Positions 1 to 64,000 of a stretch of 64,000 bases of DNA are shown here, piece after piece (position 1 is the first letter of the stretch; each line of letters starts with the position of its first letter). A program made the translations under genes and the position numbers. The DNA comes from Chroococcidiopsis sp. CCMEE 29. Lineage in GTDB: Bacteria; Cyanobacteriota; Cyanobacteriia; Cyanobacteriales; Chroococcidiopsidaceae. The stretch is taken from assembly GCF_023558375.1 (NCBI RefSeq), contig NZ_CP083761.1, positions 4,357,001 to 4,421,000 of the forward strand, read 5' to 3'. Below the pieces are notes generated by a model that did not search any database, was not told the origin of the DNA, and worked only from the letters and a program-made list of their open reading frames with translations.

Positions 1-3000
1 AGCGACAGATCGATCTATTAAGCCGTCTGCGCGATCGCGGCTTACTCAAAGGAGAGGTAGAGCGTTTATTCCACGAACTGCGGCGGACAGGTAACGAAGC
101 GACGCATACTCTGGCAGGAAACCACCGAACAGCTCTAAGTAACCTTAAATATGCTCGCCTGCTAGGAATTTGGTTCTATCGAGTAAAAACTAAAGACTCT
201 AACTTCAATCCCGGTCCTTTTATCCCACCAACTGATCCAGCAGTCGAAACCGAGGCACTGAAACAGGAACTAGAGAAACTACGTGCCGAATTAAGCACTA
301 GCTTACAAGCAACTGAGTTAGCCCAAATTGCTGCCCAGCAGGAGGAATTGCGACGGCAAGGAGCTGAAGAACTAGCACTTCTAGCAGAGGCAAAGGCGCA
401 AGAAGCTCTAAGCGACTTAGCTGCTATTCAAGCCCGTGCAGTTACTCAACCAATTCAAAATATTCAACAAACTATCCAGAAGGCTCAGCTCTTTGAGATT
501 GACTTAGACGAGCGGGAGACACGCCGCCTAATTGATATTCAACTGCGAAACGCTGGTTGGGAGGTAGATTCAGAACAGCTAACCTACCAGAATGGTACTC
601 GCCCCCAGAAAGGTAAAAATTTGGCGATCGCGGAATGGCCGACGCAAGCAGGACGAGCGGACTATGCTTTGTTCGTGGGACTGCAAGCGATCGCAGTAGT
701 CGAGGCGAAGCGTCAGAGCAAGGATGTTGCTTCCGGGGCAATCGATCAAGCCAAGCGCTATAGCCGAGATTTTCAGCTAGCGGGTGATGCCATCTTACCG
801 GGCGGTCCTTGGGGTGAATTCAAGGTTCCGTTTGTATTTGCGACTAACGGACGGGAGTTCTTGCAGCAGTTACGCACCAAAAGCGGGATTTGGTTTTGCG
901 ATCTGCGACAAAGAGGCAACCTACGCCGTCCCCTACCAACCTGGTACAGCCCCCAAGGATTGATGGATGCGCTAGCCCAAGATGTCGAGCAAGCCCAGCA
1001 GCGACTGGAACAGGAAGGCTTCGACTACAATCTGGAACTGCGCGAATACCAAATCAAAGCGATTCAATCAGTTGAATCGGTATTAGCTCAAGGGCAGAGG
1101 GAACTGCTAATCGCAATGGCGACAGGGACGGGGAAAACCAAAACCTGTATTGCTCTAGTCTATCGACTATTAAAGACTAAGCGCTTTCGCCGGGTGTTAT
1201 TTTTAGTAGACCGCAGGGCATTGGGAGAGCAAACTACTAATGCCTTTAAGGATTCGCGGATGGAGAACTTACAAACCTTTACCGATATTTTTGACCTCAA
1301 AGAACTGGGCGATACCGCACCCGACCGAGACACGAAGGTGCAAATTGCCACAGTCCAGAGTTTTGTCAAGCGCATCCTCTACCCCGGCGATGATACGCCA
1401 GCGTTGACAGCGGATCGATTCGATTGCATTGTAGTGGATGAATGCCACCGGGGGTATTTACTCGATCGAGAGTTAAGCGATAACGAGCTAACCTTCCGCG
1501 ACGAGTCTGATTACATCTCAAAGTATCGGCGCGTGTTGGATCATTTCGATGCCGTCAAAATTGGGTTAACTGCAACTCCGGCGCTACACACTACTCAAAT
1601 CTTTGGGGAACCGATCTACACCTACAGCTACCGAGAAGCTGTAATTGATGGCTGGCTGATTGACCACGAACCCCCCTTCCAGATTCGTACCAAGCTATCC
1701 GAAGATGGCATAGTGTGGAACTCCGGCGAGGCAATGGAATTTTTCGACCCTAAAACGGGGCAACTCGACCTGGTACACGCGCCAGATGAAGTCAAAATTG
1801 AGGTTGAGCAATTTAACAAGCGGGTGGTAACTGAAGAATTTAACCGGGTCGTTTGTGAAGTCCTAGCACGAAATATTGACCCGACCCTAGCAGAAAAAAC
1901 GCTGATCTTTTGTGCTACTGATAATCATGCTGACATTGTGGTGGACCAACTCAAACTGGCTCTAGCAGACCAATACGGCAGTGTGGAAGACGACGCAGTG
2001 GTAAAGATTACGGGGAGTGCCGATAAACCTCTGCAACTGATCCGGCAGTTTCGCAATGAAGTTAATCCTAAAATTGCCGTGACTGTAGACTTACTAACGA
2101 CAGGAATTGATGTCCCTCCTATCTGTAACTTAGTGTTTATCCGCCGCGTCAACTCTCGCATTCTGTACGAACAAATGCTTGGTCGGGCGACGCGGCGCTG
2201 CGATGAGATTGGGAAGCAAGTCTTTCGCATCTTTGATGCCGTGAATTTGTATGAGGCGATCGCTCCTGTCTCTACCATGAAGCCCATTGCTGTTAATCCC
2301 AACATTTCGTTTACTCAGTTGGTGGACGAGTTAGCGACAGTCGAAGATGCAGGGGCATTAGCAGAAATTGTTGACCAACTCTTAGCTAAACTTCAACGCC
2401 AGCGCCGACAACTAAGCGACGATCATACCGAAGCAATTGAAGCGATCGCCTCAATGCCAATTCAAGATCTGGTCGAACACCTACGGCAAACTAACCCGAT
2501 GCAGCTCAAAGAATGGTTTCGCGATCGCGCTGCTATTGCCCAAATTTTGGATATGCGGGATGGGGGTACGCAACCGCTGCTGGTTTCTCGTCATGCTGAC
2601 GAATTGCGGGGAGTTGAGCGGGGTTACGGCAATGCCCAAAAACCCGCCGACTACTTGGACAGTTTCAAAGCCTTCTTACAGGACAATTTAAATCAAATTC
2701 CCGCCCTGATTGTCGTTACCTCTCGCCCCCGCGACTTGACTAGAGCGCAACTGAAAGAACTACGGTTGCTGCTGGACGCAGCAGGTTACTCGGAAACGAA
2801 ACTGCAAGCGGCGTGGCGGGAGACAACGAATGAAGACATTGCCGCTTCGATTATTGGTTTTATCCGCCAAGCAGCATTAGGCGATGCCCTAGTGTCTTAC
2901 GAGCAACGGGTAGATAGAGCGATCGCCAAAATCTTAGCAAGTCGGGCATGGACTCCCCCACAGCGCAAGTGGCTAGAGCGGATCGCCAAACAACTCAAGG

Positions 3001-3149
3001 TAGAAACCATTATGGATCGAGAAGCCTTAGATCGAGGGGAGTTTAAAACACAGAGCGGGGGCTTTACTCGGATCGACAAAATATTTGATGGACAACTGGG
3101 AGAGATTTTGACCCAGATTAACGCCAACCTCTGGCAGGATGCCGTTTAG
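1..3149 (+). CDS. hsdR: Type I restriction enzyme R subunit (HsdR), 5' partial
   Basis: ATP-dependent translocase and nuclease subunit of a type I restriction-modification complex. The frame is open from the left edge (codons from base 3), so the true start lies outside the window; the internal TTG at 348 is not a convincing start. In order there is a DUF4145-like N-terminal part (HELRRTGNEATH, about 75-110), a coiled linker, the HSDR_N nuclease-like region, then a superfamily 2 helicase with Walker A ATGTGKTKT (near 1117-1146), a DECH box (near 1435) and GLTATP (near 1562), and an EcoEI-type C-terminal domain. It is followed by hsdM and a disrupted hsdS on the same strand. The family call is firm; activity is doubtful because hsdS is broken. 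Confidence 0.95.
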   Translation, partial: RQIDLLSRLRDRGLLKGEVERLFHELRRTGNEATHTLAGNHRTALSNLKYARLLGIWFYRVKTKDSNFNPGPFIPPTDPAVETEALKQELEKLRAELSTSLQATELAQIAAQQEELRRQGAEELALLAEAKAQEALSDLAAIQARAVTQPIQNIQQTIQKAQLFEIDLDERETRRLIDIQLRNAGWEVDSEQLTYQNGTRPQKGKNLAIAEWPTQAGRADYALFVGLQAIAVVEAKRQSKDVASGAIDQAKRYSRDFQLAGDAILPGGPWGEFKVPFVFATNGREFLQQLRTKSGIWFCDLRQRGNLRRPLPTWYSPQGLMDALAQDVEQAQQRLEQEGFDYNLELREYQIKAIQSVESVLAQGQRELLIAMATGTGKTKTCIALVYRLLKTKRFRRVLFLVDRRALGEQTTNAFKDSRMENLQTFTDIFDLKELGDTAPDRDTKVQIATVQSFVKRILYPGDDTPALTADRFDCIVVDECHRGYLLDRELSDNELTFRDESDYISKYRRVLDHFDAVKIGLTATPALHTTQIFGEPIYTYSYREAVIDGWLIDHEPPFQIRTKLSEDGIVWNSGEAMEFFDPKTGQLDLVHAPDEVKIEVEQFNKRVVTEEFNRVVCEVLARNIDPTLAEKTLIFCATDNHADIVVDQLKLALADQYGSVEDDAVVKITGSADKPLQLIRQFRNEVNPKIAVTVDLLTTGIDVPPICNLVFIRRVNSRILYEQMLGRATRRCDEIGKQVFRIFDAVNLYEAIAPVSTMKPIAVNPNISFTQLVDELATVEDAGALAEIVDQLLAKLQRQRRQLSDDHTEAIEAIASMPIQDLVEHLRQTNPMQLKEWFRDRAAIAQILDMRDGGTQPLLVSRHADELRGVERGYGNAQKPADYLDSFKAFLQDNLNQIPALIVVTSRPRDLTRAQLKELRLLLDAAGYSETKLQAAWRETTNEDIAASIIGFIRQAALGDALVSYEQRVDRAIAKILASRAWTPPQRKWLERIAKQLKVETIMDREALDRGEFKTQSGGFTRIDKIFDGQLGEILTQINANLWQDAV

Positions 3150-3189
3150 CGGTTCTTGGTATCTCCAGGTAATACTCTGGACGACATCG

Positions 3190-3218
3190 TATAATAAATG
3201 TACGCGATTACGTACATT
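3190..3218 (+). promoter_or_regulatory. Promoter and operator palindrome of the yefM-yoeB module
   Basis: A perfect inverted repeat AATGTACG / CGTACATT (3197-3204 and 3211-3218, 6-nt spacer) lies just upstream of the antitoxin start at 3224. A TATAAT -10 box (3190-3195) abuts it. YefM-type antitoxins are known to bind operators with a TGTACA core, and each half here carries TGTAC. The layout predicts an autoregulated promoter inside the hsd operon, driving antitoxin, toxin and, by overlap, hsdM. No good -35 box is visible. Confidence 0.65.
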
Positions 3219-3223
3219 AACTT

Positions 3224-3526
3224 ATGCTGTCCTACGAAACGACTTCTCCGACAGAGGCAAGAAACAACTTTTTTAATTTGCTAGAGCAAGTGGTTGAGAA
3301 TCATCAAGTGTTTATTATCCATCGCCGCGAAGGTGAAAATGTGGCGCTGATTTCTGAGTCGGACTTGCAAAGTTTAGTCGAGACTGTTTATCTGTTGCGA
3401 TCGCCTGCTAATGCGCGAAGGTTGCTGGATGCGATTGAAGAGTCTCGATCGGGTAAAACTCCGCCGCAAACACTGGAAGAACTGAAACGGGAGTTAGGTT
3501 TTGGGCAAGAAAAAGAAGCCCCCTAA
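3224..3526 (+). CDS. yefM: Antitoxin of the Phd/YefM family
   Basis: Antitoxin of 100 aa. The N-terminal DNA-binding part has the Phd/YefM pattern (TEARNNFFNLLEQV, residues 10-23; VFIIHRREGENVALIS, residues 29-44). The C-terminal half (residues 55-100) is helical and charged and would wrap the toxin. It overlaps the YoeB toxin frame by 26 nt, and a TGTAC palindrome with a -10 box sits just upstream. It should bind that operator and neutralise the toxin. The module lies between hsdR and hsdM, where it could stabilise the island. The family call is sure; the stabilising role is inferred. Confidence 0.9.
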   Translation: MLSYETTSPTEARNNFFNLLEQVVENHQVFIIHRREGENVALISESDLQSLVETVYLLRSPANARRLLDAIEESRSGKTPPQTLEELKRELGFGQEKEAP

Positions 3527-3812
3527 ACCAGCCGAGCCATCGCCCATACAGGTACGAGTTCCTGGTTTTAGTTCGCGATTTAAAGAGGACTTGGGGTGGT
3601 GGTACAAGACCAATCCTGCTAAGGTAGACAAGATTTTTGACTTGGTAACGAATGTGATGCAATACCCCTTCGGGGGAATTGGCAAGCCAGAACCGCTGAA
3701 ATACCTGGGTGCAGATCTCTGGTCCCGGCGGATTGACCTGGAGCATCGCTTAGTCTATCGAGTCAGTAACACTCAAATTGATTTTCTCACTTGTCGCTAT
3801 CACTACGAATGA
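3501..3812 (+). CDS. yoeB: Toxin of the Txe/YoeB family (mRNA interferase)
   Basis: RelE-superfamily endoribonuclease toxin of 103 aa that would cleave mRNA at the ribosome. YoeB hallmarks are present: DLGWWYKTNP, PFGGIGKPEPLKYL, LWSRRIDLEHRLVYRV and the C-terminal CRYHYE, which contains the catalytic His-Tyr. The TTG start at 3501 overlaps the antitoxin and gives an unusual lysine/proline-rich leader (KKKKPPKPAEPSP); no later start codon fits the domain. The stop overlaps the hsdM ATG (ATGA at 3809-3812), so toxin and methylase translation are probably coupled. It looks intact. Confidence 0.92.
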   Translation: MGKKKKPPKPAEPSPIQVRVPGFSSRFKEDLGWWYKTNPAKVDKIFDLVTNVMQYPFGGIGKPEPLKYLGADLWSRRIDLEHRLVYRVSNTQIDFLTCRYHYE

Positions 3813-5281
3813 ACGCCACTACCGATATTGTCCAAAAACTCTGGAATTTGTGCCACGTTCTGCGGGATGAGGGTATTTCCTATCTCCAGTACGTCACGGA
3901 GTTGACCTACCTGCTGTTTCTCAAGATGATGCAGGAAACGGGGAATGAAAGCCAACTACCAGAGGGCTATCGTTGGGCAGATTTAGTAGCAAAGGAGGGG
4001 GTAGAGCAGATTACCTTTTATCGCGCTCTACTACTAGAGTTGGGAACGAGTGGAGCGGAGCGAGTACAGGCAATCTTTGCTAATGCCCAAACTGCCCTAA
4101 AACAGCCCCGCATCCTCAATAAGCTGGTAACAAGTATTGACCAGTTGGATTGGTATTCTGCCAAAGCAGAAGGACTAGGCGACTTGTACGAGGGATTACT
4201 AGAAAAGAACGCCAGCGAGAAAAAGTCAGGAGCAGGGCAGTATTTTACGCCGCGATCGCTGATTGATTGTATGGTAGAGCTAATTCAACCCCAACCAGGG
4301 GAACTGGTGCAAGACCCCGCAGCAGGGACAGGTGGATTTTTGATTGCTAGCGATCGCTACATTAAGCAGCGCACTGATGACCTGTTCGACTTGCCAGAAG
4401 CCCAGCAGTCTTTCCAGCGCCATCAAGCATTTTACGGTATTGAATTAGTGCAGGATGCCCATCGCTTGTTGCTGATGAATATGATGCTGCACGGGATTGA
4501 AGGGGCAGTAGGGTTAGGCGATACCCTCTCCCCTGATGGACAGCGCTTGGCTAAAGCAGATGTAATTCTGACTAATCCTCCGTTTGGCACCAAGAAGGGT
4601 GGCGGTTTGCCATCGCGGGATGATTTCACTTATCCCACCTCAAATAAGCAGCTGGCGTTTTTGCAGCATATCTATCGCAGTCTGAAGCCAGGGGGTCGCG
4701 CTGCTGTAGTCCTACCAGATAATGTGCTGTTTGAAGATGGGCAGGGTCGCCAAATTCGAGCTGACTTGATGGATAAATGTAACCTACATACAATTTTGCG
4801 GCTACCTACAGGGATTTTCTATGCCCAAGGAGTCAAAACGAATGTGCTGTTTTTCCAGCGGGGCTTGACTGAAAAGAGCAATACCAAGCAGGTGTGGATT
4901 TACGATATGCGGACGAATATGCCTGCTTTTGGTAAGCGAATTCCGCTGAATAGAGAGCATTTTCGGGAGTTCGAGGCGGCGTATGGCAACGATCCAAATG
5001 GGGAAAGTCCGCGTATTGATCAAGGGGAATTAGGGCGGTTCCGCTGCTTTACGCGGGAAGCGATCGCCAAACGTAATGACAACCTGGATATTTCCTGGCT
5101 GCGGGATGAAAGTTTACAGTCGGGGGATAATCTACCGGAACCGGATGAGATTGCGGCTTTAATTATGACGAAGTTACAAACAGCAATGGAGGAAATGGAG
5201 GCGTTAACAGCATTGCTGTCAGGAGATGGAGTAGAGAGTGAAGACCAGCTACTTGCAGTTGAGTCAAAGAAGGTAGAGTGA
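3809..5281 (+). CDS. hsdM: Type I restriction-modification methyltransferase subunit (HsdM)
   Basis: N6-adenine DNA methyltransferase subunit, about 490 aa. An N-terminal HsdM_N helical bundle (residues 1-130) precedes an N6_Mtase domain with AdoMet motif I DPAAGTGGFL (near 4315) and catalytic motif IV NPPF (4573-4584). The ATG at 3809 is chosen because it overlaps the yoeB stop by 4 nt; an in-frame TTG at 3791 is less likely. With HsdS it would methylate the recognition sequence and with HsdR restrict unmodified DNA. No other promoter is obvious, so expression may depend on the toxin-antitoxin promoter at 3190. Confidence 0.95.
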   Translation: MNATTDIVQKLWNLCHVLRDEGISYLQYVTELTYLLFLKMMQETGNESQLPEGYRWADLVAKEGVEQITFYRALLLELGTSGAERVQAIFANAQTALKQPRILNKLVTSIDQLDWYSAKAEGLGDLYEGLLEKNASEKKSGAGQYFTPRSLIDCMVELIQPQPGELVQDPAAGTGGFLIASDRYIKQRTDDLFDLPEAQQSFQRHQAFYGIELVQDAHRLLLMNMMLHGIEGAVGLGDTLSPDGQRLAKADVILTNPPFGTKKGGGLPSRDDFTYPTSNKQLAFLQHIYRSLKPGGRAAVVLPDNVLFEDGQGRQIRADLMDKCNLHTILRLPTGIFYAQGVKTNVLFFQRGLTEKSNTKQVWIYDMRTNMPAFGKRIPLNREHFREFEAAYGNDPNGESPRIDQGELGRFRCFTREAIAKRNDNLDISWLRDESLQSGDNLPEPDEIAALIMTKLQTAMEEMEALTALLSGDGVESEDQLLAVESKKVE

Positions 5282-5327
5282 AAAAGCACATATAAACATA
5301 TAGGAATACCAAACAATTGGGAGCAAG

Positions 5328-5588
5328 ATGATGAATTCTGAGCCATTAGCATCGGTGCAGCTGTCTGAAGGCATCGCTAAGCTAAAAATGCTTCCCCAAG
5401 AAAAACAGCTTGAGGTACTGGATTTTATTGAGTTTTTACAAGCCAAGGTAAATCAGCAGGGCAAAGCTAAAAGTAGTTGGCAACCAGGAATATCAGCTTT
5501 AGAAGCAGCGGGTGACTTAGTGGGTAGCGTCGAGGGACCAGAAGATCTGTCTACTAATGCAGAGTATATGCAAGGATTTGGGGAGTAG
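5328..5588 (+). CDS. Probable antitoxin, DUF2281-like
   Basis: Small acidic protein of 86 aa. The segment LSEGIAKLKMLPQEKQLEVLDFIEFLQ is typical of DUF2281/VapB-like proteins that precede PIN toxins in cyanobacteria. The stop TAG overlaps the GTG start of the PIN gene by one base (5588), the usual architecture of a VapBC-like pair. It would bind and inhibit the neighbouring PIN ribonuclease. The family assignment rests on sequence pattern and context. Confidence 0.75.
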   Translation: MMNSEPLASVQLSEGIAKLKMLPQEKQLEVLDFIEFLQAKVNQQGKAKSSWQPGISALEAAGDLVGSVEGPEDLSTNAEYMQGFGE

Positions 5589-6007
5589 TGAGGCAGCAAG
5601 TTCTACTAGATACGGGTCCCCTGGTTGCTTTAGTTAATCGACGCGATCGCTTTCACCAATGGGTTAAAACAGAATGGATGCAGATTGAGCCACCCCTGCT
5701 TACTTGCGAAGCAGTGATTACAGAAGCCAGCTTCTTATTAAGAAATATTTATGGCGGTCAGAAAGTCGTAATGTCTCTAATAGAGCGAGGCATAATCCAA
5801 ATTCCATTTCGCTTAGAGGAAGAGGTAGAGCTTGTGGGGATACTGTTGAGCCGTTATCAGTCTGTACCAATGTCGTTAGCTGATGCCTGTTTGGTACGGA
5901 TGGTTGAGCAATATGTGTCAAGTTATTTGCTGACGCTAGATAGTGATTTCAACATCTATCGCAAAGACAGAAATCAGCTGATTCCTGTCATTATGCCTAG
6001 CGATTAA
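5588..6007 (+). CDS. PIN-domain ribonuclease toxin (VapC-like)
   Basis: PIN-domain protein of 139 aa. The acidic residues expected for the metal site are visible: D8 in LLDTGPLVAL, the glutamate in CEAVITEASFLL, the aspartate in SLADACLVRM and another in LLTLDSDF. The start is GTG at 5588, overlapping the antitoxin stop. VapC-like toxins cleave RNA, often tRNA. It is the second toxin-antitoxin pair in the hsd operon and appears full length. Confidence 0.88.
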   Translation: MRQQVLLDTGPLVALVNRRDRFHQWVKTEWMQIEPPLLTCEAVITEASFLLRNIYGGQKVVMSLIERGIIQIPFRLEEEVELVGILLSRYQSVPMSLADACLVRMVEQYVSSYLLTLDSDFNIYRKDRNQLIPVIMPSD

Positions 6008-6018
6008 TGTAAATAATT

Positions 6019-6312
6019 ATGAGAACTCTAGAAGAGATTAAGCAACTGCTCCAGCAAAGTAAATCGGTGTTGCGGGAGAACTACAAGGTGACGGAATTAG
6101 GCATTTTTGGTTCTTATGTTCGGGGGGAGCAAAATGAAGCAAGTGATATTGAGGTCTTGATCGACTACGAAAAGGCTCCGACTCTGTTTAAGTTAGTAGA
6201 GCTTCGTAACTACTTAAACGAACTGACAGGAATGAAGGTAGATGTAGTGACTAAAAAGGGTTTAAAGCCAAGAATTCGAGAACGGGTATTGTCAGAAGTC
6301 GTTTATTTATGA
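6019..6312 (+). CDS. mntA: MntA-type minimal nucleotidyltransferase (antitoxin)
   Basis: Minimal nucleotidyltransferase of 97 aa with the signature G31-S32 ... S42-D43-I-E45. The family pattern is GSX10DXD; here the second aspartate is glutamate, which may reduce activity. In HepT/MntA (type VII) systems MntA neutralises the HepT RNase by adding AMP to it. The next gene overlaps by 4 nt and is a truncated HepT, so this looks like an antitoxin that outlived its toxin. Confidence 0.85.
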   Translation: MRTLEEIKQLLQQSKSVLRENYKVTELGIFGSYVRGEQNEASDIEVLIDYEKAPTLFKLVELRNYLNELTGMKVDVVTKKGLKPRIRERVLSEVVYL

Positions 6313-6524
6313 CGGAACGGCAGCTTTCAGAGTTTTTGCAGGATATTTTGGATACGATTGCAGATATCGAAACTTTTACGGAGAATGTCGAGTTTGAAGC
6401 GTTTCAAGCGAATCGAGAAAAAGTTTTAGCAGTTGTTAAAAATATAATAGTAGAGACAATCATTTCTATTAGGAATTCATGCAAATTCAAATTGCCATAC
6501 CAGATAACGTCGCCCATTCTTTAG
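6309..6524 (+). pseudogene. hepT: Truncated HepT-like toxin (DUF86)
   Basis: The first 50 or so residues match the HepT/DUF86 N-terminus (RQLSEFLQDILDTIADIETFT, then AVVKNI). The rest of the roughly 110-aa family, including the HEPN motif R-x4-6-H-x-Y, is missing. The frame instead runs into the following gene and ends at 6524. The start overlaps mntA by 4 nt. The toxin is therefore predicted inactive. Confidence 0.75.
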
Positions 6525-6760
6525 AGGCAAAATGGGGCAGTTTAGAACGGAAGTTACTAGAAATGCTAGTAATCGCCGCCTATCAAGAAGGCTCGCTCAG
6601 TGCTGGTAAAGTGCGAGAAATGCTGGGTATGTCTACGAGGTTAGAAGTCGATGCGTTTCTAAAAGAGAAGGGTGTATATCTGCACTACGATGAGGCTGAT
6701 TTTGAACAAGATGTATCAACTATGCGAAGGCTGGAACAAGAGGGACAGCTAAAGCGGTAA
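6479..6760 (+). CDS. UPF0175 family antitoxin
   Basis: Protein of 93 aa with the UPF0175 layout: QIAIPDNVAHSLEAKWGSLERKLLEMLVIAAYQEGSLSAGKVREMLGMSTRLEVDAFL in order over residues 3-62, including a predicted helix-turn-helix (SAGKVREMLGMST). Its TAA stop overlaps the ATG of the downstream DUF3368 PIN gene by one base (6760). UPF0175 and DUF3368 proteins are a recurrent antitoxin-toxin pair in cyanobacteria. It overlaps the truncated hepT frame, suggesting the hepT deletion brought the two modules together. Confidence 0.85.
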   Translation: MQIQIAIPDNVAHSLEAKWGSLERKLLEMLVIAAYQEGSLSAGKVREMLGMSTRLEVDAFLKEKGVYLHYDEADFEQDVSTMRRLEQEGQLKR

Positions 6761-7245
6761 TGATTGTTGTTTCGGACACTTCGCCTCTGTGCTACTTACT
6801 AGTAATTGAAGGAATTGAAGTTTTACCCCAGTTGTTTGGTCGAGTGATTATTCCTCAAAGAGTACGTGATGAGTTATTAGCCCCCGGTGCTCCTAAACTT
6901 GTTCAAGAGTGGATATCACAGCCGCCAGATTGGTTAGAGGTGCAAACCATTCCAGATCAAATTGATGCAGCCTTAAATCAGTTGGATGTGGGAGAGCAGG
7001 AAGCCATTACCTTAGCTCTTCAACTACAAGCAGATTTAATTTTATTAGATGACTTGGCAGCAAGACGCATAGCAACCCAGTTGCAACTAGAGATTGTCGG
7101 TTTGCTAGGTATTCTTAGTTCTGCGGCAGAGAAAGGAATAGTTGATTTTTCCTCTGTGATCGCTCGTCTACAACAAACCTCATTTCGAGCCTCACCAAAA
7201 TTGATTCAGTCGCTTTTGCAGCAGCACCACTCAGAAGATAAGTAG
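6760..7245 (+). CDS. DUF3368 PIN-like ribonuclease toxin
   Basis: PIN-like protein of 161 aa. Features are the N-terminal VVSDTSPLCYLL with the first metal-binding aspartate, IIPQRVRDELL, then LDVGEQEAITLAL and LILLDDLAARRIA, which contain the remaining acidic residues. The ATG start overlaps the UPF0175 stop by one base. It is predicted to be an RNA-cleaving toxin held by that antitoxin. It is the last toxin-antitoxin gene before hsdS and appears full length. Confidence 0.88.
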   Translation: MIVVSDTSPLCYLLVIEGIEVLPQLFGRVIIPQRVRDELLAPGAPKLVQEWISQPPDWLEVQTIPDQIDAALNQLDVGEQEAITLALQLQADLILLDDLAARRIATQLQLEIVGLLGILSSAAEKGIVDFSSVIARLQQTSFRASPKLIQSLLQQHHSEDK

Positions 7246-7375
7246 GAAAAGATTGAAGTTATGCATATTGGCTGTGACTGCTGGGTTTAGGTGAAATTTT
7301 TGATGAGATAGATGAGAGTCGATGGGGCTTGAAAAGTTAAAAGCTTCGCATAAGTTTTAGATGGAGGTGTAGAAA

Positions 7376-7504
7376 GTGTTGGAGATAGAAAAAGAGAGTC
7401 TACCTTTGGGTTGGTCGTTGGCTATATTAAGCCAGGTCACAACCAAACTAGTTGATGGCTCTCACAATCCACCCCCAAAGCAAGAAGATGGTCTACCTGC
7501 TTGA
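7376..7504 (+). pseudogene. hsdS: 5' fragment of hsdS, cut off by insertion
   Basis: GTG at 7376 with a GGAGGTG ribosome site (near 7362) opens a frame encoding the classic start of an HsdS target-recognition domain (LPLGWSLAILSQVTTKLVDG, then SHNPPPKQEDGLP). It is in frame up to GATGGTCTACCT (7487-7498) and then hits a stop in inserted DNA at 7502. The downstream part at 10110 resumes exactly after the same 12 bases with MLSARNIENG. Joining the two restores a continuous specificity subunit. Confidence 0.9.
7487..7498. repeat. Target-site duplication, left copy (12 bp)
   Basis: GATGGTCTACCT here is repeated exactly at 10098-10109. Both encode DGLP of hsdS in the correct frame. A 12-bp duplication fits IS4-type transposition and marks the outer limits of the inserted DNA. 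Confidence 0.88.
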
Positions 7505-7544
7505 CTTGTATCTTTAAATTAGACTGATTAAACTCAGTTTACAG

Positions 7545-7721
7545 GTCTACTCTCTAGTCAAGAGAGTGGGAGGTACAAGCGAGTCTGGTGGTTGACGGAG
7601 GCGCTACAGCTTGGTTGTCAGATAAAGACCGTTGTCACCTCAATCTGATTGGATTCTCTAAATCTGGACGGTATCTAAAGCAACTGTAACAATAGTAGAG
7701 CTTGCATACACAAGTGTAGTT
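7545..7721 (+). ncRNA. Candidate bridge RNA of the IS110 element
   Basis: Non-coding left end of the element. A 5' stem-loop (7549-7555 pairs with 7561-7567) comes first. Then come TGGTTGAC (7589-7596), 7/8 to left target TGCTTGAC; TTGTCAG (7615-7621), complementary to core plus right target CTGACAA; GACGGTATCT (7667-7676), identical to the element's right end plus core; and ACACAAG (7708-7714), 6/7 to the complement of core plus left end CTTGTAT. This is the order of target and donor guides in IS621-type bridge RNAs. Exact RNA ends are a guess. Confidence 0.68.
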
Positions 7722-7770
7722 GAGAGCCAGTCACCTGTGGTTAACTCAGGATGTAAGGGAACAAGACTAT

Positions 7771-8757
7771 ATGGAAACAGCGGTTTTAGGGATTGATGTT
7801 GGTAAGAGTAAAGTGCATGTTTGTTTACTCCTACCAAACGGCAAGAGTAAACCAAAAGCATTAGGGAACAATCTAGAGGGGTATCAAGAACTTTTAAATT
7901 GGCTATCAAGACAAGGAATCACTAAAGTGCACGCTTGTATGGAGGCTACAGGGAGTTATGGCAGCGCCTTAGCACGATACTTCTACGAGCAGGAACAAAC
8001 GGTGAGTCTAGTCAATCCCAGCCGAGTAAAGGGATTTGCTATCAGTGAAATGACGCGAACCAAAACAGACAAGGTAGATGCTGGAGTCATTGCTCGGTTT
8101 TGCGCCGCACTGCATCCGCCTAGCTGGAGTCCACCTGCTGCTGAGATTGAGCAACTACAGGCAATCATGCGGCGACTCGAATCGCTCAATCAAATGCTAC
8201 AACAGGAGAAGAACCGTTTAGATGTCACTGATAACCCAGATGTACAAGCGTCGATTTCAAGCCACATTCAGTTTTTAGAGAACGAGCTCGGCAAGACACG
8301 GCAATTGATTCATACTCACTTCAAGCAGCATACAAACTTGAGAGCCCAACGCGATTTGCTCACTTCAATTCCAGGTGTGGGAGAGCAAACCGCTGCCAGC
8401 ATCTTGGCAGAAATTGGTAGTGTGACTACCTTTGAAAGCGCCCGTCAATTGGCTGCCTATAGTGGGCTGACACCGCGTGAGCGCACAAGTGGCACTTCTG
8501 TAAGAGGCAAGACAAGTCTTTCGCGCATCGGTAACTCTAGACTTCGCAAGGCTTTGTTCATGCCTGCTTTAACAGCTGCTCAATGTAATCCGATTTTACA
8601 TGACCTCTGGGAACGCCTGTTGAGACGTGGCAAGACCAAAATGGTTGCAGTAGGAGCCGTGATGCGAAAATTACTACATTTAGCATTTGGAGTCCTCAAG
8701 TCAGGAAAACCTTTCGACCCTGATTACGGTAAGCCACTTGCAACTGTTGCTGCTTGA
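7771..8757 (+). CDS. IS110-family DEDD recombinase
   Basis: Transposase of about 328 aa from ATG 7771; an upstream in-frame start at 7720 would add unconserved residues. The N-terminal RuvC-like DEDD domain shows LGIDVGKSKVHV, CMEATGSYG and TKTDKVDAGVIARF. The C-terminal Transposase_20 domain has TSIPGVGEQTAASILAEIG and SGTSVRGKTSLSRIGNSRLR, which contains the conserved catalytic serine. It appears full length and intact. IS110 recombinases use a bridge RNA encoded next to them, and a candidate lies directly upstream. Confidence 0.93.
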   Translation: METAVLGIDVGKSKVHVCLLLPNGKSKPKALGNNLEGYQELLNWLSRQGITKVHACMEATGSYGSALARYFYEQEQTVSLVNPSRVKGFAISEMTRTKTDKVDAGVIARFCAALHPPSWSPPAAEIEQLQAIMRRLESLNQMLQQEKNRLDVTDNPDVQASISSHIQFLENELGKTRQLIHTHFKQHTNLRAQRDLLTSIPGVGEQTAASILAEIGSVTTFESARQLAAYSGLTPRERTSGTSVRGKTSLSRIGNSRLRKALFMPALTAAQCNPILHDLWERLLRRGKTKMVAVGAVMRKLLHLAFGVLKSGKPFDPDYGKPLATVAA

Positions 8758-8829
8758 GAATAAGACAGTTATTGTACTTATGAAAAAATCCCTAAATAGG
8801 TTGCCAAAACAAGACGGTATCTGACAAAA

Positions 8830-9998
8830 CTAAGAAGCTGGAAAGCGTCTGAGGACGGTGAATTCACGCTCGAAGGAATCATTGTGTTGTCGCTTGGAAG
8901 CAAGGGCAGGTTGAGGGTCATGCAAACTTGAGAGGCACCGATAAACCTGAATCTTCCATTGGTGGGTGATGGCGAGGCGAATCCAATTCCAACCAATTTT
9001 CAGATAACTCATGCCCCGATTCGAGTGAGTATCGACTTGGCGACGCTTGCCCGACGCGACCACCTGCACTCCTTGCAGCACCAGAAACAGCATGGTCAAG
9101 GCAATCACCCCGCATAAGTGCGAGAGGGCAAACTTGTCCCGCAACCTGGAGGCTTCGAGATTGAATCCGTTCGACTTGAGATCCAAAAAGGATTGCTCGA
9201 CCTGAAACCGGAGTCGGTATTGAGCAAACGTTTGCAAGTTCGTCCATCGCTCACAATCGTCCAATCCTCGCCACTGGGCTTGTCATGGGCAAACGCTAGG
9301 TAAACGTTGGGGTAGGGTTTGGTTTTACCCACCGACACCATCGGCGTAAAATAAGCTTGTCCGGGCTGCAACGGGATGGACGACACTTTGCGCCATTGTC
9401 CTTGGTACTGAAACTGAAATGAACGTTTAATCCGAATCCGAAAATGCCAACTCAGATTCTCTCGGAGGTACTTCATCAGTTTGCCATCGGCGAAGCCCCG
9501 GTCTGCCAGCAGGACAATTGCTACCCCATCGGGCAGGATTGTTTGAGCTTGTCGCAGGACCCGCTGAATCGTCCATAACCGGACGGTGCTGCTGGAGTGT
9601 GCCACCACTCGCCAAGCAATGGGAACGGTTCTGCCTCGATCCACCACGCCCACCCACACGATGCAAAAACAATTCCATACCACCGTCGTGTCCAGGCTCA
9701 AATACAGCCGTTTCTGGCTCCACTCAGACAGGGCTTGCTCAATCAGGGCATGATGAGCGGCAATGACATTAATGCGTCGATTTGACAACCAACGCCGAAA
9801 CCGTCTCTGATGCGACTGCGCGACTTGAGCTCGGCTAATCACATACACGCCAAACCCGCCCAGATGCACGTTCTGGCTTTGAATCATCCCTATCATCATC
9901 CAGCAGAGCGTTTGTAAGTGCCGCGCATCTTGCCATTGAATCTCACATTGACTCAGATATTGCGACAACGCATCATAGAGACGGGAAGTAGGAGCCAT
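8830..9998 (-). pseudogene. IS4-family transposase, frameshifted
   Basis: Two overlapping - strand frames make up one DDE transposase of about 390 aa. The N-terminal part (9998 down to near 9250) has LSLDTTVVW and LLADRGFADGKLMKYL with the first two catalytic aspartates. The C-terminal part (near 9250 down to 8830) has QYRLRFQVEQSFLDLKS, the Y-x2-R-x3-E-x6-K signature of IS4 transposases. The frame changes near 9245-9255, after EDWTIVSD. A single-base indel is the simplest explanation, so this copy is probably inactive. Confidence 0.85.
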
Positions 9999-10097
9999 TG
10001 ATTTTGCTGTTAGGTGTGGTAACTTTCCAGCTTAAACCAGGCTCTGCTTCCCTCCTAGCTTGACTTTCGACCTCAACATCTTTTGTCAGTCAGTCAG

Positions 10098-10109
10098 GAT
10101 GGTCTACCT
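10098..10109. repeat. Target-site duplication, right copy (12 bp)
   Basis: GATGGTCTACCT, identical to 7487-7498. It directly precedes the surviving 3' part of hsdS and follows the right end of the IS4-type element. Confidence 0.88.
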
Positions 10110-11585
10110 ATGCTTAGTGCTCGGAACATTGAAAACGGACGCATTATTTTTGATGAGTATAGATTCATTGAACGAACTGCGTTTGAGACAGAGGACGCTA
10201 GAACACGGGTACGTCCTGGCGATGTATTACTAACTATTGTCGGCGCAATTGGCAGGGCTGCAACTGTACCAGAAAACATTAAACCCTTCACGCTTCAGAG
10301 GAGTGTAGCTGTTCTCTGTCCTATTGGTATAACCCCTGATTTCCTCATGTATCAACTGCACTCTCCACAAGTGCAGAAAAAACTGATTCGGGAAGCGAAA
10401 GGCACAGCACAAAAGGGAGTTTATCTAAAGACATTGGGTAAGCTGGAACTGCTCATTCCACCTATTAACGAGCAACACAGCATTGTTGCCAAAATTGAAG
10501 CGCTGAAGGCTCGGAGTCAGCAGGTGAAGGAGGCGCTTGAGGCAATTCCTCCTCTCCTAGACCAGTTCCGTCAATCAGTTCTCGCCGCCGCCTTTCGTGG
10601 GGATTTAACTGCTAATTGGCGAGAGAAAAACCCAGACATCGAACCTGCATCAGTTTTGCTAGAGCGTATTTGTGCAGAACGTCGCCGCCGTTGGGAAGAA
10701 GCCGAACTGGAGAGGATGAAGGCTAATGGCAAAGTACCTACGGATAATAAATGGAAGTCGAAATACAAGCAACCTGAGTCAGTTGACGCTCTTGAATTAC
10801 CTAAATTACCTAATGGGTGGTGCTGGGCATTCGTAGAGTCGCTCTCTACAAAAGTTGTGGATGGAGTTCATAAGAAACCAAACTATACTGAGGCTGGTAT
10901 ACCATTTGTAACCATAAAGAACTTAACTGCTGGTTCTGGCATAAGTTTCGATGAAATCAATTATATTTCGCTAGAAGATCATGAGGAGTTTTTCAAACGC
11001 GCGAACCCTGAATGCGGTGACATCCTGATAACAAAAGATGGGACTCTAGGTGTCGTAAGAGTTGTTCGCACAGATATTATATTCAGTATTTTTGTTTCGG
11101 TAGCTTTAGTGAAGCCTGTTACCTACAAAATGAGTGATTATCTTGAGTTAGCCTTCTCCTGTCCACAAATGCGCGAGCAAATGTTGGGCACAGGAATAGG
11201 ACTGATGCACATTCACCTAAAAGACTTACGACGCTATGCCGTTCCAGTTGCTCCTCTAGAAGAACAGCAAGAAATCGTCCGTAGAATTCAATTCTTATTC
11301 AAAGCTGCTGACAAAATCGAACAACAATACCGAGAAGTTAAAGCCAACCTTGAATTACTGGATCAATCCATCCTCGCCAAAGCCTTTCGCGGCAAACTGG
11401 TTCCCCAAGATCCCAACGACGAGCCTGCATCTGTCCTGCTAGAACGCATTCGCGCAGAACGAGCAAAACGAGAAGCCGAAGCTAAAGCCGCCAAGAAATC
11501 GACAGGCAAGACAACTGGACGACGCAGCAGGAAAGCACAACAGCAATCAGAGTCAACTCAATTGGAGTTACCAGGATTGGAATAG
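10110..11585 (+). pseudogene. hsdS: 3' part of the type I specificity subunit (HsdS)
   Basis: It encodes nearly all of HsdS after the first 40 or so residues. The remainder of target-recognition domain 1 (MLSARNIENGRIIFDEYRF) is followed by the first conserved helix repeat (LIPPINEQHSIVAKIEALKAR, near 10450). The second recognition domain starts LPNGWCWAFVESLS (near 10805) and a second spacer helix (PLEEQQEIVRRIQFLFKAADKIEQQ, near 11250) precedes a lysine-rich tail. An ATG at 10110 could start a shortened protein. The insertion removes the first domain's N-terminus and the native ribosome site, so function is probably lost. Confidence 0.9.
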
Positions 11586-11688
11586 GGGGAGGAGTAGACA
11601 GCGATCGCAAGTAATGCAACCAAAGTAGCGATCGCCATTTTTGCTCTTTTACCAAATTGAATATCAATGATTTCTGAATACTCTTGGA

Positions 11689-11850
11689 TTGACTTCTCCC
11701 GCCCATGAATGAGGCGGGATTCTAAACTGATGCTACGTGACGGGTTGAAACCACGTCACTTCGCTTTATCAATTTAGCTGACCACAGTTTTATTCTGTGG
11801 GGCGCAGTCAATAACGCCCTACCGATTCTACTTAGGTCTAACCCAAGTGT
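11689..11850 (-). ncRNA. Candidate omega RNA at the tnpB 3' end
   Basis: In tnpB elements the guide RNA spans the end of tnpB and the right element end, with its guide read from flanking DNA. The right-end hairpin (11698-11718) marks the predicted scaffold end, so the guide would start at 11688 and run into flanking DNA on the - strand. The extent is inferred from the family. Confidence 0.4.
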
Positions 11851-13017
11851 TACCGCTACTTTGCGAATGATATTGGCAGCGCCGTTGCAGTCTGCATTGA
11901 CGTACCAATTTAAGGCTGTCCGAAACAATCCGCGCTGAACTCGTTTTCCTGATGATTTCCAATTCTGGGGTTTTTCACCATACTTGGGGAGAGAATCACC
12001 ATCTAAAAACGAAGCAGCAGAAGTGTTCGCTTCCTCTGTTTCTACAAATCTAATTCCATATTGTTCGCATAACTGACTGATTCTTTCTTTAAGTCTTGCT
12101 GTAGGTATTTGCACAAAAGATTGGTTGCTTTTACCCAAATTTATCTGTTGTCTTTGCCCCTGGTTCCAGCCAAATGCTATTGTCCCGATTCGATTTTCAA
12201 AACAGTGGTTGATGACTAATTTTGCTGCTTTATTTATTGCATCTCGCATTTGTCGATTGCGCTTTTCAGTAATAGCAGCCAACCGATTAGACCAAAAGCC
12301 TTGAGGTTTGTTTTCTTTGAGTGTTGAAATTTGTTTGTTGTACCAACGATTAAGAGACTTTAAGTGTCTGCCATCAACAATAAAGCTAGTGCCAACGTTA
12401 GAAACACAAGTTAGCCAATTACTAAGTCCCGGGTCAATTCCAAGTGCATTATTTGGGTCTACATCCACTTTAATAACATCAGTTTTGTAAACAAATTCGA
12501 CATAAAAACAGCGATTTCTTGGCAGTATCCGCAGTTCCTTTATATCTGCAAACTTTAGATTAGATGGCATAGGTACAAAAAAGCAATCCAATCCAAACCA
12601 GCACTTGACTTGTCTTCCTATTGGGATACGGATTTGATTGTCTACCAATCTTAACGCTTGCTTGGGATAAGAGACGAGTGCAAATCCCCCAGGTTTCCTG
12701 TATTTAGGTGGTCTAGGCTTATCCGCAATTTCCCCTCGGTTAAATGCTTGTCTTAGCTTTTTAAAGGACTCGAATGATTCAGCAACAGACCTGAGTATTT
12801 GTTGGGAAGCTTGCGAGTACAAAGCCTTAAAATGCTTGTTAGTTTTATACTCTGCTTCCAGATCGTACTTGCCAATTAACTTTTGTGTCTTAAAATATAA
12901 CTGCCGAGCATAATATATACCGCAGTTAGTTAAGCTGTTAGCTTGTTGACAGATAAATTCTAAGACTGATTTGAGTTCGTTATTTGGATGCAATAAAACT
13001 TGCTGACAACCGTACAA
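11722..13017 (-). CDS. tnpB: TnpB RNA-guided endonuclease (IS605 OrfB)
   Basis: TnpB of 431 aa. An N-terminal helical/OB part (ICQQANSLTNCGIYYARQLYFK, residues 22-43) precedes the RuvC core: D195 in GIDPGLSNWL and D376 in NADCNGAANI. Where most TnpBs have the RuvC-II glutamate there is IAFGWNQGQ (280-288). Glutamates E326/E328/E329 (FVETEEANTSAASFLD) may take the role, as in subgroups with a rearranged active site. No CxxC zinc finger is visible. The start is TTG at 13017 with a strong GGAGGTGAT ribosome site. The frame is intact. Confidence 0.9.
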   Translation of the reverse strand: MYGCQQVLLHPNNELKSVLEFICQQANSLTNCGIYYARQLYFKTQKLIGKYDLEAEYKTNKHFKALYSQASQQILRSVAESFESFKKLRQAFNRGEIADKPRPPKYRKPGGFALVSYPKQALRLVDNQIRIPIGRQVKCWFGLDCFFVPMPSNLKFADIKELRILPRNRCFYVEFVYKTDVIKVDVDPNNALGIDPGLSNWLTCVSNVGTSFIVDGRHLKSLNRWYNKQISTLKENKPQGFWSNRLAAITEKRNRQMRDAINKAAKLVINHCFENRIGTIAFGWNQGQRQQINLGKSNQSFVQIPTARLKERISQLCEQYGIRFVETEEANTSAASFLDGDSLPKYGEKPQNWKSSGKRVQRGLFRTALNWYVNADCNGAANIIRKVAVTLGLDLSRIGRALLTAPHRIKLWSAKLIKRSDVVSTRHVASV

Positions 13018-13157
13018 TTACATCACCTCCTAGTTAACTAATATACAATGAATTCAACAGTTTAAATATTAAGATATCAACAAGACTGGCAGGATAAATC
13101 CTGCCGTGTGGCTTTCATCCCACCCTTAAAAGTGGTGGGCTTTCAGCCTACTTTTCT

Positions 13158-13405
13158 GTAATATTTACTCATGCCGACGAGTGCAGCCAGGTGCGCGAGC
13201 TTAATCTCTCCATCAAGATAGATCTGAATATACTCAAGCACCTGAGTTAGTTTGTATTGTGGCAGTCCATCTTCATACTCTGACAGCGCTGATTTTACTG
13301 TTGTATAGTTTTTGAGTAGATGTACGGCAAGCGCAGTTCCCATTGCTTCACCATAAAGCCGACCTGACGGACAACCCGCTTCCAACTCGGCTTTGAGTGC
13401 CACAA
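13158..13405 (-). pseudogene. Remnant of an AraC-family regulator
   Basis: On the - strand the frame encodes ALKAELEAGCPSGRLYGEAMG, ALAVHLLKNY and GLPQYKLTQVLEYI, then IKLAHLAALVGMSKYY. This is the segment around the first helix-turn-helix of cyanobacterial AraC-type regulators. It stops at the tnpB element insertion point (13157), and no continuation is visible beyond the element. The upstream end fuses to an IS6 remnant near 13410. Confidence 0.7.
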
Positions 13406-13414
13406 GATGCCATC

Positions 13415-13582
13415 CCACGCTGTTTTTCCACTCATCTTCTCTACGTCGCGATAGCTAAGGGAAAACGAGTTGTACAGCCAAATGCAGTAGCTGATGATTT
13501 CTGGTGGGAAGCGGTGGCGGTGGTACAAGGTGGACTTTTTATTCAGGGGAGAATTATCCCAGTTTTTGTTCTCTCCCGTCAC
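13415..13582 (-). pseudogene. Remnant of an IS6-family transposase (N-terminus)
   Basis: The sequence LYHRHRFPPEIISYCIWLY plus SLSYRDVEKM matches the start of IS6/IS240-type transposases. The match breaks off near 13440 and runs into the AraC remnant. No DDE domain follows, so only a fragment survives. Confidence 0.65.
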
Positions 13583-13614
13583 CCCTCACTTAACTTGACA
13601 ATACCACTAGAGTT

Positions 13615-14130
13615 CTAAAAATTCCTGGGCAATCGCCCCGTGGTTTTGAGCCAGTTTTGAGCTTCTAGATAGTTGTTAGGATCGAATTGAATGGCACGTC
13701 TCCAATAGTCAGCTGCTTTGTCAAACAAATTCTTAGCTGCGTCGATGTCCCCTGCTTCCTTCGCTTGTTCCCCCTGGTAGTGGTAAATTACTGCAATATT
13801 GTTTAGCGCTTGAGGCAGGCAGTGGTTGCATTCCAGTGCTTGTTCATAATACTCCAACGCTCTTTCAAGCTCGCCATTACTGGCATGGATTAGTCCCATG
13901 TTGTAGAGGATGTAGCTGCGGTCGTAGGAGTCTTCTTCTAACTCTAGGGCTTGATTGTAATTATCCAAAGCTTCGGCGTATTCTCCATCTGCTTGAGCCG
14001 ACATGCCATCACGGTAATAGACAAAAGCTTCTTTGGCTTTTTTATTGGCGGGCATAATCTTGAGGATAATATCCGCCATGACTGTAAAGGATTTGTCAAT
14101 AAAATTGTCGTTTTTCTGTGCTCTTGGCAT
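13615..14130 (-). CDS. ycf3: Photosystem I assembly protein Ycf3
   Basis: Protein of 171 aa with three TPR repeats: [31 protein letters not shown] (residues 35-65), [29 protein letters not shown] (72-100) and [17 protein letters not shown], then a last repeat ending in [12 protein letters not shown]. Length and ends match Ycf3, the thylakoid-associated chaperone for PsaA/PsaB assembly. It is a single-gene unit with a 224-bp upstream region. The IS and AraC debris lies just beyond its 3' end without touching it. Confidence 0.95.
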
Positions 14131-14354
14131 ATATGCCTCGGTAATACTGATGTGATGTGACTCCGCTTTAGCAGATGAGTTTAGCGTCTCAAAGATTATT
14201 GTAATTGAGGGCTGAGTTCCTAGGTTAGATCTTGCAATCTATGGATACACAATCGTGCATTTTAACTTTAATGCGGTAGAAATCCTGACGATCGCCCTTG
14301 AAGAGGACGCGGGGATGGGGAGGCTTGGGACACCCAAGCCGCTTGTTCGTTTTC

Positions 14355-17300
14355 TCATCTTTCCTCGATTACTGCCTCAGCTTGGTGAACAAGCGATCGC
14401 AACCTATCAATCATTTCCTGCTTAACATCTTGCCATAGACCGCGTTGATGCGCTTCTAATAACCGTTCTGCCATATCACGTAAAGCCCAGGGATTCTTTT
14501 CTTGCATGAACTTCTGCACAGTTGAATCGAATAAGTATGCCGCTGCCACTCCCTGGTACATATGATCTTCCACACACTTAGCAGTGGCATCGTAGGCAAA
14601 CAGATAGTCTACGGTTGCTGCCATTTCAAATGCCCCCTTGTAACCGTGGCGCATCACCCCAGCAATCCACTTGGGATTAACAACGCGCGAACGATATACT
14701 CGCGCTATTTCTTCTTTTAGCTGGCGAATGCGAGGATTTGAGGGCAGAGAATTGTCACCAAAAAAGGTTTGTGGATTCTGCCCCCGCACTGAGCGTACCG
14801 CTGCCGTTAAGCCGCCCTGAAATTGGTAATAGTCATCAGAATCTAGCAAGTCATGTTCGCGGTTATCCTGATTGTGCAGCACTACTTGGATCTGCTGTAA
14901 ACGCTGCTCAAACGCTTCGGGGGCGGCACGTCCTTCATCCGAACGAGAATAGGCGTAACAACTCCAGTTAATGTAAGCACGGGCTAAGTCTTGGTCATCC
15001 GTCCAGTTTTGCGCCTCGATTAAGCCTTGGAGTCCAGCACCATAAGCTCCGGGTTTAGAACCAAAGATTCGATAACGCGATCGCGCTTCTGCTTGTTGTG
15101 GTGTCAACCCCGCTGTTTGCCAAAACTGAGTTTCGCACCTTACTTGCGCTGCCAAGGGATTTTGCTCTAGTGGTTCATCTAATGCTGCTACCGCTACCAC
15201 AGCTTGATCGAATAAATCAATCAAGTTGGCAAAAGCATCGCGGAAAAACCCAGAAATTCGTAGGGTTACATCCACACGGGGGCGACCCAAAATCGAAACC
15301 GGCAGAATTTCAAAGTCTACTACCCGCCGCGAGACACCATCCCATACCGGTTGAACACCCAGTAAAGCCAGTGCTTCAGCAATATCATCACCTCCAGTTC
15401 GCATAGTGGAGGTTCCCCAAACTGATAATCCTAGCGTTTTGGGATATTCCCCATTTTCTTGGGTATAGCGTTCAATCAGTGCTTCTGCTGCCTTACGACC
15501 AACATCCCAGGCAGTTTCTGTAGGAATCGCGCGAATGTCAACTGAGTAGAAGTTACGACCCGTGGGCAAGACTTCTGGACGGCCCCTGGTCGGCGCACCG
15601 GATGGACCACTGGGGATATATCGACCATCTAATCCACGTAATAACTGGGTAATTTCTCGATCTGTTTGCCGCAAGGCAGGGAGGAGGCGATCGCTTATCC
15701 AGTCTAGTTCAGGGGCGAGGGGCGACCCGATTTTAGATTTTGGATTTTGGATTTTAGATTGAATTGTCTCTGCTATCTCCTGTCTCTCTCCTGCGTTCTG
15801 CAATAGTTGTTCTACTAATTTGGCGGCATGTTTTTCTAATACTGCAACTGCATCTCCTACTGTGCGACAGGGTTGTTGAATGTTATCAGTTAAAAGCTGA
15901 TAGCTGAGTGTTGATAGCTGAGTGCTGAAATCTGCTGTAAGCGGATCGAAATCTAGCCCCCAATCCTGAGCGATCGCCTGAGTTAAACCGAGACGATTGA
16001 CACCAGGGTGGCGGGCGATCGCCACAATTAAATCTCGTAATTGGGGGGTTGGCGGACACTGCCCAAAAATATGCAAGCCATCGCGGATCTGCGCTTCCTT
16101 CAATTCACACAGATAGCCATCTGCGCGGGTCAGGAAATTTTGGATTTTGGTTGTCTGTAAATCCGATGCGTCCTCTAGTTCCATACCCAGGTCTTGATGT
16201 AGATTTTCTTGGACAATCACCTGGGTGATGCGATCGCCGATCATCGGTAGTCTTGATGGATCTAAGCTTTGAGCTTCGTAATACTCATCAATCAGATTTT
16301 CCAACTGCTGCAAAGGACCATATAGTTCCGCACGAGTCATTGGCGGTGTTAAGTGATCCAGAATTACAGCTTGAGCGCGACGCTTGGCTTGCGCTCCTTC
16401 ACCCGGATCGTTAACAATAAACGGATAAAAATGGGGCAATGCACCAAAAGCAACTTCTGGATAACACTGTTTTGATAAAGCGACACTTTTACCTGGTAGC
16501 CACTCTAGATTTCCGTGTTTGCCCACATGCACAACTGCATCAGCACCAAAACGTTGCCTTAGCCAATAGTAAAAAGCCAAATAAGCATGAGTCGGTTCTA
16601 AATCCGGGGCGTGATAATTTAAAGCTGGGTCAACCTCATACCCCCGCGCTGGTTGAATTCCCACGAAGATATTGCCAAGTTGGATTCCTGCAATTGGAAA
16701 CGGGGCGAGGGGCGAGGGGTGAGGGGTGAGGGGTGAATTCTCCCCCTGCTCCCCCTGCTCAATTCCTCCCCAGCGATCACAAATCTCCTGCTGCACTGTC
16801 TGGGGCAACGTTGCAAAATACTGTTGATATTCCTCCAAGCTTAGCTGTTGTCGTAACGCTCGTAACTCTTTACTTTCTGGGTCATTTGTTACCCCAGATG
16901 TTAAGAGTTGCATCAGTTCATCCCCAGTCTGCGGTACATTCTCCACCTTATACCCAGTCTGTTGTAGAGCTTTCAGTATTTCTACACAACTAGCTGGAGT
17001 GTCTAATCCCACCCCATTGGCAAGGCGACCGTCGCGGTTAGGATAGTTAGCCAAAATCAGGGCAATTTTCCGCTCTTGCAGTGGGGAAGAACGTAGGTTT
17101 ACCCAACGCTCTGCTAGCTCAGCAACAAAGGCAAAGCGATCGCTCACTGGGTCATAAACCACCACATCAGTTTCCAGATCTGAGTTCCAGGCTTGCACAG
17201 CCTTAAAGGAAACAGCACGGCTAATAATTCGCCCATCCACTTCTGGCAGAGCCACATTCATCGCCATATCGCGTGGTGAAAGTCCCTGAAACTGAGATTT

Positions 17301-18329
17301 CCACGCTTCTGTTGAACCACTACTGAGGATAACCTGCAATACCGGTACATCCAATTGCTGCCACAAGTCCAGTTGAGGTGTTTCAGTCTCCAACCGTGCC
17401 AGGGAAAAACTGGTTGTATTCAGCAGCAGATGAATTCCCTCTTTAGGCTGGAAGTACGGTAAAAGATCTGCTTGCACATCAGGATCGCGCAGGGAAGAGA
17501 CAAAGACCGGCACAGGTTCCAAATTTCTTTCAACCAATGCTTGACAAAGTGCATCAATTGGAAAAGTATTTCCAGCTAGGTAATGGGCGCGGTAGAACAG
17601 AATGCCAACTTTAGGGGCGAGGGGCGAGAGATGAGGGGCGAGAGACGAGGGGCGAGGGGTGAGGAAGAGGACACGGTGACGCGGTGACGCGGTGACGCGG
17701 TGAATTTTCTCCCCCTGCTCCCCTTGCTCCCCCTGCTCTTCTAATCCCTGACCCCTGACCCCTGACCCCTCTCCCAGTTGCCAGGGATATAAACCAACAC
17801 GCGGAACCAATTGAGGTGGTGGTGGAGCGTAGTTAGTTTCAAGGCAAATATCGGCGGCAAACTGAAGGGCATTGACAATGTTTTCGACTCCGCCCTCGGT
17901 AAAGTAGCGCCATAGATGATTAACGGCTGACAAGGAAACTGTTGAGAGCGTAATTAAATCCGGATCGGGGCGATCGTCTCCTGGCATCACAAATAGTGCA
18001 GCACCAGTACGCTGCACTGTTTCTTGCACTGCTTCTAAGCCATAAGACCAATAGGAGCGTCCTCCCAGCAGCCGCAAGATAATCACCTGAGCTTGTTCCA
18101 AGATGTCTTCTGCATAAGTGTCAATTGTCAGTTGTTGCTGCAATTGCAGAAGATTGGCGACTCGCACTGCTGGAAAGTTATTTGGTAATTTGGCAACTGC
18201 TGCTGCTAGGGTTTGAATGTCAGTATCAGCGGCAGTTAAAAATACTAAAGGTGCTGGGGTTTGTTTAAGAAAAATTACGCCTTCTGCTTGAGGTGTCCAA
18301 CCTCCAGGCGTTGCATTGATACGATGCAT
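14355..18329 (-). CDS. cobN: Cobaltochelatase subunit CobN
   Basis: Large chelatase subunit of 1324 aa, related to magnesium chelatase H, which inserts cobalt into the corrin ring during B12 synthesis. Landmarks are VGILFYRAHYLAGNTFPIDAL, GKHGNLEWLPGKS, DDRPDPD, PTGRNFYSVD and the C-terminal GVMRHGYKGAFEMAATVDYLFAYD. Three stretches do not belong to the family and read like translated intergenic repeats: residues about 186-240, 520-550 and 851-871. All three keep the frame. No cobalamin riboswitch fits in the 84-bp divergent space to the kinase at 18420. Confidence 0.93.
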   Translation of the reverse strand: MHRINATPGGWTPQAEGVIFLKQTPAPLVFLTAADTDIQTLAAAVAKLPNNFPAVRVANLLQLQQQLTIDTYAEDILEQAQVIILRLLGGRSYWSYGLEAVQETVQRTGAALFVMPGDDRPDPDLITLSTVSLSAVNHLWRYFTEGGVENIVNALQFAADICLETNYAPPPPQLVPRVGLYPWQLGEGSGVRGQGLEEQGEQGEQGEKIHRVTASPRHRVLFLTPRPSSLAPHLSPLAPKVGILFYRAHYLAGNTFPIDALCQALVERNLEPVPVFVSSLRDPDVQADLLPYFQPKEGIHLLLNTTSFSLARLETETPQLDLWQQLDVPVLQVILSSGSTEAWKSQFQGLSPRDMAMNVALPEVDGRIISRAVSFKAVQAWNSDLETDVVVYDPVSDRFAFVAELAERWVNLRSSPLQERKIALILANYPNRDGRLANGVGLDTPASCVEILKALQQTGYKVENVPQTGDELMQLLTSGVTNDPESKELRALRQQLSLEEYQQYFATLPQTVQQEICDRWGGIEQGEQGENSPLTPHPSPLAPFPIAGIQLGNIFVGIQPARGYEVDPALNYHAPDLEPTHAYLAFYYWLRQRFGADAVVHVGKHGNLEWLPGKSVALSKQCYPEVAFGALPHFYPFIVNDPGEGAQAKRRAQAVILDHLTPPMTRAELYGPLQQLENLIDEYYEAQSLDPSRLPMIGDRITQVIVQENLHQDLGMELEDASDLQTTKIQNFLTRADGYLCELKEAQIRDGLHIFGQCPPTPQLRDLIVAIARHPGVNRLGLTQAIAQDWGLDFDPLTADFSTQLSTLSYQLLTDNIQQPCRTVGDAVAVLEKHAAKLVEQLLQNAGERQEIAETIQSKIQNPKSKIGSPLAPELDWISDRLLPALRQTDREITQLLRGLDGRYIPSGPSGAPTRGRPEVLPTGRNFYSVDIRAIPTETAWDVGRKAAEALIERYTQENGEYPKTLGLSVWGTSTMRTGGDDIAEALALLGVQPVWDGVSRRVVDFEILPVSILGRPRVDVTLRISGFFRDAFANLIDLFDQAVVAVAALDEPLEQNPLAAQVRCETQFWQTAGLTPQQAEARSRYRIFGSKPGAYGAGLQGLIEAQNWTDDQDLARAYINWSCYAYSRSDEGRAAPEAFEQRLQQIQVVLHNQDNREHDLLDSDDYYQFQGGLTAAVRSVRGQNPQTFFGDNSLPSNPRIRQLKEEIARVYRSRVVNPKWIAGVMRHGYKGAFEMAATVDYLFAYDATAKCVEDHMYQGVAAAYLFDSTVQKFMQEKNPWALRDMAERLLEAHQRGLWQDVKQEMIDRLRSLVHQAEAVIEER
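15724..15772 (-). repeat. In-frame intergenic-type repeat inside cobN (third)
   Basis: Tandem ATTTTGGATTTTGGATTTTA-like units, translated QSKIQNPKSKIGSPLAPE. The same kind of unit occurs between genes (for example AATCCAAAATCTAAAATCCA near 62872). It interrupts the CobN sequence without breaking the frame. Confidence 0.7.
16690..16764 (-). repeat. In-frame intergenic-type repeat inside cobN (second)
   Basis: GGGGCGAGG and GGGGTGAGG units followed by CTCCCCCTGC units, translated EQGEQGENSPLTPHPSPLAP. It is low complexity and absent from normal CobN. Confidence 0.7.
17613..17771 (-). repeat. In-frame intergenic-type repeat array inside cobN (first)
   Basis: About 160 bp made of GGGGCGAG-type units, four GACGCGGT-type units (17678-17702), three CCCCTGCT-type units and three CCTGACCC-type units. 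It adds about 54 residues after VGLYPWQLG and before PKVGILFYRAHYL. Codon usage and composition are unlike the flanking gene. Confidence 0.75.
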
Positions 18330-18419
18330 AATATTATTTTATTCGGATTAGACTAATGGTTAAGCCAAAGGGAAAACTTTCTTAGCCTAGCATCCAAATT
18401 TTTTACTCGATCTTTGCAG

Positions 18420-20282
18420 ATGCCTATTTCTCAGGACTTGAGCTTGTGTCGCACCTTGCCCTTGACAACCTTTGAGCAACTAGGGCAGATGTTACAGCAG
18501 ATGGCTCAAGTAGTGGGAAATGAAGCTGCTGTGCTGACAGAGGCTATGCTCTCCTCGATTCCCATGCCTATAGAGCAGGTAGAAAAATTTACTCTCGTAG
18601 TCTCCCAGCGATTTAGTGCGCTGCTAGTGGGAACGTCAATCGACTGCCCCTCGTCCCTAAATGTTAGGTTGACGTTTGATCCAGAGGCGATCGCGCTTTT
18701 CCTTTCTCAATTAAGCGACTTACTCCAGCATTATCCCCAGGCTCAAGCAGCGCTCGGTAACTATCGCCAAATTCTCCAGCCGAACGATGCCAAGCTCCAG
18801 AGTGAATTCACGCTCTTATTACTGTCCACTCTCACTCCAAAAGCAAATTCTAACCAAAATCTCCCTGCAGCAATCTATCCCCATGTTTCTGTTTGCCAAC
18901 CCGTGGAAGACGCACTGCGTCAGCAGATTGCTCACGAGCGGCTACTTAATCAAGTAACAACCAAGATTCGCCAAAGCCTAGAATTACCAGTAATCTTAAC
19001 AACAGTAGTTGAGCAGGTACGAGAGTTTTTACAAGTAGACCGATTAGTGATTTATCAATTTGAGGAGAGAGATGGAAGAAAGCAAGGGGAGCAGGGGAGG
19101 CAGGGGAGGCAGGGGGAGAAAAGCCACTCGCTACTCATGGGTTGTGTTGTTTATGAAGCCCGCGCTACAGAATCTATCCCCTCAGTATTAAATTACAAGG
19201 AAGAAAATTGCTTTTCGCCGACTTCTCCAAGTTGGGAAAAGTATCGCCAAGGCTTCACTTTAGCCGTTGCTGATGTTGAAGTGACGTATACCCTATCAAA
19301 ATGCTTGCTAGGTTTTCTTAAGGTAAGCCAAGTCCGGGCAAAGTTGGTAGCCCCGATTGTAATTCAGGAAAAATTGTGGGGTCTACTGATTGCTCATCAG
19401 TGTACCGAGCCACGCGATTGGCTTGACAGTGAAAAAAATTTGCTCAGGCAGATTGCTGAACAGCTGGCGATCGCCATCCATCAAGCAGAGTTAATGGGAG
19501 CCTTGACGCAGGAAAAACAAACTCTAGAACAACGAGTGATCGAGCGTACCCAAGCACTTCATGATGCCCTAATTGCTGCTGAAGCTGCAAGCCGCGCTAA
19601 AAGTGAATTTCTCGCTACCATGAGCCACGAACTGCGATCGCCTTTGACCCGCGTGATTGGCATGTCTGCCACGCTGTTGCGTTTGGGTCAGCTAAATCAG
19701 CGGCAACGGCATTATCTGCAAACAATCTACGACAGTGGAGAACACTTGTTAACGCTTATTAATGACATTCTGGATCTATCGCAACTAGAGGCTGGGAAGG
19801 CGGTTTTAAATGTTAGTACGTTTTCCTTAGTGACCTTAGCCCAAGCTAGCTTGCGATCGCTGGCAGAAACAGCCCAGCGCCAAACTGTCAATCTGAAGCT
19901 CGATTTAAAATTTGAGCCTTTATGCGATCGCTTTGCCGCAGACCGTCAGCGGGTGCAACAAATTCTGTGGAATCTCTTGAGTAATGCCGTCAAATTCACT
20001 CCTGCAGGCGGACAGGTGATTCTGCGGATTTGGATGGAGAACAATCACGCTGTTTTTCAAGTGGAAGATACGGGCATTGGCATTCCAGAACAACAGTTAC
20101 CGCTACTTTTTGAGAAATTTCAGCAACTCAATTCTCCTTACTGCCGCCTTTATGAGGGAGCAGGAATGGGTTTGGCATTAACAAAACATCTGGTAGAGCT
20201 TCACCGAGGTCGAATTGAAGTGGAATCTACTGTAGGAGTTGGCTCAAGTTTTACGGTATGGTTGCCTATGAATAGGGAGTAG
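18420..20282 (+). CDS. GAF-domain sensor histidine kinase
   Basis: Cytoplasmic sensor kinase of about 620 aa, divergent from cobN. An uncharacterised N-terminal region (1-165) is followed by a phytochrome-like GAF domain (about 180-355; LNQVTTKIRQSLELPVIL, VDRLVIYQFEE). Next come HisKA (KSEFLATMSHELRSPLTRV, near 398, phospho-acceptor His in SHEL) and HATPase_c (NAVKFTPAGG, DTGIGIPE, GAGMGLALTKHLVE). Inside the GAF domain, residues about 219-235 (GEQGRQGRQGEK) come from an intergenic-type repeat. The ATG at 18420 is preferred to the TTG at 18414. No chromophore cysteine motif is obvious. Confidence 0.88.
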   Translation: MPISQDLSLCRTLPLTTFEQLGQMLQQMAQVVGNEAAVLTEAMLSSIPMPIEQVEKFTLVVSQRFSALLVGTSIDCPSSLNVRLTFDPEAIALFLSQLSDLLQHYPQAQAALGNYRQILQPNDAKLQSEFTLLLLSTLTPKANSNQNLPAAIYPHVSVCQPVEDALRQQIAHERLLNQVTTKIRQSLELPVILTTVVEQVREFLQVDRLVIYQFEERDGRKQGEQGRQGRQGEKSHSLLMGCVVYEARATESIPSVLNYKEENCFSPTSPSWEKYRQGFTLAVADVEVTYTLSKCLLGFLKVSQVRAKLVAPIVIQEKLWGLLIAHQCTEPRDWLDSEKNLLRQIAEQLAIAIHQAELMGALTQEKQTLEQRVIERTQALHDALIAAEAASRAKSEFLATMSHELRSPLTRVIGMSATLLRLGQLNQRQRHYLQTIYDSGEHLLTLINDILDLSQLEAGKAVLNVSTFSLVTLAQASLRSLAETAQRQTVNLKLDLKFEPLCDRFAADRQRVQQILWNLLSNAVKFTPAGGQVILRIWMENNHAVFQVEDTGIGIPEQQLPLLFEKFQQLNSPYCRLYEGAGMGLALTKHLVELHRGRIEVESTVGVGSSFTVWLPMNRE

Positions 20283-20350
20283 AAAACAATCATGTACACT
20301 ACTCACCGTTCGCTAAAGAATTTATTCTTCCCTATCTCTACTATCCCTCC

Positions 20351-21064
20351 ATGCCAGTTGATTTCACTAGTGTGATTGCACCCTTCCGTCATAACTTGAT
20401 AGTGTCCTGTCAGGCTCCGGTTGATTCGCCACTACATCAGCCAGGGGTAATTGCAGCGATCGCACAAGCAGCGGTTAACCAAGGGGCAGTCGGAGTCCGA
20501 ATTGATACTCCTGCTCATATCAGTGCAGTGCGACAACAAGTTAAAGTGCCGATTATTGGGCTATGGAAGCAACATCTACCGGGATACGATGTGTACATAA
20601 CTCCACAGTTTCACCATGCTGCGGCGATCGCTGAGGCTGGTGCAGATATCATTGCCATCGATGCCACCTCAAGGAACCGTCCGGAAGGAGAAACAGTTGT
20701 CTCACTGATTACACAAATTCATCAAGAACTCGGCAAGCCAGTCATGGCAGATGTGGATACAGTTGAGGCGGCGATTGCTGCGGCAAATGCTGGTGTAGAT
20801 CTTGTGGGGACTACCCTCTACGGCTACACCGCTCGCACAAATCATCTTACGCCTCCCGGTTTTGAACTCCTTTCCCAGATGGTAAAAAAATTAAATGTTC
20901 CAGCAATTTGTGAAGGGGGAATTTCCTCACCCGAGTTTGCTCGTCGCGCCTTAGATTTAGGAGCATACGCCGTTGTAGTCGGTACTGCAATTACAGGCAT
21001 TGACCACCAAGTCAAAGCCTATCAACAAGCTATGACTGCAGAAGCTACAAAGTCTGCAAGCTAA
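20351..21064 (+). CDS. nanE: N-acetylmannosamine-6-phosphate 2-epimerase (NanE)
   Basis: TIM-barrel epimerase of 237 aa that interconverts ManNAc-6-P and GlcNAc-6-P. Diagnostic parts are LIVSCQAPVDSPLH, PIIGLWKQHLPGYDVYITP, AGADIIAIDATSRNRPEG, VMADVDTVEAA, VGTTLYGYT and PAICEGGISSPE. It begins 68 nt after the kinase and may be co-transcribed with it. No other sialic-acid genes are in the window, so it probably serves amino-sugar recycling. Confidence 0.92.
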   Translation: MPVDFTSVIAPFRHNLIVSCQAPVDSPLHQPGVIAAIAQAAVNQGAVGVRIDTPAHISAVRQQVKVPIIGLWKQHLPGYDVYITPQFHHAAAIAEAGADIIAIDATSRNRPEGETVVSLITQIHQELGKPVMADVDTVEAAIAAANAGVDLVGTTLYGYTARTNHLTPPGFELLSQMVKKLNVPAICEGGISSPEFARRALDLGAYAVVVGTAITGIDHQVKAYQQAMTAEATKSAS

Positions 21065-21109
21065 AAACTTCTGCACAAAACCTGATGGAGTTTGCTCAGG
21101 GTCTTAAGC

Positions 21110-21607
21110 TTACCACGCCTTAAGCCACTTATTCATGAAGCTGTTCATCAACTGTTTAACTTGATGCTTGCGGTGCCACTTCTGGAAAGCTCTTTCGTAG
21201 TCCTCACCCTTAGACTGATAGGTATTCCAGGTATTAAGTCCGAGACCTAAACCCCAAAATAATAAAACGTAAAGTGACCAAGAAAGCTCGCCAGCACTGA
21301 CAACATTCAGCAGTACCAAAAAAGAATTGACAATTGCGTAATTGCCAAAATGCTTCTGTAATTTCTGGCGGCGGTAGGCGTTAAATGCTTGCCGCTTTTG
21401 GATTTCTGTTCGCTGGGACTGCCACTCGCATTCTGCCAGTTGCAGGCACTCTGGCGAAATTTCTAATTCAGCTGCAATTTCCAACAATTGCTCGTGGGAG
21501 AATTCTCCTTCGTAAGCTTGACGGGCGATCGCAATCTGAAGAATTTGCTGAATCTCTTCTTGACTATAAGAACGGTTGATTCTAGCTTCAGAATCAGAAA
21601 TTGTCAT
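21110..21607 (-). CDS. 2TM-domain protein
   Basis: Protein of 165 aa. A soluble, acidic N-terminal helical region (YSQEEIQQILQIAIARQ) precedes a 2TM domain (about residues 85-140): a hydrophobic pair (YAIVNSFLVLLNVV, LYVLLFWGLGLGLNTWNTY) followed by FQKWHRKHQVKQ. It resembles 2TM-domain proteins of cyanobacteria, whose role is unknown. It converges with nanE. Confidence 0.75.
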   Translation of the reverse strand: MTISDSEARINRSYSQEEIQQILQIAIARQAYEGEFSHEQLLEIAAELEISPECLQLAECEWQSQRTEIQKRQAFNAYRRQKLQKHFGNYAIVNSFLVLLNVVSAGELSWSLYVLLFWGLGLGLNTWNTYQSKGEDYERAFQKWHRKHQVKQLMNSFMNKWLKAW

Positions 21608-21793
21608 AATCCTGTCTCTAATTACTTCTAAAATTTTTGCCCTTAAAATTGTTATGCAGCTTTGCTGCTAGAGAGCGGTGCTGTTTCTATTATGCCTAGC
21701 TTGGGTAGAGAGTAGTTAACAATGTCTCTAAATCTGTACTAGAATCAACTTAATTATCTAGCTTTTGCTATCCTTGCTCGTGTCAGGCGTTGT

Positions 21794-22291
21794 ATGGATT
21801 TAGAACGGGAATACACTAACCGGAAAACTGCGAAGAATATAGACTTTGCTGAGCCACTGAATCGGAAGCCCTTAGAATTACTACGGAATACAGAAGCACT
21901 GCTACGTACCAAAACCGTAGAAACGCTCGTGCCAGTTTTGCCACAGCGAGTAGGACGCAGATTGCAAGGAGCCTCAATCGTCGCGGAAGACTCTCTTAAC
22001 CAGCTAGCAGAAATTGACCTGGAGAAAATTAGCGACTGGGAAATGCAACCCGCTCGGATTCTAATTGGTTTAAGCTTTATCGGCTTCGGAGCGCTAGCGA
22101 TCGCTTTATTGGTTCTTTACGTCTACACACTGCACCCAGAACTCAGCCAAGTTGAGCAAATTCGACAATATTGGTATCAATACACGTTATTCGTCGGCTT
22201 AGGAGTTGCCGGAATGTTTATGCTGGGTCGAGAAGCTATGCGCCCAAAGCCTCTAACTCGCCTAGGCATGAATAAGTCAAGATTAAAGTAA
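21794..22291 (+). CDS. Conserved two-helix membrane protein, unknown function
   Basis: Protein of 165 aa with a hydrophilic basic N-terminal half (1-95) and two predicted transmembrane helices (about 96-117, ILIGLSFIGFGALAIALLVL; 133-152, YTLFVGLGVAGMFML), ending in a basic tail. I do not recognise a named domain; it resembles hypothetical cyanobacterial membrane proteins. ATG 21794 follows a 186-bp intergenic region shared with the divergent 2TM gene. Confidence 0.7.
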   Translation: MDLEREYTNRKTAKNIDFAEPLNRKPLELLRNTEALLRTKTVETLVPVLPQRVGRRLQGASIVAEDSLNQLAEIDLEKISDWEMQPARILIGLSFIGFGALAIALLVLYVYTLHPELSQVEQIRQYWYQYTLFVGLGVAGMFMLGREAMRPKPLTRLGMNKSRLK

Positions 22292-22578
22292 TTCTACTCT
22301 TCACTTGATTGTTATTGCTGCTAATTGTTTTATAGTTTCCAGCTGTTTAAGTATATTTACCTAGGCTTGACTCGGGAAAAATACTGTTTTAAGCTTATCA
22401 ATCAAGTATTAACATTGATTGAAATTAAAGTGATGTTTCTTGGGCATTTATTCAATATTTACAATTTGCACGCACTGATAAAGCTTTGATTAAATAATTT
22501 ATAAAAGCCTGCAAGTAATTTTTCAAGCAAATATAATCATTTTAAATACAGGTGTTTTATTTTTAAAAGATAATTATT

Positions 22579-22869
22579 ATGAATATAATTCAAGCTACTT
22601 TGTTCATTGCCTACCTGCTTATAACTTTCTATTTTTTGTTGAATTGGTTTAATTTCTTTAGCTGGAAAAATATATCCTCTCCAGAAGAAAATTTTTTATC
22701 TCTACTGATTTTAATGATAACACTTATCTCGTGGCCCTTTTTAGTTCCTATTTCTGCCGTTCAAGCATTGAAAGCTAAAAAGCTTCAATTAAGCAATGTG
22801 ATACCGATTATTTTAATGATATTTATTACTATATCTGGGTTAGCTGCGTTTGCTGGAACCATACTATAG
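22579..22869 (+). CDS. Small membrane protein, unknown function
   Basis: Protein of 96 aa with three predicted transmembrane segments (about 5-25, 40-62 and 74-94) and very AT-rich coding sequence compared with its neighbours. A weak AAAAGAT ribosome site precedes the ATG. No family recognised. The low GC could mark a young or transferred gene. Confidence 0.5.
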   Translation: MNIIQATLFIAYLLITFYFLLNWFNFFSWKNISSPEENFLSLLILMITLISWPFLVPISAVQALKAKKLQLSNVIPIILMIFITISGLAAFAGTIL

Positions 22870-22910
22870 AGACACCGCGCCCCAGAAGTATTGAGTAGAG
22901 ACCATATCAG

Positions 22911-24032
22911 TTAAGTTAGTTGCTCTTGGATAAGATGCTGCTCTAGAAGTTTGAGTACTGCCTGTTCTTCTGGGCGCAGTGCTAAAGGTGAATCAGCTAT
23001 CTTCTGAGTAATTGCTGGCTCCATTGTCTGAAATAGTGAATCGTCCAGATAAGCATCGATGATTGCAGGATGGACATAGTACTTACGACAAGTAGCGGGA
23101 CGGTTACCCAGTTGCTTAGCAACATCTTTGATTGCCTGAGTAACGTTTTTCTTTCCCTGAGTCTGCGAATCACATGAACCTAAATCATAAAGTTCTAAAG
23201 CCGCCAGAACTGTACCAGACCAGGTGCGAAAGTCCTTAGCGGTAAAATCCAATCCTGTGATTTCCCTCAGGTAAGAATTTATATCGTCTGAGTCAATTGG
23301 CTGGTGCTGCCCATCGTCATCAAGATACTGAAACAGTTCTTGACCGGGGATATCTTGGCAGCGTTTAACAATTTTTGCCAAACGCCGATCGCTCAGCTCA
23401 ATATCATGCTTCACCCCACTTTTGCCTCGAAACTTAAAACGGAGTTTTGAACCAGAGATGTCAACATGGCGATCGCGCATCGTTGTTAAGCCAAATGAGC
23501 GGTTTGTCTGGGCATATTCTTCATTTCCCACTCGAATGCGCGTAGTCTCCAGCAGTCGCACGACTGTAGCTAGCACTTTTTCTCGCGGCAAACCTCGAAG
23601 CACCAAATCCTCTGCTATGCGCTGGCGAATCTTTGGCAGTGCTTCACCAAAAGCAATCATCCGGTTAAACTTAGTCTGACTGCGTATCTGTCTCCAATGG
23701 GCATGATAGCGGTATTGCTTGCGCCCCTTCGCATCACGCCCCGTTGCCTGGAGGTGTCCGTGTGGCAGCGCGCAGATCCAAACATCAGTTCATGCTGGTG
23801 GGATAGCGAGAGCCTTAATGCGGCTTAGCTCCGAATCGTCGCAAACCCGTTCACCGTTGGCATGAACGTAACAAAATTCCTGATTTATGCGCTGGCGCTG
23901 GATACCTGGACTGGTATCACCAACGTAGTGCAGTCCTACAATTGCTGCTGATTCAACCGGATCAACAATCAACGCGGCTTGAACTTCCCTTTTAATTAAC
24001 TGCTTTTGAAGCTTTCGCTGCATAGGTGGCAA
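22911..24032 (-). pseudogene. DNA topoisomerase IB with an in-frame stop
   Basis: A 373-codon eukaryotic/poxvirus-type topoisomerase IB gene. The N-terminal part (24032-23793) ends ALAIPPA, then TGA at 23792-23790, then TDVWICALPHGHLQATGRDAKGRKQYRYH continues in the same frame. The family has Trp at that position (PPAWTDVWI), so one TGG to TGA change explains the break. The catalytic domain downstream is intact: KDFRTWSGTVLAALEL and the active tyrosine in CRKYYVHP. An internal start (MIAFGEALPK, 23660) would lack essential residues. Confidence 0.88.
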
Positions 24033-24197
24033 GTCTCTAAGAGGCAGAAAGGCAGATAACGTAAACTATCAACACCTCTGCTGAATTTTTATCGAATTTC
24101 TGCCCTCAGTGAAATCCGCACAAAGTATAGTCAGAAATAGTTGACACTCCCCATGTTTAAAAACCTTGTCCTTATCCACATCTAAACTAGGTGCTGC

Positions 24198-24499
24198 GAT
24201 GCGCTATTAATCCAGGCAACTCTGGTGAGCCTTTACTCAACGCTCAAGGCGAAGTGATTGGTGTCAACACGGCAATTATCGGCGGCGCTCAAGGTTTAGG
24301 CTTTGCTATTCCAGTTGATACAGCACAACGAGTTGCTAATCAACTGATTACAACTAGTAGAGTTGAGCATTTTTTATTTGGGCATTCGTCTGATTGAATT
24401 AACACCTGATATTCGCCAGGAAATAAACCGGATTAATTTTAGCTTCAAAGTCGATCAAGATCGGGGATTCCTAGTAGTAGATGTAGCTCCAAGTTCCTG
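24198..24499 (+). pseudogene. Stray copy of the htrA core
   Basis: About 300 bp closely matching 42512-42813 of the htrA gene, from the sequence around the catalytic serine (GNSGG, here GNSGE) to the start of the PDZ domain. It has frameshifts near 24203 and 24372 and breaks off at GATGTAGCTCCAA. There is no protease N-terminus or PDZ C-terminus, so it is a non-functional partial duplication. Confidence 0.88.
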
Positions 24500-24802
24500 A
24501 GGAACTATAGATAAATATTTTTGCTGCTAGGCTTCTTCTATTAAGAAAATATAAGCCTTATTTACAATAGCATCTAGCTGCTTGTGAAACATAAACAGAT
24601 TGTAAAAAAAAACTACAATTGGTACCTTAATAAATGCTGTCTACATAAAATTTTTATTAGTTAAATGATTTTGGTGATTGGTTAAACAATCTATTTTCTA
24701 CTGCATGTAGTTTAAATACTTCTACCACAGGGATAATAAAGTTTGATTTAAAATTAGACAATATTCATCGATTTAAATATTTTTGCATTAACAATTACAA
24801 TT
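24500..24802. other. Gene-free AT-rich interval
   Basis: AT-rich DNA between the htrA fragment and a small ORF. No repeat, hairpin or convincing promoter was noticed beyond the strong A/T bias. Confidence 0.5.
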
Positions 24803-24928
24803 ATGGCAAAATTACGTCCCAGTAATTCCATAATACGCGGCTTCGTAGCAATTTTACTGCTCCTTGGTTTCTTTGTGCTTGGAGCGATAATCAATCAATT
24901 TTATCAACGATTCAGCAAAGTGATATAG
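24803..24928 (+). CDS. Possible 41-aa single-helix membrane protein
   Basis: ATG at 24803 opens a 42-codon frame. A basic N-terminus (MAKLRPSNSIIRG) precedes one strong transmembrane segment (FVAILLLLGFFVLGAIINQF) and a short tail. The composition is typical of cyanobacterial small membrane proteins. There is no clear ribosome site and no family was recognised. Confidence 0.4.
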   Translation: MAKLRPSNSIIRGFVAILLLLGFFVLGAIINQFYQRFSKVI

Positions 24929-25143
24929 AGCCTGAAGAGCCTGAGCAAGAGTTATTAAATAAACAATGAATACTTAGTAATGGCAAGGTTACCTCAGATT
25001 GTTCTTGCTTCCTTGAAACTAGGATATAAGTCAAGTCATCTATGCGTTTTTCTCGCCGTCCCCGCTCCGGAGTAGTCGTCTGTGACAGGTTGACTTTTGC
25101 TACTAAACTAGTAGTTGGGCATTGAGTACTGAATCTAGAACAG

Positions 25144-25950
25144 ATGGCTATACAGACGGCAGTCAACCCGTGGATTGAGCGAATCGCACGGTTCGGTTAT
25201 GCTGCCAAGGGGGTAGTCTATTTTATCGTAGGGTTGCTGGCAATGCCTATAGCGTTTGGCGTTGGCAGTCAAACGGTTGGCACGAATGGTGCCCTTCAGA
25301 CAATTGTTACGCAGCCATTTGGAAGCTCTTCGCTCAGCGTGGTTGCTGTAGGGTTGATTGCTTACGCTATCTGGCGTTTCACTCAAGCATTCATAGATCC
25401 TGAACACCAAGGCACAGATGCGAAGAGAGTTGTAAAGCGCCTTGGCTACGCGTTGAGCGGTCTGAGCTACGCAGGTTTATCACTTACCGCTATGCAGATC
25501 ATTGTTGGTTCGGAAGGCAACAACAGTAATTGGAGGCAAGACTGGACGGCGCACTTGCTTGCACAGCCGTTTGGTCAATGGCTAGTCGGGATTGTCGGGG
25601 TGATTGTGCTCGGCGTGGGCTTTTCCTATGTGTATAGAGCCTACACTGCTAAATTCCGTGAACGGTTTAGATTGGTCGAGATGAGTAATGCACAGCTAAA
25701 GTGGGCGACGCGTGTCGGCAGATATGGTATTGCTGCACGTGGTATTGCTTTCGGTCTCATCGGTCTTCTCCTGATTCAAGCTGCTGTTCAGTCCGACTCA
25801 GATGAAGCCCAAGGACTGGGTGGTGCCCTACAGACGCTGGCACAAGAACCTTCCGGTCGGTGGATTTTGGGTGTTGTCGCAGTCGGTCTAGTCGCCTATG
25901 CTATCCATATGCTGGTACTGGCTCGATATCGTCGGATTATTACCCGATGA
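25144..25950 (+). CDS. DUF1206 membrane protein
   Basis: Protein of 268 aa made of three similar two-helix units, each opening with an RxGYAAKG-type motif (RFGYAAKGVVYFIVGLLA, RLGYALSGLSYAGLSL, RYGIAARGIAFGLIGLLL) and containing a PFG/EPSGR turn. This three-fold pattern defines DUF1206. Six transmembrane helices are predicted. Function is unknown. It converges with the lipoprotein gene at 25980. Confidence 0.85.
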   Translation: MAIQTAVNPWIERIARFGYAAKGVVYFIVGLLAMPIAFGVGSQTVGTNGALQTIVTQPFGSSSLSVVAVGLIAYAIWRFTQAFIDPEHQGTDAKRVVKRLGYALSGLSYAGLSLTAMQIIVGSEGNNSNWRQDWTAHLLAQPFGQWLVGIVGVIVLGVGFSYVYRAYTAKFRERFRLVEMSNAQLKWATRVGRYGIAARGIAFGLIGLLLIQAAVQSDSDEAQGLGGALQTLAQEPSGRWILGVVAVGLVAYAIHMLVLARYRRIITR

Positions 25951-25979
25951 GCCTGCGGCTGGTAGCTCTGTCTGTCAGT

Positions 25980-26789
25980 TCATTCTACTATTTGGCTTGA
26001 CTGAGCAATCACTACGGGTTTACCCTCATATTCCACTTCTAGATCGGGCTGCAGGTCAAAATCGAAGTCTCTTTCGATCTCTGCTGTAACGAACTTGCGA
26101 ACCGAACCAATCACCCGGACAGCCTCGCCCTCATCAATGGGACCTGCTGCTGGAATGGCACCAACGACCAGCAACTCTTTACCGCCAACAAGCTCTTGAT
26201 CGTCGAGTGTGAATGCATTTGGACCGAGAACTTTTGCAACTTTGCTACTGACGGTCACGGTCTTGCCTATAAATAGGCTTGGTTCCTCAGCGATTTCACC
26301 TGGACGGGGCGTTAGGGCCACTGCCGTAGCGATGAGCACAGGTTTGTCTTTGAATTCGACTTCAAACTCCTGAGTCAGATCCAAATCGAACTTACTCTCG
26401 ATTTCTGATACCAACAACTGGCGAACCGTGCCTGTCACTTGGACGAGGGTGTCCTTAATGATGGGAAATTTTTTGGTACTTACGACCAGCAACTCTGGGT
26501 CGTTAAAGAGCCGATCGCCTTCAATTGTGAATGCCTTTGGACTGATGACTTTTTCGACTTCTCCACTGACAGTCACGGTTTTGCCTATGAGGTCGGCGTT
26601 CGGTTCATTGGCAACTTCACTGATCGTTGTGTCAGTCCCAGGACTAACTGACGGACTACACGCAGGAAGAACTAAAGCAAAAAGCGCTAAGGCAATTGCT
26701 CCATTAGTTTTCCACAACGCCTGAGCAAAGCTGCCATTACGGATGGGCTCACGATTGGGAATACGGTTGTTACTAAGTTTATTTATCAT
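25980..26789 (-). CDS. Exported lipoprotein with two tandem OB-like repeats
   Basis: Protein of 269 aa with a long basic N-terminus, a hydrophobic stretch and a lipobox-like LPAC (about residue 44). Two repeats follow (about 65-155 and 165-260), each with IGKTVTVSxxVxKV, AFTxxxxxL, ELLVV and a VxGxVRxxxxxEIExxxDxDL segment ending EVEFKDKPVLIA or EVEYEGKPVVIA. The pattern suggests small OB-like beta-barrels, which is inference. A paralogue lies at 44902-45750. It is probably anchored in the inner or outer membrane. Confidence 0.78.
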   Translation of the reverse strand: MINKLSNNRIPNREPIRNGSFAQALWKTNGAIALALFALVLPACSPSVSPGTDTTISEVANEPNADLIGKTVTVSGEVEKVISPKAFTIEGDRLFNDPELLVVSTKKFPIIKDTLVQVTGTVRQLLVSEIESKFDLDLTQEFEVEFKDKPVLIATAVALTPRPGEIAEEPSLFIGKTVTVSSKVAKVLGPNAFTLDDQELVGGKELLVVGAIPAAGPIDEGEAVRVIGSVRKFVTAEIERDFDFDLQPDLEVEYEGKPVVIAQSSQIVE

Positions 26790-27461
26790 TCAAAACATCC
26801 TCTCAAACTTAACTATTGGCCGCATTCTGGCAGGGTCTCATAAGCTACAAGCATTGCTTGTCCGCCTTGCGGTAGTTCTTTTACTATTGCTTTTAACTGA
26901 ACGCTCTATCCCAACTGTGTTGAACAATTTGCACTCTTGTGCTTTGTAATGTTGCCGATTTCTCCACAAGTTTTCCACTATCTAAAGCTATCTTTAAAGT
27001 TAGTTGAGCCATTGATTTAACTGAAATTTACGGCTCAATTCTCTCTTTCACCTGGCAAGTTTGCAGAATAAAGAGGCTATGCTGCTGACACTCAGTCTTG
27101 CCTATCCGATCAATAAGCAAGTCAAAATTCAAAATGAAAAACACAATGCTCATCAAGCATCCTGTCTGCTACATCTATATAAATTACATATATGACAGCA
27201 TAGCAGTGGTAATTGCTTTGAAAACAGCTAACCAAATTATTTTATAAGCATTAGTTAATAATTGAGGTAGGGCAAAGAATCTAAATTCTAGGAATTAGTA
27301 GAAATGTGAAAGAAATTGGTAAAAATTAGTCCCATATCTCTATTTCAAAATATTAGCTACGCTCTGCTTTAAATGCTTAAATTATTATTCCCTAGTGACT
27401 CATCTATCTAAAATTCGAGAACAATCAATCAAAAAAAGTTTAAAAAGTAAGTAGGTGAGGA
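26790..27461. other. 672-bp intergenic region with a 27-nt motif and a hairpin
   Basis: Holds the first copy of the 27-nt motif (26958-26984). About 20 nt later there is an inverted repeat TTGAGCC / GGCTCAA (27004-27010 and near 27031-27037), then AT-rich DNA up to the serine hydrolase start. It would be either a long leader of the gene at 27462 or the divergent promoter region of the lipoprotein at 26789. Confidence 0.5.
26958..26984 (+). promoter_or_regulatory. 27-nt conserved motif, copy 1
   Basis: The motif starts ATTTCTCCAC and ends TTTTCCACTATCTA. It is identical to the copies at 43773 and 37277 except A instead of G at position 11. It reads towards the serine hydrolase gene 478 nt downstream. 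It contains two nonamers close to the cyanobacterial DnaA box TTTTCCACA. Confidence 0.6.
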
Positions 27462-29519
27462 ATGTTGCCCCAGAAACAAAATAGGATTATCAAAAAACGC
27501 AGGTATTTACATAAGTTGATTCATTGGACAATTCTAGCTGTCCTCTTTTTCTCTTTGTCTGGTTTGCCTGCTTTGGCTCGAAATGTACCAGACCAGTTGC
27601 AAATTTTAGAGCGCCAACCGCAGGAGAAAATTACTGAACCTGAGCAGCCTGTGACCCCAACTCCCAGTGCACCAGGACTAAATGATTCCCAGGAGTTTGA
27701 AGCCTTCGTAGACAACTTCTTTAACGAGGAGATGTCAAAGTCTCATATCGCTGGTGGAGTTGTCTCTGTCGTGAAAGATGGGAAACTCTTTTTTGCCAAG
27801 GGTTATGGCTATGCAAATTTAGAAAAAAAAATTCCAGTTGAAGCAGATAAAACGCTGTTTCGCGTTGCCTCCCTCTCTAAACTATTCACCGCTACAGCAG
27901 CGATGCAGTTGTACGAGCAGTCCCTGCTCGACCTAAATGCTCCTGTCAACCAGTACCTCACGGACTTCCAACTAGAGAACCCTTTTCCTGAGCCAGCCAG
28001 AGTTGCCCAGCTGATGACGCACACGGACGGTACTACTAAACGGCGGATCGGACTGGCAGCTCGCACAGAAGCTGAAATGGAGCCGTTGGGAAATTACCTG
28101 GCTGACCATATGCCACCCATTGTTTGGCAACCCGGTGAACTATACAGTTATTCCAGTCATGCCACTGCTTTGTTGGGCTATTTAGTGGAACGGATCTCAG
28201 GTATCCCTTTCGTCCAATACATCGATAAAAACATCCTCCAGCCGCTAGAAATGCGCCGTAGCACCTTTCTCCAGCCACCGCCGCCACCTTTAACAAATAA
28301 TTTGGCTGTGGGCTATCAGTATCAAAATGGCAATTTTAAACCCGTTCCATACCTGTATCTCAACATCGCTCCCGCTGCGGCAATGAGTACGACAGCAACA
28401 GATATGGCAAACTTTATGATTGCCCACCTGTTGCATGGTCGCTACGAAAACTCGCGGATTTTAGAGGAGGATACGGCGCGGCTGATGCACGAGCAGCACT
28501 TTACCCACCATCCTAAATTACCTGGCACTGCTTACAGCTTTCACGAGCGGTTGGAAAACAACATTCGAGCGATCGGACACTTGGGCAGCTTGCGTGGTTA
28601 TTCTAGCTCCCTCACCCTACTACCTGACCACAACATTGGGATATTTACTGCAACTAACAGCTTTACTGGCGTGCATGGAAAACTAATCCCGCAGTTTTTC
28701 GACCGCTATTTTCCAGTTCCCAAAAGACCTGCACCTCTTGAACCCCTTAACATTACTGACGAACAACTCGATCGCCTGACTGGCACCTACCGCGATCTGG
28801 AGTATCCCCGCCACACCTTTGCCAAGCTGACCGCCCCGTTTAAGCATATCAACATCAAAGAAGGTGACAACAGCACTTTGCTGGTTAGTACCCCTGGTCT
28901 GTTCTTCCTGGGAAATGCTCCAAAGGTAAGGTTAGTTCCTGTGGAACCGCTGTTATTCCAGCGCGTTGATGATGAAGCGTTCACTGCCTTTGGCGAGGAT
29001 AGCAGTGGTCAGATCCGGTTCGCGTTTAATCCACTTTGGCCGATAATAGGAGCCTATGAGCGGGTGCCTTGGTATGAAACTATCTGGTTACAGCTAGGGA
29101 TTGTTGGCTTTTGTGCAGTAGTTTTCCTGTCAGCCTTCATCATCTGGCCAATACGCCCTTTGATTCGTCGTTTACGAGGAGAGCGTTTTCAAGTTAAGCG
29201 GCGGTTGAGTCAGGCTTGGTTGTTAGCAGGTCTGATCGGTGCTCTGAATCTGGTCTTCTTGATTGGCTTCCCCCTGTCGCTGTGGCTGTACGGTGTATGG
29301 AGGCTGGTGTATGGCGTACCTGCCTTTGTGGTAGCCTTACTTTGTCTTCCTCTTGTGGCTACCGTCCTCACTTTAGGATTGCCTGTCTTTAGCGTATTAG
29401 CATGGAAAAATGGGTACTGGTCAGTTAGGGGGCGATCGCATTACTCCTTAATTACGCTAGCCACGCTGGCTTTTATTCCTTTCCTGGTCTACTGGAATCT
29501 ATTAGGGTTCCAGTTTTAA
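27462..29519 (+). CDS. Membrane-anchored serine hydrolase (beta-lactamase/esterase family)
   Basis: Protein of 685 aa. A signal peptide (cleavage probably after LPALA, about residue 38) and a Pro-rich linker precede a class C beta-lactamase-like domain (about 75-430): SLSK (SxxK motif, near 138), YSYSS (YxN-like) and HLGSLRG. A lipocalin-like segment follows (LDRLTGTYRD), then four or five transmembrane helices (about 545-685). Such enzymes act on peptidoglycan peptides or D-amino-acid esters in the periplasm; the substrate here is unknown. A GTGAGG ribosome site precedes the ATG. A decayed 3' end of a second copy is at 40929. Confidence 0.85.
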   Translation: MLPQKQNRIIKKRRYLHKLIHWTILAVLFFSLSGLPALARNVPDQLQILERQPQEKITEPEQPVTPTPSAPGLNDSQEFEAFVDNFFNEEMSKSHIAGGVVSVVKDGKLFFAKGYGYANLEKKIPVEADKTLFRVASLSKLFTATAAMQLYEQSLLDLNAPVNQYLTDFQLENPFPEPARVAQLMTHTDGTTKRRIGLAARTEAEMEPLGNYLADHMPPIVWQPGELYSYSSHATALLGYLVERISGIPFVQYIDKNILQPLEMRRSTFLQPPPPPLTNNLAVGYQYQNGNFKPVPYLYLNIAPAAAMSTTATDMANFMIAHLLHGRYENSRILEEDTARLMHEQHFTHHPKLPGTAYSFHERLENNIRAIGHLGSLRGYSSSLTLLPDHNIGIFTATNSFTGVHGKLIPQFFDRYFPVPKRPAPLEPLNITDEQLDRLTGTYRDLEYPRHTFAKLTAPFKHINIKEGDNSTLLVSTPGLFFLGNAPKVRLVPVEPLLFQRVDDEAFTAFGEDSSGQIRFAFNPLWPIIGAYERVPWYETIWLQLGIVGFCAVVFLSAFIIWPIRPLIRRLRGERFQVKRRLSQAWLLAGLIGALNLVFLIGFPLSLWLYGVWRLVYGVPAFVVALLCLPLVATVLTLGLPVFSVLAWKNGYWSVRGRSHYSLITLATLAFIPFLVYWNLLGFQF

Positions 29520-29536
29520 GCTGAAAGTTGAAATGT

Positions 29537-30416
29537 ATGGGTGGTATAGCAAAGCGTCCTCGTAGGCACCCCTGGTCCAGTGAGTGCGACGATCTGATGC
29601 GAGGTGCATCAGGTGGTTTTTTGTTTGGTATTCCATTGTTGTACACGATGGAAGTCTGGCAGGTTGGTTCCATGGCTGAACCGCCTGAAATGGTAGTTGC
29701 CCTTGTACTTACATTGCTCGTTGTTTTCTTACTTAATCGCACTGCTGGCTTTCGCAAAAGTCAGGGCGATCCACCCATAGAGGCAGCAATAGATAGTGTT
29801 GAAGCGATCGCCATCGGTCTGGTTTGCGCCACACTGATGCTGATTCTCCTGCAGGAAATCACTCTGAAAGTACCCCTAAAAGAAGCATTAGGCAAACTGA
29901 TCTTTGAAAGTGTGCCGTTTACTCTAGGTGTAGCTGTAGCAAACCAATTTCTGAGTGGTGAGCGTAACGAGGGCAGTGCTCAGCAGGGAAAGACAAAGCA
30001 ACAAAACAAGGACAAACTAAATGCTACCCTGGGTGATATGGGTGCTACCTTAATCGGCGCAGTAATTATCGCGTTTAATATCGCACCAACAGACGAAATT
30101 CCCATGTTATTCAGCAGCGGTTTCAGGTCCTTGGTTACTTGCTATCCTGGCTGCCTCGTTGCTGATTTCCTATGGAATTGTGTTTGAAGCAGGCTTTGCT
30201 AATCAACGCAAGCGCCAGCAACAGCAAGGAATTTTTCAGCGCCCCTTAAGCGAAACGATCGCATCCTATTTGATATCACTGATTGGCTCAACCATCATGT
30301 TGTACTTCTTTCAGCAACTCAGCTTTGATGAGCCGTGGTCTGTATGGTTAAGCTACACCATACTACTGGGTTTACCTGCAACAATTGGAGGTGCAGCAGG
30401 AAGGCTGGCAATATGA
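29537..30416 (+). pseudogene. TIGR02587-like integral membrane protein, frameshifted
   Basis: The first frame (29537 to near 30105) encodes LMRGASGGFLFGIPLLYTMEVW and several transmembrane helices up to FNIAPTDEIPML. The family continuation (SAAVSGPWLLAILAASLLISYGIVFEAGF) is found one frame over, and the second frame runs to 30416. An extra T in TTATTCAGC (near 30108) restores continuity if removed. The stop overlaps the ATG of the next gene (ATGA). This is either a real frameshift or an assembly error. Confidence 0.8.
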
Positions 30417-30832
30417 GCCAAACGCAAAACTCCTCAAATCAGGAGCAACAGCAGCAAGGGCGATCGCTCGCTGAGTGGGTTAGCTTTGGTATTGCTTCGT
30501 TCATCTTAGTGGCGATCGCTGGTCTCGTAGTTCACCAATGGCTAACTAAGGAAGATAGTCCTCCCATACTGTCTGTCACACGCACTGAGGCAATTCGCAA
30601 AGCCCAAGGACACTTCTACGTACCGTTTGCAGTAACTAACACTGGAGGAGGAACCGCTGCATCAGTCCAGGTTATTGCTGAACTACGGTTTCAGGGGAAG
30701 GTCGAAGCAACTGGCGAACAGCAATTTGACTTTTTGTCCAACGGTGAAACTGAAAAAGGGGCATTTTTGTTCAACCGCAACCCTCGCGATGGTGAACTTA
30801 TCCTGCGTGTTACCAGTTACAAGCTACCTTAG
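30413..30832 (+). CDS. TIGR02588-like single-span membrane protein
   Basis: Protein of 139 aa from ATG 30413. A Gln-rich N-terminus precedes one transmembrane helix (WVSFGIASFILVAIAGLVVH, about 25-44) and a periplasmic beta-rich domain (FYVPFAVTNTGGGTAASVQV). It partners the upstream TIGR02587-like protein with a 4-nt ATGA overlap; the two families usually occur together. Function is unknown. Confidence 0.8.
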   Translation: MSQTQNSSNQEQQQQGRSLAEWVSFGIASFILVAIAGLVVHQWLTKEDSPPILSVTRTEAIRKAQGHFYVPFAVTNTGGGTAASVQVIAELRFQGKVEATGEQQFDFLSNGETEKGAFLFNRNPRDGELILRVTSYKLP

Positions 30833-30873
30833 TCCTGAGCGCAAAAGACATCATTAAGTATTTTCTTCCCAGA

Positions 30874-31749
30874 TCAGCCGGAGGGCCGGAGCGTGAATAA
30901 AGTGACCTCTGGTGGACAGTTGATCCGTATCGGTATGATGCTGAAACCAATCCCTCGATTCACGTAAAGATGGTTTCCAGGCTGCCCATATCCATCAATC
31001 CATCCGTCGGCATGCACCTTATCCTCCTTAGTAAAAGTTAACCAGGACCATTCTGGCGTGAATGGCAGGCGAATTTGTCCGCCGTGAGTATGCCCTGCCA
31101 CAGCCAAAGGAGCGGTGTTTGCAGGGAATGCTGCAAAGGAGCCGGGATGGTGCATCATCACCAGTCTAGGTGCCCCGTCCGGCACCTGCGCCAGTGCAAC
31201 TGCCGGTTTATCCTGATTGGGCCAACGCGCACCTATGCCTACCAAATATAAAGTCTCCCGCTGCATCCTGGATAATGTCTGCCTTTGGTCTACAGACGGC
31301 GCAAGCTCAACAGCTTCATTCTTAAGCACTTGTACGCCCACCGCTTCGAGAGACTCAGCCATTTTGGTGGCTAACATCACGTTGGGCGGGACATCCTTTG
31401 CTTTCATCCCATAGTCATGATTGCCGAGCACGGCATAGGTTGGGATACCTGCTTTTGCCAGGGGGCGAATAAGCTCAACTGCCGTACTGATTTCTTCATT
31501 CGGGTTCTTACCGGGAGAGTAAATAAAGTCGCCAGCAACCAGTACGAGTGCGGGGCGCTGCTCAACCAGTTGCTGAACAATACGGCGGATGGTAGGGGTA
31601 TTGTCTAGCCACATCCCCACCTGCCAATCGGCGATAACTGCAACTCGTTGACCCTCCCAAGCGGCGGGAAGATTCGGGATTTCTGCTACTTCCTCTTCTA
31701 TGTCAATCAGGTAGGACTTACGCATTGACAGAAGAACAGTTATCTGCAT
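30874..31749 (-). CDS. Metallophosphoesterase, N-terminus replaced by transposon sequence
   Basis: Calcineurin-like phosphoesterase with the metal-ligand motifs VIADWQVG, VAGDFIY, LGNHDYG, MMHHPG and AGHTHGGQ. The first 12 or so codons (MQITVLLSMRKS) lie in the inverted repeat of the neighbouring transposon, and native sequence begins near YLIDIEEE. The original membrane-anchor exon sits 2.57 kb away at 34282-34366. The current ORF would give a soluble cytoplasmic enzyme without its anchor and without its native promoter. Whether it is made is unknown. Confidence 0.88.
   Translation of the reverse strand: MQITVLLSMRKSYLIDIEEEVAEIPNLPAAWEGQRVAVIADWQVGMWLDNTPTIRRIVQQLVEQRPALVLVAGDFIYSPGKNPNEEISTAVELIRPLAKAGIPTYAVLGNHDYGMKAKDVPPNVMLATKMAESLEAVGVQVLKNEAVELAPSVDQRQTLSRMQRETLYLVGIGARWPNQDKPAVALAQVPDGAPRLVMMHHPGSFAAFPANTAPLAVAGHTHGGQIRLPFTPEWSWLTFTKEDKVHADGWIDGYGQPGNHLYVNRGIGFSIIPIRINCPPEVTLFTLRPSG
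31706..31712. repeat. Target-site duplication of the passenger-gene transposon, left
   Basis: ATCAGGT flanks the left inverted repeat and is repeated at 34281-34287. Because of shared bases with the repeat, the true duplication could be 5 to 7 bp. Confidence 0.75.
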
Positions 31750-31904
31750 GTGGAAACATTGATTATGAATTAGTTCTTTCAGGTAAGAGCCAGTAGAGGG
31801 TAAACTCAGCCGTAGGATTAACTAATGAATCAAACCTTCTGTAGAGATTGCAAAAACCGCTAAACTGGAGGTGTTGTCCTGAGCGCTGGTGCTGTAGAAA
31901 TTTT

Positions 31905-32270
31905 GTGACAAAACCAAAACCAGACGATGTCTGTCAGGTGCGGTGTTTTAATATAGACTTGGTAACCCAAGTCTGTGAAGCAATGCCTGGGGACGAGGTT
32001 CTGGAAGAAGCTCAAATACTCTTCAGTGCTCTAGCAGACAAGTCACGACTAAAAATCCTCTATGCCCTCAGTAATAATCAAGAGCTTTGCGTCTGTGACG
32101 TAGCATCAATGCTTGGGGTTAAGGTAGCAGTTGCCTCCCACCATCTGCGAAAACTGCGAGACCTCAAGATACTCAAGTACAGAAATGATGGCAAACTTGC
32201 CTACTACTCACTAAAAGACCAACGTATTGTAGAAGTTCTCTATTATGCACTCGGGCAAATAGCAGGCTAG
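31905..32270 (+). CDS. ArsR/SmtB-family metal-sensing repressor (CadC-like)
   Basis: Winged-helix repressor of about 121 aa from GTG 31905; the upstream ORF start at 31848 adds unconserved residues. It has DVCQVRCFN near the N-terminus and ELCVCDVASMLG in the DNA-binding region. The N-terminal Cys pair plus ELCVCD is the Cd/Pb site pattern of CadC. The recognition helix is VAVASHHLRKLRDL. It likely represses the downstream transporter and releases on Cd, Pb or Zn. Confidence 0.88.
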   Translation: MTKPKPDDVCQVRCFNIDLVTQVCEAMPGDEVLEEAQILFSALADKSRLKILYALSNNQELCVCDVASMLGVKVAVASHHLRKLRDLKILKYRNDGKLAYYSLKDQRIVEVLYYALGQIAG

Positions 32271-32304
32271 CCATTCGATTGTAAGTGGTTAAGATTCTAA
32301 CTTT

Positions 32305-32361
32305 TTTTGAATGTTTGAGTTTTTCGGGGACAATCATTCTAATATTGTTTTGAATGTTTGA
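32305..32361 (+). promoter_or_regulatory. Candidate operator of the ArsR regulator
   Basis: A direct repeat TTTTGAATGTTTGA occurs twice (32305-32318 and 32348-32361) in the 129-bp gap between regulator and transporter. The second copy runs into AACAATTGTC, which has dyad character. SmtB/CadC operators contain TGAA..TTCA-like dyads near the promoter. The role is inferred from position. Confidence 0.5.
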
Positions 32362-32399
32362 ACAATTGTCTTCTAAGCGTCATAGCTGGGAGGTGAACC

Positions 32400-33017
32400 A
32401 TGAGTGATGATTGCTGCCACAAGAAGGCTGGCGAAGTGTCCAAACTCAGAAAACAGCAGAGTAGAGTTTTGTGGACCGTTCTGCTCATCAATGCCGTAAT
32501 GTTTGTGGTGGAATTAGGAGCTGGTATTAGGTCTGCATCACTTTCGCTGACGGGAGATTCGCTCGATATGCTAGGGGATGCGTTGGTTTATGGTAGTAGT
32601 CTTTTAGTCATCAACCAAGGGAGGAAGGCTCAAGCAAGGTCGGCACTGCTCAAGGGGAGCATTATGTTTTTGTCAGCTGTGGCTGTCTTCGCCAGAGCCA
32701 GCTATCAGCTATTTGCTCAGACAATGCCAGAGGTGAGGGCAATGAGTGCGGTAGGGTTAATAGCCTTGTTTGCCAACTTGCTGTGTCTATTCTTATTGAC
32801 TAGACACAGAAACGACAATATTAATATGTCCTCGGTATGGCTTTGTTCTCGCAATGATATCATTGCTAACACTTCTGTTCTGGGAGCTGCTTTTTTCGTA
32901 TTTCTGACAAACTCTTTGCTACCCGATTTAGTTGTCGGACTTCTGCTCACCGTAGTCTTTGTCAAATCAGCTTCTAAAGTTGTTTCTCAGTCTTGGAGAG
33001 AATTACAACAAGCCTAA
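32400..33017 (+). CDS. CDF-type cation transporter (short form)
   Basis: Membrane protein of 205 aa with about six transmembrane helices. A Cys/His-rich N-terminus (MSDDCCHKK) could bind metal. The TM2 region has LTGDSLDMLGDALVYG and the TM5 region has CSRNDIIANTSVLGA; these carry the acidic metal-site residues of CDF exporters. The usual cytoplasmic C-terminal domain is absent. A GGGAGG ribosome site precedes the ATG. With the upstream CadC-like repressor it forms a metal-efflux cassette. Confidence 0.85.
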   Translation: MSDDCCHKKAGEVSKLRKQQSRVLWTVLLINAVMFVVELGAGIRSASLSLTGDSLDMLGDALVYGSSLLVINQGRKAQARSALLKGSIMFLSAVAVFARASYQLFAQTMPEVRAMSAVGLIALFANLLCLFLLTRHRNDNINMSSVWLCSRNDIIANTSVLGAAFFVFLTNSLLPDLVVGLLLTVVFVKSASKVVSQSWRELQQA

Positions 33018-33315
33018 GAGTGAGTTAAGTCAGTTGAACAGACAGGTGCACTCCGTGCATACATCCTTGCCATAAAACATTCAAGATCGCTTTTTGTGCT
33101 TAGGTAGTTCGAGATGGAGTGGAGTTGATAGATATGGAAATAGTTGATTAGAGATATTATCTACTGACTGCACCCTTTAACTTTCAGCAAATAGTTTTAC
33201 TTCCCAGGGATATTCGACCATCAGAGAGATTACAAAACCATCTACAGCCAAATGCAACCTCGACACTTATACCTTATTCCTGTTAGCTGAACCTAAGTAC
33301 GCAGGCTGCAACCGC

Positions 33316-34275
33316 TTGTCAGAAATTCTTAAGCACGTCTCACACGACAGCGTCAATCGCTTCTTGTTAAGGGAAAGATATCAACCTAAAGACTTGTTTG
33401 AAGAGATAAAACCACACATTCAATTGGTGGGCGGCACTTTAAGCTGTGACGATACCGTTATTGATAAACCTTATAGTGAGCCAAATTTAGCTGAACTAAT
33501 TGGATACTTTTGGTCAGGAAAACATCATCGAATTGTTAAAGGGCTTCACCTCATTACCCTGTATTACACCGACGCATCAGCTAAGTCTATCCCAGTTAAT
33601 TATCGGATCTACGATAAGCGGGAGGGTTTGACAAAAAACGATTACTTTCGAGTAATGATTACGGAGGTTTTGGCTTGGGGCTTGCAGCCAGAAACGGTAA
33701 CTGGTGATGCTTGGTATTCAGCCCTTGAAAATCTGAAATTCTTGAAAAACCGGGAAGTAGGATTTCTCATGGGTATTGCCAAAAATCGAAAAGTCTCAAC
33801 TGATGGTAAAAATTACACCCAGGTACAAAATTTGGAAATTCCTGACCAAGGTTTGGTAATACATCTGAAAAACTTTGGGCGCGTCAAAGTATTTCGGAGG
33901 ATATTCAAAAACGAAGCCGAGAGATACTACATTACATACCTACCTAATTCAGATGCTACCGAACAAGTTAGCCGACAGGAATTCAATGAGTCGCACTCAA
34001 TCCATTGGGGAATTGAATGCTATCACCGAGCCTTGAAACAACTGTGTGGAGTTTCGCGGTTTATGGTCAGAACAAGTGAGGCTATTAAAACTCACATTTT
34101 TTGTTCAATCCGAGCCTTTACTAAGTTAGAGTTAATGCGAGCTGAAGAACTAATTGAAAACTGGTACGAATTACAAAAGAATTTGTACCTACAGGTGGCA
34201 AGGGAATTCATTCTAGAACACCTCCAGCAGAAACTTGAAGTGAATTTACATAATCAGTCTTTTGTCAATGCGTAA
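33316..34275 (+). CDS. DDE transposase of the passenger-gene transposon (IS4/IS701-like)
   Basis: Transposase of at least 319 aa. The acidic triad is visible in LSCDDTVIDKPYSE, TVTGDAWYSALENL and HWGIECYHRALKQL. The frame is open upstream to 33181 with family-like residues (FLLAEPKYAGCNRLSEIL) but no ATG, so the real start is uncertain; TTG 33316 is the first plausible codon shown. The last codons (FVNA, stop) overlap the right inverted repeat, as in compact insertion sequences. The catalytic core looks intact. Confidence 0.85.
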   Translation: MSEILKHVSHDSVNRFLLRERYQPKDLFEEIKPHIQLVGGTLSCDDTVIDKPYSEPNLAELIGYFWSGKHHRIVKGLHLITLYYTDASAKSIPVNYRIYDKREGLTKNDYFRVMITEVLAWGLQPETVTGDAWYSALENLKFLKNREVGFLMGIAKNRKVSTDGKNYTQVQNLEIPDQGLVIHLKNFGRVKVFRRIFKNEAERYYITYLPNSDATEQVSRQEFNESHSIHWGIECYHRALKQLCGVSRFMVRTSEAIKTHIFCSIRAFTKLELMRAEELIENWYELQKNLYLQVAREFILEHLQQKLEVNLHNQSFVNA

Positions 34276-34280
34276 GTCCT

Positions 34281-34287
34281 ATCAGGT
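34281..34287. repeat. Target-site duplication of the passenger-gene transposon, right
   Basis: ATCAGGT, matching 31706-31712, immediately outside the right inverted repeat. Confidence 0.75.
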
Positions 34288-34366
34288 ATGGTTCGAGCAA
34301 GCCCCAAATCAGGAGTGTGCCAATCAACCCCAACAAGCCCAATAAGGTATATTTGATTTTCTTCAT
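34282..34366 (-). pseudogene. Detached N-terminal membrane anchor of the metallophosphoesterase
   Basis: ATG at 34366 opens MKKIKYTLLGLLGLIG, then TLLIWGLLEPYL, a one-helix N-terminal anchor. At CCTGAT the sequence runs into the transposon end. Its continuation (YLIDIEEEVAEIPNLP) is on the other side of the transposon at 31712, in the same frame. It shows what the intact gene looked like. Confidence 0.82.
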
Positions 34367-34438
34367 AGTCAGCACATCTGCTTCATCTAGAAAAGCTAAT
34401 TCACAGCAACAACTGCTGCGAATTGAGCGGTGAGGAAA

Positions 34439-34447
34439 TATCTAAAC
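34439..34447. repeat. Target-site duplication of the ISKra4-type element, left
   Basis: TATCTAAAC, repeated exactly at 35609-35617 on the far side of the element. Confidence 0.88.
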
Positions 34448-35608
34448 GGGAGCATCCCAGTTTTTTGAGTGAGAGATAATCAGGGAAGATAAACCTGTCG
34501 CATGATGGTTCTCCTCCAATGACTCCTGAACAACAGCAAGCCCTTCAAGAGCATGTCCAAGCCATTGCTAAGATTTTGTATGATGATACGCCAGCTGAGC
34601 AATTGACAACTCTGGCAGGGATTGAGCAGGCGGTGCGAAGTCAAATGCAGAAGCATGTGATGCCGGAGGTAGGGGTTTTTTTATCGCAACTACCACAGGC
34701 ACAAGCGCAGGCTACCAACGACGAGTTAAAAGCATCCTGGGAGAACTCCCCATCACGAGCGGACAAGCCCAAAAGTTAGAGGTGCGAGGGCACACTCAAT
34801 TAAGTCCGTATCTCGAAACTTGTTGCTTGCGGGTAAGTGCGAATGTGTCTTACCAACATGCGGCAGAGGACATCGAATATTTCACGGGGATGGCGGTGTC
34901 GAAGAGTGTGCAACAGCGATTGGTTCATCGTCAGGACTTTGTCCTGCCTAAATCGCAAGTAACGGTTGAGGAACTCAGTGTTGATGGAGGCAATATTCGC
35001 ATTCGCACTCCTGAGGGAGAAGCTTGTAGCTGGAAAGGTTACAAAGCTGCCTGCTTGCATGAACCAGCGGAGGTTGCTGCTTCGTTTGGGGACAATACCG
35101 TGGTAATTGATTGGGTCAACGCTCAACCGTTAGCCCCCGTACTCACCTGTATTGGCGATGGACATGATGGGATTTGGAACATTGTTGCTCAGTTGACTCC
35201 AAGCACTCAGCGGCGGGAGGTATTAGACTGGTTTCACTTGATGGAAAACTTGCACAAGATCGGCGTTTCCCTCAAACGCCTCAATCAAGCAGAAACTCTG
35301 CTTTGGCAAGGACGGGTAGAAGCAGCAAAAGCTTTATTTACAAACTGTCAACTTCAGCCAGCTCAGAACTTTTGTGAGTATCTCAACAAGCATCGCCACC
35401 GCATCATCAATTATCAGTATCATCAAGCCGAGCAGATTTGTTCGATTGGTTCTGGGGCGGTGGAGTCAACGGTCAAGCAAATTGATCGACGAACTAAAAT
35501 CTCAGGGGCGCAGTGGAAGGAAGATAATGTTCCTCAAGTTTTGGCTCATCGTTGTGCCTACCTTAATCAGCTAATCTCTACTTGAAGAATATAAAGTGGG
35601 ATGCTCCC
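34448..35608 (+). mobile_element. ISKra4-type insertion sequence, 1161 bp
   Basis: Terminal inverted repeats GGGAGCATCCCA (34448-34459) and TGGGATGCTCCC (35597-35608), flanked by exact 9-bp duplications TATCTAAAC. It contains one transposase in two overlapping frames. The complete ends and perfect duplications indicate a recent insertion. Confidence 0.9.
34519..35585 (+). CDS. ISKra4-family transposase, two frames
   Basis: The first frame (34519-34779) encodes the N-terminal helical part (MTPEQQQALQEHVQAIAKIL). The catalytic part is in the -1 frame to 35585: KLEVRGHTQLSPYLETCCLRVS, VEELSVDGGNIRIRTPEG (Asp), TCIGDGHDGIWN (Asp) and GSGAVESTVKQIDRRTKISG (Glu). A slippery TTAAAAG (near 34727) before ATCCTGGGAGAACTC would allow a -1 shift giving ELKSILGELPITSG, so the gene may use programmed frameshifting. 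Without it the second frame has only GTG 34782. Confidence 0.85.
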
Positions 35609-35617
35609 TATCTAAAC
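35609..35617. repeat. Target-site duplication of the ISKra4-type element, right
   Basis: TATCTAAAC, identical to 34439-34447. Confidence 0.88.
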
Positions 35618-35689
35618 CACCCGTTAGCAGAAAGCCAACGTCCATGTCATCACTAGCTTCAATCGCTATACCGCCTTCTAAGTAAGAGC

Positions 35690-36943
35690 CTACCGGAGGT
35701 TCGTCTTTAGGTTAAAATTCGGCGGTAGGAGAACTTCATTAACCACATGGATCACGCCGTTGCTTGCTCGGACATTCGGTTGGAGCACTCTTGCGTCGTT
35801 CACTGCGATTTCATTGGTAGCAGGATCAATTTGAATATTGACAGGTCTATCCGCAAGTGTTTTCAGTTCTCCAGCCGAGAGTTCACTAGCAGTTACTGCA
35901 CCAGGAACCACATGGTATCTCAAAATCCTGGCGAGTGTTTCTCTATTTTCCGGTTGCAGCAACCGCTGTAAAGTGCCCTTAGGCAAAGCAGCAAACGCTT
36001 CATCGGTCGGGGCAAAAAGCGTAAACGGACCTTCTCCTTGGAGAGTTTCTGCTAGACCTGCTGCCTTTAGTGCAGAAGTCAGAGTTGTAAAGGAATTACT
36101 AGAAGCAGCCAGGGCAACAATGTCCCTAGATGCCATAGTGGGTGTAGGTGGAGTGCTTTGGCTGGCTCCAGGAGTACCACCCACAATATAATTAGCAGCC
36201 GTCACATTGGCAGGAAGGGGTTGCACTTGTCCCAGCCGAACTAAGGCTTGATATAACAGTGCTGCTGCTTCCGCACGGGTCAGAGGTGTTAGCGGATTGA
36301 GCACTCTCACATTCGGATAGTTGACGACAACATTGGCTTCTGTTGCTGCTGCCACATCATCAAGAGCATAGTCCGGTATAATTCCAGCATCTGTATAGTA
36401 GGTATCGAGAACATTTGCTACAGTTCCAGTAGGAGTTAAACCTAAGCCATTTGCTAAAGCAACGATCGCCTGTACCTTAGGAATTTCCTGATTGGGCAAA
36501 AACAAGTTTCCTGGATAGCCTGACATAAATCCAGTTTCGTAGGCTTCCTCAATCACAGAAACTGCCCAGTAGTCAGGAGGAACATCTTTAAATCCACCTG
36601 GAGCTAGCTGCCGTACCGCGTTTTGATTAAAAGCACTGGCAATCATTGCCGCAAATTCAGCGCGATCTACAGGCTCTTCCGGTCTAAATGTGCCATTAGG
36701 AAAGCCAGTAATCACGTTTCTGGTAGCTAGAGCTTGAATAAATGGTTGTGCCCAGAAGTCAGCTGGAACATCAGGAAAGTTAGGAACTGGAGAAGCTGGA
36801 GCAGTTGGTGTTGGTGTTGGTGTTGGAGCAGTGGCTTGAGCTAAAGCGGTTGCAGAAATCATGATGGGGACAACTGCACTGGCTGTCACTCCGAAAGCTA
36901 GCAAGGCAACGCTTGCTGATGACCAACGAAATAAACTATACAT
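35690..36943 (-). CDS. Exported SLH-domain and fasciclin (FAS1) protein
   Basis: Protein of 417 aa. A signal peptide (cleavage probably after ATALAQA, about 37) and a Thr/Pro linker precede S-layer-homology repeats (about 55-240; FPDVPADFWAQPFIQALATRN, FKDVPPDYWAVSVIEEAYE, LTPLTRAEAAALLYQAL). A FAS1 domain follows (about 275-410; FTLFAPTDEAFAALPKG, YHVVPGAVTASEL, NGVIHVVNEVLLPP). SLH domains tether proteins to peptidoglycan-linked polymers and FAS1 mediates adhesion. A copy of the 27-nt motif lies 334 nt upstream. Confidence 0.92.
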   Translation of the reverse strand: MYSLFRWSSASVALLAFGVTASAVVPIMISATALAQATAPTPTPTPTAPASPVPNFPDVPADFWAQPFIQALATRNVITGFPNGTFRPEEPVDRAEFAAMIASAFNQNAVRQLAPGGFKDVPPDYWAVSVIEEAYETGFMSGYPGNLFLPNQEIPKVQAIVALANGLGLTPTGTVANVLDTYYTDAGIIPDYALDDVAAATEANVVVNYPNVRVLNPLTPLTRAEAAALLYQALVRLGQVQPLPANVTAANYIVGGTPGASQSTPPTPTMASRDIVALAASSNSFTTLTSALKAAGLAETLQGEGPFTLFAPTDEAFAALPKGTLQRLLQPENRETLARILRYHVVPGAVTASELSAGELKTLADRPVNIQIDPATNEIAVNDARVLQPNVRASNGVIHVVNEVLLPPNFNLKTNLR

Positions 36944-37204
36944 GAAAATGTCCTCTGTGGTAATGTTTTGCCTGGTTTAGAGTAATGCTCTCTCTTTTTG
37001 AGTTGTCTAGCTTGGCAGCATCACCCCACATAAAAAACGCCCAACAAGTGTGGGTTCGCTATAGACTAAGTGCAATTTTATTAGCGCGATCGCGATGCCA
37101 ACCTGTAGGGAAATCTTCCCTCAAAACTCTTATACTGAACGTCAAAAGTGAATTTCAGCAATTTATACAAAGGACTCTCCTAGACTTATAACCTGCTTAG
37201 AAAT

Positions 37205-37236
37205 GAAGTTAAGCAACTATTTAGCTGCTTAACTTC
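37205..37236. terminator. Strong stem-loop
   Basis: GAAGTTAAGCA (37205-37215) pairs perfectly with TGCTTAACTTC (37226-37236) around a 10-nt loop. There is no T-run. It may be a terminator for the - strand response regulator or part of the SLH gene's leader. Confidence 0.5.
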
Positions 37237-37276
37237 AGGAGCAATAATTGAACCGGCTATAATTTAAAGCTAAATC

Positions 37277-37303
37277 TAGATAGTGGAAAACTCGTGGAGA
37301 AAT
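37277..37303 (-). promoter_or_regulatory. 27-nt conserved motif, copy 3
   Basis: On the - strand this is identical over 27 nt to 43773-43799. It reads towards the SLH-fasciclin gene 334 nt downstream. Upstream bases AATGCT also resemble the AATGTT found before the other copies. Confidence 0.62.
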
Positions 37304-37496
37304 TAAGAGCATTGGCAGAACAGCAATAAAGTTTAGGCGATATGAATAATTATTTGCTACTTTAATCGCTTAATTCGCCTCGCTATAAAGGGAAAATGTA
37401 ATTAGTAATCCGGAATTGTAAGGAGAAATTTTATAGTTACAAACCAGAAATCATCAATTATGAATTTTGTACACTGGGTGGAGCCGTTCAAGTTTG

Positions 37497-38531
37497 CTAT
37501 GGCTTTTGCTGCAACTGCATCACGAGTTCACACAAACGTAAAGACTGAGTTTGGTCCAAGCAAGTTGTGTCTTGCAGCATATGCTCGATTTCTTGAGCCA
37601 GTTGGGAACCCTCAGCAAAGCCGAAGCTTCCTAATGCACCTGCCAGCTTGTGAGCTTCTTGCTCTGCCTTTTGCCGCAGTTGAGTGTCAAGCGTACCGTT
37701 ATTCAAAGCTTTGATTGTTTGCTCTAGAACTGCTAGGCGATCGCTAATTCCAGCTTTAAAATCCTCCCTAGCCTTAGCCACCGCCAACATAGTTTGTTGT
37801 TGCGCCCAGTTTAGCTCTAGCTCGGCTGCCTCAGCCTGGGAAGTTTCTTCTTGAGATAGAGACTTCAGGCGGTAGCCTAGACCATACACTGTTTCAATGG
37901 AGTCAGCCGCTGCCCCTGCTGCTTTTAGTTTCTGCCGTAAGCTTTTTATATGAGACTTAATTGTATCTTCTTGAGGTGGGTCTTCTAAAGTCCACAGGTG
38001 GTCAATGATAGCACTCCGGCTAAACACACGCTGGTTGTTGCGGAGGAAAAGCTCTAACAGCGCATACTCCTTTGGGGTTATATGTAGAGCTTGATTACTA
38101 TATGTCACCTCACAACTACTTGGATCGAGGCGCAAATTTTCCCATTCCAGCACCGGAGGTAAAGTCGAATTTCCCCGACGAAGTAAAGCGCGAATGCGAG
38201 CTGTTAACTCTGAAAAATCAAAAGGTTTAACGACATAATCGTCTGCACCTGCATCCAAACCTATGACTTTATCAGTTCCAGTATCCCGCGCTGTTAGCAA
38301 CAGAATGGGCATTTGATAGCCCTCTCGTCGTAGTTGCCGACAAAGGCTAATACCATCCTGCTTTGGCAGCATGACATCCAGCACAATCAGATCGTAGCTA
38401 AATGCCGTTGCTAGTTCCCAACCATCCTGACCGTCAGCAGCAATATCGACTAGATAATGTTGTTGTTTAGTCAGGAGTGCAGCAACAGCTTCAGCTATCG
38501 AGGCATCATCCTCCACTACAAGAATTTTCAT
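37497..38531 (-). CDS. OmpR-family response regulator with C-terminal Hpt domain
   Basis: Protein of 344 aa. The receiver domain (1-120) has the phospho-acceptor in LIVLDVMLPKQDG and the lysine in DDYVVKPFD. A winged-helix Trans_reg_C domain follows (about 130-225; ALLELFLRNNQRVFSRSAI, IKSHIKSLRQKL, VYGLGYRLK), then a linker and an Hpt-like domain (about 245-340; HKLAGALGSFGFAEGSQLAQEIE) with the phosphorylatable histidine. The Hpt fusion is unusual for an OmpR regulator. It lies 262 bp downstream of the hybrid kinase on the same strand, so they probably form a phosphorelay. Confidence 0.9.
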   Translation of the reverse strand: MKILVVEDDASIAEAVAALLTKQQHYLVDIAADGQDGWELATAFSYDLIVLDVMLPKQDGISLCRQLRREGYQMPILLLTARDTGTDKVIGLDAGADDYVVKPFDFSELTARIRALLRRGNSTLPPVLEWENLRLDPSSCEVTYSNQALHITPKEYALLELFLRNNQRVFSRSAIIDHLWTLEDPPQEDTIKSHIKSLRQKLKAAGAAADSIETVYGLGYRLKSLSQEETSQAEAAELELNWAQQQTMLAVAKAREDFKAGISDRLAVLEQTIKALNNGTLDTQLRQKAEQEAHKLAGALGSFGFAEGSQLAQEIEHMLQDTTCLDQTQSLRLCELVMQLQQKP

Positions 38532-38793
38532 GGCTACTTCCTAATTACACTTTAGAAAAGCCAAATGAGCGATTCGGCAGAATCTTATCATTTAACTGTG
38601 CTACGTCTTCTGTCTAAAGTCCAAAATTTAGATAAGAAATATACATTTAATGGGTAATGTTTTTACTTTGCCATTTAAGTTGATGAGCGAATCAAGGGTT
38701 ACATTTTTAGCAACCGATTTTAGGGCTGAGGCTCGAAGGATTGATGCGATTGCCCGTTAGTTCCCTAAGCAGCCAATCATCTACCAGACGAAG

Positions 38794-40782
38794 CTAAAAC
38801 TGTTCGCTGCTTTCAGCTAGGCTTGCAACAGCAGCAATTAACTCAATTGGCTTAACTGGTTTAGTCAGATGGATCTGGAAGCCTGCTAGAAGCGCTTGCC
38901 TGCGCTCCTCTACCCTGGCATATGCTGTTAGTGCAATCGCTGGAATTCTTGTCCCCAGCTCAACCTCAAGTTCCTTTACTTTACGTATCAGAACATAGCC
39001 GTCTTTACCCGGCATGGCAATGTCACTCACCAGCACGTCTGGCTTTAAGTCTTCAAGTAACTCCAGCGCCTCATCTACAGAGTCAACGGCTATTACTTCT
39101 GCACCGTCTTCTTGGAGTATTGTGCTGAGCAACTCAAGTATTTCAGCCTCGTCATCAACAACAAGTATCCGCAAGCCAGCAAGGGGTGATGGGTGATGGG
39201 TGAGTTCTCCCTGTGCTGCCCCTGCTTCCCCTGCTTCCCCACTACTACCTTCATGAATGGGCAGATTGAGAGTGAAAGTTGCCCCTTGTCCCTCGCCCTG
39301 ACTCTCAGCTTGGATGGTGCCGCCGTGCAACTCCACTAAATGACGGGCGATCGCCAGTCCCAAACCTAGCCCCTTATAAGATCTCTGACTCGTGCTATCA
39401 GCTTGACGGAAGCGCTCAAAGACATACGGTAAAAAGTCGGCACTGATTCCCTTCCCCGTATCGCTGACCTTGATTTGCACGTAGGGGCGGGCTTCAAACC
39501 CGCCCCTACCTCGCTCCAGTCGGACTTCAACCCGCCCTCCTTCAGGTGTAAACTTAATGGCATTTGAAAGTAGATTGCATACTACCTGTTGCAAACGGTC
39601 TGAATCTCCCCAAACTGGAGTTGCTGAAGGGTCTAATATTGACTTAATTTGAATCGTCTTGGTATCTGCTGCTAGCTGCACGGTTTCAATTGCCGCTGTA
39701 ATGACTTGAATCGGTTCAACTAAGCCAAAGTTAAGCGAGAGGTTCCCCTGAATAATCCGCGAAATATCAAGTAGATCTTCAATCAGTTGCAGCTGCGAGT
39801 TAGCGTTACGCTCAATTGTCTCCAGCGCTAGAGCTGCCCTAGTCTCATCTAGCTTTCCAGCGTTAAGCATCCCCGTCCATCCAATGATTGCAGTCATGGG
39901 GGTGCGGAGTTCATGGGATAGGATCGCTAAGAATTCGTCCTTTGAGCGGTTGGCAGCCTCAGCCTCAGCCCGTGCCGCTTGCTCGCGCCTCAGCAGTTGT
40001 TCCCGTTCTTCCTCAGCCTGCTTACGTTGAGTAATGTCTTGCATAATTTTGGCGAAGCCGTGCAGACTTCCATCTCGTAAGGCGGTGACGACACAATGAG
40101 ACCATAAATGTGAGCCATCCTTACGAACATGCCAGCGATTCTCCCGAGAAAAACCTTCGGCTACCGCCTGCCTCAGTACTTGCTCAGGTCGACCGCTCTG
40201 AATCGCTTCCGGTGTAAAAATCCGCGAGAATGGCTGACCAATAACCTCTGCTTCCTGATAGCCTAAGATGCGTTCTGCTCCAATATTCCAGCTAATAATG
40301 TGACCGCTCGTGTCCAGCATAAAGATGGCATAGTCCGTTACTCCCTCCACTAACAAGCGGTAACGTTCTTCGCTTTGGCGTAGGCTTTCCTGGCTTTGAC
40401 GTAAGCGCTCATAATTGCGCTGCGCTTCTAGCGCATTTAGTTCGGCTCGGCGTTGGGTAGAGCGCACCATTGCGTTTAGGTAGTTAATCAGTAGCGCTAC
40501 TAGCACGAACTGGAACAGCCATATGAACTCAGCTCGATTAACTGCCAGCGAATAAATTGGAGGTGTAAAGAAGTAGACAGAGGCTAAAGCAGCCAAAGCA
40601 GTGGCTAGCAGCCCCGGTCCTATACCGCCATACCAGGAACTAACTATCACAGCAGCAAGAAACAGTGGATAGAGGGTCGGCTTAATCAGCCACCATATTA
40701 GTCGTGTAAGTAGCAAGGCTATTACAACGGTTATTACAGCAACGCTGTAGCGCCGTAATTGAGAACGTGTCAAGTTCACCAT
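38794..40782 (-). CDS. Hybrid sensor histidine kinase (DUF4118, PAS, HisKA, HATPase, REC)
   Basis: Protein of 662 aa. The N-terminal membrane sensor (about 10-105) has four helices of the KdpD-like DUF4118 type. A PAS/PAC domain follows (135-255; AIFMLDTSGHIISWNIGAERILGY), then HisKA (KDEFLAILSHELRTPMTAI, near 285), HATPase_c (NAIKFTPEGG, DTGKGIS, GLGLGLAIARHLV) and a receiver (540-655; RILVVDDEAEI, VLVSDIAMPGKDG, LTKPV). Two repeat-derived in-frame insertions are present: GRGGFEARP in the ATPase domain and SGEAGEAGAAQGELTHHPSP before the receiver. The signal sensed is unknown. Confidence 0.92.
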   Translation of the reverse strand: MVNLTRSQLRRYSVAVITVVIALLLTRLIWWLIKPTLYPLFLAAVIVSSWYGGIGPGLLATALAALASVYFFTPPIYSLAVNRAEFIWLFQFVLVALLINYLNAMVRSTQRRAELNALEAQRNYERLRQSQESLRQSEERYRLLVEGVTDYAIFMLDTSGHIISWNIGAERILGYQEAEVIGQPFSRIFTPEAIQSGRPEQVLRQAVAEGFSRENRWHVRKDGSHLWSHCVVTALRDGSLHGFAKIMQDITQRKQAEEEREQLLRREQAARAEAEAANRSKDEFLAILSHELRTPMTAIIGWTGMLNAGKLDETRAALALETIERNANSQLQLIEDLLDISRIIQGNLSLNFGLVEPIQVITAAIETVQLAADTKTIQIKSILDPSATPVWGDSDRLQQVVCNLLSNAIKFTPEGGRVEVRLERGRGGFEARPYVQIKVSDTGKGISADFLPYVFERFRQADSTSQRSYKGLGLGLAIARHLVELHGGTIQAESQGEGQGATFTLNLPIHEGSSGEAGEAGAAQGELTHHPSPLAGLRILVVDDEAEILELLSTILQEDGAEVIAVDSVDEALELLEDLKPDVLVSDIAMPGKDGYVLIRKVKELEVELGTRIPAIALTAYARVEERRQALLAGFQIHLTKPVKPIELIAAVASLAESSEQF
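39188..39250 (-). repeat. Repeat-derived linker in the hybrid kinase gene
   Basis: GGGGTGATGGGTGATGGGTGA-like and CCCCTGCTTCC-like units, translated as a Gly/Ala/Glu-rich linker between the ATPase and receiver domains. The same unit types occur in cobN. Confidence 0.65.
39481..39509. repeat. Palindromic repeat inside the kinase ATPase domain
   Basis: GTAGGGGCGGG / CCCGCCCCTAC, an 11-bp stem with a 7-nt loop, translated as GRGGFEARP between two strands of the HATPase domain. A decayed relative (GTAGGGGCG...CGTCCCAC) lies between genes near 52467. Confidence 0.75.
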
Positions 40783-40928
40783 ATTCTACTTTTAAAAATC
40801 GCATCTCTATCCTGGCGTAGTAGGCGCATTTATGACGGGAGAAAGCTGCTACGGCGACTTCTTCCCGACTTTTCCACTTTTGAGCTTTAACTTTAAGGAT
40901 AAATTGCAACAACCAGGTTCCTCGTTCG

Positions 40929-41018
40929 CGCGATTACATTACTCCTGGCAATCACTAGCAGTGCTGGCATTCACTCCATTACTGGTTTACTAAATGATTT
41001 TGAGTTTCTAGTTTTAAC
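40929..41018 (+). pseudogene. Decayed 3' end of a serine hydrolase paralogue
   Basis: About 90 bp aligning with the last codons of the serine hydrolase at 29436-29519: CATTACTCCT, GCTGGC, TCC, GGT, TAC and the shared ending AGTTTTAA. The reading frame is broken. It shows that a second copy of that gene once stood here. Confidence 0.6.
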
Positions 41019-41051
41019 AACAAAAGCATTTTAGCTGGAGGAAATTTCTGG

Positions 41052-41189
41052 ATGAAACAAAACAGTCTGAGGCAAAAATCTTTAGTTTTAGCTACTTCAT
41101 CATTGGCTATGACTAGTTTTGCTATTCTTTCTGGCACTGCGATCGCCATTGTGTCTGAAACCATTTATTACCCCACTGTTAAACCCTAA
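41052..41189 (+). CDS. Possible 45-aa exported or membrane peptide
   Basis: ATG 41052 follows GGAGGAAA at a proper distance. The peptide has a basic start (MKQNSLRQK), a hydrophobic stretch (SLAMTSFAILSGTAIAIVS) and a short polar tail (ETIYYPTVKP). It may be a small membrane protein. No family was recognised; the ribosome site is the main support. Confidence 0.45.
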   Translation: MKQNSLRQKSLVLATSSLAMTSFAILSGTAIAIVSETIYYPTVKP

Positions 41190-41333
41190 GTTAGAGATTG
41201 ATTTGAAAAAAACTTAAATTATTTTATACGGAATTAATAGCGATCAATATGGTTTCTTTACATGGTTATAGTAGAAGAATTCGTCTAACATTGGTTGTCT
41301 AAATTAACTGGATAATTCGACCTAGGGAGGAAG

Positions 41334-41714
41334 ATGATGACAGCAACAGTTAAACAAATTTTAGTTATTGACGATGAAGATGATATCCGTAAATTAACTC
41401 AAACCTGCCTGGAGATTATGGGAGGCTGGAAGGTGTTGACTGCCAGTTCTGGTAGTGAAGGCATAGCTGTAGCTCAGACCGCAAAACCCGATGCTATCCT
41501 ATTAGATGTCATGATGCCTGGCATGGACGGTACAACCACTTTTCAGCAATTACAGGCGAATCCAGCCACTAAAAATATTCCTGTAATCTTACTGACAGCT
41601 AAAGGGCGCTTTTATGACAAAAGCTTTTATACTAGATTGGGTGTCAAGGGCGTGATTAATAAACCTTTCAACCCTCTTAAGTTAGCGGATCAATTAGCAG
41701 CCACCTTGAACTGA
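41334..41714 (+). CDS. Single-domain response regulator (CheY-like)
   Basis: Receiver-only protein of 126 aa: acidic pair in VIDDEDDI, phospho-acceptor in AILLDVMMPGMDG, then VILLTAKG and the conserved lysine in NKPFNPLKL. There is no output domain. A GGGAGG ribosome site lies upstream; the ATG at 41334 or 41337 could be used. It may take part in a phosphorelay with the Hpt-bearing regulator at 37497, though this is speculation. Confidence 0.9.
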   Translation: MMTATVKQILVIDDEDDIRKLTQTCLEIMGGWKVLTASSGSEGIAVAQTAKPDAILLDVMMPGMDGTTTFQQLQANPATKNIPVILLTAKGRFYDKSFYTRLGVKGVINKPFNPLKLADQLAATLN

Positions 41715-41858
41715 GAACGTAATAAAAATATTTTTCCATTAATTAAATAAACCTATAATAGTTAATTTTAAGCATTTGAGTTGGATTAAATAAAGTATAC
41801 AATTTGGCACAAAAACATCTTTTAATCAAATTTGCTAATGGCGTAAGATAGAATAGAA

Positions 41859-43013
41859 ATGAAACATTTTTTAAAGCAACATGCCCTTTTTATTACAGTA
41901 TTATTTATTGGCAGCAATGCAGGATGTACCTATTTGAGAGAAAGAGAAGCTGCTCAAAAACTACAGACTTCACCTATAGAGCAAGCTACCTCTGTACCAA
42001 ATAATCTCAACTTTATTTCTGAGGTCGTCCAAGCGGTAGGACCAGCAGTTGTCCGCATCAATGCCACCCGAACCGTAGAAGTACCTGGAGCGGCTGGGAA
42101 TCCTCTAATTGAAAGATTTTTTGGCTCGGAACTATTTCCTCCCCAGCAGCGAGTTCAACGCGGTACTGGCTCTGGATTTATCGTCAGCCAAGACGGTCGC
42201 ATTCTGACTAATGCCCATGTTGTGGAAGATGCGGATGAAGTTACAGTTGTACTTAGGGATGGTCGCAGTTTTGCAGGTAGGGTTATTGGTGCCGATCCAG
42301 TGACAGATGTAGCAGTTGTCGATATTGATGCCACGAATTTACCGAGAGTCAAGCTTGGTAATGCTGACAACATCCTGCCAGGACAATGGGCGATCGCGAT
42401 TGGTAATCCTTTAGGTCTGAACAACACGGTTACGCAAGGCATTATCAGCGCGACAGGACGCAGCGGTTCTGATATCGGGATTCAAGATAAGCGGCTCGAT
42501 TTTCTTCAAACTGATGCCGCTATTAATCCAGGTAACTCTGGTGGGCCTTTACTCAACGCTCAAGGCGAAGTGATTGGTGTCAACACGGCAATTATCGGCG
42601 GTGCTCAAGGTTTAGGCTTTGCCATTCCAATTGATACAGCACAACGAGTTGCTAATCAACTGATTACAACTGGTAGAGTTGAGCATCCCTATTTAGGCAT
42701 TCGTCTGATTGAATTAACGCCTGATATTCGCCAGGAAATTAACCGGAGTAATTTTGGCTTCAAAGTCGATCAAGATCAGGGAGTTCTAGTGGTAGATGTA
42801 GCTCCAAATTCCCCAGCAGTGCGTGCTGGCTTACGTCCGGGCGACATTATTACTGAAGTAAATGGAGTTCAAGTTCAGAATGCCGAGCAAGTACAAGATC
42901 AAGTGGAAGCCACACCTTTAGGTAAGGCTCTAAGCATTACAGTTAATCGCAATGGTTTAACTCAAAGTCTTACAGTTAAACCTGAGCAATTACCAACTGC
43001 TACAAATAGTTAA
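41859..43013 (+). CDS. htrA: HtrA/Deg-family serine protease
   Basis: Protein of 384 aa. The N-terminal hydrophobic segment ([16 protein letters not shown]) could be a signal or lipoprotein anchor. The trypsin-like domain has His in [14 protein letters not shown], Asp in [11 protein letters not shown] and Ser in [10 protein letters not shown]. One PDZ domain follows (about 285-375; [35 protein letters not shown]). It resembles cyanobacterial HhoA/HtrA periplasmic quality-control proteases. A 300-bp piece of the gene is duplicated at 24198. Confidence 0.93.
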
Positions 43014-43115
43014 AGTTGACCAATTCTTAAGTAATTAATGTACTAATTTCAGCCCGATTTTTGAAGTCAAACAATTTTTGGAAAAATGTTGCGATCGCAA
43101 TAAAAGAGGTAAATT

Positions 43116-43685
43116 ATGACAAATGAATTAAACTCCGTACTACCAGCACCGACTAAAGCAAGATTTGCTGCTACTTTTCGTGTAGTCAGTCGGTTTAGTT
43201 TTTGGGTACAGTTGGCACTAGGCAGTACTTCTGGCATTGCTTTAGCGTTTGCGATTTTTAGCCGTAATCTCAGTGAAGTAACAGATAATGCAGGCATTGG
43301 ATTTAGTATCTTTTTAGCTGTCATTGGAATTTTACTGGTGTGCTTCAGGATTTATTGGGCTTCCAGCTACAGGCGCTTAGCTAAACGTTTACAGTCACCC
43401 GAACGGGAATTGCATCCAAGCAAAGAGGATGTAATTCAAGTCTTACGGATTGGATTAGTTGTAAGTTTGGTAGGGATGTTATTAGCTTTTGTAGCATCTG
43501 AATCAAGCGTCATAGCAGTACTAGCAAAAGCTCTAGCCGAACCTCAAGGAGTGGCAGTTTATCAGCGAGAAAATGTGATTCGTTCGCTGGATATTCTGGT
43601 AGTGCTAGCTAACGTTAATCTGATTGGGGCTCACTTTATTGGCAGCCTTACTTCCCTCGGACTACTTGAGTGGGTAGAGCAATAG
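43116..43685 (+). CDS. DUF3611 membrane protein
   Basis: Protein of 189 aa with four predicted transmembrane helices (about 30-50, 66-88, 108-130, 155-185) and the DUF3611 pattern FRVVSRFSFWVQLALGSTSGIAL, with SYRRLAKRLQSPERELHPSKEDV in the middle loop. Chloroplast and cyanobacterial members are of unknown function. It lies 103 bp after htrA. Ribosome site AAGAGGTAA. Confidence 0.85.
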   Translation: MTNELNSVLPAPTKARFAATFRVVSRFSFWVQLALGSTSGIALAFAIFSRNLSEVTDNAGIGFSIFLAVIGILLVCFRIYWASSYRRLAKRLQSPERELHPSKEDVIQVLRIGLVVSLVGMLLAFVASESSVIAVLAKALAEPQGVAVYQRENVIRSLDILVVLANVNLIGAHFIGSLTSLGLLEWVEQ

Positions 43686-43707
43686 TTGGTTGCGGCACTT
43701 GTTTTAA

Positions 43708-43739
43708 AATTGAGCTATTCCTGTTGGCATAGCTCAATT
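43708..43739 (+). terminator. Stem-loop after the DUF3611 gene
   Basis: AATTGAGCTA (43708-43717) pairs perfectly with TAGCTCAATT (43730-43739), 23 nt after the stop codon. There is no long T-run, so a structural or terminator role is inferred from position. Confidence 0.55.
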
Positions 43740-43772
43740 ATCTCTTCAGTAGTATTTCGGCAAATGTTCTAC

Positions 43773-43799
43773 ATTTCTCCACGAGTTTTCCACTATCTA
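43773..43799 (+). promoter_or_regulatory. 27-nt conserved motif, copy 2
   Basis: Identical over 27 nt to the - strand copy at 37277-37303 and one mismatch from 26958-26984. It reads towards the exported-protein gene 273 nt downstream. Confidence 0.62.
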
Positions 43800-44071
43800 A
43801 CTTTATCTTATATCTCATGCGAAGTAAGTGGCTGGAATACTTTTCAGACTGCTCGTTTTGAGAAAAGTTTTCGCCTTTACTTTTAGAAGTTTTTAGATAA
43901 GTTTGGAGAAATAAAATGGCTATGCTAAAAATTGAAAATTTGCTCCAAACTACGCCGACCGAGTTGAGGAAGATAATATCATCAATTTTGTAACAACGAA
44001 TAGCGAATGTTTTTGATAACCAAATTATTTCTCATTTTCGCACCTTTTCTAAATTGTCACAGAGGTTATTT

Positions 44072-44800
44072 ATGCCTAAGCTGAAACCATTAAACAAAAA
44101 AAATGTTGGGTTATTAGGAACTATCTTTGGCAGCTTACTAATCGGTCTACCAGCAACTACCATATCTTCTGCCTGGGCACAGACTACTAGGGGCGTGCTG
44201 AATCCCTGCCCGCGCATTTACTACGAAGACCCCTACAACAGTAGGGTTATGGTGCCAGAAGGCTGTCCGCCTAATGACATCACGCGCATCACTTTGAACC
44301 AACAGCCAAGTGATGTCGTTGCTGGAGAAAGAGCTCAGCCTTTACCTGGAGCAAATCAAACCCCCGATCGCATTGTCTCAGCAGACGCACCTACCACACC
44401 AGCTGGTTCTACTGGAGCCGCAGCTGTACCGGATCAGACAAATCCGCCAGTGCAACCACCTCTACCAGAGGAGCGATCGCCTGCGATCGCCCGGGTAATG
44501 CCAATGAATGGCACAGTGAACGTGAGACTAAAAAATAACACCAACGCTATCATCACCTATGAGGCAGTCGGTCATACTCAACGTCGCATTCTACCAGGCA
44601 GAGAAGAAACATTACTGCGAAGCCTGCCAACACCTGTAACTATTACCATGGTGCGCCAGGATGAAGGACTGCTGAAAGTAACCCCTGTATCCACGAAAGA
44701 ACAAGGAGTGTTAGAAGTCTCGTTGGATGAGGAGAAGAATTTGGACGATAACCAAGGCACTTTGCGAATTCAAAGAGATGGTCAAGTCTTTTTGAACTAG
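44072..44800 (+). CDS. Exported protein of unknown function
   Basis: Protein of 242 aa from ATG 44072. A signal peptide with cleavage probably after SSAWAQ (about 34) is followed by a Cys-containing segment (LNPCPRIYYEDPY, VPEGCPPN), a Pro/Thr-rich linker (about 90-145) and a beta-rich C-terminal domain (MNGTVNVRLKNNTNAIITYE, TQRRILPGREETLLRSLP). The latter resembles hypothetical cyanobacterial exported proteins. It is followed within 101 bp by the lipoprotein gene. Confidence 0.72.
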   Translation: MPKLKPLNKKNVGLLGTIFGSLLIGLPATTISSAWAQTTRGVLNPCPRIYYEDPYNSRVMVPEGCPPNDITRITLNQQPSDVVAGERAQPLPGANQTPDRIVSADAPTTPAGSTGAAAVPDQTNPPVQPPLPEERSPAIARVMPMNGTVNVRLKNNTNAIITYEAVGHTQRRILPGREETLLRSLPTPVTITMVRQDEGLLKVTPVSTKEQGVLEVSLDEEKNLDDNQGTLRIQRDGQVFLN

Positions 44801-44901
44801 GCTGTTTGAACTGGGTTAGGTAAGTGTGGCATCATACCCGCTACGTTACCTGGCACAACTACCAAGACATTACCCGTAAGAAGTTTAAGGAGATTTTTTC
44901 A

Positions 44902-45750
44902 ATGCTAAATAGATTTAATGACGACTACCGTAACGGCTTCGCCCCCAAGTTATGGAATGCCAAGGGAGGAGCGATCGCTTTAGCACTATCAGCCCTCCTA
45001 CTTTCTGCTTGCGAAAATAATCAACCAACGGCAACAACTTCGCCTGCGGCTCCTGAAACAAACGTCACTACAGAAGAAGTTGCAGAAAACACTACTGCTC
45101 TCATTGGTCAGACTGTAACTGTCAGAAGCGAACCTGTCAGAAAAATTAATCCAAATACCTTCACAATTGAAGATAAGGAGTTTTTCGGTGATGAAGAAAT
45201 TCTGGTTGTGAATGCTTCAGGAGAGCCTGTTGTCCTGCCTGAGGGCGATATAGATGTACAAATAACAGGAGAGGTTACCAAGTTTGTAGTCGCTGAGGTT
45301 AATAGAGAGTACGATTTTTTGGAATTGGAGCCAGAAGTCTACGTAGAGTACGAAGGTAAACCAGCAATCATTGCTCAGGCGATCGCTCCAGCTCCCAAAC
45401 CAGGTGAAATCACTGAAAACCCCAAACAATACTACGGACGAACTCTTGCCGTAGCGGGTGAAGTCGAAGATATCATCGGTCCTAACGCGTTTACCCTCGA
45501 TGAGGAGCAGCTGATTGGTGCCAATGATCTACTGGTGTTGGTTACGAATCCAAAAACAACTGTCAATGATGGTCAATATGTAGCTGTCACAGGTGTACTT
45601 CGCCCATTTGTTGTTGCAGACATCGAGCGGGAATATGATTTAACCTGGGATTTGGATTTGCAAAAACAGCTGGAAGTGGAATACAGGAACAAGCCTGTAC
45701 TTGTCGTTGATGCTATATATCCATCAGCAGTTCCACCAGCAGCAAAATAA
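44902..45750 (+). CDS. Exported lipoprotein with two tandem OB-like repeats, paralogue
   Basis: Protein of 282 aa from ATG 44902, preceded by AAGGAG. Lipobox-like LSAC lies near residue 34. Two repeats (about 60-165 and 175-270) share IGQTVTVRSE or YGRTLAVAGE, NTFTIEDKEF or NAFTLDEEQL, a VVAEVNREYD or VVADIEREYD segment, and close with VEYEGKPAIIAQA or VEYRNKPVLVVDA. It is clearly a paralogue of the 25980-26789 protein. The start at 44824 seen in the longer frame is unlikely. Confidence 0.78.
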   Translation: MLNRFNDDYRNGFAPKLWNAKGGAIALALSALLLSACENNQPTATTSPAAPETNVTTEEVAENTTALIGQTVTVRSEPVRKINPNTFTIEDKEFFGDEEILVVNASGEPVVLPEGDIDVQITGEVTKFVVAEVNREYDFLELEPEVYVEYEGKPAIIAQAIAPAPKPGEITENPKQYYGRTLAVAGEVEDIIGPNAFTLDEEQLIGANDLLVLVTNPKTTVNDGQYVAVTGVLRPFVVADIEREYDLTWDLDLQKQLEVEYRNKPVLVVDAIYPSAVPPAAK

Positions 45751-46022
45751 TTAGGCTAACGTATATCCAATAAGAAGGTTGATAGGGTGAAGCGCTGGTT
45801 CGATAGACAGGGTGGCAAAGGTTTATTCTTGTATCACCCTGTACCAGCAGCCCATCCCCTAATTAGTAGTGGCAGCAGGTATTAGCAGTGTCACAATCGG
45901 GATTATTGTACGGTTGATAATGCTTTCTGCAAATTATTCATTGTTACAGAATAATATAGCAACCGCATCGGTTTAAGTTCAGATATATTTGGTTCCTTTA
46001 CTTTGCAAGCCTTGCAGAGTAC

Positions 46023-46484
46023 GTGGAACAATATTTGCCAGAAAATAGCATCAATATCAATTTTCTAGGAGAGAAGGGTATGGGTGAGAATGAGTTCATA
46101 AGGCAATCTACAACACAAGAGAAAAATAATAATAAAGTAACTGTAAGTAATGTAAACGTAGATAGTGTAAATTTGATTGAGGAAAAGCTCAATGGGGAAG
46201 AGCTGCATGGAAAAAATTTGGATGTAGTAAAAACACCTGAAAGCGCATTTTATTTCTCTATTTACTTGGTAGCACTTACTGGATGGCTAATTTTTCTCAG
46301 GCTATCAAATTCTCGTAAGACCTTAAAAAATCGAATGACTACTCTACAATACTTCAATCAAGTTGCCTGTAGAACCTGTCTATTTTTTACAAATAATCAG
46401 TATCTCAAGTGTGCAGTACACCCGTCTACTGTCCTAAAACAACAAGCGATTAACTGCTCTGACTATTGGTTTCAAGATGGGTAA
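46023..46484 (+). CDS. Small membrane protein with a conserved Cys-rich tail
   Basis: Up to 153 aa from GTG 46023, or 134 aa from ATG 46080. A polar N-terminal region precedes one transmembrane helix (YFSIYLVALTGWLIFLRL, about 78-95) and a tail with CRTCLFFTNNQYLKCAVHP ... CSDYW. That four-Cys pattern (C-x2-C, then Cys before AVHP, then CSDYW) recurs in short hypothetical cyanobacterial proteins and could bind metal. Function is unknown. Confidence 0.65.
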   Translation: MEQYLPENSININFLGEKGMGENEFIRQSTTQEKNNNKVTVSNVNVDSVNLIEEKLNGEELHGKNLDVVKTPESAFYFSIYLVALTGWLIFLRLSNSRKTLKNRMTTLQYFNQVACRTCLFFTNNQYLKCAVHPSTVLKQQAINCSDYWFQDG

Positions 46485-46563
46485 ATTTCTTTAATAAATT
46501 ACAGCTCCAAGTAGAATGACAGTCAATACTAAAGCTTAAATAACCCGCAGATGGAGACAGCAT

Positions 46564-47598
46564 GTGCATCTAGGAAAGTGGATTGGTTTACTCGCCCTTG
46601 TTATCTCTCTTTACATTCTGTGGCAAATCCGGCAAGTCGTTTTACTGGTATTTGCAGCTGTAGTCTTGGCAACAGCCTTAAACCGAGTCGTGCGAAAACT
46701 TCAGCAATCCCGCATTAAGCGAGGTATTGCTATTGCCATCACAGTTGTTGTGTTACTGACTCTGATTAGTGGCTTCTTCTTGGTGATTGTGCCACGGATT
46801 GTCGAACAATTGCAACAACTGGTCAATGTCTTGCCGCAAGTCTCAGCAAGGCTGCGTACATGGAGCGACTGGCTACAAGCTGTAATTCCAGGGCAAATGT
46901 TAGAACGGGTCCGTGCTCTAGAGAATATCCCTCAACAACTTCAAACTTGGTTAGCTCGGCTACTTGGTAACTTCTTTGTCTTGCTGAATAACTCACTTGC
47001 CGTACTCTTAAGCTTGTTGCTGTTTTTAGTTTTGACCATCATGCTGTTGGCGAACCCCCCCAATACCGACGAGTTTTTGTACTGGCGTTTCCTGCCTTCT
47101 ATCGGCGGCGAGTCGATGAGATTCTGTCTGAATGTGAAACCTCTTTGGTTGGCTGGATTAGAGGCACTCTCTTAGCGATGGTCGTCATTGCTTTCGTGTC
47201 CTTTATTGGTCTATCAGTTTTAGGAGTGCCACTACCGTTTGTCAATGCCGCTTTGGCAGGCTTATTAGAGTTTATCCCCAATGTCGGACCCGTCTTGAGT
47301 GTAGTCCCACCGATGTTACTTGCCTTGCTGGATGCACCTTGGAAGGCAGGTGCAGTGCTACTTCTATATATTGCAATTCAGCAGTTCGAAAGTCTGGTTT
47401 TAGTACCCTTAATCATGAAGCAAGAGGTGGATCTGATGCCAGTGTTCACCATATTAGCAGTGGTAGTTTTCGCTAGCTTTTTCGGTTTCTTGGGCTTATT
47501 TCGCTATTCCACTATTGATTGTGACCCAGATTTGCTTGAAAGAAATTTTGGTCAAAGATATACTCAACAAATGGCAGCCAGAGGTAAAAGATAACTGA
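46564..47598 (+). pseudogene. AI-2E-family permease with two frameshifts
   Basis: Three frames together encode a full-length AI-2E transporter-type membrane protein. Frame one (46564 to near 47093) covers the first helices to EFLYWRFLP. Frame two (near 47095-47500) continues FYRRRVDEILSECETSLVGW, then FIPNVGPVLSVVPPMLLALL. Frame three (near 47500-47598) gives FAIPLLIVTQICLKEILVKD, then ILNKWQPEVKDN and a stop. Two single-base indels are needed (near 47094 and 47499). Decay or assembly error are both possible. Confidence 0.82.
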
Positions 47599-47715
47599 AT
47601 AAGGGGGTCTAAATCTTCCTAAGTAAGTGCATTGGAAAGGTAATGGTTAACCACTATATTTTTGGTATAGGTGTGAGTGCCAATTCTCTTAATAATGTTT
47701 TTGCAACCTACACCA

Positions 47716-48741
47716 TCAAGCTTTTCTAGGACGAAGGGTAAATAGGTATCGGAATTTAACTTGTCTACAAAGCCAATCGATCGCTATCGGCACATAAATG
47801 CCCGCGATAGTCCCTACAAAGATGTAGATAAACGGTTCTGTAATGCCGACGAGCTTTTGGAGTACAATCCTCATCCCGGATGCGACGATCGTATGAATCA
47901 CATAGATTTGTAGCGACAATAGCCCCCACAGCTTTACAAAATTACCTAATTGGAATCGTTCTAACAAAATTGCCAGGGCAATTACAGCACTTATACCAAT
48001 TATCGCAATGAACAGAACAAGCGATTGATGCTCAACCAGTTGGAGCCAGACCGATGCCGCTATTAACAGAAATCCATTGATAGTGACTGAAATTAAAACA
48101 GGAGTGTTGACTTTACTCAGTCTAGATAATAGGTTACTACTAGCAATGATTGCGCCAAATGCAAAATAAATTGTGTAAGAACAAACTAGGTCTGGAACTG
48201 TCCAAGAAACAGAAGTAATCCCTAGTAAATGCAAGCAATATAGAAAAATAGAAAAACCTAAAAAATGAACAGGAGAAGCCACTAGTTTATGGGCAACTCT
48301 ATAAAGCATCATGACAACAAACAGAATGTAGAGAAACCAAAATATGAAGACTGGTTCGTAGATAATTCGCCAAAGATTAGTCAATGATATTGAACTATTA
48401 GTATAGCCGGACATAGTTGCTATCAGCACACTTTGAATGATTGACCACACAAAATAGGGATAGGCAATAGTTTGTAGTTTGTCTAAAACGAAATCTTTCA
48501 GAGGTTTTGATGTGGAACCTAGTATCAACAATCCTGAAAGGAAAAAGAAGAGTGGCATATGGAAAGCATAAAGCCACTGATCGATCAGCTTAGCTGGTAA
48601 AGGATTAAGGATCGAGCTATCAGTCAAACCTCGGCACACATGCCCAATTACTACTAAAAAAATACCAATACCTTTCGCATAATCAATCCAATGAATTCGG
48701 TTTGGTAAGGGTGAATTCATACTTCTTAGCCACGTAGTCAT
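47716..48741 (-). CDS. Acyltransferase 3-family membrane protein
   Basis: Protein of 341 aa with about ten transmembrane helices. It has the Acyl_transf_3 start RIHWIDYAKGIGIFLVVIGH (catalytic-type histidine in VIGH), FHMPLFFFLSGLL and a terminal IYVIHTIVASG. Such enzymes O-acylate sugars or peptidoglycan, or export polysaccharide. The closest pattern is the WcaH/OafA type, with no fused esterase. Substrate unknown. Confidence 0.88.
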   Translation of the reverse strand: MTTWLRSMNSPLPNRIHWIDYAKGIGIFLVVIGHVCRGLTDSSILNPLPAKLIDQWLYAFHMPLFFFLSGLLILGSTSKPLKDFVLDKLQTIAYPYFVWSIIQSVLIATMSGYTNSSISLTNLWRIIYEPVFIFWFLYILFVVMMLYRVAHKLVASPVHFLGFSIFLYCLHLLGITSVSWTVPDLVCSYTIYFAFGAIIASSNLLSRLSKVNTPVLISVTINGFLLIAASVWLQLVEHQSLVLFIAIIGISAVIALAILLERFQLGNFVKLWGLLSLQIYVIHTIVASGMRIVLQKLVGITEPFIYIFVGTIAGIYVPIAIDWLCRQVKFRYLFTLRPRKA

Positions 48742-48820
48742 CTAAATTGAAACTCCTGTAAACTTGGCTCCCAACATTTCCTCTACCTCACCCGAGAGCG
48801 GGTCTCGACTGTAACGCACT

Positions 48821-49624
48821 CTACTTGAGTTCCTGAAACTTTTCCAGCGCTGCAACCATGAGGGGAGGCCAACGGCGAACATGTGCAACCCAGTTGATGT
48901 CTTTGTAGCGCTGATCCAGTCCAACTGCTGCAACCCAGTTACTTTCAGCTTCGCCGTGTTTTCCTTGTTCCCATAAAACAGCAGTAAGGGCAGCCCGCAT
49001 ATCAGCAAAGCTGGGATATTTTCGGACTATATTCCGCATCGTGCGAATCGCTTCTGCAGTTTTACCAGTTTGATATAGGGCAAGGGCGTAGTTAGCACGG
49101 GCAAAGGCAAAATTGGGAGCGATCTCAGTTGATTTATGATAGTCAGCGATCGCCTCTTCCCACTTTCCTAACCCAGCTTCGGCATTCCCCCGGTTGTTGT
49201 ATGCCATTGCATCATTAGGATCGAGTTCCAGCACGTGATTATAATCTGCGATCGCTTCTTCCCACTTGCCTAATCCTTCCAAGGCAGCGCCACGATTCAG
49301 GTAGGGGTCAGTAGCACTAGGGGCTAGTTCTATCGCTTCGTTATAGTCGGCGATCGCCGCTTCTAATTTGTTCTGGCTCACTCTAGCATTACCCCGGTTA
49401 CTCAAGGCAGCCGGGTTATCAGGAAACTTCTCAATAATCTGCGTCCAGTAAGTTTCAGCGATGGCAAAATCCCCGCTCTCAGTAGCACTCAAGGCTTTCT
49501 GTGCTAGTTCATCCAGTTGTTGAAACTGCTCTGGTGTCAGGTTAGGTGGCTGCGATGCCATCACTGGCACAGCTGAACTAAATACGAGCCAAACACTCAG
49601 CAAAATCAGAATTAAGCGAATCAT
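48821..49624 (-). CDS. Exported TPR-repeat protein
   Basis: Protein of 267 aa with a signal peptide (about 1-24, cleavage near PVMASQP) and at least four TPR repeats between 50 and 200: NPAALSNRGNARVSQNKLEAAIADYNEAIEL, DPYLNRGAALEGLGKWEEAIADYNHVLEL, MAYNNRGNAEAGLGKWEEAIADYHKSTEI and FARANYALALYQTGKTAEAIRTM. It is probably periplasmic or thylakoid-lumenal. Partner unknown. Confidence 0.88.
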   Translation of the reverse strand: MIRLILILLSVWLVFSSAVPVMASQPPNLTPEQFQQLDELAQKALSATESGDFAIAETYWTQIIEKFPDNPAALSNRGNARVSQNKLEAAIADYNEAIELAPSATDPYLNRGAALEGLGKWEEAIADYNHVLELDPNDAMAYNNRGNAEAGLGKWEEAIADYHKSTEIAPNFAFARANYALALYQTGKTAEAIRTMRNIVRKYPSFADMRAALTAVLWEQGKHGEAESNWVAAVGLDQRYKDINWVAHVRRWPPLMVAALEKFQELK

Positions 49625-49686
49625 AGGTAAGCCCTCAGTCGTCAGGCAATTTAAATTGCAGAACTAACTATTAATCCAAAATCGAA

Positions 49687-50802
49687 TCATGACAGTAAAG
49701 AAAGCTGTTCGTTTGGAGGAGTGTAGCCCAGGTGTTTGTAAGCAGATCGGGTGGCTACACGACCGCGAGACGTGCGTTGTAGGTAGCCAATTTGCATCAG
49801 GTAAGGCTCATAAACTTCCTCAATTGTTTGGATATCCTCACCTGTGGCAGCAGCCATTGTCTCTATGCCTACTGGTCCACCGTTAAATTGTTCAATCATT
49901 ACACTCAGCATCCGTCTGTCTGTCCAATCTAAACCACACGGATCTACCTGAAACAGCTCCAGCGCTTCTGCTGCTACATCCTGAGTAATTGGTCCAGCTG
50001 CTTTGACTTCCGTATAGTCTCGTACCCGTTTCAGCAGTCGGTTAGCAATTCGAGGTGTCCCCCGAGAGCGACGGGCAATTTCTAACGCCCCATCTTCTGT
50101 AATCGGTGTTTTGAGTAACTGAGCTGTTCGCAGCGCAATTTGACTCAGTTCATCTGGCTCATAAAAGCGTAGTCGTTGAATTGAACCAAAGCGATCGCGC
50201 AGTGGTGATGAGAGTGCCCCTACGCGAGTTGTTGCCCCTACCAGCGTAAATCGTGGCAGCGGCAGACTCCGAGTTTTAGCACTGGAACCCTTACCAATTG
50301 TGATATCTAATCGATAATCCTCCATTGCTGGGTAAAGGATTTCCTCCGTCATCCGTGCCAGGCGATGGATTTCATCGATAAACAGGATGTCTCCCGGTTT
50401 CAGACTCACTAGTAGCCCTACAATGTCCCGTGGACGCTCTAGCGCTGGCGCACTGGTGATTTTGCAGTCTACCCCCATCTCGGCAGCTAAAATCAGCGAC
50501 ATTGTAGTTTTACCCAAACCAGGAGGACCATATAGCAGCAGGTGATCGAGTGTTTCACCTCTAGCTTTGGCTGCTTTGATGGCAATATCTAGAACTTCTT
50601 TTAAATCTTTTTGCCCAATATAATCGGCAAATCGCTGGGGTCGGATGCTTTGTTCCTGCTTACCTTGCTCATCTGGGGTTGCTTTGGCTTGCAGCAGTTC
50701 TTCAGCCGGAGCCGCTTGTCGGGACTGGCGACTACCAAGACGCTGCTTATGCTTAGGTTGCCCTTCTTCTTGAGGCTGCTTTTTAGAGGAAATAATTGCC
50801 AT
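49687..50802 (-). CDS. ruvB: Holliday junction branch migration ATPase RuvB
   Basis: Protein of 371 aa. An N-terminal low-complexity extension (1-45) typical of cyanobacterial RuvB precedes [11 protein letters not shown], Walker [10 protein letters not shown], Walker B FIDEIHRL, sensor [18 protein letters not shown], the arginine finger region [20 protein letters not shown] and the winged-helix C-terminus ([23 protein letters not shown]). It works with RuvA and RuvC in recombination repair. Confidence 0.97.
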
Positions 50803-50999
50803 ATTATATTCAGCCTTTTTCTTTTAGCCTAAGCCAATAGGCTGTTTTAGGGAGCGGTAGGGGCAGGTTTGACCAAATTGTTTGTTTAATAGCAGGTGTG
50901 TCTGAATAAATCTGTTCTTACAGGAGTAGGAGTTAGGTTGGATTGGATATAATCGCTGAGGCATTGGAACAGCAACCGATCAGGAGTACAAGATTTGTC

Positions 51000-51773
51000 A
51001 TGCTGGCTAAGAGAATCTTACCTTGCTTGGATGTGAAGGCGGGGCGTGTAGTGAAAGGTGTTAACTTTGTCAATCTCCAGGATGCGGGCGATCCGGTAGA
51101 ACTGGCAAAAGTCTACAACCAAGCTGGGGCTGATGAGTTGGTGTTTTTGGATATCACTGCAACCCATGAAGACCGGGAAATTATTATTGATGTGGTTTAC
51201 CGCACCGCTGAGCAGGTATTTATTCCTCTAACGGTGGGTGGCGGGATTCAATCCTTAGAACAGATTAAAAATTTGTTAAGAGCTGGGGCGGATAAAGTTA
51301 GCATTAACTCTGCTGCTGTGCGGCAGCCAGACTTGATTAATCGAGCCAGCGATCACTTTGGTAACCAATGTATAGTTGTTGCTATTGATGCGCGGCGGCG
51401 ACAAGATGCCACTAATCCTGGTTGGGATGTTTACGTTCGGGGTGGAAGGGAAAACACTGGCTTAGATGCCCTACTCTGGGCTCAGGAAGTTGAACAACGG
51501 GGTGCGGGAGAGTTGTTGGTGACGAGTATGGATGCGGATGGCACACAAGCGGGGTATGACTTGGAATTGACACGAGCGATCGCCCAATCCGTGCAAATCC
51601 CTGTAATTGCCTCGGGTGGCGCAGGTAACTGTGAACATATCTATACAGCACTGACTGAAGGCAAGGCAGAAGCTGCCCTACTAGCCTCGCTCTTACATTA
51701 TGGGCATTTGAGCGTAGCGCAAATCAAAGCTTACCTAAGCGATCGCGCTTGTCCAGTACGGATGTTGTATTAG
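51000..51773 (+). CDS. hisF: Imidazole glycerol phosphate synthase subunit HisF
   Basis: Cyclase subunit of 257 aa in histidine biosynthesis; with HisH it converts PRFAR to IGP and AICAR. The TIM barrel has [20 protein letters not shown] with the first catalytic Asp, [31 protein letters not shown] with the second catalytic Asp, and [12 protein letters not shown] 51000 is chosen because MLAKRIIPCLD is the family start; the frame opens 57 nt earlier. Confidence 0.97.
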
Positions 51774-51874
51774 CGCTATAACATTGACTGTTTAACCTAG
51801 ACTTATCTCGAACTTAAGGAAATTCATCGAAAATATCGTTAAGATATATAAATAAAGTTTTAAAAGTTTTAAAT

Positions 51875-52066
51875 ATGTTGATAGTTATTCTAATTTTTGA
51901 CGTGGCTTTAGTGGCTTGGTCACTGCACCTGATGGAAGAAGCTTACGAGCATCGAGAATTTTCTCTAATGCTGGCTGGCACCTTGGTAGCGCTTGCTGCT
52001 GCTGCCATGCTAGTTGTCTATTTTCTCATGGGCAACTGTATGAGCTACTTGATGAGTGTGTCTTAG
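51875..52066 (+). CDS. Small two-helix membrane protein
   Basis: Protein of 63 aa with two hydrophobic helices (about 1-18, LIVILIFDVALVAWSLHL; 30-52, LMLAGTLVALAAAAMLVVYFL) joined by an acidic/His loop (MEEAYEHREFS). It resembles short hypothetical cyanobacterial membrane proteins. The ribosome site is poor. It lies between hisF and tRNA-Ala. Confidence 0.55.
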   Translation: MLIVILIFDVALVAWSLHLMEEAYEHREFSLMLAGTLVALAAAAMLVVYFLMGNCMSYLMSVS

Positions 52067-52139
52067 TATTTTTACTTACTCTTCTCATCAATAGACTTGA
52101 CGAATTGCAAAAAACTAAGCGATAATATAAAACTCTTAA

Positions 52140-52212
<73 letters not shown>

Positions 52213-52514
52213 TTTGACTTAAAGCTACTATAATCAAGGGATGCTCAACCTAACTTACAAAAATCATGCTGAAAGCCCCGGGCATTTATGCCAGGGATGA
52301 AAGCTAAAGGTAAGATTTATCCTGCCATTGTATTGATTTATACTCATAGTCATGAAGTAGTTTTAGACTTAAATAGCGGTGAAAAAACTGCACAGTCGAT
52401 AATAAACTACGTCTGGCTAAGTAAGCGCAATGTATGTGGTCTTTGGAGCAGCATATCTGAGCGTGTAGGGGCGTTTTGACCCGTCCCACTAGAAAGATAG
52501 TCCAGTGACAGCTA
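52213..52514. other. Intergenic region with a decayed palindromic repeat
   Basis: No convincing gene. Near 52467-52492 lies GTAGGGGCGTTTTGACCCGTCCCAC, split as GTAGGGGCG and CGTCCCAC arms, a degenerate relative of the palindrome embedded in the kinase gene at 39481. Confidence 0.5.
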
Positions 52515-53297
52515 ATGATTCAACCCGAAGCTTTGCGATCGCTACTAGAATCGGTTGCTGCTGGAGAAGTTAACCCAGCTGTTGCCTTAGAAAAACTCAA
52601 GCATTTTGCCTATGAGCCTGTAGGTGAATTTGCCCGAATCGACCATCATCGCACTCTGAGAACTGGGTTTCCAGAAGTGATTTGGGGACCCGGGAAGACA
52701 CCAGATCAAATCGCTCAAATTATGGAAGCGATGCGCCTACGTGCTCCAGTCGTAATGGCAACGCGCATTGAACCAGCAGTTTATGCTCAGTTGGAAGAAA
52801 AGGTTGCTGGTCTTCAGTATTATCCATCTGCCCGAATTTGTGCCATTGCCCCAGCCCCAATAGAACCCCAGTATCCTGGCACTATTAGCATCCTCTCAGC
52901 TGGTACAGCTGATTTACTCGTCGCAGAGGAGGCAGCGGTTACAGCAGAACTTTCTGGTTTTAGAGTGCAACGGCTTTGGGATGTGGGCGTTGCTGGTATC
53001 CATCGCTTGCTAGATAACCGCCATGTTATTACTCAAGCATCTGTGCTAATCGTTGTGGCGGGAATGGAAGGAGCCTTACCCAGCGTGGTTGCTGGATTGG
53101 CGGATTGTCCAGTCATTGCTGTTCCTACCAGTGTCGGTTATGGTGCAAGTTTTGGTGGTCTAGCACCCCTCTTGACAATGCTCAATTCTTGTGCTGCTGG
53201 GGTGGGAGTGGTGAATATAGATAATGGCTTTGGTGCAGCAGTTTTGGCTGGGCAAATTTTGAGGACGGCTGACAAACTAAGGTTATCTGAAGGCTAG
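52515..53297 (+). CDS. larB: Nickel-pincer cofactor biosynthesis protein LarB
   Basis: Carboxylase of 260 aa that converts nicotinic acid adenine dinucleotide to the dicarboxylate precursor of the nickel-pincer nucleotide. It has the AIR carboxylase (PurE-like) fold, with RTGFPEVIWGPGKTPDQ, ILSAGTADLLVAEEAA, LIVVAGMEGALPSVVAGL and PTSVGYGASFGG. No larC or larE is in the window. It is followed after 29 nt by the SNase-like gene. Confidence 0.93.
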   Translation: MIQPEALRSLLESVAAGEVNPAVALEKLKHFAYEPVGEFARIDHHRTLRTGFPEVIWGPGKTPDQIAQIMEAMRLRAPVVMATRIEPAVYAQLEEKVAGLQYYPSARICAIAPAPIEPQYPGTISILSAGTADLLVAEEAAVTAELSGFRVQRLWDVGVAGIHRLLDNRHVITQASVLIVVAGMEGALPSVVAGLADCPVIAVPTSVGYGASFGGLAPLLTMLNSCAAGVGVVNIDNGFGAAVLAGQILRTADKLRLSEG

Positions 53298-53326
53298 CGA
53301 TTAGATAATAAGGAGCAGTCTTAATT

Positions 53327-54205
53327 ATGGCGTCACCTTTCTACCTGGCGATCAAAGGTAAGTTCGTTATTGTGGGGAAACAACCCGATGGAGACTCGGT
53401 TCGTTTCATTGCTAACACCCCAGATCTCTACGAAGAACTCCACCGCAACTATCGAATTAAGCTTTCTCGCGATCGCAGCGTTCAGCTGCGGTTTGAGGGA
53501 ATCGATGCGCCAGAAGTTCATTATGGTAGTGATGCACAAATATTAGGAGAACAAGCCCGCGATCAACTCCTAGCCCGGATGGGTTTTGATAACATCAAGT
53601 TTTCAGGCAACAAGGTGCAGGCTGCTGATCCGGATACTGTTTCTGGGGCTATTCTCTCTAAAGCAGCTGACGCTAACGGTCGTCCTGTTTCCTATGTGGT
53701 GCTAGGCGAGGATGCCGAGCAACTGGAGAATGGAGATTGGATACGAGTAGAGGCAGGTTTACTGAGAAAAACAATTAACTTCCAGATGCTGACAGAAGGT
53801 GCAGCCTATTACACAGTGTATACCTCCACACCAGTAGCTCATCGAAGGTTGCTACGTAAAGCAGCTCTTGCTGCTCGGCAAGATAATCAGGGTGTCTGGG
53901 CAAAAGATGCAACTAACGAGTTTGAGTTAGTAGAGCGAGAGTCAATTACAGCTCCTAATGGAGAGTTAATTCTTCCTAAGCTGTTTCGTCGCAGCATCGA
54001 TTACTTGAAAGCTGTAGATAATGGTTTTCGTGGCAACCTCAAGGATTGGTTGATTGAAGTTTCGGAGAAACCTTCTCGCAATGAAAACGATCGCGTAGTA
54101 ATTCGTGATGCTGTAGAAGTGCGGCTCAGCGACCTGATTAAACACTACAACAGCCGTGTTGTTTTTCAAGAAGATATACTCAACCTAACTTTTGTCGAAA
54201 AGTAG
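53327..54205 (+). CDS. Staphylococcal nuclease-like (SNase/TNase) protein
   Basis: Protein of 292 aa with an SNase-type OB-fold: DGDSVRFIANTP, then VQLRFEGIDAPEVHY, which carries active-site-like Arg and acidic residues, and RRLLRKAALAARQDNQGVWA. There is no signal peptide. The C-terminal 100 residues (about 205-292) are not part of SNase and are uncharacterised. It probably cleaves nucleic acid; the substrate is unknown. Confidence 0.85.
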   Translation: MASPFYLAIKGKFVIVGKQPDGDSVRFIANTPDLYEELHRNYRIKLSRDRSVQLRFEGIDAPEVHYGSDAQILGEQARDQLLARMGFDNIKFSGNKVQAADPDTVSGAILSKAADANGRPVSYVVLGEDAEQLENGDWIRVEAGLLRKTINFQMLTEGAAYYTVYTSTPVAHRRLLRKAALAARQDNQGVWAKDATNEFELVERESITAPNGELILPKLFRRSIDYLKAVDNGFRGNLKDWLIEVSEKPSRNENDRVVIRDAVEVRLSDLIKHYNSRVVFQEDILNLTFVEK

Positions 54206-54268
54206 TAATACCGTTTCCCCTCCTGTCCAATCGCAAGCTCATTTAATAGCAGCCTAGGTTGGCAAGCC

Positions 54269-54832
54269 CTAGACAAGATGAAGCCAGCTAGGATAAGCAT
54301 AAGAATCCTGGGCTTGCAACTCTGACCCGTTATAAGTTTTGAACACTAAGTTGGCTACAGCTTCAAGCTTATCCATTAAGCTGTCATCGTCGCTAGTGGC
54401 TTCAAAAGCAAGGCTCCACCAATCATTGCCTCGGACATTTAATTGAGTGAGTTCTAGGGTACAGTTTTCGTACAGACGCTGCGATCGCGCCTTCTTGACA
54501 CTCACCCAAGATTTTTTACCTACAACATCTGTAAGCTGAAAGCTTTCTCCCGTAGAGTCTTCACAAAGCCACTTGCCCCATTTTTCTACCTTGCCTTCTA
54601 CTCGATCTCCAAACCCCCGAACACCTAACTCTGCTTTGCGCCACTTGATTTCTAGCCGTCCCTGCCGGAGTTTAAGCCCTAAGTATTCAATTCCTGGTGA
54701 GTAGAGATATACATCTTCTCGTTCCTCTGGTGGCTGCAGTTGCCCTTCTAGATCATCTTGCTGGAACCACTTTGAAATCGGGTCGGGTAGCTTGCCGCAC
54801 TTGAACCATCGCAGTTCTGAACTTGTCAGCAT
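54269..54832 (-). CDS. Conserved hypothetical protein (cyanobacterial)
   Basis: Soluble protein of 187 aa: SSELRWFKCGKLPDPISKWF, YSPGIEYLGLKLRQGRLEIKWRK, WVSVKKARSQRLY and NDWWSLAFEA. It resembles hypothetical proteins with a CYTH-like or beta-barrel look, but I recognise no named domain. It converges with the SNase-like gene. Confidence 0.7.
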   Translation of the reverse strand: MLTSSELRWFKCGKLPDPISKWFQQDDLEGQLQPPEEREDVYLYSPGIEYLGLKLRQGRLEIKWRKAELGVRGFGDRVEGKVEKWGKWLCEDSTGESFQLTDVVGKKSWVSVKKARSQRLYENCTLELTQLNVRGNDWWSLAFEATSDDDSLMDKLEAVANLVFKTYNGSELQAQDSYAYPSWLHLV

Positions 54833-54945
54833 TAGTTTTTTCCTTCATCCGGCGCCTGCTTTGCTCAATCACTGATGTAGCCGCTGTGTTCGCCAAGGGG
54901 CTGTCCGTCTAGTATGCCCGAGCGTTCGACCCCAATCAAGCACTT

Positions 54946-54974
54946 CAACCCTGCCTACTGCTGTTGCAGGGTTG
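54946..54974 (-). terminator. Hairpin after the BCD transporter gene
   Basis: CAACCCTGC (54946-54954) pairs perfectly with GCAGGGTTG (54966-54974), 11-nt loop, 74 nt beyond the stop of the - strand transporter gene. No T-tract follows on that strand. A transcription end is inferred. Confidence 0.5.
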
Positions 54975-55047
54975 GCGCAGCTGTATAAATTTAAACAGAG
55001 CAATATTCATTAGCTATTGAGCACCTCCGTCGTTTCCTGGTTAGGCA

Positions 55048-56472
55048 CTAGCTTAGGTCGTGATTTGCTACAATCGCGATCGCCTGTTGGGCGTTAGCAC
55101 GAAACTCTGCAACATTAACTCGCCGTAGTAGAGCGATCGCCAATAGAACAAAAATTGACTCCAGCCCAAACACCAATCCATAAGCCAGGACAGGAGTTGT
55201 AAATAGCTGGCGACCCAGGTCTAACATTACCCCACCTGATAAGGTTGATATTGCTTGAGAAAATGCTTGGGCTAATCCCCACAGTCCTGTAAAAGTGCCC
55301 GCAGTTTCAGCTGTAGTCAGATCCAACATCAGGCTAATTGAGCTGCCGGTTGCAACTCCTATTGCTAACCCAAACAATACTAGCGACACCCGCAGCAGGT
55401 TAGGCATCCCAGTAAAGCCTGCCAGGACGATCAGCACAAAAGAACCCGCGATCAGCAAGCATCCTAGCTTTGCTGTGGGCTTTTTACCTAAGCGCGGCAC
55501 AATCAAGAAACCTGTCAACCCCAAACTTACCAGGCTGCCGAGGCTCCAAAAAATATTGAGGAACGTGCTTTCAGCAACTGTCATGCCAATCACCTCTCCA
55601 GCATAGGGTTCTAGGATTGGCTGCTGCATGAACATTCCCAGAATCAACAGCACTAAATAGGAAAAGAAGAATCCGGTTTGCCGACTGGCAGTCAGCACTT
55701 TTAGCGCTGCACGTAGAGTTAAGGGATCGTCTCCCTGCGATCGCCTAGTCCGATAACGAAACCGGGAATACTTTTTCTCTACACCAAACGTGGCTAAAAT
55801 CACCAGGGTAAAAACCAGGGCGGGTATGACCAGGAACAGTCGGTTAATGATTTGCTCTAAGGTCTCTGGCGTGATGCCCCTGAGCAAGCCGCTGCTAATT
55901 CCGGCTCCTAAACCAATACCAATGGTTAGCATTGACCAAACAATTCCTACCAGCTTGCCTCGGTTGTCTTCATCAGACACATCAACCATTAGGGCAAAGA
56001 AGGGGGTTGCTGTAGAACTAATACATAGACCATAAAGTGCAAAGATGAAGGCTAAAAATGCTACCCAGCCATAGGTTGCTCCTGACCATCCGACCGTTGC
56101 CGCACTGCGGTTGAGTTGCCACACTACCTGCACCGCCACAAATGCCAGAGTAGCGAATAGGGCGGAGCCTACCCAGACATAGCCTGTGCGATGATATCCC
56201 AGAATGCTTCTAGAGTCAGACATTTGACCAAACCAGATTCGAGCCGGAGCTACAAATTGATACATCGCCAAGCATCCCCCCACAATTGTGGCAGGAATGG
56301 CTAACTCCTGAATCATGATCCGGTTGAGAACTCCTAGCATCAGAATAGCCATAATCCCCAGTCCCATCTGTACCAGTCCCAGCCGGAACATGGTAAATAG
56401 GTTGATTCTAGGTAGTTGCTCAACGCTTCCTGCGTGAGTCTGCTGTGAATTTGATAAGTCACCTATTGCCAT
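55048..56472 (-). CDS. BCD-family (PucC-like) membrane transporter
   Basis: Major-facilitator-type protein of 474 aa with twelve predicted helices. BCD/PucC markers are INLFTMFRLGLVQMGLGIMAILMLGVLNRIMI, IPATIVGGCLAMYQFVAPARIWFGQMSDSR and DEDNRGKLVGIVWSMLTIGIGLGAG. Relatives assist assembly of (bacterio)chlorophyll-binding light-harvesting proteins or move pigments. In cyanobacteria the role is not settled. Confidence 0.9.
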   Translation of the reverse strand: MAIGDLSNSQQTHAGSVEQLPRINLFTMFRLGLVQMGLGIMAILMLGVLNRIMIQELAIPATIVGGCLAMYQFVAPARIWFGQMSDSRSILGYHRTGYVWVGSALFATLAFVAVQVVWQLNRSAATVGWSGATYGWVAFLAFIFALYGLCISSTATPFFALMVDVSDEDNRGKLVGIVWSMLTIGIGLGAGISSGLLRGITPETLEQIINRLFLVIPALVFTLVILATFGVEKKYSRFRYRTRRSQGDDPLTLRAALKVLTASRQTGFFFSYLVLLILGMFMQQPILEPYAGEVIGMTVAESTFLNIFWSLGSLVSLGLTGFLIVPRLGKKPTAKLGCLLIAGSFVLIVLAGFTGMPNLLRVSLVLFGLAIGVATGSSISLMLDLTTAETAGTFTGLWGLAQAFSQAISTLSGGVMLDLGRQLFTTPVLAYGLVFGLESIFVLLAIALLRRVNVAEFRANAQQAIAIVANHDLS

Positions 56473-56677
56473 ATGTGCTGCCAGAAATAAAGTACAAGAA
56501 TGTGATTAACTCACTGGTAGTCCTACAGAACGCGAAATCTGCTTTCCCGATCTCTGCGAACTCTCGCGTGAATTAACAAATTGCTACAAGGTTTTTAGAA
56601 ACTTCTCGTTCAATTTTCTCACCTTTGATATCCAGCCTTGGTGTAACTTCAAAATTTCTGAATAGGGAACTGTCGTT

Positions 56678-58018
56678 TCAGAGCTCACTTTGAAAACGTC
56701 GCAAGCTTACCTGCAAACCATCTTGGGGATGAGGAGTTGGCACCATGACAAGCTCAAGGTTCTGTTCGGGCAGCAGTTCCCACTTGTAGTGACGTACCAA
56801 GAGCGCTGCAAAAACCTTCATCTCCAGCTTGGCAAATTCCTTACCTAAACATTCTCGGATGCCACCACCAAATGGCACATAGCTAAACGGTTTAAATTTA
56901 TCTTCAGCCCGTTCTGCACCAAAGCGTTCTGGATCAAAGTGCTCTGGCTGATCGTAGATACTACTATCTTGATGCGTCCTACTGATTTGGTAAAGTACAG
57001 ACCAGCCTTGGGGAATAGAGTAGCCATTGAACTCGCATGGCTTGATTGCCTCTCGAAATCCACCGCCAACTGGGGGAACCACTCGCAGAACTTCTTTTAA
57101 CACTTGCTCCAGATAGCTCATCTGCTTGAGATGTTCTAAGGTTAGCGGTTCCTCAATTGCTAGTTGCTGTTGTTCGGAACGGGCAGCTGCCAAAACCTCT
57201 GGATGTTGTGCTAGTAGACGGCATAGGGATGCGATCGCCGATGTTAACGTCTCATGACCTGCGAACAACAGTGTCAGCACCTGGTCTTTGAGTTCATCTA
57301 TACTGAGGCTATTTCCCTCTTCATCCTTCGCTTGTAGTAGCAAACTTAAGGCATCCTGAGCTAGATTTGCCTCTTGTTGACGTTGCTGGATAATTTTCTC
57401 AATTTCACCTAGTAGTAATTCCCGACAGCGCATTGCTCGACCGAACTTCGTCCCAGGTAGGGGAATAGGGACAGTAAATAAACCATCACACCAGGTTTTG
57501 AACCACTCGCCTAACTTAGACTGTGAACCTGATTCAGTACCCACAATCAACTTGCAAGCAATATCAAGCGTATAATTCCTCAGCTCTGGATACCACGTCA
57601 ACGTACCGAGTTGTTCCCACTTGTGTAGATAACGGTGGGTGATCTGCTCCATCGTGGTGACATAACCTGCTAAAGCCCTAGGTTGAAAAGCTTGGGATAG
57701 CAGCTTTCGACGCTGCTGGTGTTCGGCCCCCGTCTGAACGGACAAAGCAGCAGGGCCTAGAAGCACCTTTGTACTGTGGGGCCAACTGGTGGAAAAATAT
57801 TGATTCTCATGGGTTAAAAGAAAGTGGTTTGCTTCTGCTCCCAGCAGGAATATTGTTGGTCGCCCAAACAATTGACTTTTGAAGACTGGACCATACTTTT
57901 TATGCCGCTTTTTAGCGAAGTTTGGATCTCGCAGAAAGCTAAGGGTTTCACCAATAAAAGGTAAGCCGAAACTACCAGGCGGCAAAGGTAGTGAACTGAG
58001 GGTATTGATGGTTGCCAT
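56678..58018 (-). CDS. Cytochrome P450, CYP120-like
   Basis: P450 of 446 aa from ATG 58018 (MATINTLSSLPLPPGSFGLP); an upstream in-frame ATG at 58141 would overlap the previous gene. Motifs are I-helix LLFAGHETLTSA, K-helix KEVLR, PERF (FDPERFGAER) and the heme-binding loop FGGGIRECLG with the axial Cys. Length and start resemble cyanobacterial CYP120, a retinoid hydroxylase. It lies 65 nt after the FAD monooxygenase on the same strand, so they may be co-transcribed. It is soluble, with no membrane anchor. Confidence 0.92.
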   Translation of the reverse strand: MATINTLSSLPLPPGSFGLPFIGETLSFLRDPNFAKKRHKKYGPVFKSQLFGRPTIFLLGAEANHFLLTHENQYFSTSWPHSTKVLLGPAALSVQTGAEHQQRRKLLSQAFQPRALAGYVTTMEQITHRYLHKWEQLGTLTWYPELRNYTLDIACKLIVGTESGSQSKLGEWFKTWCDGLFTVPIPLPGTKFGRAMRCRELLLGEIEKIIQQRQQEANLAQDALSLLLQAKDEEGNSLSIDELKDQVLTLLFAGHETLTSAIASLCRLLAQHPEVLAAARSEQQQLAIEEPLTLEHLKQMSYLEQVLKEVLRVVPPVGGGFREAIKPCEFNGYSIPQGWSVLYQISRTHQDSSIYDQPEHFDPERFGAERAEDKFKPFSYVPFGGGIRECLGKEFAKLEMKVFAALLVRHYKWELLPEQNLELVMVPTPHPQDGLQVSLRRFQSEL

Positions 58019-58082
58019 AAAAGAGTGAGGAGTGAAGGAGGGAATAGTGCTTGTCAAATGAAGGAAATTGGTTTTTCCCCAT

Positions 58083-59285
58083 TTAATCAGAACCGACCTT
58101 AGATGGATCGTAGTCATAAAGCCAGCTTTCAAACTCATCATTGCTCACCTTGGATTGCTCCGCCACTCCGCGCAGATATCTCTCGCTGTCAGCTGACACG
58201 GCGCGATCGCCCTGGAAGGCACTGCGGGCTTGGATGACTTGAGTTCGCTGGATGCGACTGTTCTCGTAGCGAGTCAGGGCGGTTTCAAGGTTGGGTGCTT
58301 GGGAAAGGGACTGCGAGAGTTCGTATGCATCTTCAAAGGCTGTATTCGCACCCTGTCCTAGCGAGGGCACCATCGGATGTGCCGCATCACCCAACAGCGT
58401 GACTCTACCTTGGCTCCAGCTTGCTAATGGTGGTCGATCGCACAGCGGTCGTTCTACAATCTGCTCACAGTCCGTTGCTTCGATGATTTCCTGTACGGGT
58501 TCCGCCCAGCCAGCGAATTCTTTAAAAACGCGAGCTTTAGCATCTGTGGCAGTTTGTGACATCGAGCTGTCTTTTGATCGCGAACCAGCACTCCAAAAAA
58601 TGTATCCACCGCTCACGTCGATCAGCACCATATATTTGCCCTCAGGGGATGTTATCAGCGTGACCTCATCAGGAGGCAGTAGCTTGTGTTGAGCGGGAAT
58701 GACGGCACGCCAAGACATCCGACCTACATAGCGGGGTAACCCGTCGCCGATTAGCGTCTGTCTGACAACCGAATTTAACCCATCTGCCCCGATCAGAAAG
58801 TCTGCCTGTACCGTTTTTCCGCCATCAAAGGATGCTTCCACGCTGCTGTGATTTTGTGAAAAGCTGATACAGCGATGATTGAGATGGATAATGTCAGGTG
58901 GTAGTGACGATGCCAAGATCTCTTGCAACCGCGACCAGCGGATGTTTAGCATCGGCTGACCGTATTTCTCCATCAGTGTGACAGGGTTCGAAACAAGCAT
59001 CTCACCAGTGCTTTTCTTCAGGTTCATCTTCTGAGTCTGGCTGGCTGCCTGTTTGAGCAATTCAACAATACCAGGCTGAATGGCATTGAGGATTTTCAAG
59101 CCATTCGGAAAAAGGGTCAAACCGGCACCGACTGGTCGCAATTCCCGTGCTTGCTCGTAGACTTGCACATCTATCCCTTGGTTGCGTAATGCGATCGCCG
59201 TAGCAAGACCACCGAGACCACCACCAATGATGGTGACATTCTCAACAACTGCGCTGGAAGAATCTATCTTCTGTGGGAAAGCCAT
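58083..59285 (-). CDS. FAD-dependent aromatic/isoprenoid monooxygenase
   Basis: Flavoprotein of 400 aa with the class A monooxygenase motifs: Rossmann VTIIGGGLGGLATAIAL (near 17-33), ADFLIGADGLNSVVRQ (DG motif) and VTLLGDAAHPMVPSLGQGAN (GD motif). Relatives include salicylate hydroxylases and zeaxanthin epoxidases. Substrate unknown. Pairing with a CYP120-like P450 suggests joint oxidation of an apocarotenoid or other isoprenoid, which is inference. Confidence 0.88.
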   Translation of the reverse strand: MAFPQKIDSSSAVVENVTIIGGGLGGLATAIALRNQGIDVQVYEQARELRPVGAGLTLFPNGLKILNAIQPGIVELLKQAASQTQKMNLKKSTGEMLVSNPVTLMEKYGQPMLNIRWSRLQEILASSLPPDIIHLNHRCISFSQNHSSVEASFDGGKTVQADFLIGADGLNSVVRQTLIGDGLPRYVGRMSWRAVIPAQHKLLPPDEVTLITSPEGKYMVLIDVSGGYIFWSAGSRSKDSSMSQTATDAKARVFKEFAGWAEPVQEIIEATDCEQIVERPLCDRPPLASWSQGRVTLLGDAAHPMVPSLGQGANTAFEDAYELSQSLSQAPNLETALTRYENSRIQRTQVIQARSAFQGDRAVSADSERYLRGVAEQSKVSNDEFESWLYDYDPSKVGSD

Positions 59286-59359
59286 AACTCAGTTCAGGAA
59301 TGGTATCTTACAGCTATAGCTACACAAGTCTTTTAGTGAGTTTTGCAACCCAGCCAAGA

Positions 59360-60370
59360 TTATTTGCAATCAAATAACTGCACTAGAGAATTGGCAGTCG
59401 CTAGCAGTTGGTTTAGTGCTGGCAATGCCGTTGGTTGGTGACGCACATGAGCGTCGATAAATAGACCAATCGTTTCCGCCATCAAAGAACGGATTTTGTC
59501 TTCTGGCTGGGTAGCGGGGAAGTCTAGAAACGGTCTGCCTGTAGTGGGGTCGAAGGGATCGGCAATAGAAAAGTGATTCGCTCCCTCCAGAAGCACCAGA
59601 TAAGTGTAATTTCCTCCCCCAGCGATCGCTTCCCTAAAGGTGCGGATGACTGCGGTGGTAGCGTTCCCTGGAGTCATGCCATAGCGATCGCTACTGTTGG
59701 CAATCACGCCATCACAGGTTCCCCCCATCAGCAACATCGGGAGGGACGAAGGAAGCGGTAGGATAGTACCTGGCTCATATCCCAGCTTCACAGCACCTAA
59801 ACTATGTACCCCATAGCCAAATGCTGCCGCCAGTTGGGGGTAAAAGCGCGAATCTGCGCTTTCAATTGCCACTCTGCCACCGGCAGAGTGTCCGCCCAAA
59901 ACTACCCTTTGCAGGTCAAGCATCCCTGCTAGTATTCCCTCTGTCTGCAAGTGCTGTAATTCAGCGAAGATTGCTGGTAACGCTGAAGCGGTGGGTCCCG
60001 TGCCGTAGGTCTTAGGTGTCCACACTGCAATATCAACACCAGGGGTCAGACCAACGAACCCTGGCAAAATTTCCGCCACCCAGTTAAAGGTGACCACTAC
60101 CAGCCCCCGCTCCGCCAACTTCACTGCTAGCCACTGATACATTTCTGCGCTACAGTTAGCACCGCCGAAGAAAATCACCACCGGAAAGGGAGCCTGCTCT
60201 GAGTCAGCAGGCACGATACCTAAATCCCGCTCCAGTTCACTTCCCGACATCCGTGCTGGATAAATCACTTTCAGCTGAATAGTATCGTAGGGTGGCTGGG
60301 CGCTCTCGACTTTAACGGCTCGAAAAAAAGCCCGAATCGTCTTGGTGCTGTTCATAGTTTTGGGATCCAA
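59360..60370 (-). CDS. Alpha/beta hydrolase, chlorophyllase-like
   Basis: Hydrolase of 336 aa without a signal peptide. An oxyanion-hole region (PVVIFFGGANCSAEMYQW) is followed by the nucleophile elbow GGHSAGG, an acidic region (LLMGGTCDGVIANSSDRYG) and a late His (EGANHFSIADPFDP). The layout resembles the chlorophyllase/dienelactone hydrolase group, giving esterase activity on an unknown substrate. It lies 74 bp upstream of the monooxygenase gene on the same strand. Confidence 0.85.
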   Translation of the reverse strand: MDPKTMNSTKTIRAFFRAVKVESAQPPYDTIQLKVIYPARMSGSELERDLGIVPADSEQAPFPVVIFFGGANCSAEMYQWLAVKLAERGLVVVTFNWVAEILPGFVGLTPGVDIAVWTPKTYGTGPTASALPAIFAELQHLQTEGILAGMLDLQRVVLGGHSAGGRVAIESADSRFYPQLAAAFGYGVHSLGAVKLGYEPGTILPLPSSLPMLLMGGTCDGVIANSSDRYGMTPGNATTAVIRTFREAIAGGGNYTYLVLLEGANHFSIADPFDPTTGRPFLDFPATQPEDKIRSLMAETIGLFIDAHVRHQPTALPALNQLLATANSLVQLFDCK

Positions 60371-60637
60371 ACAACCAAATTAATAACTTTGAGTATGCCG
60401 GAGTGATCGCGCCATTAAAGGTCGAGAGGTGTTAAAAGATCCTTAACAAGCTCCGCATTAACCACGACCAGCTCCGGCGAGGCTAAAACTAGCAGTCGTT
60501 TCTCTGCATCCTTCTGTAGATTGCGATTGCACCGCAAACACAGGCGCTGCAATTCTAGTGCTGGAAACCGGATGCCGAGAGGATAAGTTTGTTTGGGCTA
60601 GACTCAGGGTGATGGCAGCAGCTCTTTAAAGCTCATT

Positions 60638-61111
60638 ATGAATTTAGACGAACAGATCCAAGTTCTGATTGACAATGCCCCTCAAGATGGGGTTATGCCG
60701 CGAGTGGTAGCAGCGATCGCACCCGCACTTCAGCTGCTTGCAAAAAAGTTCCGCCACTTCCAGTACTACATCCTACAAAACTTAGACCAAGACTGGGTTT
60801 TAACCACTTTAAGCAATCGTGCTAACCCAGACGTTGAAAAACGCGTGATCTACGCTTTCCCCACCTTAAAAGATGTCTCAGCTGTTTCGGCTGCTAAACT
60901 TGACCCCCAGGTAATTGCTGTACCAATTCCCATTACTCATATTTTGTTCCAACTGGCTGCCTTAGAAACGGTTGATAGTATCGTCTTTTTTGAAACACCC
61001 GGCGATCTAAATACTGGTGTCGAAGTCCGGCGTGAAGATCTGCAACACGTAATTCAAGTGCAGTTGAAACAAAACCCTTTCCCCAACCAGATACCACATG
61101 ATATTGCTTGA
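60638..61111 (+). CDS. Conserved cyanobacterial protein, unknown function
   Basis: Soluble protein of 157 aa: MNLDEQIQVLIDNAPQDG, VVAAIAPALQLLAKKFRHFQYYI, WVLTTLSNR and PQVIAVPIPITHILFQLAAL. It belongs to a set of hypothetical proteins I associate with cyanobacteria, with no domain name I can give. It converges with sds. Confidence 0.75.
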   Translation: MNLDEQIQVLIDNAPQDGVMPRVVAAIAPALQLLAKKFRHFQYYILQNLDQDWVLTTLSNRANPDVEKRVIYAFPTLKDVSAVSAAKLDPQVIAVPIPITHILFQLAALETVDSIVFFETPGDLNTGVEVRREDLQHVIQVQLKQNPFPNQIPHDIA

Positions 61112-61156
61112 GTAGCTAGCAGGGAGCCTCTTTTACTCGTCCCTCGCCCCTTGTCC

Positions 61157-62128
61157 CTAATACAGCCGACTCAACACGTAGTCAGTCATATTCATCAAGG
61201 CTTGCCGGGATTCTGAGGGTGGTAAATCAGCTAGATGCTCAACAGCAAGCTGAGCATGGTGTGCCGCTAATTCCCGCGATCGCTTGATACCTTGGCTATC
61301 TTGAATCAAGGCGATCGCTTGCTCTAAATCCCCTTCCTGAGCAAACTTTCTTTCAATCAGCACTTCCAAGTAAGGCTTTTCTTCTAAAGCAAATAAAGCT
61401 GGTGCTGTCAAATTACCACTCTTAAGATCTGAGCTAGCTGGTTTACCTAAGGTGTCCGCCGAACCTGTGAAGTCTAAAATATCATCCACAATTTGGAACG
61501 CTAGACCCCAATGGCGACCATAATTATATAAATGCTCCGATGTTTCCCGAGAGACATCGCTGAGTAAACCAGCAGCTTTAGAACTGTTGGCGATTAAAGA
61601 AGCGGTTTTGTAGTAGCTCTTTTCCAGGTAAGCCTCAAGGGTTATGGAAGTATCAAAGCGAGTCACTCCCTGCTGAATCTCCCCCGTCGGCAGATCCATA
61701 ATCACTTTCGACAGTAATTTGACGACTTCCAGGTTATCCAAGTTAGCTAAATACCAAGCAGCTTGACCAAACAGAAAGTCTCCAGCCAATATTGCCACGC
61801 GATTGTCAAACAAGCTATGGACAGTAGGAACGCCACGCCGCATTTGGGCTTCATCTACTACATCGTCATGCACCAAGCTTGCCGTGTGAATCATTTCCGT
61901 AATTTCAGCTAGTCGTCGGTGACGCGGGGTAATATCTTCATCCAGCATCGTCGCCCGCGACATTAGTAAGACAATCGCTGGTCGCACCCGCTTTCCCCCA
62001 GCTCCGAATAAGTATTCTGCCGCTGCGGAGAGGATGGGGTGACGCGTACCTACTAACTGTATTAAATTCTCTGACAGCAAACGCAGGTCTGCTTCAACTG
62101 GGGAAAAGAGGGAGGTCGCTGATGTCAT
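61157..62128 (-). CDS. sds: Solanesyl diphosphate synthase
   Basis: Long-chain trans-prenyltransferase of 323 aa that makes the plastoquinone side chain. The first Asp-rich motif is in SLVHDDVVDEAQMRRG and the second in FQIVDDILDFTGSADTLGKP. It also has GAGGKRVRPAIVLLMSRA and FLFGQAAWYLANL. ATG 62128 is preceded by a long non-coding region. It is a core gene of photosynthetic electron transport. Confidence 0.95.
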   Translation of the reverse strand: MTSATSLFSPVEADLRLLSENLIQLVGTRHPILSAAAEYLFGAGGKRVRPAIVLLMSRATMLDEDITPRHRRLAEITEMIHTASLVHDDVVDEAQMRRGVPTVHSLFDNRVAILAGDFLFGQAAWYLANLDNLEVVKLLSKVIMDLPTGEIQQGVTRFDTSITLEAYLEKSYYKTASLIANSSKAAGLLSDVSRETSEHLYNYGRHWGLAFQIVDDILDFTGSADTLGKPASSDLKSGNLTAPALFALEEKPYLEVLIERKFAQEGDLEQAIALIQDSQGIKRSRELAAHHAQLAVEHLADLPPSESRQALMNMTDYVLSRLY

Positions 62129-62903
62129 GTATTAGCTGACGCAATCTTTTTTTACGAAAGTTTACATATCCTGTACTCATTTTAAGCGAAGCCTCGACAA
62201 GCTGAAGTTGGAAGTTTCATGATTTAGCCACTCGTGTTTAGTTAACTTAACCTTTTTCTCAGTTGCAACAGAGGGGAGCAATGCTCAAAATCAAGTTAAA
62301 GTACTTACGCGATCGCTTCCTAGAATACCTCACCGACCTGACTGAAGTGAATCTACCCAAGCCTCCTTTATTTTGTATAGAATTTTGAATTTAGTTAAAA
62401 ATTAGGTGTTAAAACTTTATGTTCTTGTGATAGTCTAGATTATAAGCATTTAAACAAGTTCACACATTCAACATAGCAGAGGGGGTTACTGAGGAGTGAC
62501 TACCAATAGCTAGGTTGGGTGAGTTCATATAGTTAATTGCAGCCTGAGTATGAATTCCTTGGAGCTAGGAACTTGTTTGGCTAAATAGACTGCTTATCTG
62601 CCGGAATCAGCTTGCTAGGCAGCATTTAAAGATACTGGCTAGATAACGTCTTGGATGAAGATTAACAACAAGATTACCAGCAGATTGCAAAGTATAACTG
62701 GCTAGCTTGACTTGGCACCTAACAACAGCTAAGAGCTTTTTCTGATGGCTGATTTTGAGTTGTATGTATTGAACTTGGTATTCCCGATTTAAATTGCTGG
62801 CGGCAACCGTTTTCGGTTAAGCAGGCTACAACTCAATATGCTGTAAGTACCTTGCAGCAATGGTTACTCAATCCAAAATCTAAAATCCAAAATTAGTAGC
62901 ACA
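62129..62903. other. 775-bp intergenic region with a structured RNA candidate
   Basis: No gene longer than a few codons. It contains the pairing segments annotated at 62443-62596, AT-rich DNA with TATAAG-like boxes upstream of them (near 62441), and a short AATCCAAAATCTAAAATCCA repeat (62872-62891) just before the small ORF at 62904. Confidence 0.5.
62443..62596 (+). ncRNA. Candidate structured RNA, possibly 6S (ssaA)-like
   Basis: A long closing stem is formed by TAAGC-ATTT-AAACAAGTTC (62443-62461) with GAACTTGTTT, AAAT and GCTTA (62569-62578, 62583-62586, 62592-62596). An inner stem GAGTTCATA / TATGAATTC (62521-62529 and 62549-62557) leaves a large internal bubble. One long hairpin with a central bubble and about 155 nt is the shape of 6S RNA. 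The strand is assigned from the position of a TATAAG-like -10 box and is uncertain. Confidence 0.42.
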
Positions 62904-63050
62904 ATGACTTACAGTAGTATTCCTGTAATTATTCCTATTCTCGCAACTGGTTATTTGTTGACTGTTTATCTGTTGTTGGTACTGGTACAGCGGAACCATA
63001 AAGATTCTGAGTCCAGTGTAGTGCCTGCCTCAAAGACACTGCATGAATAA
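62904..63050 (+). CDS. Small single-helix membrane protein
   Basis: Peptide of 48 aa from ATG 62904. A short polar start is followed by one transmembrane helix (VIIPILATGYLLTVYLLLVLV) and a charged tail (QRNHKDSESSVVPASKTLHE). The shape is like small cyanobacterial photosynthetic or NDH-1 complex subunits, but I cannot name a family. It lies convergent to murI. Confidence 0.5.
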   Translation: MTYSSIPVIIPILATGYLLTVYLLLVLVQRNHKDSESSVVPASKTLHE

Positions 63051-63076
63051 GGGGTGAATGGCAAGAAGACCGCCGA

Positions 63077-64000
63077 TCAAAGTGTCCGAGTTTCCTCTTC
63101 TTTCTCCGCGTCTCCATGTCTAGGTATCCCCGTGTCCTCTACTACCTGATTCCTGATTTCTAGTTTGGTCAAGCATACGGAGTCAACTACTGGAGTGTAG
63201 CCTAGCCAGCGCACGGCAGACTGGGCAAACTGCTGTGGACAACCACTGACACAGAAGCGAGTTGGTAATGGAGTGTGAGTATTCCTTAATCCCAACAAGT
63301 CTAACTCTTGGGCGGCCGCTGCCACAACATGAACAGCTGGGTTAATTAGCTTAACCGTTCGGGGGAGAAGCGATCGCAGAACTGGCGCTAGGAGAGGGTA
63401 ATGGGTACAGCCATAGACTAAGGTATCAATTTGCTGCGCTAGCAAAGGAGCCAAGTAGTAACGAGCCACTTCAGTTGTATGAGGGTCATTGATGCGGTTT
63501 TGCTCAATCAGTGGTACAAACTCTGGACAACCAACTTGCCAAACCTTTGCACTCCCATCAATTTCTAGAATTGCTTGTCGAAAGGCATCGCTAGCAGCAG
63601 TTAATGGGGTCGCAATTACACCAATGCGTTTACCTTGCTGTACAGCGGCTCTTGCCCCTGGTAGGATCGTCCCCAAAATTGGAAACGGAAATTCAGACTG
63701 CACTGTCTCCAGTGCCAAGGCAGAACTAGTATTGCAAGCCATGATTACCATCTTGACCTGTTGCTGATGCATCCAACTGAGGATTTCCCGAACGAACTGT
63801 AAAATCTCTGCTGGCGAACGAATGCCATAAGGCAGTCGCGCTGTATCCCCAAAGTAAAGAATTGATTCGCTAGGGAGTTGTCGGTAAAGCTGACTTAAGA
63901 CAGTAAGACCACCCACACCACTATCAAAAATTCCAATTGGGTACTGCTGCGGTTCTCGACTGGGAAGATGGGAAGTAGTGCTATGGGAGGCGGAATCGTA
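63077..64000 (-). CDS. murI: Glutamate racemase MurI, 5' partial
   Basis: Enzyme making D-glutamate for peptidoglycan. Visible are PIGIFDSGVGGLTVLSQL (first catalytic region, near 63935-63890), YFGDTARLPYG, VMACNTSSALAL with the first catalytic Cys and LVYGCTHYPLL with the second. The frame is open to the right window edge and no ATG was found before it, so the start is outside or ambiguous. The last 25 or so codons (LEIRNQVVEDTGIPRHGDAE and so on) resemble translated intergenic repeat rather than MurI. Confidence 0.93.
   Translation of the reverse strand, partial: YDSASHSTTSHLPSREPQQYPIGIFDSGVGGLTVLSQLYRQLPSESILYFGDTARLPYGIRSPAEILQFVREILSWMHQQQVKMVIMACNTSSALALETVQSEFPFPILGTILPGARAAVQQGKRIGVIATPLTAASDAFRQAILEIDGSAKVWQVGCPEFVPLIEQNRINDPHTTEVARYYLAPLLAQQIDTLVYGCTHYPLLAPVLRSLLPRTVKLINPAVHVVAAAAQELDLLGLRNTHTPLPTRFCVSGCPQQFAQSAVRWLGYTPVVDSVCLTKLEIRNQVVEDTGIPRHGDAEKEEETRTL

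Follow-up and report, generated by a model that had tools for sequence, protein, structure and literature searches.

On balance, we favour the view that an internal, probably autorepressed, toxin–antitoxin (TA) promoter adds to read-through from hsdR in a type I restriction–modification locus of a cyanobacterium, and that it feeds hsdM and the genes beyond it, but not hsdR. Restriction systems must keep their methylase ahead of their nuclease, above all when they enter a new host. In some type I systems, proteolysis of HsdR by ClpXP is one known answer, as reported in PMC12707154. An antitoxin-controlled promoter between hsdR and hsdM would, if this view is true, be a transcriptional answer to the same need, and some of the TA modules known from defence loci would thereby gain a definite function.

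The window, by which we mean the whole stretch of 64,000 nucleotides analysed, opens inside the first gene of the locus, whose anatomy can be read directly from the sequence; all of the genes described belong to the + strand unless stated otherwise. The nuclease gene, hsdR (1–3149 within the window; NCBIfam PRK11448, type I endonuclease, 1524 bits), has 1110 codons in all, and its ATG falls 184 bases before the window (G000:C1:4356817, ‘G000’ being the source genome). The cluster opens with this gene: the ∼800 bp before it contain no open reading frame (ORF) of 80 aa in the same orientation, and the gene beyond them, read as gatC, is divergent. After hsdR come yefM (3224–3526), which encodes an antitoxin of 100 aa (PF02604, PhdYeFM_antitox, E = 2.4e-18; alignable to 2a6q_A); yoeB (3501–3812), which encodes a toxin of 103 aa (PF06769, YoeB_toxin, E = 8.4e-27; alignable to 2a6q_E); and hsdM (3809–5281), which encodes the methylase (PF02384, N6_Mtase, E = 8.2e-77; HsdM_N, E = 1.6e-07). 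A sequence-only reading of this DNA had reported that yoeB overlaps yefM by 26 nt, and that hsdM starts on the yoeB stop (ATGA). Both junctions are as it described: yoeB begins with a TTG at 3501 and yefM ends at 3526, and the ATG of hsdM is at 3809 and the end of yoeB at 3812. With hsdS further downstream, the type I set of hsdR, hsdM and hsdS is all present.

The TA pair belongs to the YefM–YoeB family, since PF02604, PF06769 and TIGR02116 all score above their cut-offs; the narrower YefM equivalog model, NF008499, gives 73.7 of 121 bits, which is under its cut-off. In YoeB, the blocks GKPEPLK, WSRRI, EHRLVY and CRYHY, which would hold the catalytic residues, are retained relative to 2a6q_E. 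Between G000 and its relative G001, both genes are under purifying selection, with dN/dS values of 0.06 (NG86) and 0.14 (YN00) for yefM, and of 0.13 (NG86) and 0.24 (YN00) for yoeB. YefM residues R13 and R34 align with the arginines of 2a6q_A that we take to be R10 and R31, assuming a tag offset of 3 in that chain; the spacing is 21 in both. R10 and R31 are given as the DNA-binding residues of E. coli YefM in the relevant part of PMC4803016.

Ahead of yefM, the TATAAT box and the TGTAC palindrome that the earlier reading had pointed to are both present. The –10 box (TATAAT, 3190–3195, + strand) lacks a convincing –35, and is followed by a YefM-type operator (3197–3218, + strand), a palindrome of the form AATGTACG-N6-CGTACATT, here AATGTACG-cgatta-CGTACATT. 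Within it, TGTACG (3199–3204) and CGTACA (3211–3216), each one mismatch from TGTACA, lie 12 bp apart, centre to centre, and this pairing is a further mark of the YefM–YoeB family. The operators of E. coli YefM and of axe-txe are described as two TGTACA cores 12 bp apart, a spacing said to be kept in many bacteria (passages of PMC7730913 and PMC4803016). The window has a single exact match to TGTAC-N8-GTACA, where 0.03 are expected. Genome-wide, TGTAC-N7/8-GTACA occurs at seven palindromic places (six besides the yefM site), and the reversed control at three. By itself, then, the motif is not unique; the case for a yefM operator comes from the conservation of its spacing among yefM relatives. 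A bare match to TATAAT was dropped as evidence, the window containing 19 where ∼30 are expected. A consensus promoter scan was rejected likewise, as it fails to pick up the 3190 site and performs no better than chance: it finds three sites in 1–8000 (10.2 in shuffles), and two upstream of hsdR (1.2 in shuffles). In the gap of 74 bases between hsdR and yefM, the –10 box, the operator and the leader are the main part conserved in G001, where the first operator hexamer is CGTACA, unlike the TGTACG found here. An RNA of 121 nt that includes the operator has a better fold than its shuffles (z = –3.05), and this fold might change read-through, in either direction.

Comparison bears out the conservation of the operator. 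From the loci retrieved, we assembled 58 distinct regions upstream of yefM relatives (that of the window among them), keeping tblastn matches to YefM that begin in the first 15 residues, and counted pairs of TGTACA-like hexamers with no more than two mismatches in 12. Of the 58, 42 contain a pair of this kind spaced 12 or 13 bp apart: 20 have it at 12 bp (0.25 in shuffles) and 23 at 13 bp (0.6 in shuffles), one region qualifying at both. Distances of 8–11 and 14–19 bp yield one to five upstreams each, and shuffles stay below one at every distance. The 12-bp spacing is found in all 17 of the highest-scoring upstreams with an operator, and in 16 of these (the window's included) a –10-like hexamer lies no more than 14 nt before the operator; over all 42, the number is 25, against ∼7 when stretches are drawn at random from these regions. 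The pair is absent from 16 of the 58 upstreams, including that of a fairly close relative (L015, 67% identity), and in some of the motif-less ones the toxin gene is placed first. Closely related yefM–yoeB genes with the same operator also sit away from hsd genes, which is what a cassette would show. Because its geometry matches that of the published E. coli YefM operator, and because so many yefM upstreams share the pair, 3190–3218 can very probably be taken as a true promoter/operator of the YefM type that belongs to the TA cassette.

Transcription from this promoter is likely to continue into hsdM, since a terminator scan found no terminator-like site on the + strand in 3149–3809, and since the end of yoeB and the start of hsdM share 4 nt. 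In G001, yoeB ends 8 nt before hsdM. No Shine–Dalgarno-like sequence is seen, by eye, before the hsdM ATG. The earlier proposal that the TA promoter may drive hsdM thus gains from the conserved operator, the arginines aligned with R10 and R31, the terminator-free stretch, the tight junction in both genomes and, as described later, a second type of TA module at seven other loci. Its companion claim, that no other promoter for hsdM is evident, agrees with the consensus scan, which finds none on the + strand from 3149 to the hsdM start, but the scan is no evidence either way, since it misses the 3190 site and finds fewer sites than shuffles do. Control of hsdR by YefM through an operator of its own was also considered, and is unsupported: loose matches to the operator number seven in L048 (3.8 by chance), and none is in the 800 bp preceding hsdR. 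Aligned with G001, the region before hsdR gives no usable footprint by eye.

The mechanism we propose can be put as follows. A self-contained yefM–yoeB cassette, with its own promoter and YefM operator, would sit between hsdR and hsdM. RNA polymerase would start near 3202 and produce a yefM–yoeB–hsdM message, which perhaps runs on through the downstream TA genes as far as hsdS. YefM, aided by YoeB as a co-repressor, would shut the yefM promoter, an autorepression that we infer here. hsdM would then have two inputs: read-through from hsdR, and the internal promoter, opened by scarcity of YefM, whether this comes about by proteolysis of the antitoxin or by entry of the locus into a cell that has no YefM. 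Because hsdR lies upstream of the TA promoter and would not be raised by it, the expected outcome is a higher ratio of methylase to nuclease. YoeB is a translation-dependent mRNA nuclease, and this makes the sign of the effect on HsdM uncertain: the toxin, when free, would cleave translated mRNAs, possibly hsdM among them, and at low antitoxin it could cancel the gain in methylase. Read-through from hsdR, too, could dominate the supply of hsdM.

The order yefM–yoeB–hsdM is not conserved in general. The arrangement hsdR–yefM–yoeB–hsdM occurs in G000 and in G001, the latter with a full-length hsdS. It is absent from G011, which has the closest relative of HsdM (93% identity) and in which the slot holds a 186-aa ORF without a Pfam match. 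G011 and G000 group together in the HsdM tree, with G001 outside (support 99/93), and on this topology the module has been replaced or lost in G011, or else gained twice. Among 64 fetched yoeB stretches (most extending 1.5 kb to either side, some covering the same place twice, and G000 included), co-oriented hsd genes occur only in those of G000 and G001; in a third (L022, from G058), hsdM is adjacent but in opposite orientation. In a sample of the phylum, yoeB occurs in 64 of 292 genomes and N6_Mtase in 169, and when the two sets of rows were compared by eye, G000 alone had them as same-strand neighbours among the matches listed.

The view from hsdM is similar. The 42 hsdM loci we compared were the top matches within this HsdM subfamily, and so form a non-random sample. 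Nine of the first 23 loci (L064–L072; 40–46% identity; without yefM or yoeB matches) were left out. A second set lists 56 matches, of which 30 have loci (L050 and L053 being already included) and the other 26 lie outside the sample; L104 and L110 are one locus, counted once. The end of hsdR is seen upstream in 30 of the 42, and at L058 there are only pieces of hsdR. The yefM–yoeB order is missing from 40, and no intact TA module of either kind abuts hsdM in 33. At ten loci, hsdM follows the end of the HsdR match by no more than 66 nt, and hsdR and hsdM are in contact also on one Bradyrhizobium and one Zymomonas plasmid.

At seven loci, the place ahead of hsdM is taken by a different TA module, comprising a Phd/YefM-family antitoxin and a PIN toxin (G603, G477, G589, G502, G574, G424 and G602; the G603 locus matches a Kovacikia minuta plasmid record). 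This count was made by tblastn and by reading ORFs, with Pfam applied to three of the antitoxins and four of the toxins. All seven modules are co-oriented with an hsdR upstream and an hsdM downstream, and the PIN stop and the hsdM start overlap by 4 nt (ATGA) in two, are 6 nt apart in three, and are 15 nt and 29 nt apart in the remaining two. Upstream of each is a pair of ATAGCCAT-like octamers exactly 12 bp apart (0–2 mismatches in 16), where shuffles average 0.0 and other distances give 0–1 of the seven. Because the octamer was derived from the same seven sequences on which it was scored, the spacing counts as independent evidence more than the motif does. At five of the seven, inspection by eye shows a TAnAAT box that enters the first octamer or closely precedes it. 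All told, a TA module of the Phd/YefM type, equipped with a phased repeat of its own, directly precedes hsdM at nine of the 42 loci, and two toxin families are represented; judged from these loci, such a module is recurrent, but not obligatory. It is dispensable for the restriction system. The labels are scattered over the HsdM tree, and at least five changes are needed for Phd–PIN. A single early gain followed by losses is possible, as suggested by the fragments of PIN genes found in the slot at L124 and L129. The recurrence of a second TA family suggests that the position is tolerated or favoured, and the presence of a different TA pair in the same slot of some relatives means that methylase output may be tied to the level of antitoxin.

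Downstream of hsdM in G000 are three further pairs of genes that resemble TA modules: a DUF2281/PIN pair (5328–6007, + strand), conserved in G001; an MNT/HepT-like pair (6019–6524, + strand), in which HepT is shortened to 71 aa, against 116 aa in G001; and a UPF0175/DUF3368 pair (6479–7245, + strand), the same as follows hsdM in G011. G001 retains two of the three, and a tail fragment of the third. hsdS comes next, but in two parts, a 5′ piece of ∼41 codons (7376–7501, + strand) and the remainder (10083–11585, + strand; Methylase_S, E = 8.6e-20), separated by ∼2.6 kb of insertion sequences that include an IS110-family transposase gene and another transposase gene. In G001, hsdS is a single full-length frame of 517 aa. 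Because hsdS is cut in this way, modification by the G000 system may be lost or altered; HsdM may be idle there, in which case a promoter that raises it would be of little consequence in this genome. The sequence-only reading had gone on to suggest that methylase level would follow TA autoregulation, linking modification to stress. The promoter side of that suggestion fits what we predict from the locus; a tight link to stress is opposed by G011, by the 40 hsdM loci that lack the yefM–yoeB order (33 of them with no intact TA module next to hsdM), by the ten loci at which hsdM comes directly after hsdR, and by the cut hsdS.

Other explanations of the locus lead to different expectations for hsdM. 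Its promoter might lie inside yoeB, and the TA promoter be irrelevant to it. Cyanobacterial promoters often lack consensus boxes, and a consensus scan could miss one of this kind; the scan gives no promoter-like match in 3224–3809, however, and the start of hsdM, which overlaps the toxin stop and by eye has no Shine–Dalgarno sequence, suits coupled translation, so we regard a promoter inside yoeB as improbable. More improbable still, in our judgement, is that the TA module acts as a second line of defence, in which, much as PrrC backs up PrrI, blockage or loss of the restriction complex frees the toxin and growth stops, the coupling serving to keep toxin, antitoxin and methylase in step. The antitoxins are dedicated YefM/Phd proteins, and we know of no described contact between YoeB or PIN toxins and Hsd proteins. 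Arrangements that speak for such a defence exist elsewhere. PrrC is embedded in the hsdMSR neighbourhood of PrrI, as reported in PMC3710099, and a type I island with DarTG2 inside it is reported to be active against phages (PMC12255303).

A stronger competitor is that the TA cassettes are passengers, or stabilizers, in a permissive slot, and that hsdM is made mainly by read-through from hsdR. As addiction modules, they would prevent loss of the restriction operon, and their promoters would serve only themselves. Stabilization is the reading given for the TA genes of the Synechocystis hox operon in the part of PMC4963859 that concerns them. The slot between hsdR and hsdM elsewhere holds genes as varied as an antisense Uma2, an ORF with a guanylate-cyclase domain, a DUF3800 gene, an antisense RelE/HTH, and genes for a TPR protein and a pentapeptide protein; in some relatives, hsdR and hsdM are in direct contact; three TA-like pairs follow hsdM as well; and G011 has no module. 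Against these stand the spacing of the TA module and hsdM, which is operon-like in nine of nine cases (from a 4-nt overlap to a 29-nt gap), and the absence of a terminator-like site here; for whatever reason the arrangement was selected, these features make it likely that some hsdM transcript is driven by the TA promoter. We consider the passenger role quite possible, if not the better bet, and return to an internal promoter that supplements read-through as our preferred reading. A bolder extension of it holds that, in a group of cyanobacterial type I systems, Phd/YefM TA modules have been placed repeatedly between hsdR and hsdM as devices that set ratio and timing. When antitoxin is low (under stress, during phage attack or on arrival in a new cell), methylase would be made before nuclease, in the manner of C proteins in type II systems, and the toxin would penalize loss. 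This we think rather unlikely, although less so than either a promoter inside yoeB or a second line of defence.

How does this locus compare with systems already known? The control of type II restriction systems by C proteins is mentioned in PMC12255303. In Type II systems, C proteins are helix-turn-helix (HTH) regulators whose genes are typically ahead of the nuclease gene. The likeness, which we draw by inference, is that of a small autoregulator that would favour methylase before nuclease in a new host; the differences are that C proteins are of the HTH kind, precede the nuclease gene and belong to Type II systems. The yefM–yoeB genes of E. coli and the axe-txe genes of enterococci are alike in family and in having two TGTACA motifs at the promoter, spaced 12 bp apart, but their operator is described, in the passages concerned, for the TA unit itself (PMC7730913, PMC4803016), whereas in our locus the TA genes run directly into a methylase gene. 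The hox operon of Synechocystis likewise has a TA module inside a cyanobacterial operon, but this is a hydrogenase operon, and the module is read as stabilizing rather than regulatory (PMC4963859, in part). TvrAT, a Phd–Doc-like module of the pneumococcal SpnIV tvr locus, is a Phd-family TA between type I hsd genes, and has been shown to affect the gene downstream in its own operon; it differs in lying among hsdS segments between hsdM and hsdR, and in limiting a recombinase gene, not hsdM, according to the portion of PMC6265443 that describes it.

The closest parallel is the RptR–RMS–DarTG2 island of enteropathogenic E. coli. As set out in sections of PMC12255303, it shares with the arrangement predicted here an autorepressor placed before hsdM, with repeats that cover the –10 box, and a TA within a type I locus; its hsdM transcript was shown to rise on infection. 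RptR, however, is a dedicated regulator that heads its island, whereas here the antitoxin YefM would regulate; and DarTG2 lies between hsdS and hsdR, whereas here hsdR is upstream of the controlled promoter (PMC12255303). Our locus is not an RptR-like island: the gene at the promoter is yefM, and the repeats are TGTACA-like (or ATAGCCAT in the Phd–PIN modules), not of the TAGCTA type. An RptR-like way of working, in which an autorepressed promoter yields a transcript that includes hsdM, would nonetheless fit the predicted promoter and operator and the gene order. Both a TA within a type I locus and control of hsdM by an autorepressed promoter have thus been published for RptR–DarTG2 (PMC12255303), and a Phd–Doc-like pair, differently arranged, for the SpnIV locus (PMC6265443). 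Our searches of open-licence papers gave no report in which the promoter of a YefM/Phd antitoxin precedes hsdM. New here are the Phd–PIN modules in the hsdR–hsdM slot of seven other cyanobacterial loci, each with its 12-bp-phased repeat.

The RNA spanning window positions 3120-3240, around the YefM-type operator (a TGTACA-like pair at 3197-3218), folds better than shuffled sequences (z -3.05). The folded RNA in this region contains no U-run; the fold might influence read-through from hsdR. The genome also carries another yefM-yoeB (locus L049, G000:C1:1760129-1760705), in which the YoeB match contains one stop. Its repeat, a pair of TGGACA sequences 13 bp apart, differs from the operator in the window, and cross-regulation between the two yefM-yoeB pairs therefore seems unlikely.

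Between hsdM and hsdS, three toxin–antitoxin-like pairs follow one another (window 5328-7245): DUF2281/PIN, MNT/HepT and UPF0175/DUF3368. HepT is 71 aa long here vs 116 aa in G001, the only other genome found with the hsdR-yefM-yoeB-hsdM order, and its end overlaps the start of the next antitoxin; the arrangement looks as though one pair had recombined into another. The hsdS gene itself is broken after approximately 41 codons by an interruption (within 7376-10083) that carries two transposase genes, one of the IS110 family and one of the DDE type, and GATGGTCTACCT is present as a repeat flanking it on both sides.

The slot between hsdR and hsdM is occupied at seven loci by a Phd-family antitoxin and a PIN toxin (each locus oriented with hsdM on +: L104 3292-4001, L138 5571-6275, L139 5611-6356, L140 4305-5015, L141 5253-5960, L142 4356-5084 and L143 3147-3856). 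Upstream of the pair, all seven have ATAGCCAT-like octamers, spaced 12 bp apart. At L139 (genome G502), hsdR (2046-4414, hsdM on +) apparently lacks its middle (query residues 462-732), and Phd-PIN and hsdM beside it are seemingly intact. Other genomes have other occupants. In G070, the slot holds a RelE toxin/HTH antitoxin pair in antisense orientation (L060 632-1388), and in G081 it contains an ORF (L054 755-1474, hsdM on +) that is oriented like hsdM, ends 26 nt upstream of it and matches the catalytic domain of adenylate/guanylate cyclases (PF00211, E 1.5e-13).
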